A stretch of 44,600 nucleotides of DNA. Source: Laspinema palackyanum D2c. GTDB lineage: Bacteria > Cyanobacteriota > Cyanobacteriia > Cyanobacteriales > Laspinemataceae. The stretch is from assembly GCF_025370875.1 (NCBI RefSeq), contig NZ_JAMXFD010000035.1, positions 10,149 through 54,748 on the forward strand. Direction: 5' to 3'. The notes beneath the pieces were generated by a model that was given only the letters and a program-made list of their open reading frames with translations, ran no database searches and was not told the DNA's origin. This document shows positions 1 to 44,600 of the stretch, piece by piece. Positions within the stretch are counted from its first letter, which is position 1. The number at the start of each line of letters is the position of its first letter. A program made the translations under genes and the position numbers.

Positions 1-560
1 GCAAACGGCCCTGGACTACTTCAACCAATCCTTGCCTGTATTCCGGCAAGTTGGGGATATCCGTGGGGAAGCAACTACCCTCACCTCTATTGGCCTAGTT
101 TACTCGGACTTAGGAGACCAGCAAATCGCCCTGGACTACTACAACCAATCCTTGCCTGTATTCCGGCAAGTTGGGGATATCCGTGGGGAAGCAGCAACCC
201 TCACCTCTATTGGCCTAGTTTACTCGGACTTAGGAGACAAGCAAACGGCCCTGGATTACTACAACCAATCCTTGCCTGTATTCCGGCAAGTTGGGGATAT
301 CCGTGGGGAAGCAGCAACCCTCAACAATATTGGCGCGGTTTACTCAGACTTAGGAGACAAGCAAACGGCCCTGGACTACTACAACCAATCCTTGCCTGTA
401 TTCCGGCAAGTTGGGGATATCCGTGTGGAAGCAACTACCCTCAACAATATTGGCGCGGTTTACTCAGACTTAGGAGACAAGCAAACGGCCCTAGACTACT
501 TCAACCAATCTTTGCCCCTATTCCGGCAAGTGGGGGATAAGGCACTGGAAGCGACTACCC
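1..560 (+). repeat. Near-identical 120-bp tandem repeats encoding TPR units
   Basis: Five head-to-tail units of exactly 120 bp (40 codons) begin at 1, 121, 241, 361 and 481. Units 1-4 differ by only a few bases, including at synonymous positions; unit 5 diverges in its second half. Identity at the DNA level rather than only at protein level points to recent duplication or gene conversion. The array may continue left of the window. Confidence 0.95.
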
Positions 561-2275
561 TCAACAATCTTGCGTGGACAAAGCGCAGTCAAGGCAACCT
601 CCCGGAAGCGCTGACGGACATGGAAGCTGCCATTGCCCTTATCGAAGACCTTCGCACCAAAATCGATAGCGAAAAACTACGCCAGTCTTACTTTGCTCAA
701 AATCAAAATGCCTACGAATTCTACATCGACCTGTTGATGGAACTGCACCAGCAAAACCCCGATCAAGGATATGACAAACAAGCCTTTAATGCCAGTGAAC
801 GCGCTCGCGCTCGCACGTTGTTAGAAATACTCGCTGAAGCCAATGCTGATATCCGCAGTGGGATTGACCCTGAACTGGGGGAGAAGGAACTCAACCTACA
901 GCAGCGCATCAATGCCACGGAATCTCGGCGCATGGAGTTACTTTCTGGAGAACATACTCCAGAACAAGCCAATGCGCTTAAACAAGAACTGGATACTTTG
1001 TTACGGCAACTGGATGAATTAAGAGCAGAAATTCGCCGTACTAGCCCCCGATATGCTGCCCTGACTCAACCCCAACCCCTGACTGTCCAACAAGTTCAGC
1101 AGCAGGTGCTTGACCAGGATACTTTACTCTTACAATATTCCCTGGGTGAAGACCGTAGCTTCCTTTGGGCGGTGACTCCAGATAGTGTGGAGGTGTACGA
1201 ACTCCCGTCTCGGGCAGAAATTGAGGAACTGGGAGAGCAATTTTATCGGTTAATGCAAAATCCCGACTATCGAGGTGAGAGCCGCAATATTACCGTGTCT
1301 CCTAACATTCCTCAAATCAATGCCTCGGCTACCCAACTGAGTCAGCTACTCCTCTCTCCTGTGGCGGATAAATTAGCTGGGAAGCGATTGTTAGTGGTGG
1401 CCGATGGCGTGTTGAATTTTATCCCCTTTGCTGCATTACCCACTCCGGAACAAGGGGATGAGTTGACGCCGTTGTTGGTGAATCAGGAGATTATTAATCT
1501 ACCTTCCTCCTCGACTTTAGCGATTTTGCGACAACAAGATGCAGGACGAACCATTGCACCTCAAACGGTGGCGTTGATTGCGGACCCAGTGTTTGAACTG
1601 GATGATAGACGGGTTACGGGACAAACTGCGGTGAAGACATCGGATTTGGGTCGGATTGTGGTAAATCGTTCTGCGGAGACGATTATTGGGCGTCCGATTC
1701 CTGCATTGCCGGGGACTCGTCAGGAAGCGGAGGCGATTTTGGCGTTAGTGCCTGGGGGTGGGGCGATGTCGGCGTTTGATTTTGATGCTTCTCGCGCTAC
1801 GGTGACGAATACAGATTTAACGCAATATCAAATGGTTCATTTTGCCACTCATGGGTTTGTGAGTAGCAGTAATCCGGAGTTGTCTGGGGTGGTGTTATCT
1901 CTGGTGGATGAGCAAGGGAATGGAGTGGATGGGTTTTTGCGCTTGCATGATATTTTTAATCTCCAGTTGAATGCTCAGGTGGTAGTGCTTTCGGCTTGTC
2001 AAACCGGACTGGGAGACTCAATTCGCGGTGAGGGTTTGGTGGGGTTGACTCGGGGGTTTATGTATGCGGGGACGCCTCGATTGGTAGTTTCGTTATGGAG
2101 TGTGGATGACAATGCTACGGCGGTATTGATGTCGAAGTTTTATGGAAAGTTACTCTCCCAAGGGGTGACTCCAGCCGAAGCGTTGCGGGAGGCACAGTTG
2201 GAGATGTTGGCAAGTGAGGATTGGAAGTCTCCTTATTTTTGGGCGGCGTTTACTTTGCAGGGGGAATGGCGATGA
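1..2275 (+). CDS. TPR-repeat CHAT-domain caspase-like protease (5' end outside window)
   Basis: The reading frame is open to the left edge of the window, so the true start lies upstream; the first possible in-window start, a TTG at 32, falls inside a repeat and is not credible. In order it shows five 40-residue tetratricopeptide repeats (codons to about 600), a charged helical segment (about 640-1070), and a C-terminal CHAT domain (about 1380-2275). CHAT domains are caspase-like cysteine peptidases; the catalytic His lies in HFATHG (codon 1850-1852) and the Cys in SACQTG (codon 1997-1999), so the protease looks active. TPRs usually bind a partner that controls proteolysis. The downstream neighbour on the other strand is a chaperone-protease fusion. 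Cyanobacteria carry many TPR-CHAT paralogues whose substrates are mostly unknown. Family assignment is secure; substrate unknown. Confidence 0.93.
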   Translation, partial: QTALDYFNQSLPVFRQVGDIRGEATTLTSIGLVYSDLGDQQIALDYYNQSLPVFRQVGDIRGEAATLTSIGLVYSDLGDKQTALDYYNQSLPVFRQVGDIRGEAATLNNIGAVYSDLGDKQTALDYYNQSLPVFRQVGDIRVEATTLNNIGAVYSDLGDKQTALDYFNQSLPLFRQVGDKALEATTLNNLAWTKRSQGNLPEALTDMEAAIALIEDLRTKIDSEKLRQSYFAQNQNAYEFYIDLLMELHQQNPDQGYDKQAFNASERARARTLLEILAEANADIRSGIDPELGEKELNLQQRINATESRRMELLSGEHTPEQANALKQELDTLLRQLDELRAEIRRTSPRYAALTQPQPLTVQQVQQQVLDQDTLLLQYSLGEDRSFLWAVTPDSVEVYELPSRAEIEELGEQFYRLMQNPDYRGESRNITVSPNIPQINASATQLSQLLLSPVADKLAGKRLLVVADGVLNFIPFAALPTPEQGDELTPLLVNQEIINLPSSSTLAILRQQDAGRTIAPQTVALIADPVFELDDRRVTGQTAVKTSDLGRIVVNRSAETIIGRPIPALPGTRQEAEAILALVPGGGAMSAFDFDASRATVTNTDLTQYQMVHFATHGFVSSSNPELSGVVLSLVDEQGNGVDGFLRLHDIFNLQLNAQVVVLSACQTGLGDSIRGEGLVGLTRGFMYAGTPRLVVSLWSVDDNATAVLMSKFYGKLLSQGVTPAEALREAQLEMLASEDWKSPYFWAAFTLQGEWR

Positions 2276-2487
2276 GGGGAGGTTGACTCGTCTTGATTTT
2301 GGGGGTGGGGTTTTTGGGGCCGATCGCTCTTGGGAAGAATTAGGCTTTTAGCCTCGAATAAAACCCCCAAATCTTTGAATATCAACTTGATGGTCAATTG
2401 TCATCGTTTAAGATTGGCAGCCAAGAGATGGAATACCCATAAAAATTTAAGGTTTTGTTATTGGACTAATTTAGGAGGTTTAGAAAC

Positions 2488-2886
2488 ATGAGTGAAGCCG
2501 AAGACAACGAAAAGTTTTTTCCTGATGACAATCCCAGCAAAGGAGAGTTATTTATTGAGGTCCCCAGTAATAGTCCTTCCCCTTATATTGAAAGGATTCC
2601 CAATGCTTTGGACCCGATGGGAGAAATTCAGGCGAGGGGAATGATTTTTCGAGGGTTATCCGGAGGAAATGTTCCGGGAATCATGCTAATTTTTGGCTGG
2701 ATAATTTTTGGGACAGTTCCCCTGGTACTTTTAATCGCCATGATTAGTTTGGGCGAATATTCGCTGCTGCCTGTTTTTTTAGTTTCTAGTCTGATGATTG
2801 TGATTTTAGTGCGGGGGACCAAGGCAAAGCTGGATCGGCAGCGAACTCCAACCGGAAGGAGGCGAAGGTTCAGAAGAAGAAGATGA
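2488..2886 (+). CDS. Small two-helix membrane protein, unknown function
   Basis: I do not recognise a characterised family. The 132-residue product has an acidic, proline- and serine-rich N-terminal half (about residues 1-50), two closely spaced hydrophobic segments at about residues 62-84 and 89-107 that should form a membrane hairpin, and a very basic, arginine-rich C-terminus (about residues 110-132, GRRRRFRRRR). That layout resembles small thylakoid membrane proteins with a cytoplasmic basic tail, but this is only a likeness. The start is supported by a strong ribosome-binding site (AGGAGG about 9 bases before the ATG). The gene ends just before a strong hairpin and is convergent with the Hsp70-protease gene. 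Confidence 0.75.
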   Translation: MSEAEDNEKFFPDDNPSKGELFIEVPSNSPSPYIERIPNALDPMGEIQARGMIFRGLSGGNVPGIMLIFGWIIFGTVPLVLLIAMISLGEYSLLPVFLVSSLMIVILVRGTKAKLDRQRTPTGRRRRFRRRR

Positions 2887-2891
2887 ATTAA

Positions 2892-2927
2892 ATCCCTGTT
2901 AAAAAGGGGGATTTTTTTAACAGGGAT
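2892..2927. terminator. Bidirectional intrinsic terminator
   Basis: A perfect 14-bp inverted repeat (arms 2892-2905 and 2914-2927, ATCCCTGTTAAAAA and its complement) with an 8-base loop carries A and T runs on the inner side of the arms. It lies between the convergent genes ending at 2886 (+) and 2974 (-) and could end both transcripts. Confidence 0.7.
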
Positions 2928-2973
2928 GGGTTGAGCCTCAATCTGAACTTTTAGGGGGATTTTTAGGCGGGAT

Positions 2974-5900
2974 TTAGGTGAGGCAAAGGCGGCGCAAGAC
3001 TGAGACGGGAATGGCATAAAACGATCGCTCACTGTAGGCATATCCGTTAGGCCCTTGCCGTTTTTGTTCTAAGGTAAAACTGAGCAACCCGATGACTTCT
3101 CCCCATTGATTTAACAGGGGTGAACCACTAATTCCACCTTGGAGGGGAATGCTCACTTCTAAGACGAGATCGCTGCATAAGGACTGGGGGCGAATTCGGT
3201 TGATTAATCCTACGTTACAGTAAAGATTTTCTTCAAATCTGCCCTCGTAAACCGCAGGAAATCCTAGGGTTAACACTCGTTCCCCTACTTCCACCAATTC
3301 AGAAAAACCCAATCGTAAAGGTGTCAGGGAAACTGAGGTGGGTTTTAAGTGCAAAATCGCTACATCATCGGGTCCCCAAGTGGGTAATTGAATAGAGGCA
3401 ACTTGAATCATTCCCTGTTGGGTAATCACCTGAATGGTGTGGGGTAAAACACATTCTCCCGTTGTTTCATTGAAGACAACATGACGGTTTGTGGCGATGC
3501 GACTGCCTCCGATGAAAAAGCCACTACCATTGCCCGTATGTCCCGGGGAATTCACCTGAATCCATGCCACAGAAGCGGCATAAATCTGTACGGAATGGTT
3601 GAGATTCGTAAAGTCTGGACTGTGAATTCCTAGAGGTTGAGCTTGTGCTTGGAGTAAGGCATGGTAATCTTGCCGTTGTCGCGATCGCGCATAAATTTCT
3701 AGTCCCAATTCCACCTGATTGAGAGAGAAAGGAGGCTCAATTTTCTGAAAATATCCCATCGCCTCGGAGTAGCGCTGAAGACTGAGAAAATGCTGCGCCA
3801 ACTCTTCCGCATTGCCATCGGGATTGACGGCTAAATTCTCGATCGCACTCAACCATTTGAGATAAATTCCAACCACTTCCGTTAATTCCGTTACCGCCTC
3901 ACGAGTTCGTTGAAGTAAACTCGACCCTTCTTGATACATCAGTTTAACCCGATCGCTAATTTCGGTCCCCTTCCCATCTAACGACTGATACCCCTGAATC
4001 CAACTCTCACCACTCCGTTTCAACGTATCCCAGCGATCCTGTGCTAACCGCGCTTTCATCTCCAAATCATTGCGATCGCGATACAGTTCCAACAACATCT
4101 GATTATCGGTTTCCGTTAACAAATATCGGTCCCGATGGCTTTCATAAAAGTGCAACCGTTCTCGCAAGCGCACCGTCAACCCTCCCATTTCCATCTTCTC
4201 AATGGTCCCAAATTGCGCCATGATGTCTGCCGCAATTTTTTGTAAATGTCCCAACTGTTCCTGATAGGTTTGAGCCTCATAAAATCGAGTTTTCAGAGAT
4301 GCCTGTTGAGCCGGAGTTAATAAATGAGAATCAGCAATGGTAATGCTACATTGATTCCCCGTCCCTAGATCCACCGCCGACACTTTTAAAAGGCAATTCG
4401 TATCAATATCAAAAGTCACCTCAATTTGGGGAACCCTTGCTTTGGCTGGAAAAATACCTTCTAAGATAAATTGTCCGATTTTGAAATTTTCCTCGGGAAT
4501 CGGAGATTCTCCTTGAAACACCTGAATTTTAACCCGGGTTTGATTGTCTTCAACCGTTGTATAATTATGACTTTTCTTAGTTGGAATTGTGGTATGTTTA
4601 GGAATCAGCGCATCAAACTTAAACTCCGTGGGGGATACATAAGACTTAATCCCGAGACTAAAGGGAACCACATCCAGTAAAATCGTTTCCTGAAGGGCAC
4701 CCAACAGAATCGCCGCTTGCAACGCCGCACCCCTCGCCACAGCCGTTAACGGATCTAAATCCGCACTCGCTTCTCGTCCAAATACATCCCGAATACACTG
4801 CCGAACCGCAGGCATAATCGCCCCCCCACCAATCAGCAGAATTCGGTGGGGTTTATGGGTGATTTTCTGACAAGTTTGGCGAATTTGATTCAACCAGGGG
4901 GCGGCAAGTTCTTCCAGTTCCTGGCGGGTTAGTTCTAAATCAATGGTTGTGCCATTCATGAATTGGGGAAGCTGAATTGTCCAAGCCTTACGGGTCGAAA
5001 GTTCAATTTTCAACTCTTCGCAAGCCTGACGCAGCCGGGTAGCGGCGAACCGATCGCTGGCAATTTCATACCCCGTTTCCCGTTCTATTTTCGTCACAAA
5101 ATGGCGGTACAAAATCTCATCTAAATCCGCACTGCCTAGAGAATTATCCCCTTCAATTTCTAAGACTTCAAAAACCTTGTCCTCCACCTCAATAATAGAA
5201 ATATCAAAGGTTCCCGCCCCCAAATCAGCAATTAAAACTGTTTCATTTTTAGCCACCCGATGATTCTGCGCCAAACAAGCGGCAGTGGGTTCGTGAATCA
5301 GTCGCAAAACATTGATATCCGCCAGCATTCCTGCGGTTTTGGTGGCTTGTTTTTGAGCATCATTAAAGTAAGCGGGAACCGTAATCACCGCATTGCTTAA
5401 AGGAATCGCCAGGGGATAACGATCCAGATAGGCTGTCACCCACTCTTCGGGGGGCACCGTTCCCATTGCTTGCGCCGCCAGTTTAGAAATCTGTTGGACA
5501 ATCTTTTGCCGGAGGCGATCGCGGGCTAATTGCCGCGCACAATTAATAATTCGCGCCGAAATTTCTTCGGGACGATACACCACTCCCCCCGCTTTAAACT
5601 TAGTATCGGTTCCCATCTTCCGTTTCGCCTGGGTGACAATGGCGCGGGGGGATTTCCCCAGTAACTCCGAGATGGGAACCCCCACCAGTTCTCGCCCGAT
5701 CGGGTCGATCGCAAATACTGAAGGAATTTGTCGTTTTCCCTGCCATTCCACCACTTCCACTTCTGCTGTCCGTTGGTTATACAAACAAACCACACTGTTA
5801 CTGGTGCCGAGATCCAAGCCGATCGCATCAATGTAGTCCCGTAACACCGCTTCCGTGGCGGCTTGCACCCATCGAGGCGCTTGTTGTTCAAACTTGCGCC

Positions 5901-7752
5901 GATCCAACGCTTCAATCTGCGGCAGTTCCCTTGCTACCAAATTCAGCAAGCGATCGCTCACTAAGCCGCGATCGCCCAGTTCCTTGATCCGTCGCAATAA
6001 CTGCGCTTTTTCTGCTGGTGATCGCTCGGGTTCGTAGGCTTTTGCCGCATACAGTTCCGCCAATTCCTCCATTCGTCCAGCTTTTGTGAGTAATTCAATG
6101 AAGCGCTCATCAAACACCACCTGGCGATCGCCCACCTGTTGCCGTCGCAGTTCCGCCGCCCGTTCAAATTCCTTCGCCTGTTCATACATCGCAATGGCGC
6201 GATCGGTTTCCCCTAACTGTTCATACAACAGTCCCGCCATAAAGAAATCTCCCCCTTGTTCCAGCAGTTGTGCCTTTTTCTGAGGAACAAGCTCATTTGT
6301 CTCACTATCTGCCTCATCCAGGGCTGATAACGCTTGCCCGAACGCACCAGCTTTTTCAAATAACAAGGATGCGGTAAAGTAATCTTGGGCTTGCTGCGCC
6401 TTCACTGCCGCTTCTTGATAGTTTCCTGCCGCTTCTTCCAACCCACTCCAGGCTTTGAAAAGTTCAATCTCTCTCACTCCTTGCGCGTCGGTTAACTGGA
6501 GTTCCAACCCAGCGCGAGCCGTTTTGAGGACTTCCCCAAGTAGATGCTGGGTGCGACTGGCTTCAGATTGGACGCGGGATGAGGGGGAATGGTTGCGCCA
6601 TGCTATTTCCAGGGCTTTCAGCAGACGTACCGAGGACAAAAAATCCTGGCGCTCTAAGTGCGATCGCACGGTGGTTTCCATACTCTCTCGGATCTGATCA
6701 ATCCACTCCGGACTAATGCTGGGACGGAGTTGGACTGCTGTCGGTAAGTTCCCCAGTTGGTAATGACAATCACTCGCCCGTTCCCAGTCACCCGCTTTTT
6801 GAAAATGCTCTAACGCCGTTATATAATCGGCTTCATCCCAGAAACAGCAACCCACTTTTTGATGCGCTTGGGCGATCGCCTCCGAGGATTGGATGCGCTC
6901 AGATAAGCTCAACATCTGAAGTGCATTCTCTTTTCCCCCCATCCGCATTCGGTAGGCGATCGCATCCGAATACTCTCGCAACTCTTCCGCTAAATTCGCC
7001 GCCTCTTCCCAGCGCTCAATCAAAGCATAAACCGGATGCAGGCGAGGCAGTTCCTGGGATGTTAATTCTAAGAAAAAGGCTTTCCAGGGTATAGTTTCAT
7101 CAAAGGAATGAGAGACTAACAATTTGGCAATAATCTCTTGCAAATTTACCGGATTCAAATACCCTGCTTGCCGTTGCTGCACCAACTTTTTCAGCAGTCC
7201 ATTATGGTCACCTAGTCGAGCGGTTTCCATACAGATAATCTGCTGGATTTCCCGTCGAGATGCGTCATCTTGCACTCGCCCAGACAGCCGCCAAGCGGCA
7301 TCTAATGCCTGAACCGTTACCGGGTCTCGTTTCAGCAGAATCCTCAGCGATCGTTGGGCGGAAAATGTCCCCGTTGGCGGTAATTTTCCCAGGCGTGGCT
7401 CAAATTGATTAATCACTTGAATCAATTGAGAGGAATCACCCGTGGAATAACGACCCAAAGCATCATATTTTGCCGCCCGGTCCAAAACTTTTGCGTAGGT
7501 TTTCCAAATCTTTTCCCGGTCTGGATAACTGGGAGTTTCCAAGGCTAATAACTGCTCTAAACTTTGGCAACTCCGGCGTAATTGTTGGAACCGATTGCCA
7601 ACTCCTTTGAGTCGGAGTTTCTCAAAAAGATTGGAAACCAATCTGAGCAGGTTTTTGAAAAGATTACCCACAGGGTTTGGTGATTTTAATTTCATCTTAG
7701 ATTTAGACATGAGGTATAAGTTGAGTTTAAATATCGCTAAGGTAAACTCCAT
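2974..7752 (-). CDS. Helical-repeat / Hsp70 / trypsin-like protease fusion protein
   Basis: A 1592-residue protein with three modules. Residues about 40-630 are helical, TPR-like repeats, several of the form A-L-x-x-F-x-K-A-G-D. Residues about 640-1160 are a full Hsp70 (DnaK) unit: phosphate-1 loop GLDLGTSNS, EPTAACLA, phosphate-2 loop DLGAGTFD, adenosine loop LLIGGGAIMP, then a beta-rich substrate-binding region. A helical stretch follows, and residues about 1409-1592 form a trypsin-like serine protease with His1424 (ATNRHVV), Asp1463 (DDVAIL) and Ser1542 (GGISGSP), so the triad appears intact. No signal peptide is evident, so it probably acts in the cytoplasm. A second in-frame start at 7710 (MSKSK) is possible; neither has a clear ribosome-binding site. 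A plausible role is ATP-dependent recognition of proteins coupled to cleavage; this is inference from the domains. Confidence 0.93.
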   Translation of the reverse strand: MEFTLAIFKLNLYLMSKSKMKLKSPNPVGNLFKNLLRLVSNLFEKLRLKGVGNRFQQLRRSCQSLEQLLALETPSYPDREKIWKTYAKVLDRAAKYDALGRYSTGDSSQLIQVINQFEPRLGKLPPTGTFSAQRSLRILLKRDPVTVQALDAAWRLSGRVQDDASRREIQQIICMETARLGDHNGLLKKLVQQRQAGYLNPVNLQEIIAKLLVSHSFDETIPWKAFFLELTSQELPRLHPVYALIERWEEAANLAEELREYSDAIAYRMRMGGKENALQMLSLSERIQSSEAIAQAHQKVGCCFWDEADYITALEHFQKAGDWERASDCHYQLGNLPTAVQLRPSISPEWIDQIRESMETTVRSHLERQDFLSSVRLLKALEIAWRNHSPSSRVQSEASRTQHLLGEVLKTARAGLELQLTDAQGVREIELFKAWSGLEEAAGNYQEAAVKAQQAQDYFTASLLFEKAGAFGQALSALDEADSETNELVPQKKAQLLEQGGDFFMAGLLYEQLGETDRAIAMYEQAKEFERAAELRRQQVGDRQVVFDERFIELLTKAGRMEELAELYAAKAYEPERSPAEKAQLLRRIKELGDRGLVSDRLLNLVARELPQIEALDRRKFEQQAPRWVQAATEAVLRDYIDAIGLDLGTSNSVVCLYNQRTAEVEVVEWQGKRQIPSVFAIDPIGRELVGVPISELLGKSPRAIVTQAKRKMGTDTKFKAGGVVYRPEEISARIINCARQLARDRLRQKIVQQISKLAAQAMGTVPPEEWVTAYLDRYPLAIPLSNAVITVPAYFNDAQKQATKTAGMLADINVLRLIHEPTAACLAQNHRVAKNETVLIADLGAGTFDISIIEVEDKVFEVLEIEGDNSLGSADLDEILYRHFVTKIERETGYEIASDRFAATRLRQACEELKIELSTRKAWTIQLPQFMNGTTIDLELTRQELEELAAPWLNQIRQTCQKITHKPHRILLIGGGAIMPAVRQCIRDVFGREASADLDPLTAVARGAALQAAILLGALQETILLDVVPFSLGIKSYVSPTEFKFDALIPKHTTIPTKKSHNYTTVEDNQTRVKIQVFQGESPIPEENFKIGQFILEGIFPAKARVPQIEVTFDIDTNCLLKVSAVDLGTGNQCSITIADSHLLTPAQQASLKTRFYEAQTYQEQLGHLQKIAADIMAQFGTIEKMEMGGLTVRLRERLHFYESHRDRYLLTETDNQMLLELYRDRNDLEMKARLAQDRWDTLKRSGESWIQGYQSLDGKGTEISDRVKLMYQEGSSLLQRTREAVTELTEVVGIYLKWLSAIENLAVNPDGNAEELAQHFLSLQRYSEAMGYFQKIEPPFSLNQVELGLEIYARSRQRQDYHALLQAQAQPLGIHSPDFTNLNHSVQIYAASVAWIQVNSPGHTGNGSGFFIGGSRIATNRHVVFNETTGECVLPHTIQVITQQGMIQVASIQLPTWGPDDVAILHLKPTSVSLTPLRLGFSELVEVGERVLTLGFPAVYEGRFEENLYCNVGLINRIRPQSLCSDLVLEVSIPLQGGISGSPLLNQWGEVIGLLSFTLEQKRQGPNGYAYSERSFYAIPVSVLRRLCLT

Positions 7753-8284
7753 CGGGACTCGTAAAACACCCTCTGACTATTTCACCTAGAGAATTCTGCC
7801 ATCTTCCGCTTCAAGACTTCAGTAAACCCGGGATGACTGTTCTAAAAAGCCCCGAGTTTTCCCGTCCATCTAGTTAGCATTTCTGCTGCTGGATAATATT
7901 TGTATTCTCTGTGACGATATCCCTCGGGTCATGAATTTAGCTCGAACCCTAGAGAAACCGGGCGATGGAATCATGGCCCTGCGAATCCAACCTACACCCA
8001 TCCCCGGAATCCAGTAATCACCTTTCATGTCACCCTTGCCCATTAAAATTGGTTAACAATTCGCGAGAGTCTGACCGGACAAACTCATTTTTCGATTCTA
8101 ATCCAGGATTCCCTTGATGTCATCCCCTTGAGTCATCTATTTACCGAAAGTCAAGATAAACTGTCGCCACAAAATAATATTAAGAAATAATAAGAAACCC
8201 TGATAAATGCTTTATATCCCGTTTATCCCTCTTCACGGCATAGGCAAAGAGGGATTTTCGCCCTTGGAGGTTAGAATCCCAATT
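7753..8284. other. Gene-free spacer, possible decayed coding remnant
   Basis: No intact gene is visible in these 532 bp. On the plus strand two protein-like stretches, at about 7880-8010 and 8060-8190, read without stops for roughly 40 residues each but are in different frames and lack starts; they may be remains of a degraded gene or chance. The region also holds the promoter of the Hsp70-protease gene, which I cannot place. Confidence 0.3.
8225..8255 (-). terminator. Hairpin downstream of the methyltransferase gene
   Basis: Inverted repeat ATCCCTCTT (8225-8233) / AAGAGGGAT (8247-8255), 13-base loop, 30 bp after the stop of the minus-strand methyltransferase gene. The better T run is on the plus-strand side (8255-8258), so termination for the minus strand is only moderately supported. 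Confidence 0.4.
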
Positions 8285-9235
8285 TTAATTGGATTTCCAA
8301 GCAATAATAGTGCGATGACGCGGATCCGTAGGCACTGTTATTTTATGGGTCAACCCTACGGCTTCTATTTCTGTTTCTAAATTTAAGGTATAGTATTCAT
8401 CGGACCAAGGTTCTGTACTTTTCATTAAAGTGAAAAGCACCGGGGGCAAATTTTGAATGACGGGGGATTGAGGATTGTTATCTACCAACGCTAAATATCC
8501 CCCTTTTCGTAACAGACGAAAAGCTTCTTGGAAAATAGATTTAGTCGCTTGATGGGGTAATTCATGGGTAACAAATTGGAGGGTTATCAAGTCAAAACTT
8601 TCTGACGGTAAATTGGTGTTTTCGGCTTGTTCATGTAGCCATTGAGAAATTTCCTGATTGACATCAAGGGTTTGGGCGACGGCTAACATATAGGGAGATA
8701 AGTCTAAGCCGACAGTGCGAGGAGGTATGTCTTGCTTGTTTTTGTAATAACGATGTAGCGTTAACGTTGACAGACCAATTGAACAGCCGATATCGAGAAT
8801 ATCTGCCACTTTTTTCGGGCCATATTCTCCTAAAACTTGGTGAAAGCTACCGCGTAGCCGATGTTGTGCCACTTCCCAGCTTATTTGTTCTTTTGGCCAT
8901 ACTCTGAGGGCCATTGCGTAAGTAGCAGACTGGGCTTCAAATGCCGCGTCCCAACATAGATTACCGCGCTCATAGGCGTGAAAAGGGACTAAGTAATAGT
9001 CAGGATAGGTAATAGTTGGGTTCGTGAGTTTTGCGAGTAAATTTTTAGCTTCAGACTCTGCTAAATCCGAATAGTTTTTTCGCCAGGGAATGCCATTTTT
9101 TTCGGCGGTTTTGATAATAACCTGTCGGGCTTGTTGTTTCATTAGCCAATAAATAGGCTTGGTCTGAATCAAAAGGTTGACAAATTGGGAGAGGAGGTCA
9201 CTGCCTGCCCAGTCTGGTTTAAGTTTTCCGGTCAT
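8285..9235 (-). CDS. Class I SAM-dependent methyltransferase
   Basis: The 316-residue product has a Rossmann-type methyltransferase core in its C-terminal two thirds: motif I as ILDIGCSIGLS, an acidic motif-II region near GLDLSPYM, and the post-motif FDLITLQFVTHELP typical of UbiE/Methyltransf_11-like enzymes. The N-terminal ~130 residues are helical and not recognised. The methyl acceptor cannot be told from sequence. I chose the ATG at 9235 (MTGKLKPDW); the frame stays open to 9340 but the extra 35 residues are AT-rich, hydrophobic and unlike the family. It stands alone between two hairpins, so it is probably monocistronic. Confidence 0.85.
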   Translation of the reverse strand: MTGKLKPDWAGSDLLSQFVNLLIQTKPIYWLMKQQARQVIIKTAEKNGIPWRKNYSDLAESEAKNLLAKLTNPTITYPDYYLVPFHAYERGNLCWDAAFEAQSATYAMALRVWPKEQISWEVAQHRLRGSFHQVLGEYGPKKVADILDIGCSIGLSTLTLHRYYKNKQDIPPRTVGLDLSPYMLAVAQTLDVNQEISQWLHEQAENTNLPSESFDLITLQFVTHELPHQATKSIFQEAFRLLRKGGYLALVDNNPQSPVIQNLPPVLFTLMKSTEPWSDEYYTLNLETEIEAVGLTHKITVPTDPRHRTIIAWKSN

Positions 9236-9381
9236 TATACCAATAGCAAAAATTAGGACATTTTTTATTCTAAGTTGGGGAGGACACTTCTGCTCTTTTA
9301 TTTTACTTGGGGAATAGAAAATAATATATATATTATGCAAACTGATTTCTCTTTTTATATAACAGAGAAGAGATCAGTTTA

Positions 9382-9413
9382 AAAAGGAGGGCGATCGCGA
9401 TCGCCCTCCTTTT
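9382..9413 (-). terminator. 32-bp perfect palindrome built on a double HIP1 site
   Basis: A perfect palindrome whose centre is GCGATCGCGATCGC (two overlapping HIP1 octamers), flanked by GGAGG / CCTCC and A4 / T4 tails. It lies about 100 bp downstream of the rhomboid gene on the minus strand and has the form of an intrinsic terminator in both directions. Confidence 0.6.
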
Positions 9414-9514
9414 ATAAATATTAAATTACGAACATTAAACCACGAACTACAGTTCAGAAACAACAGCAAGTCATGAGGATGAAAAGCTCTGAAAAGAAAC
9501 TAACCGGGCAAGGG

Positions 9515-10222
9515 TTAGACCGATCGCCGGTTATCAAATAAGCCGAGCAATGGACCTAGCACTGTACCCACTACGAATCCCCCAGCGTGTGCCCAATAAG
9601 CAATTCCGCCACTTTCCATGCCGATGTTGGTTTGTTGAGATAGACCCGCTATACCATACAAGGCTTGCTGGACAAACCAAAACCCGAGAAAGAACACGGC
9701 CGGAATGCGGAAAGTAGTCAGGAAAAATCCCAAGGGAACGAGGGTGAGAATTTTGGATTTGGGATAGCGTAAGATGTAAGCCCCCATGACCCCAGCGATC
9801 GCCCCGGATGCACCCAATGAGGGAATAGTTGAATCCATCGAGAAAAACCACTGGGCTAATACCGCTATCGCTCCACAGGCTAAATAAAAGATGATATATT
9901 TTATATGCCCTAAGCAGTCCTCGACGTTATTGCCAAAAATCCACAGGAATAACATATTCCCACCGAGGTGCAACCAGCCCCCATGTAGAAACTGAGAACT
10001 AAATAAGGTAATCCACTCGGGAACCGTACTAGGGCTGGGTTGTCCGGCAAAGCTGGCACTCAGTTGTTGGGGAACAACGGCCCAATCTTGCAAGAATGCA
10101 TCTAACTGTCCCTGCTGTTGTAAAGAAAGTTCGTAAAAAAAGACCAAAATATTAACGGCGATTAACCCATAAGTTACATAAGGGGTAATTTCCGTTGGCG
10201 TTTCATCATGTAAAGGAACCAC
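9515..10222 (-). CDS. Rhomboid family intramembrane serine protease
   Basis: A polytopic protein of 235 residues with about six hydrophobic segments. It carries the hallmarks of bacterial rhomboids: the L1-loop and helix-2 region with HLGGNM (Asn89), the nucleophile Ser139 in GASGAIAG, and the general base His212 in AHAGGF. Rhomboids cut transmembrane helices of substrates within the membrane; the substrate here is unknown. The N-terminus MVPLHDETPT matches the usual 'PLxDxxPT' opening, supporting the GTG start at 10222, although no good ribosome-binding site precedes it. It follows petJ on the same strand, but a strong terminator separates them. Confidence 0.93.
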   Translation of the reverse strand: MVPLHDETPTEITPYVTYGLIAVNILVFFYELSLQQQGQLDAFLQDWAVVPQQLSASFAGQPSPSTVPEWITLFSSQFLHGGWLHLGGNMLFLWIFGNNVEDCLGHIKYIIFYLACGAIAVLAQWFFSMDSTIPSLGASGAIAGVMGAYILRYPKSKILTLVPLGFFLTTFRIPAVFFLGFWFVQQALYGIAGLSQQTNIGMESGGIAYWAHAGGFVVGTVLGPLLGLFDNRRSV

Positions 10223-10314
10223 AGATTTTATCTTGCTTTTTTCAAACGGTTTGGGACCAAGATAACAAATCTCAGGGCGATCGCCAAATAACCCGAGGCA
10301 GAGATCGCCGCAAA

Positions 10315-10341
10315 AAACCCCTCCGGCAGCCAGAGGGGTTT
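10315..10341 (-). terminator. Intrinsic terminator of petJ
   Basis: Read on the minus strand, a 9-bp stem (AAACCCCTC / GAGGGGTTT, 9-base loop) is followed directly by a run of T; it lies about 100 bp after the petJ stop. Confidence 0.8.
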
Positions 10342-10437
10342 CGTCTTAAACAGGGCAGAAATTGCCGAAATCCGAAAGCCAAGGTGTCAATCGACTTTCA
10401 GAGCGATCGCCTCATCCCCAAGGATGAGTCAAACAAT

Positions 10438-10770
10438 CTACCAGCCTTTTTCAGCTTGTTGGAGAACGTAGGTAGCGACATCTTCGATTTGATCGTCACT
10501 CAGACGGCCCCCAAAAGCAGGCATGGCATTCTTACCATTCTTGACCTGAGTCGTGATGGCGTCAATAGAATTCATGGCGTACTGATCGAGAGCATCTTTT
10601 TTCAGGGTTTTGTTAGCCATGATCACGTTATTGCCACCGGCATGACAAGCGGCACAGTTGGCGCTAAAAATTTTGGCACCATTGGCGGCATCTCCAGCGA
10701 AGGCGGGAGGCACGAAGGCAACAGTCAGGACGGCGATCGCCAACAAAACGATGGATAATAGTCGCTTCAA
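10438..10770 (-). CDS. petJ: Cytochrome c6
   Basis: Soluble lumenal c-type cytochrome that carries electrons from cytochrome b6f to photosystem I (and to terminal oxidase), replacing plastocyanin when copper is scarce. The 110-residue precursor has a signal peptide ending in PPAFA (about residue 25) and an ~85-residue mature protein, the normal size. The haem-binding motif is CAACH (Cys39, Cys42, His43) and the axial methionine is in KNAMPAFGG (Met83). The start is an unusual TTG at 10770, decided by a good ribosome-binding site (GAGGAG about 6-8 bases upstream) and by the position of the signal peptide. It is monocistronic, with a terminator at 10315-10341. Copper control is expected from the family; I could not identify an operator. 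Confidence 0.96.
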
Positions 10771-11112
10771 AGTAGTTCTCCTCTATTTAACTCAGAATTG
10801 TCAGTCAAAAAGTATTTTATCCCGGTTCGTTAACATCCAACGCGATATGCCCAATCGATTCGGTGATGTTTTTCGTAAATTCCCCAACCGAAGCGATCGC
10901 TAGACCCCCTAACCCTAGCCCCCATTTCCGTGACAACCCCGTTGAGCGTCTCGGGTAAAAACCTTTACAGTAGAGGCAAAGTCGGCAATTTAGCTCCCCT
11001 CCGACAGCCTCGGGAAGGGGTTCCCCCGGGAGGAACTCAACCCCTCGGTATTGTGCATTCGTCCTTTACACTAAAGGGTGATGGGGAGATTTAACAAAAA
11101 GATGTAGCTGTA
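10771..11112. other. Divergent promoter region between petJ and the diguanylate cyclase gene
   Basis: No gene is visible. The stretch at about 10990-11055 is G+C-rich with several short complementary blocks (for example GTTCC / GGAAC at about 11022-11038) and may form a structured leader for the plus-strand gene. No known riboswitch pattern was recognised. Confidence 0.4.
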
Positions 11113-12684
11113 ATGTTTGTGTCTTCTCTTAGACAGGCGATCAATCCCCAACCCATCACCACCACGGCAGATACCAGTGTAGAAGCCGTGATCGCGCTGA
11201 TGAGTCGGGCCAGAACCAGTGGTGTCCTCATCCTAGACTCTCAGCGAGGAAACGGGACTCAACGGGAGCAATTAATCGGGATTTTTACAGAACGGGATGT
11301 GGTCCGAATGATTGCAGCCTCTCAAAAATTTAAGGGAGTTGCGATCGCGGAGGTGATGACAAAAAATGTCCTCACCCTGACCGAATCCTTAACCGAGGAT
11401 CAAGATATCGTCACCGTACTGACCCTATTTCGTCAACATCGAATTCGCCATCTGCCCGTATTTGATGTGAATGGAACCCTCATGGGTATCCTCACCCAAC
11501 AGGGGATCCGTACCGTCCTCAAACCGATTGATTTCATGCGTCTGCGGCGAGTGGCGGAAGTGATGATCACTCGGGTGATTCATGCCCCAGTCTCGACCAC
11601 GGTGATTAATATTGCCAAACTCATGGCAATTTATAACGTCAGTTGCGTCGTGATCGCTCAAGCGGATCATCAGGGATTAACTCCCCTGGATTCAAGCTGG
11701 GGGGTGTGGTCCGCAGATAGCTGTCAAATCAAACCCGTTCGTCCCGTGGGCATCATCACCGAACGGGATATGTTACAGTTCCGGAATCTTGAACTAGACC
11801 TAGAGCGCCTCAGAGCCTCGACGGTGATGAGTGCGCCCTTATTTCCGATCGCCCCGGTTGCTTCCTTGTGGGAAGCCCATCAGCAGATGCAACGGCGACG
11901 GGTGCATCGCTTAGTCGTGGTCGGAAATGAGGGGGAACTTGGGGGAATTATCACCCAAACCAGTTTATTGCAAGCCTTAGACCCGATGGAAATGTATGCA
12001 GAGATTGAGGTCTTACAGGAATTATTGCAACAATCGGAATCGGAACGCGAAGCCCTGCTCAAGCAACTGATTGCTCGGAATAAATTACTTGAATCTCTGG
12101 CCCTGACCGATGAGTTGACCGGATTACCCAACCGCAGGGCAATGGAACAGGCGCTGCCCCAAATGCTCCCCCATTCTGCGGCCCAGGAGAAGTCTGTCTA
12201 TAGCGACTATATTTGCCTGTTTGCCATTGATGTGGATTTTTTTAAACGGGTGAATGATACTTATGGTCATCCCACCGGAGATGAAGTGCTCAAAGAAATT
12301 GCGGCGCGGTTGCAAAGACGGGCCCGGGCGAATAGTTGGTTTTATCGCTATGGGGGGGAGGAATTTATTTGTTTAACGGTGGGGATTGGACCGGAAACGG
12401 CTTGGGAATATGGGGAAGAGTTGCGAGAGGCGATCGCCCAGGAACCGTTCATCACTGCCGAGGAGGTAGAAATTCCCATAACCATTAGCATGGGTGGGGC
12501 GATCGCCCCACTTTCGGGGATAACCGCCGCCGGGGTCCAAATCGGACAAGACCCCCAGTCTTTACTAGAGTTTGCCGATCGCGCCTTATATCAAGCCAAA
12601 CGAGAGGGCCGCAATCGAGTGCAGTTCTGTCCTTATTCGGAAATTCTCTGCAAATTCGACCCTAACCCTCTCGATGCCCAGTAA
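11113..12684 (+). CDS. Diguanylate cyclase with four CBS motifs
   Basis: Probably makes the second messenger cyclic di-GMP from two GTP. Residues about 8-140 and 145-300 form two CBS pairs (repeated GIxTERDxxR and GxxxxGIxTQ patterns), which usually bind adenine nucleotides and regulate the attached enzyme. A helical linker (about 300-335) leads to a GGDEF domain beginning LTDELTGLPNRRA. The signature is GGEEF (residues 414-418), a catalytically competent form. The inhibitory I-site expected as RxxD five residues before it reads R405-A-N-S408, so the Asp is replaced and product inhibition may be lost. No transmembrane segment is seen, so it is cytoplasmic. It ends only 5 bp from the convergent psbV2 stop. 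Confidence 0.93.
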   Translation: MFVSSLRQAINPQPITTTADTSVEAVIALMSRARTSGVLILDSQRGNGTQREQLIGIFTERDVVRMIAASQKFKGVAIAEVMTKNVLTLTESLTEDQDIVTVLTLFRQHRIRHLPVFDVNGTLMGILTQQGIRTVLKPIDFMRLRRVAEVMITRVIHAPVSTTVINIAKLMAIYNVSCVVIAQADHQGLTPLDSSWGVWSADSCQIKPVRPVGIITERDMLQFRNLELDLERLRASTVMSAPLFPIAPVASLWEAHQQMQRRRVHRLVVVGNEGELGGIITQTSLLQALDPMEMYAEIEVLQELLQQSESEREALLKQLIARNKLLESLALTDELTGLPNRRAMEQALPQMLPHSAAQEKSVYSDYICLFAIDVDFFKRVNDTYGHPTGDEVLKEIAARLQRRARANSWFYRYGGEEFICLTVGIGPETAWEYGEELREAIAQEPFITAEEVEIPITISMGGAIAPLSGITAAGVQIGQDPQSLLEFADRALYQAKREGRNRVQFCPYSEILCKFDPNPLDAQ

Positions 12685-12689
12685 TGGCA

Positions 12690-13190
12690 TTAACCTGTAA
12701 AGTCTTTGGTCCCCCAACCCGGTGCTTTTTGAGCCGCCCGGATAATAAAGGCCGCCATGTTTTCCACCTGTTCCGTCGGCAGCCAAGTCTCCGAGACCTC
12801 TCGACACCAGTAGATGTCCTCGCTGCCGTCATAATTCATCGGGGTCCGCATATAAGCGACCAACCCTTCGAGATTATTCCGGGGGGGGGTTGCGCCGCTG
12901 AGGTCCTCTAGGGACAGAGAGACTGCCGGATAGGGCAAGGTTGCCCCTCCCACATGACAGTTCAGGCAATGTTGTTTAAATAACTCTTTGCCTTCATGCA
13001 AACCCTCCGGAGAAAATAAGCGGGTTTCTCCTTGCTGATTGATTTCGATGGGCACGGGCTCGGTTACCTGCAAATAGCGGCGCAAATAGAGGTCAATCGA
13101 GTCGGCCTGTGCCGGTAATGTGAAATTCATAAAACCCAGGCAGGTAACGACGATCGCCACCACTGAGCGGATTAAAAATTTTTGCAACAT
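12690..13190 (-). CDS. psbV2: PsbV2, cytochrome c-550-like protein
   Basis: A paralogue of the photosystem II extrinsic cytochrome c-550, encoded directly downstream of psbV as in other cyanobacteria. From the ATG at 13190 the 166-residue precursor has a signal peptide ending in LPAQA (about residue 29) and a haem motif CLNCH (Cys75, Cys78, His79). Where PsbV has its axial His in SELHPS, this protein has DIYWCREV: no His is present and Cys129 is the likely sixth ligand. PsbV2 of a thermophilic cyanobacterium is known to use His/Cys ligation, so the assignment fits. The frame is open to 13244, but that adds residues before the signal peptide. The protein probably resides in the thylakoid lumen; its role is not established. 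Confidence 0.88.
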   Translation of the reverse strand: MLQKFLIRSVVAIVVTCLGFMNFTLPAQADSIDLYLRRYLQVTEPVPIEINQQGETRLFSPEGLHEGKELFKQHCLNCHVGGATLPYPAVSLSLEDLSGATPPRNNLEGLVAYMRTPMNYDGSEDIYWCREVSETWLPTEQVENMAAFIIRAAQKAPGWGTKDFTG

Positions 13191-13353
13191 TAGCACTTGA
13201 GTTGGGGTGCGGTTTAATCGCGAATTCTGACCCTGGATTTCCACAGGTGATGAGTCGGGAATCCTTTAGGGGGGATAAGCACACTCAGGGTTAGAAACTC
13301 TCACTCCGACGCCGGTGCCACGGACAAGAGTTGGGTTCAAGGGTGAGCATAGA

Positions 13354-13445
13354 GCGTTTTGGGGTTTGGAGAATCCCGCTCTTGTCGATCGCCTCTCCTA
13401 GGGGAGAGGGAGTACCGATCGCTGATTTCCCAATCCCCAAAACGC
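13354..13445. repeat. Long inverted repeat in the psbV-psbV2 spacer
   Basis: An 11-bp inverted repeat, GCGTTTTGGGG (13354-13364) / CCCCAAAACGC (13435-13445), encloses a second palindrome CTCTCC-TAGG-GGAGAG (13393-13408). It lies in the 336-bp spacer between the two minus-strand cytochrome genes. It may be a processing or partial termination signal or a repeat element; no T run follows on the minus strand. Confidence 0.5.
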
Positions 13446-13526
13446 CCTTTTGCACTTGAGTCCTTCCGTTACAACATCCGTGAGGCCCGGTCGAGTCTGA
13501 ATGCAGTCTGTAACCGATGGTCCGAT

Positions 13527-14018
13527 TTAGCGGTAGGCTTTACCACCACCCCATTGGATGCCTTGGATTTTAGGCTGAATGAGGATGTGTCCGGCGATCG
13601 CGAACAGATCGTCCTCGGTCAGATTTCTCATTTCGGCGAAAATATCCGCACTCTTAATGCTGGGGTGTAATTCGGAAATGTCCGTCTCCCCGTCATAGCT
13701 TGTCGGATTCTTCATGTAATCGATTAACCCTTCAATCGTATCTCGTCGAGGAGTGGCAAAGGCCAAATCTTCTTGGCTCAAACTCACGTTGAAGTCGGTT
13801 TTGGTCACCCCACCGGCATGGCATTTGGAGCAGGTATCGTTAAATACCCGTTTGCCTCGTTCAACTTGTTGCAAGCTCAAGACGATCGTCTCGCCACTGT
13901 CGTTTAAGGGTACGGTGCGGATCCCGCGATCGAGTTCCACTGCCGTGGCATTCCCGACAAATATTTGAAAGGTGAAGAATACAGTGGCTACAGCCAGCCA
14001 GATGCATCTTTTCAGCAT
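13527..14018 (-). CDS. psbV: Photosystem II cytochrome c-550
   Basis: Lumenal extrinsic subunit that stabilises the oxygen-evolving manganese cluster of photosystem II. From the ATG at 14018 the precursor is 163 residues with a signal peptide ending at about residue 26 (GNATA), giving a 137-residue mature protein, exactly the usual size. The haem motif is CSKCH (Cys63, Cys66, His67) and the axial ligand is His118 in SELHPSIKSAD, so bis-His ligation is kept. The start is supported by GAGGA about 6 bases upstream; the frame is open to 14063 but those residues precede the signal peptide. The C-terminus reads WGGGKAYR, close to the usual ending. psbV2 follows after 336 bp on the same strand. Confidence 0.96.
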   Translation of the reverse strand: MLKRCIWLAVATVFFTFQIFVGNATAVELDRGIRTVPLNDSGETIVLSLQQVERGKRVFNDTCSKCHAGGVTKTDFNVSLSQEDLAFATPRRDTIEGLIDYMKNPTSYDGETDISELHPSIKSADIFAEMRNLTEDDLFAIAGHILIQPKIQGIQWGGGKAYR

Positions 14019-14308
14019 GGTTTTCCTCAAAAAAAAGCGGATATGGTATTGAACGCTAAACACAGCTCAGGCTTTGATTAGCTCGGTTGCTCACGGGTTC
14101 GGAACTGCTCCTATGTCCATTGATTGCTTTCAAAATGCGTCATCCGCGCTCGGGTCAAGACTTGACAAGTTAGCGCGGTTGTGCATGATTTCGGCTCGAT
14201 GTCAAGGATGTTTGTTCGCGATCGCCCGTTAAAAAGCCGAACTCGCCCGGGGTCCCGTCATTCGCCACTAATCTGGGTTCGAGTTGCGATCGCACGGTTT
14301 CAGCTCGC

Positions 14309-14665
14309 TCAGGAACATTCCAATTCGGAATTCTCCGGGGGATTATCGTGAATTTTACTCAAAATTGCCTTGGCATCCTCCAACGCCAGAAGGGTTTGAG
14401 GACTTTTATAAGCAATCGAGAGCTCATCGCACCACCGCAGGATCTCCTCAATCGGGAGATTATAGTCTTGAGCAATTTCCGAAATCGACAATTCGGCGAA
14501 ACCCATAATTTTTGGCAGACAGGTCAACATTAAGCCATTTTCAATATCATTATCATGCCAGTAAGTGGCACTTTCTAAAAATTGCATTTTTGCTTCAAGC
14601 ATGGATGATGCACTAATCTCTGGAGCACCCACCACCACTCGGGGAATCCTTCGGGAATTTTTCAA
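14309..14665 (-). CDS. Small conserved-looking protein of unknown function
   Basis: I do not recognise this 118-residue protein. It is predicted soluble and largely helical, with a segment at about residues 60-85 (ISEIAQDYNLPIEEILRWCDE) that resembles a helix-turn-helix: a short helix with E-I-A, a turn, then a second helix. A DNA-binding or protein-binding role is possible but not shown. The start is uncertain: TTG at 14665 has AGGG about 9 bases upstream, while an ATG at 14602 would give 97 residues and still keep the helical part. It sits between psbV and accD, separated from accD by a strong palindromic element. Confidence 0.55.
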   Translation of the reverse strand: MKNSRRIPRVVVGAPEISASSMLEAKMQFLESATYWHDNDIENGLMLTCLPKIMGFAELSISEIAQDYNLPIEEILRWCDELSIAYKSPQTLLALEDAKAILSKIHDNPPENSELECS

Positions 14666-14814
14666 TTCATTCTATCCCTGAGTCTCCCTACAATCTCTGA
14701 TAAATTCCCTACAAATTAGGTATTTCTTACCTTTGACTTTTGCTTAATTTTATGCTTATCCTCGGTTTAAAATAGTTTTGTCCGTGGGAGCCTCTTGCAC
14801 GAAAAGGACCATAG

Positions 14815-14908
14815 TAGGAATTGTAGGGTGGGCATTGCCCACCGAACAGTTATGTGGGCAATGCCCACCCTACAATTCCTATAAAGGGTTGATTCGCGAA
14901 TCAACCCT
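14815..14908. repeat. Composite palindromic repeat element (28-bp arms plus 24-bp palindrome)
   Basis: A perfect inverted repeat with 28-bp arms (14815-14842 and 14854-14881, core GTAGGGTGGGCATTGCCCAC) and an 11-base loop is followed by a second perfect 24-bp palindrome at 14885-14908 (AGGGTTGATTCG and its complement). The whole is bracketed by CCATAG (14809-14814) and CTATGG (14916-14921). It resembles dispersed REP/MITE-like elements of cyanobacteria and lies just past the 3' end of accD, where it may stop or stabilise the transcript. Confidence 0.9.
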
Positions 14909-14941
14909 ACCCGATCTATGGCCTCATGATGGAACAGAGAT

Positions 14942-15865
14942 CTAGTCGATCGCCGTGGTACTCAAGTGCATCGCATCCGGGAAGGGAATCCGATGAGACA
15001 ACGGAGACTGGGGTTGATGCAGACAAATCAACTGAGCCAAAGTCTTCTTAATCTGAGTCCGAGGAACGATCGCATCCACAAACCCATGTTGCAGCAGGTC
15101 CTCTGCTGACTGAAAATCCTCCGGCAACTTCTCTCGCAGGGTTTGTTCAATCACCCGGCGTCCAGCAAACCCAATAGTCGCTTTGGGTTCAGCAATAATA
15201 ATATCCCCCAACATCGCAAACGATGCCGTCACCCCCCCAGTGGTGGGATGGGTCAAAATTGGAATATACAGCAACTTGTTCTCCCGATGCCGTTCCAGAG
15301 CTCCGGAGATTTTCGCCATTTGCATCAGGGACAGCATCCCTTCTTGCATCCGCGCCCCCCCAGAAGCACAGATAATAATTAGGGGTAACCGTTCTCGGGT
15401 GGCCCGTTCAATCAGGCGGGTGAGTTTTTCCCCCACCACGGACCCCATGCTACCCCCCATAAATTTGAATTCCATCACCCCCAGGGCCACGGGTAAGCCA
15501 TCCAGCTTGCCGAGTCCGGTTTTCACCGCATCTAAACAGCCGGTTTTGTCTTGATATTCCCGGAGGCGATCGCTGTAGGATTTGCGATCGCGGAATTTCA
15601 GAGCATCCACCGCTTGCAAATTCTCATCTAAAGGCATCCAAGTCGTGCCATCAATGAGTTGGTAAATCCGTTCTGATCCATCTACCCTCAGATGATGCCC
15701 GCATTCGAGACAAACCATCTGATTCCCTCGGAGGTCCTTCGTATAGGTCAAAACCCCACATTCCGGACATTTCGTCCATAGCCCATCGGCTATCTCTCGC
15801 TCTTGCCGCTCTTGGCTCATGGGGCCTGACTTGCGGCGATTTGCAAACCAATCAAATAGAGACAT
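14942..15865 (-). CDS. accD: Acetyl-CoA carboxylase carboxyltransferase subunit beta
   Basis: Part of the acetyl-CoA carboxylase complex that makes malonyl-CoA, the first committed step of fatty acid synthesis; it pairs with AccA to transfer CO2 from biotin to acetyl-CoA. The 307-residue protein has the N-terminal zinc ribbon (Cys33, Cys36, Cys52, Cys55 in CPECG and CLECG) and the crotonase-like carboxyltransferase core with [26 protein letters not shown] and [14 protein letters not shown]. Length is normal for the family. The ATG at 15865 gives the standard [11 protein letters not shown] opening. It is transcribed alone; the 28-bp-arm palindrome lies just downstream. Confidence 0.98.
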
Positions 15866-15982
15866 GAAAACGCTTAATCCCTTCTGTTTGTTACCGATTC
15901 AACTTCACGGCCTTTGATCAAAGAAGCCCAAACAAGAGTGCGATCGCTTCCTCTGCTGACGTTTCTCCACAACCTCTGTTGT

Positions 15983-16207
15983 TCAGAGTTCGGACCCAGG
16001 TTCCTCTTCTTCTGGGGGACTGAGTAACAACAACGCCGTCCACCGATCTTCTGGACGCACTTGCAAGGCGGTTGGACTCCCGGTTCCCAAATATGAAAGA
16101 ATGCCTAAATCAATAATCCGAGTGGGAATCTCATGGGCCTCCAGCACCTGTTGCATGAACTCAGCCTCCCAGCGATGGCTGGTCGTTTTCACTGTGATCC
16201 AGGTCAC
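15983..16207 (-). CDS. DUF2007-like small protein
   Basis: A 74-residue soluble protein that matches the DUF2007 pattern: an opening W-x-T-V-x-T, a helix with R-W-E-A-E-F-M-Q-x-V-L-E-A-H-E-I-P, and a second strand-helix part L-Q-V-R-P-E-D-x-x-x-A-L-L-L-L, followed by an acidic tail. The fold is ferredoxin-like and resembles PII-type regulators, hence the database label 'putative signal-transducing protein', but no function is proven. The start is a GTG at 16207 with no clear ribosome-binding site. It lies 117 bp upstream of accD in the same direction and could be co-transcribed with it. Confidence 0.7.
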   Translation of the reverse strand: MTWITVKTTSHRWEAEFMQQVLEAHEIPTRIIDLGILSYLGTGSPTALQVRPEDRWTALLLLSPPEEEEPGSEL

Positions 16208-16469
16208 AATAAACTGATCTTACCTAAGATTGTTTCCCGTTTCATTCTGAGGTCAGGCCCCAGAAACCCTATTTTACCGCTATTTTTGTTCAATTTTCCT
16301 ACAGATTGGGCGAACTGGCACTAAAAAATCCTCTCCCTTGCTTTCTGTTTATTGAATCGGGCTCAACAAACTCAATTCTGAGCAAGCGGATGGAACCACA
16401 ATGCCTACAATAGGATTAAAGAATCAGCCAATCGTCAAACTCTGTTAGCAATCTTAGACCGAAACCCCC

Positions 16470-16991
16470 ATGCCCAGAACACAACGCAACGATAACTTCA
16501 TCGACAAAACCTTTACCGTGGTAGCGGACATCATTTTAAAGATCCTACCCACGAATCAACAAGCGAAGGAAGCTTTCGCCTACTACCGCGACGGAATGTC
16601 GGCTCAAGCCGATGGGGAATATGCTGAAGCTTTAGACAACTATAACGAAGCCCTCACCCTGGAAGATGACCCCTACGATCGCAGTTATATTCTCTACAAT
16701 ATCGGCTTGATTCACACCAGCAATGGCGATCGGGACAAAGCTGTGGAATTTTACCATCAAGCACTGGAACTCAATCCCCGGATGCCCCAAGCTCTCAATA
16801 ATATCGCGGTGATTTTGCATTACCAAGGGGATCAAGCCAAGGAAGCAGGAGACACCGAGGGAGCAGAGGAGTTATACGATCGCGCCGCAGACTACTGGAA
16901 ACAAGCCATCCGTCAGGCTCCCAATAACTACATTGAGGCCCAAAACTGGCTCAAAACCACTGGACGTTCCACCATGGATGTGTTTTTCTAG
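16470..16991 (+). CDS. ycf3: Photosystem I assembly protein Ycf3
   Basis: TPR protein attached to the thylakoid surface that helps assemble the photosystem I core (PsaA/PsaB). The 173-residue product starts [28 protein letters not shown], the conserved Ycf3 N-terminus, and contains three TPR motifs (about residues 35-68, 72-105 and 120-153; for example [20 protein letters not shown]). The length equals that of plastid and cyanobacterial Ycf3. It is followed after 116 bp by gatC on the same strand, with no clear terminator between, so they may share a transcript. Confidence 0.97.
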
Positions 16992-17107
16992 TCTCTGGGT
17001 TCTTTCAACCTAAACTTTTTGCGGCGATCTCTCCGGTTTGATGCAGTTTTTCTTTCAAACAAAGGGCGATCGCCATCCACCCTCACCCTCACCCTCCCCA
17101 TTTACCC

Positions 17108-17389
17108 ATGATTGACCGAGAACAAATTCGCAAAGTCGCCCACCTCGCTCGTCTCGAACTCACCGAAGCAGAAGAGGAACAATTCACCACCCAAGTGGGC
17201 AGTATTTTAGAGTATTTCGAGCAGTTGAGCGAACTGGATACGGAGAATATCAAACCCACCACCCGGGCGATCGATGTCAGCAATGTCACTCGTCCCGATG
17301 AACTCCAACCCTTTACTGACCTTCAATCCATTATGAACGCTGCTCCTGATGTGGAAGGCGAATATTTTAAAGTGCCTAAGATTCTCTAG
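17108..17389 (+). CDS. gatC: Asp-tRNA(Asn)/Glu-tRNA(Gln) amidotransferase subunit C
   Basis: Small subunit of the GatCAB amidotransferase, which converts misacylated Glu-tRNA(Gln) to Gln-tRNA(Gln) (and Asp-tRNA(Asn) where present); GatC acts as a belt stabilising GatA and GatB. The 93-residue product shows the family pattern: VAHLARLELTEAEEEQF at residues 9-25, LEYFEQLSELDTENI, and the C-terminal proline-rich wrap AAPDVEGEYFKVPKIL. gatA and gatB are not in this window, as usual for cyanobacteria. An intrinsic terminator follows 40 bp after the stop. Confidence 0.97.
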   Translation: MIDREQIRKVAHLARLELTEAEEEQFTTQVGSILEYFEQLSELDTENIKPTTRAIDVSNVTRPDELQPFTDLQSIMNAAPDVEGEYFKVPKIL

Positions 17390-17428
17390 GGAAATTCATC
17401 CGCTATCCCCTTTATAAAACCCGCTTTC

Positions 17429-17456
17429 AAAATAGCCTGCTTTGGCAGGCTATTTT
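17429..17456 (+). terminator. Intrinsic terminator after gatC
   Basis: A perfect 12-bp stem, AAAATAGCCTGC / GCAGGCTATTTT, with loop TTTG and a T-rich 3' side. It ends the ycf3-gatC transcription unit. Confidence 0.85.
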
Positions 17457-17504
17457 CTTGCAACTTCTTGATAGATTAAAAGCTTTAACCCTTATCTAAC
17501 GACC

Positions 17505-18632
17505 ATGAGCAGCTACCAATATTATGAATTCCAAGCCTTAGACCGTCCCTTGACCGAGAAAGAACAGGACTATATCCATACCCTGTCGAGTCGGGTTCAA
17601 CTGAATCGGACACAAGCCATATTTCTCTACAATTATGGCGACTTTCGCGGACAACCGGAACAGCTTTTAGAAAAATGTTTTGATATCATGCTTTATACGG
17701 CGAACTGGGGGAGTCGCCAACTGATGTTTCGCTTGCCCAAATCTTTGATTAATCCTGTGGAGTTAGAACCCTATCAAGTCCCCGATGGTATTAATATTTC
17801 TACTACTGAACAGTCAGTTCTTATCGATATCAACATTTCTGATGAAGATTTGAATGGCTGGACCGATGGGGAAGGATTGCTCCCCCGGATGTTAGCCTTG
17901 CGCGATGATTTATTACAAGGGGATTACCGAGTTTTGTACTTAGGTTGGCTAAAGGCGGCAAAACTTTGTTATGACTTTGACCCAGACACTTGCATAGAAC
18001 CCCCTATTCCGGCTAATTTACACCAGCTTTCCAAACCGTTAAAAGCCTTTGTCGAGTTTATTGAACTCGATCCCGATTTAATTGAGGCAGCGGCTCAACT
18101 GAGTCCGAAATCTGAAACAAAATCGGATTCTATTCAAGAACTACAGAAAAGAATTCCCCAGATTTCTGAACAGGAACGCAATGACTTTTTAGCGCGCTTG
18201 CTACAAGGAGAACTGAATCTCAACCGCAAACTCAGCCAGCGTTTACAATCTTTTTCCAAAAAGCCCACCTCTCAACCTTTGTCGGACTCACCAGGTCGCA
18301 CGCTGTCTGAACTGCTCACCCTCGCTGTCCAATTAAACCAACTCCGGAAGCAGAAAGAAAAACAGGCTGTAAAACAGGAAAAAATTAAAAAGATTAAGGA
18401 ACTAGCGCCTCGGGAATCTTACCTTTGGGAACAGGTCTTTCATGAAATTGGAACCAAGCAGGTCAAAGGTTACGATCGCGCCATTGTGCATCTGGTCAAT
18501 TTACAGGACATCGCCGAATATCAAGGCAAATTGCCGGAGTTTCAAGCCCGAGTTCGCAAGATTCAGCAAGACTATAGCAACCTGCGTGGATTGATGTCTC
18601 GATTGCGAGAGTTTAAGCTTTGGCAAGATTAA
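17505..18632 (+). CDS. Conserved protein of unknown function (YQYYEF-type N-terminus)
   Basis: A 375-residue soluble protein. The opening SSYQYYEFQALDRPLT followed by a sensor-like alpha/beta part is one I have seen in uncharacterised proteins of many bacteria, often encoded near SWIM zinc-finger proteins; I know of no proven function. Residues about 1-200 look like a globular alpha/beta domain; residues about 205-375 are highly charged and helical, with a coiled-coil-like stretch rich in K, E and Q (about 270-310). No signal peptide or membrane segment is seen. It stands between the gatC terminator and the convergent prepilin peptidase gene, and no SWIM protein is adjacent here. Confidence 0.75.
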   Translation: MSSYQYYEFQALDRPLTEKEQDYIHTLSSRVQLNRTQAIFLYNYGDFRGQPEQLLEKCFDIMLYTANWGSRQLMFRLPKSLINPVELEPYQVPDGINISTTEQSVLIDINISDEDLNGWTDGEGLLPRMLALRDDLLQGDYRVLYLGWLKAAKLCYDFDPDTCIEPPIPANLHQLSKPLKAFVEFIELDPDLIEAAAQLSPKSETKSDSIQELQKRIPQISEQERNDFLARLLQGELNLNRKLSQRLQSFSKKPTSQPLSDSPGRTLSELLTLAVQLNQLRKQKEKQAVKQEKIKKIKELAPRESYLWEQVFHEIGTKQVKGYDRAIVHLVNLQDIAEYQGKLPEFQARVRKIQQDYSNLRGLMSRLREFKLWQD

Positions 18633-18692
18633 ATCAAAACCCCGTTTGAGGGGAGTTGGGAGTTTTTAAATACGAACTTTTCCCCTCTCCTC

Positions 18693-19529
18693 TTACTGCA
18701 ACGGAAAAAATAGGTCAAGATAAGCGGATAAAATCGTTTCTCCCCACAAGGCGGCGATCGCTGCACCCAGAGCCAGAAAGGGTCCAAATGGCATGGGTTT
18801 ACTGCGTTCCAGCCACCCCAAGGCGACTGCACCCCCTCCGATAAAGGCACCGGCAGCACAAGCAATAAAACCCCCTAGCAGCATCAATTTCCAGCCTAAC
18901 CAAGCCCCCATCATCGCCGCGAGTTTGGCATCTCCAGCACCCATTGCGGTTTTTCCAAAGGCGATCGAACCGACAAAGGAAATGCTATCCAATACCCAAA
19001 TCCCGAGCACTGCACCGAATATCCCCACCATCAACTGATGGGGAATTCCTTGGACATTGGCAGCGATCGCCCATCCGGTGACCATCTGAAACCCTAATCC
19101 CACCACCAATCCCGACTGGGTAAGTTTGTTCGGCAGGGTCATGGTATCTAAATCAATAATTGAAAGGGCCAATAACCAGCTAAAAAAGACCCAATACCCA
19201 ATCATTTGCAGCGGGTTTTCCCAGGTGAACAATGCCACTATCATGAAGATGACAGCGGTTAAGGCTTCGATGATGGGATACCTGACGGAAATCGGACTTT
19301 TGCAGTGAGCGCAGCGACCCCGCAATCGCAACCACCCAAAGACGGGAACGTTCTCGGTTTTACCCAGTTTATGCAGGCAATGGGGACAGCGTGAAGGGGG
19401 CCACAGCAAGGATAAACCCGCAGGAATCCGGTACGCTACCACGTTGATAAAACTGCCGATGGAAGCACCCAAGGTTAAGGCGATTGCCACCGCCGCGATC
19501 GCAACAATCACATCCATGTGGTTTGTCAT
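18693..19529 (-). CDS. pilD: Prepilin peptidase / N-methyltransferase
   Basis: Inner-membrane aspartic protease that cleaves the leader of type IV pilins and pseudopilins and N-methylates the new end; needed for pili, motility and DNA uptake. The 278-residue protein begins with a membrane helix and the GSFINVVAYRIP segment, has a cytoplasmic zinc-binding loop with two CxxC pairs (RCPHC and RCAHC), and carries both catalytic aspartates: DLDTMTLPN and the GxGD-type GAGDAKL. About seven to eight hydrophobic helices are present. The first ATG at 19529 lies at the edge of a heptamer repeat; a second ATG at 19517 (MDVIVAIAA) may be the real start. The neighbours are not pilus genes. Confidence 0.95.
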   Translation of the reverse strand: MTNHMDVIVAIAAVAIALTLGASIGSFINVVAYRIPAGLSLLWPPSRCPHCLHKLGKTENVPVFGWLRLRGRCAHCKSPISVRYPIIEALTAVIFMIVALFTWENPLQMIGYWVFFSWLLALSIIDLDTMTLPNKLTQSGLVVGLGFQMVTGWAIAANVQGIPHQLMVGIFGAVLGIWVLDSISFVGSIAFGKTAMGAGDAKLAAMMGAWLGWKLMLLGGFIACAAGAFIGGGAVALGWLERSKPMPFGPFLALGAAIAALWGETILSAYLDLFFPLQ

Positions 19530-19547
19530 TGGTCATTGGTCATTGGT
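19527..19547. repeat. Short heptamer tandem repeat at the pilD start
   Basis: Three exact copies of CATTGGT. Read on the coding strand it places overlapping ATG triplets at and just before the prepilin peptidase start, so copy-number change would alter the leader. Heptamer repeats of this type are common in filamentous cyanobacteria. Confidence 0.85.
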
Positions 19548-19671
19548 CAGTTGTGCTTTTTTTTATTCAAGTTCCAGGGTTAATTATTACTGATTAACAA
19601 TAGGTAATCATCAGAATTTAATAAAAAGTCCGCACCTTATGGTGTCCGGTGATAATAATAGCTCATTCCCG

Positions 19672-19926
19672 CTAATAGAGTCCGGCTTCTAGCTGATCGA
19701 ACGGCACAAAACATTCCGTCAGCAATAAAGCAGGCTTTTGGGTAAAAATGAGCTGACCTCGATAAGTAGAGCGATCAATAGCGACCCCGAGAGGACGCTG
19801 AATCCCATCGGGATGAACGTCTTTGTACGCTCGATAAAGCAACCTTGCCGCTTTGAGCAAAGTTGGGTCAAGCAACTGCGGGGAGGCGATCGGGCTATCG
19901 TCTTGGAGTTGTGGTGCAGCGTACAT
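19672..19926 (-). CDS. Small soluble protein of unknown function
   Basis: An 84-residue product that I do not recognise. It contains a helical part (about residues 20-38, LLKAARLLYRAYKDVHPDG) followed by strands (VAIDRSTYRGQLIFTQKPALLLTE) that look like a compact globular fold; no signal peptide or cysteine pattern. I chose the ATG at 19926 (MYAAPQLQDD); a TTG two codons upstream is also open. A weak AAGG lies about 11 bases before the ATG. Base composition and codon use match the surroundings, supporting a real gene. Confidence 0.6.
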   Translation of the reverse strand: MYAAPQLQDDSPIASPQLLDPTLLKAARLLYRAYKDVHPDGIQRPLGVAIDRSTYRGQLIFTQKPALLLTECFVPFDQLEAGLY

Positions 19927-20473
19927 GAGCAAGCAACCTTAAATCGTAAAGTTTAAGTGGATACTGTAACAAGTTTGGTGCTGGTCATGGTTTGATTGTA
20001 GTCTACCCACTCTTAAACTGTGGCGATCGCTCTCTCAAAAATATCTATCTACAGAATGAAAATCATCAATCCTTAATCCTTTGTCCCCCTTCATGCAGGG
20101 TTTCACCCCTCAGTGAAACCGCCACCTTGCACCAAAAAACTGGGCTAATCTGCCAGTTGATTAATTGCGGGATTAGAGAATAAAGAAAGGTTGCACCGCT
20201 CACAAAACCAAGCAATTACAAGCCAGACCCATCGAGGAGTGGATTTATCAAACCAGATGGTTTCTTAGATTTTTTAGAGATTTTTAGACTTAATGAGTTG
20301 TTAGAGAGTAACCCTAGCTAAATTTGAAAATAGATCCCAGTATTATAAACTTTGGAGTGCGTTCTTTAGGGGTTCCCCCCTGCATCAGATCTTCCTCGCT
20401 ACCCATTCCCGCTTCAACGGTAAAACTTCCCGGGGAGTCTTGGCCCGCGAGAAAAAAAGGTTTAAAAAATTAA
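19927..20473. other. Gene-free spacer with one hairpin
   Basis: No gene is visible in these 547 bp. A hairpin GGTTTCAC-CCCTCA-GTGAAACC lies at 20099-20120. The T-rich minus-strand sequence next to the tRNA (about 20450-20473) probably ends the tRNA-Val transcript. I saw no small-RNA or riboswitch pattern that I could name. Confidence 0.4.
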
Positions 20474-20545
<72 letters not shown>

Positions 20546-20622
20546 GCACGATTTCCTACAATAGCATGGCTTGCCCAAAATGCACAAGCCCTTTGCTAAA
20601 AAAAAATTTCCGGTCCCCAACC

Positions 20623-21354
20623 CTAATCCCCTTGGGGATATTCCTGCCATAATCCAGAGATTTTCCGCAAACTCTGGAAGTCGCCATTCCCCAAAATCAG
20701 ATGATCCAGTAGAGGAATTTGCAACAATTGTGCCGCTTGCAATAACTGGCGGGTGAGTTGAATGTCTTCCGGACTGGGTTCTAAACTCCCCGAGGGGTGA
20801 TTGTGGGAAATAATTGCACGGGTGGCACCATGTCGCAAGACTTCTCGAAAAATCTCTCGGGGATGGGCGAGGGTTTCTGTTGCGGTGCCAATGGTGAGCA
20901 GTTTAGTCCCAATCAGGCGATTTTTCACATCCAGCAGCAATAACGCAAATCGTTCTTGGGATTGCCACATCAATTCATGAGACAGGGCCGCTGCTGCTGC
21001 CTCGGGACTATCGATTTCTTTGCGTTCGGGGGGCCTGGAATAAAAGGTGCGCTTGCCGAGTTCGATCGCCGCTAAAATTGTGGTGGCTTTTGCGGGTCCC
21101 ACTCCGGGAATTTCCATCAGTTCCTGGGGGGACATCTCCCGCAAAACTTCCAGGGGGTCCCGCTGATTCTCGCCCAGTTTCTGTAAAATGTACTGGCCAA
21201 GTCCCACAGCGGACAATTTTCCCGGTCCTTGTCCCGTCCCTAAAAGCATGGCAATCAGTTCGGCAGTGGCCAGACTTTTCGGACCATAAGCGATCAATCG
21301 CTCTCGGGGACGCTCATTGAGGGGGATATCTGCAATTCTGAGGCAATAGGTCAT
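20623..21354 (-). CDS. radC: RadC family JAB-domain protein
   Basis: A 243-residue member of the RadC family. The N-terminal helical part contains a helix-hairpin-helix ([21 protein letters not shown], a DNA-contact motif) and the C-terminal JAB1/MPN-like metalloprotease-type domain carries the metal-binding pattern H-x-H-x-x-x-x-x-x-x-D as [15 protein letters not shown]. The historical link to DNA repair is doubtful; the biochemical role is unsettled, although related proteins occur on mobile elements. I chose the ATG at 21354 ([11 protein letters not shown]); an in-frame TTG at 21366 adds four residues. It lies between two tRNA-Val genes on the same strand. Confidence 0.95.
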
Positions 21355-21455
21355 GGACCAACCCAAAACTCATTCCTCGCGAGTTTATCATAACCCTGAG
21401 TCATGAACCAAGCGATCGCCCCGAGGGTTGCCTTTGGTTTCATAACATTTCACAA

Positions 21456-21527
<72 letters not shown>

Positions 21528-21572
21528 TTTTTTCCCGACGGATCACATCATAACACAGTTTTTGGAAATTTC

Positions 21573-22199
21573 ATGCCATCTGGTCGAACTCATGACGAAA
21601 TTACTTTGTGGAGCTTACCCTTGGTGGCAGGAGGGACTTATGCACAGACCCGCAGCAGCAGTCTGACGCTGATTGTTGCCGGTGGGTTTTTGTTTAGTGG
21701 ACTGATGTTTGGCCCGGATTTGGATATCTATTCTCAGCAGTTTCAGCGCTGGGGGTGGTTGCGGTGGATCTGGCTGCCTTATCAACAGAGTTTACATCAT
21801 CGCTCATTTTTGTCTCATGGGCCATTGGTGGGGACGGCATTGCGGATCCTCTATTTGGGGATTTGGATCGGGGCGATCGCCTTTGGAGTCGTCCTCGTGG
21901 GGGATTCCCTGGGACTGTTTACTTGGAATCCGCCAATGGCATCCGCGGCGATCGCCCGCACCCTCAAACAGCACCCAATGGAAGGAATCGCCCTCTTCCT
22001 CGGATTAGAATTGGGGGCCATGAGTCATTCCCTCAGTGATTGGATCGGATCCGCTTACAAGCGATTCAAAAAATATGGATGGTCTGCTATTTTTAATCCA
22101 AGCAAAAAACCCCGAACTCCCACCAAAAAACGCATCAAGCGTCACGCCTCCTCGGGCAACACTCGCCCCCAACCCATATCCACCAAGCGCAAATCTTAA
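21573..22199 (+). CDS. DUF2227-type putative metal-binding membrane protein
   Basis: A 208-residue protein of the DUF2227 family. It shows the conserved N-terminus MPSGRTHDEITLW, then GPDLDIYSQQFQRWGWLRWIWLPYQ and HHRSFLSHGP, and a later HSLSDW: the spaced His and Asp residues suggest a metal site, as in phospholipid phosphatase or YdjM-like membrane metal-dependent hydrolases. About four hydrophobic helices are present. The tail (about residues 180-208) is lysine/arginine-rich. Function is unproven. It lies just beside, and divergent from, tRNA-Val(TAC), and upstream of mazG on the same strand. Confidence 0.85.
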   Translation: MPSGRTHDEITLWSLPLVAGGTYAQTRSSSLTLIVAGGFLFSGLMFGPDLDIYSQQFQRWGWLRWIWLPYQQSLHHRSFLSHGPLVGTALRILYLGIWIGAIAFGVVLVGDSLGLFTWNPPMASAAIARTLKQHPMEGIALFLGLELGAMSHSLSDWIGSAYKRFKKYGWSAIFNPSKKPRTPTKKRIKRHASSGNTRPQPISTKRKS

Positions 22200-22269
22200 T
22201 TCTCATGGCTGTTTTAAATTCAACCTCTACAATAATCAGTAAATTTATTGGCTGATTCTGGAGAGATTA

Positions 22270-22343
22270 CCCCTTGCATTTGTTCACAAGGGGGAATGAT
22301 GTCCCCAGTTTGCAATCTTAAGATCGGCTCAATCATTCCCTTG
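22270..22343 (+). promoter_or_regulatory. Possible alternative-hairpin leader before mazG
   Basis: CCCCTTG (22270-22276) can pair with CAAGGGG (22287-22293), while the overlapping CAAGGGGGAATGAT (22287-22300) can instead pair, with a two-base bulge, with ATCATTCCCTTG (22332-22343). The second arm ends 23 bases before the mazG ATG. The two structures exclude each other. Function is not shown; the first hairpin may simply be part of a terminator. Confidence 0.3.
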
Positions 22344-22366
22344 TCGTTACCCACCTATTCCCTTAA

Positions 22367-23215
22367 ATGTCAACTCCTGAAACTCCCAAACTAGCCCTCT
22401 CTAATTCTTCGGCATTACCCGCATTGGAAAAATTAATCCAGGTGGTGGCTCAATTGCGATCGCCTCAAGGGGGATGTCCCTGGGATTTAGCCCAAACCCC
22501 CGAAAGTTTAATTCCCTACATTATTGAAGAAGCCTACGAAGTGGTTGATGCAATTAAAAGTGGGGATAAACAAGCCATTGCTGAAGAGTTAGGGGATTTA
22601 TTATTACAAGTCGTCTTGCAATCGCAAATTGCTAGGGAAGTCAACCAGTTTAGTCTGGCTGAAGTCGCAGAGGGCATTGCGGAAAAACTGATTCGCCGAC
22701 ATCCTCATGTCTTTGGGGATGTCGAGGTGAGTAGCGTTGAAGAAGTCCGGACTAATTGGGAGCAAATAAAGGCGGAAGAAAAAGGGGAAACTGGCACGGA
22801 AGTCAAACCCCTGAGTGATAAACTGAGTCGATATGCCCGGACTTTGCCTCCTTTGATGGCAGGAATGAAGATTTCTCAAAAAGCGGCTGCTGTGGGGTTT
22901 GAATGGGATAATATTGAGGGGGTTTGGGAGAAATTTGAGGAAGAGTTAGGGGAATTTCGCTATGCGATCGCCCATGAAGATCAGGCGCGTCAACAGGCAG
23001 AATTAGGGGATTTATTATTTGTGGTGATTAATCTAGCTCGATGGTATGATTTAGATCCATCAGAGGGGTTATCAGAAACTAATCATCGATTTGTCCAAAG
23101 ATTTTCTAAACTGGAAGCGGCTTGCGATCGGCCTTTGTCTGAATATAGTGTGGAAGAATTAGAAGCGATTTGGCAACAGATTAAAGCGCTTTTGGCAAAA
23201 CAAAAGCAGGCATAG
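22367..23215 (+). CDS. mazG: Nucleoside triphosphate pyrophosphohydrolase MazG
   Basis: Hydrolyses (d)NTPs to NMP and pyrophosphate, clearing abnormal nucleotides and influencing stress responses. The 282-residue protein has two MazG domains: the first with LRSPQGGCPWDLAQTPESL and the metal-binding EEAYEVVDAI plus EELGDLLLQ (about residues 30-130), the second ending with AELGDLLFVVINLARW (about 165-275). This two-domain size is the usual one for full-length bacterial MazG. It is not paired with a mazEF toxin-antitoxin module. A candidate structured leader precedes it and a cluster of palindromic repeats follows. Confidence 0.97.
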   Translation: MSTPETPKLALSNSSALPALEKLIQVVAQLRSPQGGCPWDLAQTPESLIPYIIEEAYEVVDAIKSGDKQAIAEELGDLLLQVVLQSQIAREVNQFSLAEVAEGIAEKLIRRHPHVFGDVEVSSVEEVRTNWEQIKAEEKGETGTEVKPLSDKLSRYARTLPPLMAGMKISQKAAAVGFEWDNIEGVWEKFEEELGEFRYAIAHEDQARQQAELGDLLFVVINLARWYDLDPSEGLSETNHRFVQRFSKLEAACDRPLSEYSVEELEAIWQQIKALLAKQKQA

Positions 23216-23284
23216 GTCATTTGTCCTGGGTTGATAGAAGTGGATGTTAAATGCCCCCACTGAAGTCATTTCTGACTGTTCGTA

Positions 23285-23441
23285 GTAACGACTGAAGTCG
23301 TTACCGCGTTACGAAAGCGATCGCTTTCGTAACGCCCTCCTGCGAGGCGATCGCGTAAGGGCCCAAACAGGCTCTTAATCTGGTCATTGTGCGTGTCATG
23401 GCGTCCGCCATGACACTCTTGGCAACGACTGAAGTCGTTAC
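23285..23441. repeat. Cluster of palindromic repeat elements upstream of arsR
   Basis: Four elements stand in about 160 bp: GTAACGACT-GA-AGTCGTTAC (23285-23304); a perfect 26-bp palindrome with a HIP1 core, GTTACGAAAGCGA and its complement (23308-23333); GTGTCATGGCG-TC-CGCCATGACAC (23393-23416); and a second copy of AACGACTGAAGTCGTTAC (23424-23441). They fill most of the 305-bp mazG-arsR spacer and look like dispersed repeats inserted into each other. Confidence 0.9.
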
Positions 23442-23520
23442 TACAAACATGAATCCCAACTCCCTCAACTACCCTATCTCCCATGCTAAAATCAGGTCTA
23501 AAATATTTCAGGAAAAGTTG

Positions 23521-23850
23521 ATGGTTAATACCACTGAGAATGCACCGGCAGAGATTGCGGCGGGTTTTCATGCATTTTCTGACCCGTTGCGGATTTCAAT
23601 TTTGGAGTTGCTGCGCGATCGCGAGTTGTGTGTCTGTGAACTCTGCGAAATTCTCGACGTGAGCCAGTCTAAGCTATCATTTCACCTCAAAACCCTCAAG
23701 GAAGCGGCTTTAGTTCGTGCTCGCCAAGAAGGTCGCTGGATCTACTACAGTCTCAATATCCCTCAGTTTGCCTGCCTCGAACAGTACCTCGCTGAGTACC
23801 GTCGATTTAGTCCAATTCTTCCGGCTAGGTCTTGTAATGAAGCTTCCTGA
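23521..23850 (+). CDS. arsR: ArsR/SmtB family arsenic-responsive repressor
   Basis: Dimeric winged-helix repressor that leaves DNA when it binds arsenite or antimonite. The 109-residue product carries the arsenic-binding ELCVCEL motif (Cys37, Cys39, with Cys42 near) in the helix before the recognition helix VSQSKLSFHLKTLKEAALV, then the wing REGRWIYYSL (here QEGRWIYYSL). I chose the ATG at 23521 because AGGAAAA stands about 7 bases upstream and the length is normal; an upstream extension to 23389 runs through repeat DNA. Perfect ATCAA-N6-TTGAT operators lie in front of the next gene and of acr3, but none in front of arsR itself, so arsR may not be autoregulated. Confidence 0.96.
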   Translation: MVNTTENAPAEIAAGFHAFSDPLRISILELLRDRELCVCELCEILDVSQSKLSFHLKTLKEAALVRARQEGRWIYYSLNIPQFACLEQYLAEYRRFSPILPARSCNEAS

Positions 23851-23881
23851 ATTTCGCCTTTACTAAAATTTAACCTAACGA

Positions 23882-23897
23882 ATCAATTTTTATTGAT
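23882..23897. promoter_or_regulatory. ArsR-type operator in front of sphX
   Basis: Perfect match to ATCAA-N6-TTGAT (here N6 = TTTTTA), the palindrome bound by ArsR in Synechocystis. It lies 44 bp before the sphX ATG and 32 bp after the arsR stop, so it should control sphX separately from arsR. Confidence 0.8.
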
Positions 23898-23940
23898 ATA
23901 TTCATCCTATACCCCGTAATTGTTTTTTGGGGAAAGGGTT

Positions 23941-24969
23941 ATGAACGCAACAGCACAGCGGGTTTTGAGCGGCGTGAAACGGTGGGCGGCGATCGCGGGA
24001 GTAGCGGCCCTAATGACATCCTGCCAAAACAGCAATTCTCAAGTCTTACAACCCATCATCATGGATGGGTCTTCTACGGTGTATCCCATTACCCAGGCGA
24101 TCGCCGACTCCTATCAAGAAACGCATCCCAATCCGGTTCCCGTCACGGTAGAATTCTCCGGGACCGGGGGTGGGTTTCGCAAATTCTGTGCCGGGGAAAC
24201 CACGATTAATAATGCTTCCCGACCGATTAGCCTAGAAGAGATGGCTGCCTGTCGAGAAGCGGGCGTTCCCTATATCGAATTACCGATCGCCTTTGATGCT
24301 ATTACCCTGGTTGTTCACCCGGAGAATACTTGGGTCGATCACCTCACGGTGGAGGAGTTAAAAAAGATATGGGAACCCCAGGCCCAAGGTAAAATTTCTA
24401 AATGGAATCAGGTGCGGTCCTCTTGGCCCAATCGCCCCTTAACCTTATTCGGTCCAGGCAGGGACTCCGGGACTTTTGACTATTTCACCGAGGCGATTAT
24501 GGGGGAAACCGATGCCAGTCGGAATGACTATACCGCCAGTGAAGATGATGATGTGCTGGTGGAGGGCGTGCGTCGGGACCCCAATGCCCTCGGTTATTTC
24601 GGCTATGCCTACTATGAAGCACAGCGAGAAGGACTCAAGGCGATCGCCCTGGATCAGGGCACAGGGCCGATTATGCCCTCTCGGGAAACTGTGGAAAACG
24701 CCCAATATCAGCCCCTTTCCCGTCCCCTGTTTATTTATGTCAATGCCGACGCCGCCCAGAAGAATCCTGCACTTCAGGCTTTTGTCGAATTTTACCTAGA
24801 AAAAGCACCCGAAATTATCCCCACCGTCGGCTATATCCCCTTGCCCGAAGAAGGATACCGTTTGGCCTACATCCATTTTCACCGACATAAGGTCGGCACC
24901 GTCTTTGATGGCAAAGCTGCCTTTGATTTAACCATTGGCGAATTGCTGACCAAACAAGCCAAGTTTTAG
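23941..24969 (+). CDS. sphX: SphX-type phosphate-binding lipoprotein, in the arsenic cluster
   Basis: Periplasmic solute-binding protein of the PstS family, SphX branch, expected to bind phosphate for an ABC importer. The 342-residue product has an N-terminal membrane signal with Cys28 (ALMTSC), an imperfect lipobox. The phosphate-binding segments are [28 protein letters not shown] and [17 protein letters not shown]. The ATG at 23941 has GGAAAGGG close upstream; an in-frame TTG at 23920 is unlikely. It has no permease gene of its own next to it. It sits between arsR and acr3, with an ArsR operator upstream, so arsenic induction is the simplest reading. It resembles the protein at 43214-44254. 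Confidence 0.93.
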
Positions 24970-25002
24970 AATCCGCTGGTTGAAACCGCCCCCATTGCTC
25001 AT

Positions 25003-25046
25003 ATCAAGTTTTGTTGAAATAAATTGATTCATCAACTTTTATTGAT
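25003..25046. promoter_or_regulatory. Tandem ArsR-type operators and promoter of acr3-arsC
   Basis: A perfect ATCAA-N6-TTGAT site at 25031-25046 and a one-mismatch copy (ATCAA-N6-TTGAA) at 25003-25018, centres 28 bp apart. The perfect site fills the spacer between a candidate -35 TTGATT (25024-25029) and -10 TAAGAT (25048-25053), 18 bp apart, so bound ArsR would block RNA polymerase. Confidence 0.8.
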
Positions 25047-25091
25047 GTAAGATTTAGAGCGATAGAGCTTGTAAGGAGGAGGGAAATTGTC

Positions 25092-26243
25092 GTGAATGAG
25101 GCAAACGAGCCGTTGAGGCAGCCTGTAAAAGCCGGTGGCAAACTGAGTGTTTTTGAGCGATACCTGACCCTGTGGGTCTTTCTGTGCATCATTGCAGGAA
25201 TTGTTCTGGGAAAACTGTTTCCCGGTGTGGCAGTTACCCTCGATGCCATGAGCATCTATCAGGTGTCCATTCCGATCGCCATCTGCCTGTTTTTCATGAT
25301 GTATCCGATCATGGTGAAAATCGATTTCACCCAGGCAGCCAATGCAGTGAGAGCACCGAAACCTGTGCTGTTGACCTTAGTTGTGAATTGGTTGATTAAA
25401 CCCTTCACAATGGTGGCTTTTGCTCAATTTTTCTTGGGTTGGTTATTTCGTCCCCTGATTGTGGGTACGGAAATTATTAACAACGAGACCATTGACATTG
25501 CCAATTCTTACATCGCGGGAACCATTCTGTTAGGAATTGCCCCCTGTACAGCGATGGTGTTGATGTGGGGATATCTCTCTTTTAGCAATCAAGGACATAC
25601 CTTGGTGATGGTGGCAATCAACTCCTTAGCCATGCTATTTTTGTATGCGCCTTTGGGGAGATGGTTGCTGGCGGCCAATGATTTAACCGTTCCCTGGCAA
25701 ACCATTGTTTTATCGGTGCTGATTTATGTGGGATTGCCTTTGGCGGCAGGGATGTACAGCCGATATTGGATTTTAAAAAACAAAGGCCGTCAGTGGTTTG
25801 AACGGGAATTTTTGAAATATTTGACGCCGATTTCGATTACGGCATTGCTGATTACGTTGGTGTTGCTATTTTCGTTCAAGGGGGATTTAATTGTTAATAA
25901 CCCCCTGCATATTCTATTGATTGCGGTGCCGTTGTTTCTCCAGACCAATTTTATTTTCCTCATCAGTTATGTGGCGGCCTTAAAACTGAATATTGCTTAC
26001 GAAGATGCGGCACCGGCGGCTTTGATTGGGGCGAGTAATCATTTTGAGGTGGCGATCGCAACAGCGGTGATGCTGTTTGGCTTAAATTCTGGCGCAGCAC
26101 TGGCAACAGTAGTGGGGGTTTTAATCGAAGTGCCGGTGATGTTAATGCTCGTAGAGGTTTGTAAGAAGACGGCGAACTGGTTTCCCCGAGAACCAGAGAA
26201 GGCGACGTTACGCGACCCCCGTTGTTTTCCGAGTTTCAAGTAA
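25092..26243 (+). CDS. acr3: Arsenite efflux transporter, Acr3 family
   Basis: Inner-membrane exporter that pumps arsenite out using the proton-motive force. The 383-residue protein has about ten membrane helices and the family marks [16 protein letters not shown] near the N-terminus, [18 protein letters not shown] with the conserved Cys152, and [14 protein letters not shown]. This is Acr3, not the unrelated ArsB type. The start is a GTG at 25092, decided by a very strong ribosome-binding site (AAGGAGGAGGG) about 9 bases upstream. It is followed after 60 bp by arsC with its own ribosome-binding site, so the two form an operon under tandem ArsR operators. Confidence 0.97.
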
Positions 26244-26303
26244 ACCCGGTGGGGAAAAGTTTTCCACAAATTGTCCACAATAATTTAGGAGAGAAAAGTC
26301 ATC

Positions 26304-26714
26304 ATGAAGAAAGTCATGTTTGTTTGCAAGCGCAATTCCTGCCGATCGCAAATGGCGGAAGGATTTGCTAAAACCTTGGGGGAGGGAAAAATTGAAGTCA
26401 CCAGTTCGGGTTTAGAATCCAGTCGAGTCCATCCAACAGCGGTGGAGGTGATGGAAGAAATCGGGGTGGATATTACCCATCAAACCTCGGATCCGTTGAG
26501 TGATTTTCAGGCAGAGGATTATGATGCGGTGATTTCCCTGTGTGGTTGTGGGGTGAATTTACCCGAAGCGTGGGTATTGCGCGAGGTGTTTGAGGATTGG
26601 GAATTGGAAGACCCTGATGGGAAATCCTTAGAGACATTTCGGGCGGTGCGAGATGAGATTAAAGCGCGGGTGGGTAAACTGATCGAGGCGATCGCCACCG
26701 AAGTTCCGGCATAA
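26304..26714 (+). CDS. arsC: Arsenate reductase, glutathione/glutaredoxin type
   Basis: Reduces arsenate to arsenite, which Acr3 can export. The 136-residue protein has the low-molecular-weight phosphatase fold with an N-terminal CX5R loop (Cys8 to Arg14, VCKRNSCRSQMAEG) and the pair Cys80 and Cys82 in LCGCGVNLPEAW. Cys8, Cys80 and Cys82 are the catalytic set known for the Synechocystis enzyme, which uses glutathione and glutaredoxin instead of thioredoxin. The ATG at 26304 follows TAGGAGAG at a normal distance. It is the last gene of the acr3-arsC unit; a GC-rich hairpin lies just after the stop. Confidence 0.95.
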   Translation: MKKVMFVCKRNSCRSQMAEGFAKTLGEGKIEVTSSGLESSRVHPTAVEVMEEIGVDITHQTSDPLSDFQAEDYDAVISLCGCGVNLPEAWVLREVFEDWELEDPDGKSLETFRAVRDEIKARVGKLIEAIATEVPA

Positions 26715-26718
26715 AACT

Positions 26719-26751
26719 GGGGAGGGTTCGGATTTTTTGATAGCCCTCCCC
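26719..26751 (+). terminator. Hairpin after arsC
   Basis: GGGGAGGG (26719-26726) pairs with CCCTCCCC (26744-26751) across a 17-base loop, 5 bp after the arsC stop. No T run follows, so it is a weak terminator or an RNA-stabilising hairpin. Confidence 0.4.
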
Positions 26752-26930
26752 TGGACAAGACGAGGGGACTGGCGGCGATTTTATGCCGAATCGGATTAGG
26801 CTGGTCCCTCTAACCCATTGATTAACCAGATTTGTTGTCAAATTCGCTACGTTTTCCCACTTCCAAACCCCCGTGGGCAGAGGAATGAGATAGAATTGCA
26901 AGGCACCGGAGCCAAAGTTTAAGGCAGAGA

Positions 26931-26960
26931 CTTTAACACCTATTAACCCAATCTTTACCC
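26931..26960 (+). promoter_or_regulatory. Pho box (SphR site) in front of pstS
   Basis: Three tandem 8-bp units in an 11-bp period: CTTTAACA (26931-26938), ATTAACCC (26942-26949) and CTTTACCC (26953-26960). This matches the cyanobacterial Pho box, repeats of CTTAACCT spaced by three bases and bound by the phosphate-starvation regulator SphR. It lies 60 bp before the pstS ATG. Confidence 0.75.
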
Positions 26961-27020
26961 TGAAGCGGTATTCTGCAATCGTGATCCTCACCAAAATAGC
27001 AAACTCTACCCATTCACATC

Positions 27021-28178
27021 ATGCGTTTACTGAATCCCATTAAACCGGCTCAAAGGGCCTTTTCCCTCTCAGTTATTGCACTGACCTTGGGGATCGGGGC
27101 TTGCCAGGGACCCACTGCCACCAACACCACAGCTCCCGGGGGCAATACAGCCGCTGAAGGGGGTAATGCCGCCTCTGGAGGGACCGGCAAACTCGCCTTA
27201 ACCCAACCCGTCAACTTAACAGGTGCGGGAGCAACTTTTCCCGCGCCGATTTACCAACGTTGGTTTCAGGAATTTAATCAAGATAATCCCCAGGTTCGCA
27301 CCAATTATCAATCCGTCGGGAGTGGGGCTGGGGTCCAGCAGTTTTCGTCAGGGACTGTAGATTTTGGGGCCAGCGACGTAGCTATGACGGATGAAGAGAT
27401 CCAAGCTATGAACCGCGAGGTTCTGATGCTACCGATGACCGCCGGGGGCATCGTCTTGGCTTATAATTTGCCTGGAGTGGAAAGCGGACTGAAGCTTCCT
27501 CGGGAGGTCTATGTGGATATTTTATTGGGGGAGATTACCCAATGGAATGACCCGCGCATCGCCGAAGCGAATCCCGGGGTGACCTTACCCGATCAAGCGA
27601 TCGCCGTGGTTTATCGTTCCGATGGAAGTGGAACCACAGGAGTGTTTACCCAACATCTCTCCGCGATTAGTGAAAAGTGGAAAGAGCGCGTCGGTGAAGG
27701 GAAAACCGTAGAATGGCCCACGGGAATTGGCGGAAAAGGGAACGAAGGGGTTACCGCTTCGATTCAACAAACCGTAGGCGCGATCGGATATGTTGAGTAT
27801 GGCTACGCCAAAAACAATAATATCCCGATGGCGGCTTTAGAAAATCAATCCGGCAATTTTATTGCTCCCAGCGGCGAAGCGGCGAGTAAAACCCTCGCAG
27901 CGGTAGAACTCCCCGATAATCTGCGATCGTTCATTGCCGACCCCGAGGGAGCAGAATCTTATCCCATTGTTAGTTATACTTGGCTGCTGGCTTACCAAGA
28001 GTATTCCGATCCCCAAAAAGCTCAAGCTCTAGAAGCAGTGATTGAGTACGCATTGAATGAAGGACAACTGCTGGCCCCTGAGTTAGGTTACATTCCCCTC
28101 CCGGCGAATGTCAGACAGAAAGTGGCTGAGAAAGCGGATGCGATTAGTGCTGAGTATGACATTGAAGTAACCGAATAG
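27021..28178 (+). CDS. pstS: Phosphate ABC transporter substrate-binding lipoprotein PstS
   Basis: Captures phosphate in the periplasm for the PstCAB importer. The 385-residue product has a lipoprotein signal (LGIGAC, Cys28) and a low-complexity Gly/Ala/Thr/Asn linker (about residues 29-57). The mature domain has the PstS pattern: GAGATFPAPIYQRW, YQSVGSGAGVQQF, FGASDVAMTDEEI, and YRSDGSGTTGVFTQHLS at the ligand site. It belongs to the classical PstS branch, distinct from the two SphX-type proteins in this window. It opens the pstS-pstC-pstA-pstB cluster behind a Pho box; a hairpin between pstS and pstC probably limits read-through, giving more binding protein than permease. Confidence 0.97.
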   Translation: MRLLNPIKPAQRAFSLSVIALTLGIGACQGPTATNTTAPGGNTAAEGGNAASGGTGKLALTQPVNLTGAGATFPAPIYQRWFQEFNQDNPQVRTNYQSVGSGAGVQQFSSGTVDFGASDVAMTDEEIQAMNREVLMLPMTAGGIVLAYNLPGVESGLKLPREVYVDILLGEITQWNDPRIAEANPGVTLPDQAIAVVYRSDGSGTTGVFTQHLSAISEKWKERVGEGKTVEWPTGIGGKGNEGVTASIQQTVGAIGYVEYGYAKNNNIPMAALENQSGNFIAPSGEAASKTLAAVELPDNLRSFIADPEGAESYPIVSYTWLLAYQEYSDPQKAQALEAVIEYALNEGQLLAPELGYIPLPANVRQKVAEKADAISAEYDIEVTE

Positions 28179-28202
28179 CCGTCCGGTTTTTGGATTCAAG
28201 GA

Positions 28203-28232
28203 GATAGCAAGCGGATTGGACTGCTTGCTATC
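28203..28232 (+). terminator. Intercistronic hairpin between pstS and pstC
   Basis: A perfect 10-bp stem, GATAGCAAGC / GCTTGCTATC, with a 10-base loop, 25 bp after the pstS stop. No strong T run follows. Such hairpins often attenuate or stabilise so that the binding protein is made in excess. A TATAAT at 28253-28258 could give an additional internal promoter. Confidence 0.55.
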
Positions 28233-28297
28233 GTTCTAGCCTGCTATTTTTCTATAATCTAAGCGGATAGAGTAAAGCGCTTAATTTATTTTAAGTA

Positions 28298-29260
28298 ATG
28301 AGTAAACGAGCTGAAAGGATGGATATGGGCGAGGAAAGAGCGATTCAACCTCGGCAACAACAAGAGCGCGTGATGGATACGGGGTTTTTCTGGGTCACGC
28401 GCATTTTTGCATTTGCGATCGCGGGGATTTTGGTTTGGATAGCCATCCAGATGGCGAGGGACGCGATGCCTGCGGTGCAAGCCTTTGGCTTGAATTTTTT
28501 CGCCTCAAGCTCCTGGAATCCGGTTCGGGATCAGTATGGAGTCTGGCCGATGATTTATGGGACCCTGGTCTCGTCAGCCCTGGGTTTACTGTTTGCAGTG
28601 CCCTTGGGAGTGGGGACTGCGATCTTTTTGAGTGAAAATTTTCTACCCAAATCAGTCCAGACCGTTCTGGTGTTTATGGTGGAATTGTTAGCCGCCATTC
28701 CGAGCGTGGTTTATGGATTATGGGGAATTTTTGTCCTGATTCCCTTCCTGCAACCGATTGGGATTTTTTTGCATAAGACCTTGGGCTTTTTGCCGATTTT
28801 TTCTACAAGTCCAGTGGGACCGGGGATGTTACCCGCCGGGATCATTTTAACGATTATGATTTTGCCGATTATTACGGCAATCTCTCGGGACTCGTTGGCA
28901 TCCCTGCCACCGGAGTTGCGGCAGGCATCCCTAGGGTTAGGGGCGACACGCTGGGAAACGATTATTAGAATTTTAATTCCAGCCGCATTTTCTGGAATTG
29001 TGGGTGGGATTATGTTGGGATTGGGCCGTGCGATGGGAGAAACGATGGCCGTTACCATGATTATTGGGAATTCTAACGACCTAAAATTCTCTCTGCTGGC
29101 TCCAGCAAATACGATCGCCTCCCTGTTGGCCAATCAGTTTGCAGAAGCCTCGGGCTTGCAAATTTCGGCTTTGATGTATGCGGGTTTGGTTTTATTCCTG
29201 CTGACCTTAGTGGTGAATATTTGTGCCGAGTTAATTGTTCGGAAAGTCAAGAAGTTTTAG
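28298..29260 (+). CDS. pstC: Phosphate ABC transporter permease PstC
   Basis: One of the two membrane channel subunits of the high-affinity phosphate importer. The 320-residue protein has about six membrane helices after a polar N-terminal tail of roughly 30 residues. Family marks are FFASSSWNPVRDQYGVWPMIYGTL, ELLAAIPSVVYGLWG, and the cytoplasmic EAA loop (LRQASLGLGATRWETIIRILIP then GLGRAMGETMAVTMIIGN). It pairs with PstA encoded 51 bp downstream. An alternative start could be one of the internal ATGs at about 28319-28325; I kept the first. Confidence 0.97.
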   Translation: MSKRAERMDMGEERAIQPRQQQERVMDTGFFWVTRIFAFAIAGILVWIAIQMARDAMPAVQAFGLNFFASSSWNPVRDQYGVWPMIYGTLVSSALGLLFAVPLGVGTAIFLSENFLPKSVQTVLVFMVELLAAIPSVVYGLWGIFVLIPFLQPIGIFLHKTLGFLPIFSTSPVGPGMLPAGIILTIMILPIITAISRDSLASLPPELRQASLGLGATRWETIIRILIPAAFSGIVGGIMLGLGRAMGETMAVTMIIGNSNDLKFSLLAPANTIASLLANQFAEASGLQISALMYAGLVLFLLTLVVNICAELIVRKVKKF

Positions 29261-29311
29261 AAATTCGCGATTACCATTGCAGTTGTTTAGGGGTGCAATA
29301 CCCAGTCTGAT

Positions 29312-30217
29312 ATGTCACAGCCTTTTTCAAGTCACAACGACGATTTGTACAACGCTACCCCACATGGGGAGCAGCTAATGCGGAACTATAAAACGCCGCG
29401 ATCGCTGTTTGTCTGGGTGATGACCCTATTATCCGGTGCTTGTTTAGTGATCACCCTGATCCCCTTATTTGCGGTGATGATTTATGTCACCATTAAAGGG
29501 TTTAACCGGCTGAATTTGGACTTATTTACTCAACTGCCGCCTTCTGCAGGGATGCAAGGAGGCGGGATTGCCAATGCGATCGCCGGGACTCTGATTATGG
29601 TGGGGATCGCGGCTGCCATTAGCGTGCCGATTGGGGTGTTTGGCGCGGTTTACTTGTCTGAGTTTAGTTCCGTTCAGGTCGCGCGGTGGATTCGCTTTGC
29701 CACCAACGTCCTGAGTGGGGTTCCCTCGATTATTGTCGGAATTTTTGCCTACGGTATCATTGTATTAACGACCAAACAGTTCTCGGCTTTTGCCGGTGGC
29801 GTGGCACTCTCGGTTTTGATGTTACCGATTGTTGTCAGAACCACCGATGAAGCCCTGCAAATCGTTCCTCCCGATGTGCGATGGGCGTCAGTGGGAGTGG
29901 GAGCCTCCAACTATCAAACCGTCTTGAGGGTGGTGTTACCGGCGGCCTTACCTGCTATTATCACAGGATTAACCCTGGCGATCGCCCGGGCTGCTGGAGA
30001 AACGGCTCCCTTAATTTTCACGGCTCTATTTACCTTTTTCTGGCCGCAAGGTTTGTTTGAACCAGCCCCCTCTCTGGCGGTGTTGGTTTATAACTTTGCC
30101 TCGGTTCCCTATGCCAGTCAACAAGAACTGGCTTGGGCAGCCTCATTGATTTTAGTGTTGTTGGTTCTACTCACAAGCATTTTGGCTCGCTGGGCCACTC
30201 GGAAAAGCATTTATTAA
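29312..30217 (+). CDS. pstA: Phosphate ABC transporter permease PstA
   Basis: Second membrane subunit of the phosphate importer, forming the channel with PstC. The 301-residue protein has about six membrane helices; marks are QLPPSAGMQGGGIANAIAGTL, VLSGVPSIIVGIFAY, LPIVVRTTDEALQIVPPDVRWASVG and the EAA loop ending TLAIARAAGETAPLIFTALF. Order and spacing (51 bp after pstC) point to one operon. A 346-bp gap separates it from pstB. Confidence 0.97.
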   Translation: MSQPFSSHNDDLYNATPHGEQLMRNYKTPRSLFVWVMTLLSGACLVITLIPLFAVMIYVTIKGFNRLNLDLFTQLPPSAGMQGGGIANAIAGTLIMVGIAAAISVPIGVFGAVYLSEFSSVQVARWIRFATNVLSGVPSIIVGIFAYGIIVLTTKQFSAFAGGVALSVLMLPIVVRTTDEALQIVPPDVRWASVGVGASNYQTVLRVVLPAALPAIITGLTLAIARAAGETAPLIFTALFTFFWPQGLFEPAPSLAVLVYNFASVPYASQQELAWAASLILVLLVLLTSILARWATRKSIY

Positions 30218-30563
30218 AGATCATGCTTTCTGTTCAAAATGCCCCGGGCGAAATTTAATGTTCTTAACGATCTAAAACCTCTAAAAACTGTATGATAAGA
30301 TACAGCGCTCTGGTTGAGAGTAGGATTGTTGAAGTTTAAGTTTTTTCCAGTGTAGAACGATCAACCAAGCAGTTGTGACCGTTGCGATCGCACGGCCTTC
30401 TCAAAATTTTACTTCCAGTCGGCTGCAACTCTGGTTAAGAGGATGTGAGCGGTTGGGGTTCGGTAGTTTGTCAACCCTAGGCTGTTGGCGCTCGATCGCA
30501 TAAAAGTGGGAAACACAACTGCTCTCAAGTTGAAATATCTAGTAAAAGTCAAGGTGGATTTTT
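30218..30563. other. Gene-free gap between pstA and pstB
   Basis: This 346-bp gap is unusually long within a pst operon and probably contains a separate promoter for pstB. The only structure I see is a small palindrome CTGTAT-GATAAG-ATACAG (30288-30305). No Pho box with the expected 11-bp spacing was found. Confidence 0.4.
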
Positions 30564-31391
30564 ATGCCTTTCGATCGGCAAACAGCCAATCATCAGTACC
30601 AAACTGAACCCCAAACAGAAGCCATTCTGCGAACGGAAAATCTGAACGTTTATTACGGAGAAACTCTCGCCCTCAAAGGGGTGAACCTGAATATCCCGAA
30701 AAAACAAATTACCGGATTTATTGGACCATCGGGATGTGGGAAAAGTACCTTACTCCGCTGCTTCAATCGTCTGAATGATTTGATTAGTGGATTCCGGATT
30801 CAGGGAAAATGTTCCTACTACAACCAAGACCTCTACGATAAAAAAATTGACCCAGTAGAGGTTCGTCGGCGGATTGGGATGGTGTTCCAAAAGCCGAATC
30901 CTTTCCCCAAATCTATCTATGACAATATCGCCTATGGAGCGCGAGTCAATCGGTATAAAGGTAATCTGGATGAATTGGTTGAAACTTCATTGCGTCGCGC
31001 TGCTTTATGGGATGAAGTAAAAGATAAATTAAAGTCCAATGGTTTATCTTTATCCGGGGGTCAACAGCAACGGTTATGTATCGCCCGGGCGATCGCCATT
31101 AATCCAGAAATCGTTCTCATGGACGAACCCTGCGCCTCCCTCGACCCGATTTCAACGATGAAAGTCGAAGAATTAATGCAGGAACTCAAAGAAAACTACA
31201 CCATTGTGATTGTTACCCACAATATGCAGCAAGCCTCCCGGTCTTGCGATTATACGGCGTTTTTCAATGCCCAAGCCACCGAAGATGGGAAGCGCTTTGG
31301 CTATCTCGTTGAGTATGATAAAACGGAAAATATTTTCCAAAATCCCCAGCAAGAAGCGACCCTTGAGTATGTGAGCGGACGATTCGGGTAA
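30564..31391 (+). CDS. pstB: Phosphate ABC transporter ATP-binding protein PstB
   Basis: ATPase that drives the PstCA channel. The 275-residue protein has Walker [10 protein letters not shown] (residues 54-62), the Q loop in [16 protein letters not shown] (typical PstB), the ABC signature [14 protein letters not shown] and Walker [12 protein letters not shown], plus the switch His in [11 protein letters not shown] good ribosome-binding site (AAGGTGG) precedes the ATG. It closes the first pst cluster; an intrinsic terminator lies about 130 bp downstream. A second PstB is encoded at 40327-41127. Confidence 0.98.
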
Positions 31392-31757
31392 AGGACCGAG
31401 TTGTGAATCGTTGAATGGGGGTTTTAGACTGAATGATTCCAGATTCCCCCAACCGAGGCGATCGCTGAGTTCCAACTCCTATAATGGTTCGAGTATTGAG
31501 GCTCGTACCGCTCCATCTCTCCTTGACCAATCTTGAAAGGGTCAGGAGTTTTTTATGGTTATTTTTCCCTGGAAAGGGAGGTCCGATTTCTGGATTAGCC
31601 CGCGCTTCTCGGGCTTCGTCCGCTGTTGTCCCCGCCCTTTCCTTACGGAACGCTCATAGAACAGGGTGCGGGTTTTTATAGACCTTTGAAAACCAGATTC
31701 CGTCTAACCCTGCATTCCCCAATCAGGATCTATCCCCCTTGAGAAATGTCCTCAACG
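31392..31757. other. Gene-free region after pstB, possible small RNA
   Basis: No protein gene is supported. A TATAAT at 31480-31485 is followed about 35 bases later by an intrinsic terminator, so a small RNA of roughly 60 bases (about 31492-31554) is possible. A minor hairpin AGCCCG / CGGGCT lies at 31597-31615. Confidence 0.35.
31519..31554 (+). terminator. Intrinsic terminator downstream of pstB
   Basis: CTCCTTGACC pairs with GGTCAGGAG (one bulged T, 11-base loop), followed directly by six T (31549-31554). It ends the pst transcript or a small RNA starting nearby. Confidence 0.75.
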
Positions 31758-31781
31758 AGGGGCAGTTCATGAACTGCCCCT
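31758..31781. repeat. 24-bp perfect palindrome after the patatin gene
   Basis: AGGGGCAGTTCA and its exact complement, 6 bp beyond the stop of the minus-strand patatin gene. It resembles dispersed cyanobacterial palindromic repeats and may act at the 3' end of the mRNA. Confidence 0.85.
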
Positions 31782-31787
31782 ACAAAA

Positions 31788-32792
31788 TTACCGTTTATAG
31801 CGTTCCTGAATATGAATTTGAGGAGGTTCAGATTTCCTCAAACACATATCCAAGCATTCCACCACTTCCACCAAGTTCATGTAGGCATCAGCCGCTTCAA
31901 CTAAATTGTTGATATTCTCCTTGCTGGCATCGTCCATATCATCACTCAAGGGTTTATGAATTAACCGGCGATCGAGGGGAAATTGGAGACGAGCATAGCG
32001 AGATTTATCTCCAATCACATAATCCGTGATATAATGATAAACTTCACAAGGTGCATCGGTCATCACTTTAACGACGCGCCCACCCCAAATCCATTGCAGA
32101 GTCCCCCAAGAGCGAGCTTGTTCCCAGGGAATTACTCGCGTTGCTGCACCTGTTCCAATGGAAATCACTTCCAAATCTTCTAAGCGATGACCTAGGCGGA
32201 TGGCTTCTGCCACAGCACAAGCGGTGGGATTATTCGCCGCTAAACCGCCATCAATGGCCGACATCACCTCTCCATCAATGACTAATCGGTGTGCGGGAAA
32301 GAAGGTGGGAGCAGAAGCGGAACAGAGGCAAGCTTCCCAGACTGGAACGTTAGCAAATTTCTCTTTCCAGCTTTTAAAAATGATGGGCGATCGGCTGATG
32401 GTATCGTAGCTGGTAATTAAGAGTTTCACCTGGTTAATATCGGACAACCGCTTATTGCCCAATAAATCTTTGAGCATTCGGATCAGTCCGTCTTCGGAGA
32501 ACTTAGGCGCAGAAGGGCCATGCTTTAAGAGTAAGGGCAGTCGCTTGAGGGTCCACCGGCTCTTGTAGGGAAAGACTTTTTTAGACTTTTTCCGGTAAAG
32601 TTGGACAATATCCTTGCAGGGAATTCCCATCGCGATCGCAGCACCCACCATTGATCCCGTAGAAGTTCCCGCAATTAAATCAAAATGATCTCGTAGCGGC
32701 AACTGCAGTCGTTCTTCAATCCGTTGTAACATTCGCGCCGCTAATACACCACGAATTCCGCCACCATCGATGCTCAGTATCCGATAAGTCAT
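31788..32792 (-). CDS. Patatin-like phospholipase
   Basis: A probable lipid acyl hydrolase of 334 residues with the patatin Ser-Asp dyad. It shows the oxyanion loop DGGGIRG (residues 9-15), the nucleophile elbow GTSTG with Ser44, and DGG with Asp181 in SAIDGGLAANNP. No signal peptide, so it is cytoplasmic or membrane-associated. Related enzymes (CBASS CapV-type and stand-alone lipases) share this domain, but no cyclase or sensor gene lies beside it here, so an immune role is not supported by context; membrane lipid turnover is equally likely. A strong ribosome-binding site (AGGAGA) stands about 8 bases before the ATG. It is monocistronic. Confidence 0.93.
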   Translation of the reverse strand: MTYRILSIDGGGIRGVLAARMLQRIEERLQLPLRDHFDLIAGTSTGSMVGAAIAMGIPCKDIVQLYRKKSKKVFPYKSRWTLKRLPLLLKHGPSAPKFSEDGLIRMLKDLLGNKRLSDINQVKLLITSYDTISRSPIIFKSWKEKFANVPVWEACLCSASAPTFFPAHRLVIDGEVMSAIDGGLAANNPTACAVAEAIRLGHRLEDLEVISIGTGAATRVIPWEQARSWGTLQWIWGGRVVKVMTDAPCEVYHYITDYVIGDKSRYARLQFPLDRRLIHKPLSDDMDDASKENINNLVEAADAYMNLVEVVECLDMCLRKSEPPQIHIQERYKR

Positions 32793-33174
32793 CGTAACTT
32801 CTCCTGATATTTGAATTGGGGATAAGGGGTAAAAGGGTTAAGAGATTTTACCCCGTCTCGGTGGGGTTCCCTCGTCTCATGTTCCTTTATTGATACTTCT
32901 GTTCCTTCGCCCTAATAGCCACTGTACTAACTCTGCACAAGAAATCCGGAAGATTTCCGGATTCGATACCCTGAAGTGGGGGGGAATTTTTGCAGTTACA
33001 GACCCTCCCAGCGATCGCCTCCGACCCCCCACCCCTAAACTGAAACCCTTGCTATAGCGGCTTTTTTATGGTAAGACCAGACAGGGGTTATCCCCTTTGG
33101 GGGTCTGTTTTTGGGGATAACCCTTTCCAATATTATTTGTTTTGTCATTTCATTGGTTATTTGAGGAGTGTACT
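32793..33174. other. Intergenic region between patatin and the small membrane protein
   Basis: Divergent promoter region of 382 bp with no gene. The right end carries the hairpin pair described at 33078-33123. Nothing else was recognised. Confidence 0.4.
33078..33123 (+). promoter_or_regulatory. Possible attenuator: two competing hairpins
   Basis: CAGAC (from about 33078) can pair with GTCTG (about 33103-33107) with inner AGGGG / CCCCT, followed by TTTTT: a terminator shape. The inner block GGGTTATCCCC (33085-33095) can instead pair perfectly with GGGGATAACCC (33113-33123), which would disrupt that shape. The structures lie about 50 bases before the GTG start at 33175. No ligand class is recognised. 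Confidence 0.4.
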
Positions 33175-33630
33175 GTGGAATCCTTTCAACCTTGGTTATC
33201 TTATGTGGGAATTGGAGTCGGTGTAATCCTTGGGGGAATCGTCCTGATTTGGATTACCGTTTCCCTGATTATTTTTTCCAAAACTAAAGGATTACCCCAG
33301 GCGATCGGGGCCTTTTTTGCTCAAATTGCCCAAGGGGATGTCAATGGGGCCTATCAGTCCACCAGCGATCGCTTTAAAAGCAAAACCTCTAAACAACAAT
33401 TTGCTAAATTCATCAAAACCCACAAACTCAATCAGTATCAGCGCACTACCATGTCAATTCCCACAACTGAGGGGGAGGTTCACTGTCTGGATGTCACCGT
33501 GATTTCTAAAACAGGTCGGGAAGTTCCCGTGCAAATGAAACTGGTTAAACAAGATAAAATTTGGACAGTTGATGATTTAACTTATCAGTATATTAGCAAA
33601 AAAAATGCCCCTGCCGCTACCAAGAAATAA
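33175..33630 (+). CDS. Membrane-anchored small protein with a DUF4864-like domain
   Basis: A 151-residue protein with a single membrane helix near the N-terminus (about residues 10-33) and a C-terminal globular domain that begins FFAQIAQGDVNGAYQSTSDRFKSKTS and ends WTVDDLTYQY. That pattern resembles the NTF2-like DUF4864/DUF4878 families, small lipoprotein or membrane-anchored domains of unknown function; the likeness is moderate. I chose the GTG at 33175 because GAGGAG stands about 7 bases upstream; a TTG at 33142 is also open. It is preceded by a possible attenuator and followed by a terminator shared with proA. Confidence 0.7.
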   Translation: MESFQPWLSYVGIGVGVILGGIVLIWITVSLIIFSKTKGLPQAIGAFFAQIAQGDVNGAYQSTSDRFKSKTSKQQFAKFIKTHKLNQYQRTTMSIPTTEGEVHCLDVTVISKTGREVPVQMKLVKQDKIWTVDDLTYQYISKKNAPAATKK

Positions 33631-33687
33631 TCGGATTCCCTCCCGGGGATTGAGGGGATGAAACTGCCGAAAATCCCTGAAAAAGGG

Positions 33688-33727
33688 GAAAGCCGGTTTA
33701 GGGACGGTTCCCTCAAAACCAGCTTTC
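33688..33727. terminator. Bidirectional terminator between convergent genes
   Basis: GAAAGCCGGTTT (33688-33699) pairs with AAACCAGCTTTC (33716-33727) with one G-T type mismatch and a 16-base loop, between the gene ending at 33630 and proA ending at 33762. Confidence 0.6.
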
Positions 33728-33761
33728 CTCTGCTTAGTCTAACCGGGCGATTTTCTCTCCC

Positions 33762-35093
33762 TTATTGAGATAAATTGCGATGGGTGAATGGTTTTGCCTC
33801 GGGACCGGAATAGGTTGCCACTATTTGACCATTTCCGACTAATTGATATTTGTAAGTGACTAATCCTTCCAGTCCAACGGGCCCTCGGGGCGGCATTTTT
33901 TGGGTACTAATTCCGACTTCGGCCCCGAAACCGTAGCGGAATCCATCAGCAAAGCGGGTGGAACAATTATGGAAGACTCCGGCAGAGGCAACTTGAGACA
34001 GAAACAGATCTGCAGCGGATTGTTCTTCGGTGACGATCGCATCGGTATGACCCGATCCATAACTGTTGATATGAGAAATTGCCTCTTCTAAAGAATGGAC
34101 TACTTTAATCGATAAAATCAAATCCGTATATTCAGTTTTCCAATCCTCTTCTGTTGCCGGTTCCCAATCCTTCAAATTGGCGGTATTTTTCAGGATATCT
34201 TGACTTTTATCATCCAAGCGTAATTGCACCTGACGTCCTTGGAGTGCAGCAGCAACTTGGGGTAAAAATTCTGGGGCGACTGCCTCATGAACCAGCAAGG
34301 TTTCGATCGCATTGCAAGCTGCCGGATACTGAGTTTTAGAATCCACGGCGATCGTCACCGCTTTTTCCATCTCTGCCGAGGCATCCACATAGAGATGACA
34401 AATTCCCTCCGCATGACCCAGGACCGGAATGCGCGTATTGTCCTGGACAAAGCGCACAAAATCATTCGACCCTCGGGGGACAATTAAATCTACAAAATCA
34501 TCTAATTTTAATAACGCTAACGTTTCTTCCCTCGTCGTTAACAACTGTACCACATCCGGATCAACCTCCGTCTGGGCTAACCCTTGGCGAATCGCTTTGA
34601 CAATGGCTGCACAAGAATTATTGGCCTCTTTCCCTCCTTTTAAAATCACCCCATTGCCGGATTTAATTGCCAGGGCGGAAATTTGAATCGCCGCCTCGGG
34701 ACGGGCTTCAAAAATCACCGCAACTACCCCCAATGGTACAGAAACTCGCTTGAGAATTAAGCCATCATCCAGTTCCCGATGAAGCTGAATCTCGCCAACG
34801 GGATCCGGGAGTTTGCCCACATCTCGAACTCCGGCAATGGTTGCCTCTAGTTTGGTCCGGTCCATTTTTAGGCGGTTGTAGAGGGGTTTGGAAATGCCTT
34901 CCGCTTCGGCAAATTCACAATCTTCCCCATTTGCCCTGACAATGGACGAGGCAGCAGATTGTAAAGCTTGGGCGACTGCCTCGATCGCCTGATTTTTCGC
35001 CTCCGTAGAGAGTACCCCCAATTTCCGGGCGGCAATGGCTGTAGATTGAGCAATTGTAACTAAATTGTCCGAACCAATTTGCATCGATGTCAT
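33762..35093 (-). CDS. proA: Glutamate-5-semialdehyde dehydrogenase (gamma-glutamyl phosphate reductase)
   Basis: Second enzyme of proline synthesis: reduces gamma-glutamyl phosphate to glutamate semialdehyde with NADPH. The 443-residue protein has the family marks [34 protein letters not shown], the catalytic Cys in [14 protein letters not shown], and [23 protein letters not shown] near the C-terminus. The length is slightly above the usual 415-430. The ATG at 35093 lacks a clear ribosome-binding site; MQIGSDN three codons on is also possible. proB is not adjacent. Confidence 0.97.
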
Positions 35094-35461
35094 GGTAATT
35101 TTATCCCGTAGATTTTCCGGTTAAGACTGTAGTTTTTGACACCCATCCTAGGCCCCAGAATCGGACGGGCGATCGGCACTTCTAAAAGAGGTGATGGATT
35201 AATCCCAGACACCTCACGCCTCATCCCCTTGAATAGACGCGATTGAACCCAAGGGTGATGAAAGTTTGACTTTAACCAACGGTCTTAACTTTTTTCATGC
35301 TATAGCCAATTCTTTAACTTTTGTGGAGTTTTAGACCAAAAACCCGGACTTGTAGGTTATGACAGAAAGCAGGGAAAACTTTCCCCAGGGCCTTGACAAA
35401 ATCACCAAGCTTTGGGCGTTTTGAACCTGTTCATTGTGTAATCGTGACATGGAGAGTGTTT
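35094..35461. other. Divergent promoter region, proA / M48 protease
   Basis: No gene and no strong inverted repeat in these 368 bp; presumably holds both promoters. The ribosome-binding site GGAGAG at about 35450 serves the plus-strand gene. Confidence 0.4.
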
Positions 35462-37177
35462 ATGGCTGAATCCTCTTTCCCGAAAGCGGGCCGTAGCGGT
35501 ACTACAGGGGTCAAGCTGACCATGACCGGAGTCGGAGGCAATCTCGCCTGGGCTTCCCTGGTGACCATGACCCTTATGTTTGGCATGGTCTTCGTCTTGT
35601 GTTTAGGCGTTTCGTTGATTCTTAACAGTGAGAATCCAGGGATGGGCTTAGGAATCGCGATCGCCGCTACCCTCGTCTTTAATATCGTCGCCTTTTTCCT
35701 CTCCCCTTGGATTATGGACTTAACCCAGCGGTGGCTATATGGGACTCGCTGGATCGACCTCACCGAACTTGATCGCAAGAGTCCCGAGTCTGCCGCAATT
35801 ATCCGCCAGATTTGTGCTGACAACAAGCTAAAACAACCGCGTTTGGGGATTATCGATGACCAAAACCCTACCGCCTTTACTTATGGATCTCTCCCCAATA
35901 GCGCCCGTTTAGTCGTCAGCGAGGGACTCTTTACCTATCTCGATGATGATGAAGCGGCCACCGTCTACGCCCACGAACTGGGCCATATCGTCCATTGGGA
36001 CTTTGCGGTGATGACGATCGCCTCCACCCTGGTGCAAATTACCTATTTAATTTATGTGTTTGCCCGTCGGATGGGACGTGGGGGGGAAAAAGCCAAAGAT
36101 ATTGCGGCGCAAGTGGCGATGGTGGCCTATATCTTTTATATAGTGGGAACCTATTTGCTGCTGTACCTCTCGCGAACTCGGGAATATTTTGCCGATCGCT
36201 TTGCTGCCGAATCCACCGGCAACCCCAACGCCCTCTCGCGGGCACTGGTTAAAATTGCTTACGGGTTAGTCGAGGAAGGGCAAAAAGCCACAGAACCCAG
36301 CCGCTTAGTGGAAGGAACTCGGGCATTAGGCATCTACGACCATAAAGCCGCCACCTCAACAGGCACCACCTACCGGATTTCCAGCAAACCGGACCAAATT
36401 GGCCGAGTGTTTCTCTGGGATATGTTTAATCCCTGGGGATGGTGGATGGAGTTGAACTCCACTCACCCCTTAACCGGCAAACGGGTTCGCGCCTTAAGTA
36501 CCTACGCCGAACAGTTGGGACTAGATATCGAGTTCGATATGGGTCGGATTATGGGAGAAGGCAAGACTCTGAGTAAGAGTAAATTATACGGCAGTTTTGT
36601 GGGGGATTTATTCCTCTATACTGCCCCCATAATTGGATTGTTTGCAGGGGCGATCGCCTGGTTAGTCTTACCCCTACCTGGAGGAGACTTTGCGCCTCTC
36701 GCCTATCCATTACTGGGCTTAGGAATCGGCCTTTTGGTGAAAACCTTTGTCATGTTTCCCAACTTCGATCGCGCCCCAGAAACCGATATTCTCACCTTAA
36801 TGGCGGACCCCTACGCCAGTCCCTTACGGGGTAAACCGGCTAAACTCAAAGGCGAACTAATTGGGCGGGGAGATGCTGGATATGCCTTCGGGTCGGATTT
36901 GAAACTCCAAGACCCCAGTGGGTTACTATTTCTCCGCTATGCCTCCCGGTTGGGTCCGATTGGCAATTTCCTGTTTGGCATGAAGAAGGTGAACAGCCTG
37001 ATTGGAATGCAAGTTCATTCCTTGGGTTGGTTCCGACGGGGAGTGGCCCCCTGGATGGATTTGATCCAGTTAGAAACTCAGAATGAGACCCAGGTGAATA
37101 GTTATCATCGCTTCTGGTCCTTTTTAATGAGTGGCGGGATGATCATCGGCGGAATCGTTTTACTGTTTATCATTTAA
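35462..37177 (+). CDS. M48 family membrane zinc metalloprotease
   Basis: An HtpX/Ste24-like membrane protease of 571 residues. Two hydrophobic helices (about residues 30-80) precede the catalytic domain with the zinc motif HELGH (His171, Glu172, His175) and the third ligand Glu241 in REYFADRFAAE. Further helices lie at about 190-240 and 385-440, then a soluble beta-rich domain (about 460-540) and a final C-terminal helix ending in LLFII. HtpX-type enzymes degrade damaged membrane proteins; the C-terminal soluble domain is an addition seen in cyanobacterial forms and of unknown use. The ATG at 35462 has GGAGAG upstream; the in-frame start at 35393 is less likely. Confidence 0.93.
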   Translation: MAESSFPKAGRSGTTGVKLTMTGVGGNLAWASLVTMTLMFGMVFVLCLGVSLILNSENPGMGLGIAIAATLVFNIVAFFLSPWIMDLTQRWLYGTRWIDLTELDRKSPESAAIIRQICADNKLKQPRLGIIDDQNPTAFTYGSLPNSARLVVSEGLFTYLDDDEAATVYAHELGHIVHWDFAVMTIASTLVQITYLIYVFARRMGRGGEKAKDIAAQVAMVAYIFYIVGTYLLLYLSRTREYFADRFAAESTGNPNALSRALVKIAYGLVEEGQKATEPSRLVEGTRALGIYDHKAATSTGTTYRISSKPDQIGRVFLWDMFNPWGWWMELNSTHPLTGKRVRALSTYAEQLGLDIEFDMGRIMGEGKTLSKSKLYGSFVGDLFLYTAPIIGLFAGAIAWLVLPLPGGDFAPLAYPLLGLGIGLLVKTFVMFPNFDRAPETDILTLMADPYASPLRGKPAKLKGELIGRGDAGYAFGSDLKLQDPSGLLFLRYASRLGPIGNFLFGMKKVNSLIGMQVHSLGWFRRGVAPWMDLIQLETQNETQVNSYHRFWSFLMSGGMIIGGIVLLFII

Positions 37178-37216
37178 TCTGACTAGACTTGGGATTAGCT
37201 ACAGTCTAAAGTTTGT

Positions 37217-37238
37217 AGAGACGCGACGTCGCGTCTCT
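37217..37238. repeat. 22-bp perfect palindrome between the M48 and CysQ genes
   Basis: AGAGACGCGAC and its exact complement, 40 bp after the protease stop, followed by a T-rich stretch. It may act as a terminator; the sequence is of the dispersed-repeat type common in cyanobacteria. Confidence 0.8.
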
Positions 37239-37259
37239 ATTTGTTTGAAGAGGTTTAAG

Positions 37260-38216
37260 ATGTCATACGAACGGGAAAAACAAGTTGCCATTGATGCGGC
37301 GATCGCGGCTGCTAAACTCTGCCAAGCAGTCCGCCGGGAAATTCCGGTGGCGATGGAAAAAATTGATAAAAGCCCCGTCACGGTGGCAGATTACGGGTCT
37401 CAGGCATTGATTTGCAAAGCATTAAATGCAGCATTTCCCGCAGATGCGATCGTGGGGGAAGAAGATGCGACGGATCTGCGAAGCAATGCCGAACAATTGC
37501 AAAAAGTGACCCATCATGTTCAGTCCCTGGTCCCAGATGCCACACCGGAACAGGTTGCGGATTGGATTGATTGCGGGAATGGGGAAGTCGGGGGAAGATT
37601 TTGGACCCTAGACCCGATTGATGGGACTAAAGGATTTTTGAGACAGGATCAATATGCCGTGGCGATCGCCTTAATTGAAGACAACGAGGTGAAAGTCGGC
37701 GTCATGGCTTGTCCCGCCCTCAAGTTAGAATCGGGAGAAGAAGGGGCCTTGTTTGTCGCCGTCCGGGGAGAAGGGGCGACAATGCAGGCAATCTCCGGAG
37801 GAACCGTGCGATCGCTGCGAGTGGTTGCCGCTGATGATGTGGAAAATCTGCGGTTTGTAGAAAGCGTAGAAGCCAGTCACGGCGACCAATCCAGGCAAAA
37901 TGCCGTCGCCAAAGCCGTCGGATTCACCGCCGAATCCCTGCGAATGGATTCCCAAGCCAAATATGGAATTGTCGCATCAGGACAAGCCGCATTATATATG
38001 CGTTTACCCTCGCCTAAAACCCCAGACTACCGAGAGAATATCTGGGACCACGCAGCCGGGGCGATCGTTGTCGAAGAAGCTGGAGGGCGTGTTACCGATA
38101 TGCATGGCAATTCTTTACCCTTTGGCTTATGTAAAAAAATGGTCAACAATCAAGGCATTGTTGTTAGCAATAGCACCATCCACGACACAGTTCTAAAAGC
38201 CTTACAAGACTCATAA
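37260..38216 (+). CDS. 3'(2'),5'-bisphosphate nucleotidase / inositol monophosphatase-family phosphatase (CysQ/HAL2-like)
   Basis: Mg-dependent, lithium-sensitive phosphatase family; probably turns PAP into AMP to relieve sulfate-assimilation inhibition, though inositol-phosphate substrates cannot be excluded. The 318-residue protein carries the three metal-site motifs: GEED (after ADAIV), DPIDGTKGF, and WDHAAGAIVVEEAGG near the C-terminus. SPVTVADYGSQALI is typical of the HAL2 branch, and the length agrees with that branch rather than with short CysQ. The start at 37260 follows GAAGAGG; the TTG at 37245 is less likely. A cluster of 75-bp repeats follows the gene. Confidence 0.92.
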   Translation: MSYEREKQVAIDAAIAAAKLCQAVRREIPVAMEKIDKSPVTVADYGSQALICKALNAAFPADAIVGEEDATDLRSNAEQLQKVTHHVQSLVPDATPEQVADWIDCGNGEVGGRFWTLDPIDGTKGFLRQDQYAVAIALIEDNEVKVGVMACPALKLESGEEGALFVAVRGEGATMQAISGGTVRSLRVVAADDVENLRFVESVEASHGDQSRQNAVAKAVGFTAESLRMDSQAKYGIVASGQAALYMRLPSPKTPDYRENIWDHAAGAIVVEEAGGRVTDMHGNSLPFGLCKKMVNNQGIVVSNSTIHDTVLKALQDS

Positions 38217-38243
38217 GTAGCGGCAACCTCAGTTGCGACAACC

Positions 38244-38473
38244 GCAGGGGGTTTAAACCCCCTGCTAATAGCTAAAGTCGGTTAAAAACCGACTAAAAGC
38301 CTTCTGGGTGATGGTTTGAGCTTCCCGACGATGGCCGTTCAATCTATAGTTTTCAGTCGGATTTATCCGACTTTAGCTATTAGGCGGGGGTTTGAACCCC
38401 CGACGATGGCCGTTCAATCTATAGTTTGCAGTCGGATTTATCCGACTTTAGCTATTAGGCGGGGGTTTGAACC
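38244..38473. repeat. Cluster of 75-bp tandem repeats with inverted half-unit
   Basis: Two direct copies, 38324-38398 and 38399-38473 (period exactly 75 bp, almost identical), each contain hairpin AGTCGGAT-TT-ATCCGACT, the word TTTAGCTATTAG, and GGGGGTTTGAACCCCC. To the left, the same parts appear in opposite order and strand: the palindrome at 38244-38265 (GCAGGGGGTTT and complement) and AGTCGGTT-AAA-AACCGACT (38276-38294). The cluster fills the space between two convergent genes. Confidence 0.92.
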
Positions 38474-38487
38474 CCCGACGGTTGTCG

Positions 38488-40083
38488 CTACACTGTAGCC
38501 CCTTGTTTCAGCGCAACCGCCCCGCGAATTCTTTCCAACACAAAGGATTTATCTAAATACGAGAGTAAATTCCCCGCTTTCGGACCACGGGATTTACCCA
38601 TAAAGGATAAATAAAGCGCCGGAAACGCATTCCCCGGCTTCATCTCCAACCCTTTACTCGTCGAGAAGATAATCGTTTGTAAGGTTTCCCCATCCCAACT
38701 CTCTGCCGCTTCTAAATTCTTGGCTAACTCACCCAAATAAGTCACCTGTTCCTCAGTTAACTCTTGAACTTGTTGGGGAATGCTGTCAAAATAAAGCACC
38801 AGCTTTTCTTCTTCATCGGCATAATCATCCAGCCACTTTTGTGCTGACTCAATCCGCTGATGGAGAACTTCCCAATCTGCCTCGCTTAACGGTTGTTCGC
38901 AGCGTTTTTGGATTTCTTCCTTAATATCCAAATGAGGCACTTGCAGCAGGGAAATTAAGGTACTGAAATCAAAGGGTTGATAGGTTTTGACTTCATCGGT
39001 GAGTTGGGAATAAAACAGGGGTTGTAGTTCTTTATCCTGTTTGGGGTCTTCTCCACTTTCCGAGGTAACTCCTTGATATTTCTCGATTAAGGTGTCGTAA
39101 TCCCGGAACAATCGGGTGGTGGTTTCATAATTTGGGGCGAAATTAATCACCGATTTGGGTTGGGTTCGCAGCATCAAGAAACGCAGCAGTTCCGGTGGCA
39201 GCAATTCGGCGATTTCTTTGGCAGCGGAACCGACTCCTTTGGAGGAACTCATTTTGGTCCCATTGACTAAAATAAACTCGTAGGGAGAATGGAAGGGGGG
39301 TTGTTTCTGGAGAACTTTGCGACAAATTGCGTTAGCAACATCGCGAGAACCGCCTTTTTGAGAATGGTCTTTTCCGGCGAGTTCGATGGTAACTCCTACG
39401 AGTTGCCATTTGGCAACCCATTCCACTTTCCAGGGGAGTTTACCGTTGCCGTCAAAGGGGGAAACCCAGCCGGAATGTCCGCATCCGTTGACATAGTTGG
39501 TGGCGTTAGGTTCGCAGGTGTAAAAGACTTCTTTGCCGTTGTAATCGGTGACAACCGTGGTGGCAATTTTTCCGCAGTTTTCGCAGATGACTTGGAAGGG
39601 ATACCAGTTACTGGGGCGATCGGCTTTACTGACTTCTTTATAGGCTTCCCGAACCAGATGGGAATTTTGTAAGAAGGTATCAATGTAGGGGTTGAGTTGT
39701 CCGGTTCGATACAAGTCTCGCAGGTAATAAATCTCCGGTTTTACCCCTAAGTAATCAAAGACTTCTAGGAATTCCCCCATGAAATATTTGGCGTAATCTG
39801 TCGCATTATCATCAGGCGAGGGGACGTTACACAGAGGTTGACCCAAATAGGGAGCAAATTTTTCGCGATCGAGATAGCTAGGAACGGTATCAAGGGCGTC
39901 ATAATCATCAACGCCATACATAAATTTTACGGGCTTACCGGCGTGTTTCAAGGCGCGATAAATGACATCATGGATGATCACACCCCGCAAGGAACCCACA
40001 TGAACTCGACCCGAAGGGGTTTTTGAATCATTAACGATTTGTTCGCCTTGTGCACTTTCCGCAATTTTGTCAGCCCAAAACAT
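38488..40083 (-). CDS. lysS: Lysyl-tRNA synthetase, class I
   Basis: Charges tRNA-Lys with lysine using the class I (Rossmann) fold, unrelated to the class II enzyme found in most bacteria. The 531-residue protein has the HIGH-type motif HVGS (His28-Ser31) in PSGRVHVGSLRG, the KMSKS-type motif KMSSS (about residue 277), a zinc-binding part with CENCG and later CGHSG, and a C-terminal helical anticodon-binding domain (about 350-531). Length and motifs are typical of archaeal/spirochaete-type LysRS-I. It stands alone between repeat DNA and the second pst operon, consistent with acquisition by transfer, but base composition looks like its neighbours. Confidence 0.95.
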   Translation of the reverse strand: MFWADKIAESAQGEQIVNDSKTPSGRVHVGSLRGVIIHDVIYRALKHAGKPVKFMYGVDDYDALDTVPSYLDREKFAPYLGQPLCNVPSPDDNATDYAKYFMGEFLEVFDYLGVKPEIYYLRDLYRTGQLNPYIDTFLQNSHLVREAYKEVSKADRPSNWYPFQVICENCGKIATTVVTDYNGKEVFYTCEPNATNYVNGCGHSGWVSPFDGNGKLPWKVEWVAKWQLVGVTIELAGKDHSQKGGSRDVANAICRKVLQKQPPFHSPYEFILVNGTKMSSSKGVGSAAKEIAELLPPELLRFLMLRTQPKSVINFAPNYETTTRLFRDYDTLIEKYQGVTSESGEDPKQDKELQPLFYSQLTDEVKTYQPFDFSTLISLLQVPHLDIKEEIQKRCEQPLSEADWEVLHQRIESAQKWLDDYADEEEKLVLYFDSIPQQVQELTEEQVTYLGELAKNLEAAESWDGETLQTIIFSTSKGLEMKPGNAFPALYLSFMGKSRGPKAGNLLSYLDKSFVLERIRGAVALKQGATV

Positions 40084-40285
40084 AGCTCAAATTACAATAT
40101 GAAAACCTTTCTAGTCTAGCATGAATGCACTCTAGGAAAAGAAAATTTTTTGGGGGTGTGGTTGTCGGGGTGAAATTTAGAGGCGATCGCCGAGTCAAAT
40201 GCCTTCCCCTTCAGGATTCCTCGTACAAGGACCAGAAACCGGCTTTCTCTCCCACCGAACCCTGGCAACTGCCCTAAATTTGGTC

Positions 40286-40302
40286 AAGAAACCCGGTTTC
40301 TT
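40286..40302. repeat. Short palindromic repeat after the second pst operon
   Basis: AAGAAACC-C-GGTTTCTT, 25 bp past the stop of pstB, with a degenerate copy (AGAAACCGGCTTTCT) at 40234-40248. It may function as the operon terminator; the T run on the minus strand is short. Confidence 0.6.
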
Positions 40303-40326
40303 ATTCGGACTTAGCGGGGACCTGGA

Positions 40327-41127
40327 CTAAAACCTGCGACTGACATATTCCTGAGTCGCCTGCTGTTTAGGATGGTGAAAAATGACTTCGGTTTTATCGT
40401 ATTCCGATAAGTAGCCGATTTTTTCCCCGGTTGCCGTGGTTTTAATATTAAAAAAAGCGGTTAAATCTGAGATGCGGGAGGCTTGCTGCATATTATGAGT
40501 CACCACAACAATGGTATAAGAATGCTTCAGTTCATACAGCAGTTCATCAATACGGGCGGTGGAAATTGGATCGAGGGCCGAACAGGGTTCATCCATCAAA
40601 ATAATATCCGGTTTGAGGGCTAAGGTTCGGGCAATGCACAAGCGTTGTTGTTGCCCTCCAGATAAGGTTAATGCACTGCGATACAGGTTATTTTTGACTT
40701 CATCCCATAAAAAGACTTGCCGCAGGGAATACTCGACACATTCATCGATATCACCTTGATAGCCGTTAATTCGCAATCCCAATGCGATGTTGTCATAGAT
40801 TGATTTGGGAAAGGGATTGGGTTTTTGAAACACCATTCCGACTTGCCTGCGGAGTTCTACGGGGTTCAACTTGGAGACGTCGCGATCGCCCATGTAAATA
40901 TTTCCCACTCTCCTAAAATTAGGGGAAAGTTCAGTGAGACGATTAAAACATCGGATCAGAGTCGTTTTACCGCAACCGGATGGGCCAATAATTGCCGTTA
41001 TTTTATGGGCATAAATTTGGAGGTTGATATTTTCGAGGATTTGGCTTTTGTCAAAAAATACGGATAAATTTTGAATGGTCAAAATCGAGGAGAGATTGGG
41101 ATATAAATAGTCAGATGTAAAATTCAT
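40327..41127 (-). CDS. pstB: Phosphate ABC transporter ATP-binding protein PstB (second copy)
   Basis: Second PstB ATPase in the window, 266 residues: Walker [10 protein letters not shown] (residues 48-56), [16 protein letters not shown], signature [16 protein letters not shown] and Walker [12 protein letters not shown], with [11 protein letters not shown]. It is the last gene of the minus-strand operon sphX - pstCA fusion - pstB, starting 54 bp after the fused permease gene. It shares motifs with the copy at 30564 but differs clearly in its N-terminal part, so the two are not a recent duplication. Confidence 0.97.
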
Positions 41128-41181
41128 AGGCTTAACTAGAGTTGGGGCACAGAGGGGAAAGACAGGAGAGGGTAAAGCGGG

Positions 41182-43110
41182 TTAAATTTTGCACTTTTCT
41201 CGAATCAAAACCCCGCAAATGTTGAGAATTAATAAAATGCTGACTAAGACCAAAATAGCGGCAGCCGCATTGTTATGAAAAGCGGTTTGAGGCCGCAAAA
41301 TCCAGTTAAAAATTTGAAAGGGTAAGGCGGTAAATCGGCTATAAATTCCCTCCCAGGACAAGGGGGGTGCAAAGGAAACAAAGGATAATGCGCCCACGGC
41401 AATTAAAGGGGCGGTTTCACCGATCGCCCGAGTTAAGGCTAAAAGTGCGCCGGTTAAGGTGGCGGGAAAGGCTGCCGGTAAGACGATATGCCACAACACC
41501 TGAGCACGAGTCATACCCATAGCATAACCGGCTTGGTGTAAACCGTCCGGAATACTCCGTAAAGCAGACCGCGTGGTAACAATAAACATGGGTAAAATAA
41601 TCACCGTGAGGGTGAGGGCGGCAGAGAGTAAACTCGGTCCACCAGTCACCGGGGCGAGGAGGCGCACAAATAATTCTAGCCCTAATAACCCATAGAGAAT
41701 TGAGGGGACAGCGGTTAGGTTTGCAATATTAATTTCTAAAAACTGATTCAAGACTGTATTGGCACAATATTCTTCCAAATAAATGGCGGTTCCTAGGCCA
41801 ATGGGTAAGGCAAAGAAGGCGGTTAATCCTAATAGCCATAAACTGCCCATGAGGGCGGGATAAATTCCCGCTTCTTGAGGGTTGCGGGAGGGAAAACTGG
41901 TGAGAAATTGCCAAGTTAAAAGGGGCAAACCTCGCCGAGAGGCATCCAGGAGTAAAAGGGCGACGATGCCTAGGGTGATGGGGATGGCGATCGCACTCAA
42001 AACACTAAAACAGCGGTCCAACACTTGACGACGGATCAAGGGGGTTTTAAACTCAGCAGTTGAACGGGTTTGTCCGCCCCCAAATCTCGAATTACTCCGG
42101 GGCAATTCTTCATCATAGAGGGGGTAAAATTTAGACCCTTCCTCGGCGGGTACAGTCGGAACGATCGCCTGCGTCATGGCAGATTGATGGCGACGCACTA
42201 ACCAATACCCCAAGCTATTCAATCCCAGGGTAATTAAAAATAACACCATCCCCACGGTAAAAATCGTTTGAAAGGCTAAGGAATTAAAAGCAACGGTTCC
42301 TAAACTCACCTGAATAATAAAAGCGGTCATTGTCGCCACTGGAACCAAAGGATTGAGGGTGAGTTGAGGATTTTGTCCTGCTGCGATCGCCGAAATCATC
42401 GTTTCTCCCAACGCCCGAGAAGCCGCCAACATACAGGAGGCAATAATGCCCGGAAAAGCCATCGGTAAAACAATTTGAGTCAGCACTTCTTCCTTCGTCA
42501 ACCCCAAGGTATAACCCGCCTCTCTCAGGGAGTGGGGAACACTTTTAATGGCATCTTCACTCAAAGAAGAAATAATCGGTACGATCGCCACTCCGGTGAC
42601 TAACCCTGCACTTAAAGCATTAAATCTCGCCAGTCCAGGAATCAACTCCTGCAAGAGGGGAGTCACCACCAATAAAGCAAAATAGCCATAAACCACCGTC
42701 GGAATTCCCGATAATGCTTCCAACAGCGGTTTAACCGTTAACCGCAGGCGATCGCTGGCATATTCCGCTAAATAAATCGCAATTAACAATCCAATCGGGA
42801 TCGCAAACAAACTGGCAATTCCCGTCACCATCAGGGTAGCACTGGCTAGGACTAAAATGCCGAAATTTTGACTGGGAAATAGTGGCGTCCACCGGGTATC
42901 GCTGAGAAAATTCCACAGGGGAACGGTTTGAAAAAATAAAACCGTTTCATAGAGAAAGACAGCGGCGATCGCCACAGAAATTGAAATCGGAATCCCCGCA
43001 ATCAGGGCCAAAGTTAGCTGTAAACACCGTTCTACCCAGGTGAGTCGTCCTAGGTTTCGCTGCCAAGACTCTCCCTCCGGGAGTCGGGGTGGGAAGGGAT
43101 GAAACTCCAT
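41182..43110 (-). CDS. Fused phosphate permease PstC-PstA
   Basis: A single uninterrupted 642-residue protein containing both channel subunits of a phosphate importer. The N-terminal half (about residues 25-315) is PstC-like: six membrane helices, LLEALSGIPTVVYGYFA, and EAA loop LREAGYTLGLTKEEV with ASRALGETMISAIAAG. A polar linker (about 315-360) leads to a PstA-like half (about 365-640) with LTAVPSILYGLLG, TRSALRSIPDGLHQAGYAMGMT and LTRAIGETAPLIAVGAL. One gene thus replaces two and fixes 1:1 stoichiometry. No frameshift or stop is seen at the junction. It stands between sphX (103 bp upstream) and pstB (54 bp downstream). Confidence 0.95.
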   Translation of the reverse strand: MEFHPFPPRLPEGESWQRNLGRLTWVERCLQLTLALIAGIPISISVAIAAVFLYETVLFFQTVPLWNFLSDTRWTPLFPSQNFGILVLASATLMVTGIASLFAIPIGLLIAIYLAEYASDRLRLTVKPLLEALSGIPTVVYGYFALLVVTPLLQELIPGLARFNALSAGLVTGVAIVPIISSLSEDAIKSVPHSLREAGYTLGLTKEEVLTQIVLPMAFPGIIASCMLAASRALGETMISAIAAGQNPQLTLNPLVPVATMTAFIIQVSLGTVAFNSLAFQTIFTVGMVLFLITLGLNSLGYWLVRRHQSAMTQAIVPTVPAEEGSKFYPLYDEELPRSNSRFGGGQTRSTAEFKTPLIRRQVLDRCFSVLSAIAIPITLGIVALLLLDASRRGLPLLTWQFLTSFPSRNPQEAGIYPALMGSLWLLGLTAFFALPIGLGTAIYLEEYCANTVLNQFLEINIANLTAVPSILYGLLGLELFVRLLAPVTGGPSLLSAALTLTVIILPMFIVTTRSALRSIPDGLHQAGYAMGMTRAQVLWHIVLPAAFPATLTGALLALTRAIGETAPLIAVGALSFVSFAPPLSWEGIYSRFTALPFQIFNWILRPQTAFHNNAAAAILVLVSILLILNICGVLIREKCKI

Positions 43111-43213
43111 AACATACCTGATTTATCGAATTAAGATGCGATCGCCCAATCGCTGAGGATATTCCTGGGGTTTTACCCCCTATCCATTGCGGTTAATTCT
43201 AGCTAACTTTTCT

Positions 43214-44254
43214 TCAATTTTCCAGGTTCAGCGCATCATACAGGCTGATATTCCAGGTTGAACCCGACTTAAAAACTGACCCAACTTGACGCTTTTGATA
43301 ACGAGTTCTAACGACCCTCATCACCGATTCAGGTAGGGGAACATACCCCACATCTGCGATTAAATATTGATAGTCGGGATTCAGATGAAATTCCACAAAC
43401 GCTTTCACATCCGGGCGGTCCGCCTGGGATTTGTTAATGTAGATAAATTCCGGACGAGAAAAAGGTTTATAGCTACTATCAGCAATCGTTTCCGGACTCG
43501 GGGCAATACAACCGTCACCGGAATCAATTTCCACTACTTTTAACTTATTTTGATTTTCCTGATAGTAAGCATAGCCAAAAAAGCCGAGAGCATCCGCATC
43601 CCCCGCTACACCTTGAACCAGGATATTATCATCTTCACTGGCAGTATAATCCCCGCGACTTTGTTGTTCTTGCCCCACCAAAGCAGCGGTAAAATAGTCG
43701 TGAGTCCCTGAATCCGTACCCGGACCAAACAACCGCAGCGGACGCTCGGGAAACGTCGAACGAATTTGGTTCCATGTGACAATTTTTCCTTCAGCGGCGG
43801 GTTCCCAAATCCGCTTAAGTTCTTCTACAGTTAGACATTGAACAAAGCTATTGGCAGGATTCACCACCACAGAAATCCCATCAAAGGCGATGGGAATTTC
43901 CAGGTACTCAATGGCATTTTTTTCGCATAATTCTCGTTCGGTTGCATCAATCGCCCGAGAGGCATTAGAAATATCGGTCTCTCCCTGACAAAATTTCTTA
44001 AACCCGCCGCCCGAACCGGAGATCCCAATCGTAACTCTCACCCCCGGATTTGCTTTCATAAATTCTTCGGCCATTGCCTCTGAGATGGGAAAAACCGTGC
44101 TGGAACCATCCACGCTCAAATGATTGATATCACCCCGTCCCCCTCGGTTATGGGCTGATGTTCCTGTCCCCCGACAAGCGCTAAGGGCAAGGGCAATCAG
44201 GAGGGTTAGGACTGCCGATTTCCTCAGAAATTTACCTGAGAATTGATGGCTCAT
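43214..44254 (-). CDS. sphX: SphX-type phosphate-binding lipoprotein (second copy)
   Basis: Periplasmic phosphate-binding protein of 346 residues that probably serves the fused PstCA permease and PstB encoded just downstream. It has a clean lipobox LALSAC (Cys27), a short polar linker, and the ligand-binding segments [28 protein letters not shown] and [17 protein letters not shown]. It is clearly the same branch as the protein at 23941-24969 (same length, same motifs, same C-terminal layout) and differs from the classical PstS at 27021. It opens the second pst operon; a candidate two-unit Pho box lies about 225 bp upstream. Confidence 0.95.
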
Positions 44255-44600
44255 AAGGTTTTTGTTTAAAGGGTAGGTTTTACCATAAAAATCTCGGTTT
44301 ATGCTCTGGGTTATTTAATTTCATCCATTGGCTCTATTGAATTTATCATTTTTTTAATTAAAGACCACAGAGATTTTCTTTAATTATGGGTCATTTTAGG
44401 AATTTGATACTTTTTAAAATGGTAATATAAAATTTGTTGATTTTTTTTATATTTTAAGTTAAAATTGAGAAAACCTTCGGTAAAGAAGAGGTAAAGAAGT
44501 TAGACCGATGGGAAAGGAGTTTTGGTTCTCCCGTACTGGGTATGCTAAAACTTAAGTAAACATCCAATTTAATAGGCTTCTCAACCTAAAGTTTTCAAAC
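44255..44600 (-). promoter_or_regulatory. AT-rich upstream region of sphX with candidate Pho box
   Basis: No gene is visible. On the minus strand two 8-bp units CTTTACCT (44489-44496) and CTTTACCG (44478-44485) are separated by three bases, the spacing of a cyanobacterial Pho box. A weaker pair, TAAAACCT-ACC-CTTTAAAC, lies at about 44269-44287, close to the start codon. The rest is AT-rich promoter-like sequence. Confidence 0.45.

Follow-up and report, generated by a model that had tools for sequence, protein, structure and literature searches.

A single-chain alpha-solenoid, Hsp70 and S1 protease fusion in Laspinema palackyanum D2c and a few other bacteria

Genes and domains at the locus

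The window, i.e., the whole 44,600-nt stretch of Laspinema palackyanum D2c DNA analyzed here, holds a reading frame open over 1592 codons, flanked on one side by genes for a 132-aa protein and a TPR-CHAT protein (CHAT being a caspase-like peptidase domain) and on its upstream side by methyltransferase and rhomboid protease genes (Table 1; residues are numbered from Met1 of the frame). A Pfam scan and structure models place an alpha-solenoid, an Hsp70, a helical segment and an S1 protease in this order within the one chain, which bears out the preliminary description of a single protein joining such parts with no frameshift. Segment by segment, Pfam detects HSP70 (PF00012) at aa 643-1158 (profile 1-515 of 599, E 1.9e-117), the full Trypsin_2 profile (PF13365) at aa 1409-1556 (E 5.3e-17), and weak TPR/clathrin-repeat matches ahead of the Hsp70. 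The true start is probably Met20 rather than Met1, because the frame itself opens there in three of four relatives from the same genus (L026-L028).

Table 1. Features of the fusion gene and its surroundings, in window coordinates
Feature	Position	Strand	Basis or remark
Whole ORF, 1592 aa	2974..7752	-	open over 1592 codons; probable start Met20 at 7695
Basic amphipathic helix, aa 30-47	7612..7665	-	hydrophobic moment 0.73, shuffle p 0.001
All-helical TPR-type solenoid, aa 58-640	5833..7581	-	AlphaFold2 model; Foldseek and profile matches
Hsp70 nucleotide-binding domain, aa 641-1018	4699..5832	-	PF00012; phosphate, Lys, Glu and adenosine motifs
Family-specific 34-residue insert, aa 752-785	5398..5499	-	alignment to own-genome DnaK L001, spacing, survey
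Interdomain linker and beta substrate-binding domain, aa 1019-1140	4333..4698	-	Pfam; invariant residues
Helical segment in lid position, aa 1141-1390	3583..4332	-	model helices aa 1147-1305
S1 (trypsin-fold) protease domain, aa 1391-1592	2977..3582	-	PF13365; PDB relatives SplE, Deg5, HtrA
Catalytic His1424 codon	3481..3483	-	motif TNRHV
Catalytic Asp1463 codon	3364..3366	-	motif DDVAIL
Catalytic Ser1542 codon	3127..3129	-	motif GGISGSP
TPR-CHAT gene	2..2275		convergent with fusion, beyond 132-aa gene
132-aa small protein gene	2488..2886	+	convergent with fusion; no Pfam family
Segment absent at the same site in fusion-less genomes of the genus	2278..9501	.	blastn of window 1-14000 against L165, L166, L167

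For the N-terminal half, an AlphaFold2 model of aa 54-660 (six sequences; mean pLDDT 79, pTM 0.45) lists 36 helices and no strand, and both profile and Foldseek comparisons show a resemblance to TPR- and IFT-type solenoids, at low TM-scores (0.08-0.27). The model of aa 636-1592 (seven sequences; mean pLDDT 61, pTM 0.40) has an Hsp70 part that matches DnaK structures, with Foldseek alignments to open DnaK of ~700 columns at TM-scores < 0.6. Its helices in the lid position (aa 1147-1305) mostly have pLDDT 74-88, falling to 35-55 at the start and at one joint, and its protease has pLDDT 51-75 over aa 1396-1472 and < 50 over aa 1473-1592.

Membership of the Hsp70 superfamily is indicated by a profile that covers the nucleotide-binding and beta substrate-binding domains and by the presence of the ATP-binding motifs, with scores below the cut-offs of the DnaK equivalog TIGR02350 (398 vs. 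823 bits) and of NF001413 (411 vs. 648 bits). The nucleotide loops are kept as first described, all compared ATP motifs being intact in the window protein. The Hsp70 had also been called complete, which stands for the nucleotide-binding domain, linker and beta substrate-binding domain but not for the lid, which goes unrecognized by sequence: in each of five members scanned, the HSP70 match stops between positions 515 and 544 of the 599-position profile. At the C-terminus, the trypsin-fold profile was found in the window protein and four relatives, the best PDB matches are SplE and Deg5, and the triad motifs align with the corresponding motifs of Staphylococcus aureus SplE (PDB 5mm8). The same genome also encodes three full-length DnaKs and has 13 other Trypsin_2 places; a 1249-aa frame with Trypsin_2 (L053, G000:C55:1267-1746) lies on the contig of one of these DnaK genes.

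Distribution and common descent of the fusion

The exact domain order recurs in 14 distinct intact proteins with unbroken frames of 1496-1609 aa, so that homologues of the same architecture do exist. Twelve are cyanobacterial (the window protein and 11 others; five in the window's genus), one comes from a Candidatus Obscuribacter MAG, and one from a plasmid record of Embleya (Actinomycetota), a member of Streptomycetaceae; L009-L012 were treated as the same loci as L026, L027, L028 and L023 and counted once. The Embleya protein (1496 aa) is 25% identical in the solenoid and has the same order by Pfam. An assembly artefact was rejected on these unbroken frames in 14 distinct proteins from separate records.

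To gauge how widespread the fusion is, several samples were searched. Short peptide patterns of the window protein, which reach close relatives only, recovered five near-full-length relatives from genome contigs (three Laspinema, Anabaena sp. FACHB-1237 and the Candidatus Obscuribacter MAG) together with one ordinary DnaK. With the solenoid (aa 30-640) as query, carriers amounted to five of eight genomes in the window's genus, 13 of 388 in its order (one of them, G523, a broken remnant) and 4 of 386 in its phylum, these samples being overlapping and the order and phylum scans scoring up to three first-look candidates per genome. The G523 remnant (L040, 2126-3693), in which only pieces of the solenoid were found, lies near a protein kinase-WD40 gene. 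One of 289 genomes was positive in the class of the Obscuribacter MAG, namely the MAG itself. Among plasmids, through which alone the Actinomycetota were covered, the solenoid query found the single Embleya record and the C-terminal query six protease-only records; among phages, the C-terminal 452 residues found two staphylococcal records with Spl-type protease matches. Viral contigs gave at least 80 loci, and among the matches listed all fall within query residues 638-1256, with no protease and no solenoid beyond its last residues.

A maximum-likelihood tree groups the Hsp70 parts of the 14 fusions as one clade (UFboot 100) against 13 DnaKs (three from the window genome, one from Nitrospinales and nine from viral contigs), which were what 27 candidate loci yielded. 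The spacing between two anchors is 60-61 residues in 14 of 14 fusions vs. 27 in 7 of 13 DnaKs, the other six DnaKs being uncounted since an anchor was not found or mis-set, and a pairwise alignment shows the 34-residue insert to be absent from the window genome's DnaK L001. Separate fusion events are thus unlikely, given the single Hsp70 clade and the common insert.

An insert profile matched 4 of 292 phylum genomes, exactly the four in which the solenoid was found, and a protease profile matched 8 of 120 order genomes, i.e., seven fusions and one 480-aa frame. This frame (L156, G413:C1:4430643-4431107; E 7e-19) is the only non-fusion match at E <= 1e-15 in the 120 genomes. Half-built forms were not found in either profile sample, the broken copy aside. 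Judging by these profiles, solenoid, insert-bearing Hsp70 and protease travel as one unit.

Contamination of the Obscuribacter MAG by one of the cyanobacterial lineages compared is unlikely, as its 5.8-kb fusion contig (L013) is closer in tetranucleotide composition to six contigs of that MAG (distances 0.23-0.29) than to six sequences from cyanobacteria, the window among them (0.31-0.67). On sequence evidence, then, the fusion is real, old and common to distant lineages, though rare among the genomes sampled: its age and reality follow from its presence in a few other bacteria, and chance is discounted because the order recurs in 14 proteins and the segments tested are under purifying selection (see below).

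Conservation, neighborhood and alternative readings

Outside Embleya, the compared ATP motifs are kept in 13 of 13 members, and Embleya has small changes (e.g., the third Gly of the adenosine motif is a Pro). Five residues are invariant in 13 members, of which we take D1027 to belong to the linker and Y1064, Q1071, V1074 and I1076 to the substrate pocket, by analogy with Escherichia coli DnaK. In the protease, C1512 and C1526 (window 3175-3219) are likewise invariant in 13 of 13 non-Embleya members and absent from Embleya, and may form a redox switch or metal site. Of the 12 cyanobacterial members, all but L037 (p 0.13) have a basic N-terminal helix that is significantly amphipathic (shuffle p < 0.02 in 11); the same hydrophobic-moment/shuffle test did not show it in the Obscuribacter member, and the Embleya leader is too short for this test. 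Leader sequences diverge strongly from one genus to another, with 13-37% identity to the window protein beyond its own genus. In the cyanobacterial members, the helix suggests that the protein touches a membrane surface.

The gene is accessory and patchy, with clean presence or absence at one site of the genus. All three non-carriers of the genus (G388, G389, G390; completeness 92, 87 and 100) have an empty site: on a single contig, 0.2-0.5 kb separates the CHAT gene from the rhomboid gene, and neither the fusion nor the 132-aa gene nor the methyltransferase is matched; in one of these genomes (L165, G390) two long matches to the TPR-CHAT protein occur in tandem. The site also varies among carriers in its methyltransferase genes; across the genus (window 2278-9501; L029:4524-7368), the fusion, the 132-aa gene and as many as three methyltransferase genes are variously present or missing. 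No transposase or recombinase was recognized by Pfam among the neighbors scanned, and among the repeat families listed (20 of 35 direct, 10 inverted) none forms terminal repeats around the variable block. The 132-aa gene, whose product shows hydrophobic stretches by eye, adjoins the fusion in four of five carriers of the genus (by tblastn for the window and L028, by clustering with L028 for L026 and L029) and was not found in L027. Clustering the neighbors of all 14 loci showed that they differ between genera, with no partner gene conserved across them and no CHAT gene beside the fusion outside the window's genus; other genera have an ABC transporter (solute-binding protein, permease, ATPase), an FHA-ABC protein, a CobW GTPase, a histidine kinase and a WD40 protein. 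Promoter and terminator scans gave no more than shuffled sequences did.

This distribution bears on the suggestion, made at the outset, of a role in defense or cell death. In a conflict protein of this kind, the Hsp70 and the solenoid would act as a sensor that keeps the protease inactive; binding of a damaged protein or of a signal from an invader would then release it to cut a host or effector target. We consider such a conflict protein unlikely. The patchy spread (five of eight genus, 13 of 388 order genomes with one copy broken, and 4 of 386 phylum genomes) and the empty sites in every genus non-carrier would fit it, as would its carriers, which include a Streptomycetaceae member as well as cyanobacteria of filamentous habit. 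Hsp70-linked GTPase systems and trypsin domains are indeed described among conflict systems of multicellular bacteria in passages of PMC7159879, in which effector-position trypsin domains are nearly all inactive. Against it, selected neighbors scanned with Pfam at 8 of 14 loci, all from outside Embleya, mostly belong to transport, signaling, methyltransferase and housekeeping families and include no recognized defense gene, and no MoxR-vWA or GTPase conflict-system core gene was found beside the fusion among the 14 clustered loci or these scanned neighbors. PADLOC matches on the fusion cover its protease or Hsp70 part only (PDLC02960, PDLC02959, PDLC04593, PDLC04731), none spans the whole protein as a known defense system, the Embleya protein has none at all, and beyond the fusion the methyltransferase part matches one model only. 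The protein is moreover under purifying selection, instead of the rapid change expected of arms-race parts. What the patchy distribution, the presence or absence at one site and the adjoining CHAT gene in the genus do favor is an accessory role.

The His1424/Asp1463/Ser1542 triad first reported for the window protein is indeed there, and nine relatives besides keep it (10 of 14 fusion proteins), but it is not universal. One genus (L024, L025, L038) has Arg or Tyr in place of the His, L024 lacking the Ser as well (Gly instead), and the triad Asp aligns with Asn in Embleya; L039 keeps the triad with a Glu two residues ahead of the Ser, presumably in place of the expected oxyanion-site Gly. Binding and cutting fused in one chain, as originally proposed, could therefore apply to the window protein but not to the family at large: with the triad lost from four of the 14 proteins, cutting is not common to all members and catalysis appears dispensable in some lineages.

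All five segments tested are nonetheless under purifying selection in two genera, with dN/dS of 0.05-0.28 per segment across 13 pairs (10 in the window's genus, three in the His-less genus). For the protease, dN/dS is 0.08-0.26 in the window's genus, where the four pairs with L029 are the laxest (0.19-0.26) and looser than the nucleotide-binding domain, and 0.18-0.20 in the three His-less pairs. The protease thus remains constrained in the His-less genus, which suggests that selection preserves the fold even after a probable loss of catalysis. These observations could point to a chaperone with a scaffolding or regulatory role, whose protease fold would chiefly bind peptides, with cutting secondary or ancestral: the fold is still recognizable after triad loss (Trypsin_2 E 7.9e-16 in L024), and the ATP motifs are kept in 13 members with small changes in Embleya. 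We nevertheless regard this as quite unlikely, given the full triad in 10 of 14 members and a protease about as constrained as the nucleotide-binding domain in the 6 of 10 genus pairs without L029. Finally, general quality control, with any misfolded protein handed to the fusion's own protease to supplement Clp, FtsH and Deg in a minor way, is improbable despite the conserved substrate-pocket positions, since the distribution is too sporadic for general housekeeping, the genome already has the DnaKs and Trypsin_2 places noted above, and no CIRCE heat-shock element was found in the window (up to three mismatches to the CIRCE pattern allowed).

Proposed function and comparison with known systems

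We tentatively favor, at somewhat short of an even chance, a single-chain client-processing machine, i.e., a client-capturing chaperone with a tethered cutter that serves as a non-catalytic module in some lineages. In this machine, the solenoid would recruit a particular partner or client, possibly at a membrane surface in the cyanobacterial forms, and the Hsp70 engine would bind ATP and an exposed client peptide through its linker and beta substrate-binding domain. The S1 protease, tethered past the lid-like helices, may then be brought to the held client by ATP-driven lid movement and would clip it, in selective or limited cleavage and not bulk degradation. Where catalysis is lost, the retained protease fold could act as a further module, for peptide binding or regulation. 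The domain order, the intact ATP motifs, the triad of the window protein, the common descent of the Hsp70 part and selection on the tested segments are read directly from the sequences; contact with a membrane, delivery to the protease under ATP control and the choice of clients by the solenoid are what we infer.

This client-processing reading is favored because of its domains and triad, the invariant linker and pocket positions, the low dN/dS, the co-travelling parts, the single clade, the modeled solenoid and lid-like helices, and the amphipathic helix at the N-terminus. It is weakened by the triad loss in 4 of 14 members, the laxer protease in pairs with L029 and the lack of a cross-genus partner gene, as well as by the low scores of the model (protease second half pLDDT < 50, pTM 0.40), the amphipathic helix being unseen in the Obscuribacter member and not significant in L037, and the lack of a CIRCE element.

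Among known systems, the NTP-dependent conflict systems described in parts of PMC7159879 share chaperones, TPR proteins and trypsin-like, often inactive peptidases with the fusion, but are multi-gene, with MoxR-vWA or GTPase cores that are absent from the fusion neighbors examined; the solenoid-Hsp70-trypsin order was not found in those parts of the source. More generally, the parts of the fusion are known ones, but no description of their order was found in the open-licence literature, in keeping with the preliminary statement that no characterized protein is known to have it. DnaK/Hsp70 (PF00012) has the same nucleotide-binding domain, linker, beta substrate-binding domain and ATP motifs, whereas the fusion is a ~1570-residue chain with a 34-residue insert, a lid unrecognized by sequence, and a protease where DnaK has its usual C-terminal tail. 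With S1 proteases (the staphylococcal Spl/V8 group, Deg/HtrA, Trypsin_2) it shares the fold profile and triad motifs, but it has no PDZ domain in the Pfam scan, sits behind an Hsp70 and has lost the triad in some members.

Lon and FtsH are single-chain ATP-dependent proteases built on AAA+ ring unfoldases, and like them the fusion puts an ATPase and a protease on one chain; unlike them, it has an Hsp70 in place of the AAA+ ring and no sign of a ring or chamber. It is tempting, if doubtful, to go further and see in it an Hsp70-powered protease, which would be the first ATP-gated proteolytic machine based on an Hsp70 instead of an AAA+ unfoldase: a single chain working on a membrane surface, its own solenoid selecting the clients, with natural protease-dead forms among its sister lineages. 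In the current understanding, Hsp70s hold and pass on substrates, with proteolysis left to other machines. A natural single-chain fusion raises directly the question of whether Hsp70 cycling can feed a protease, for which the naturally triad-less members provide built-in controls.
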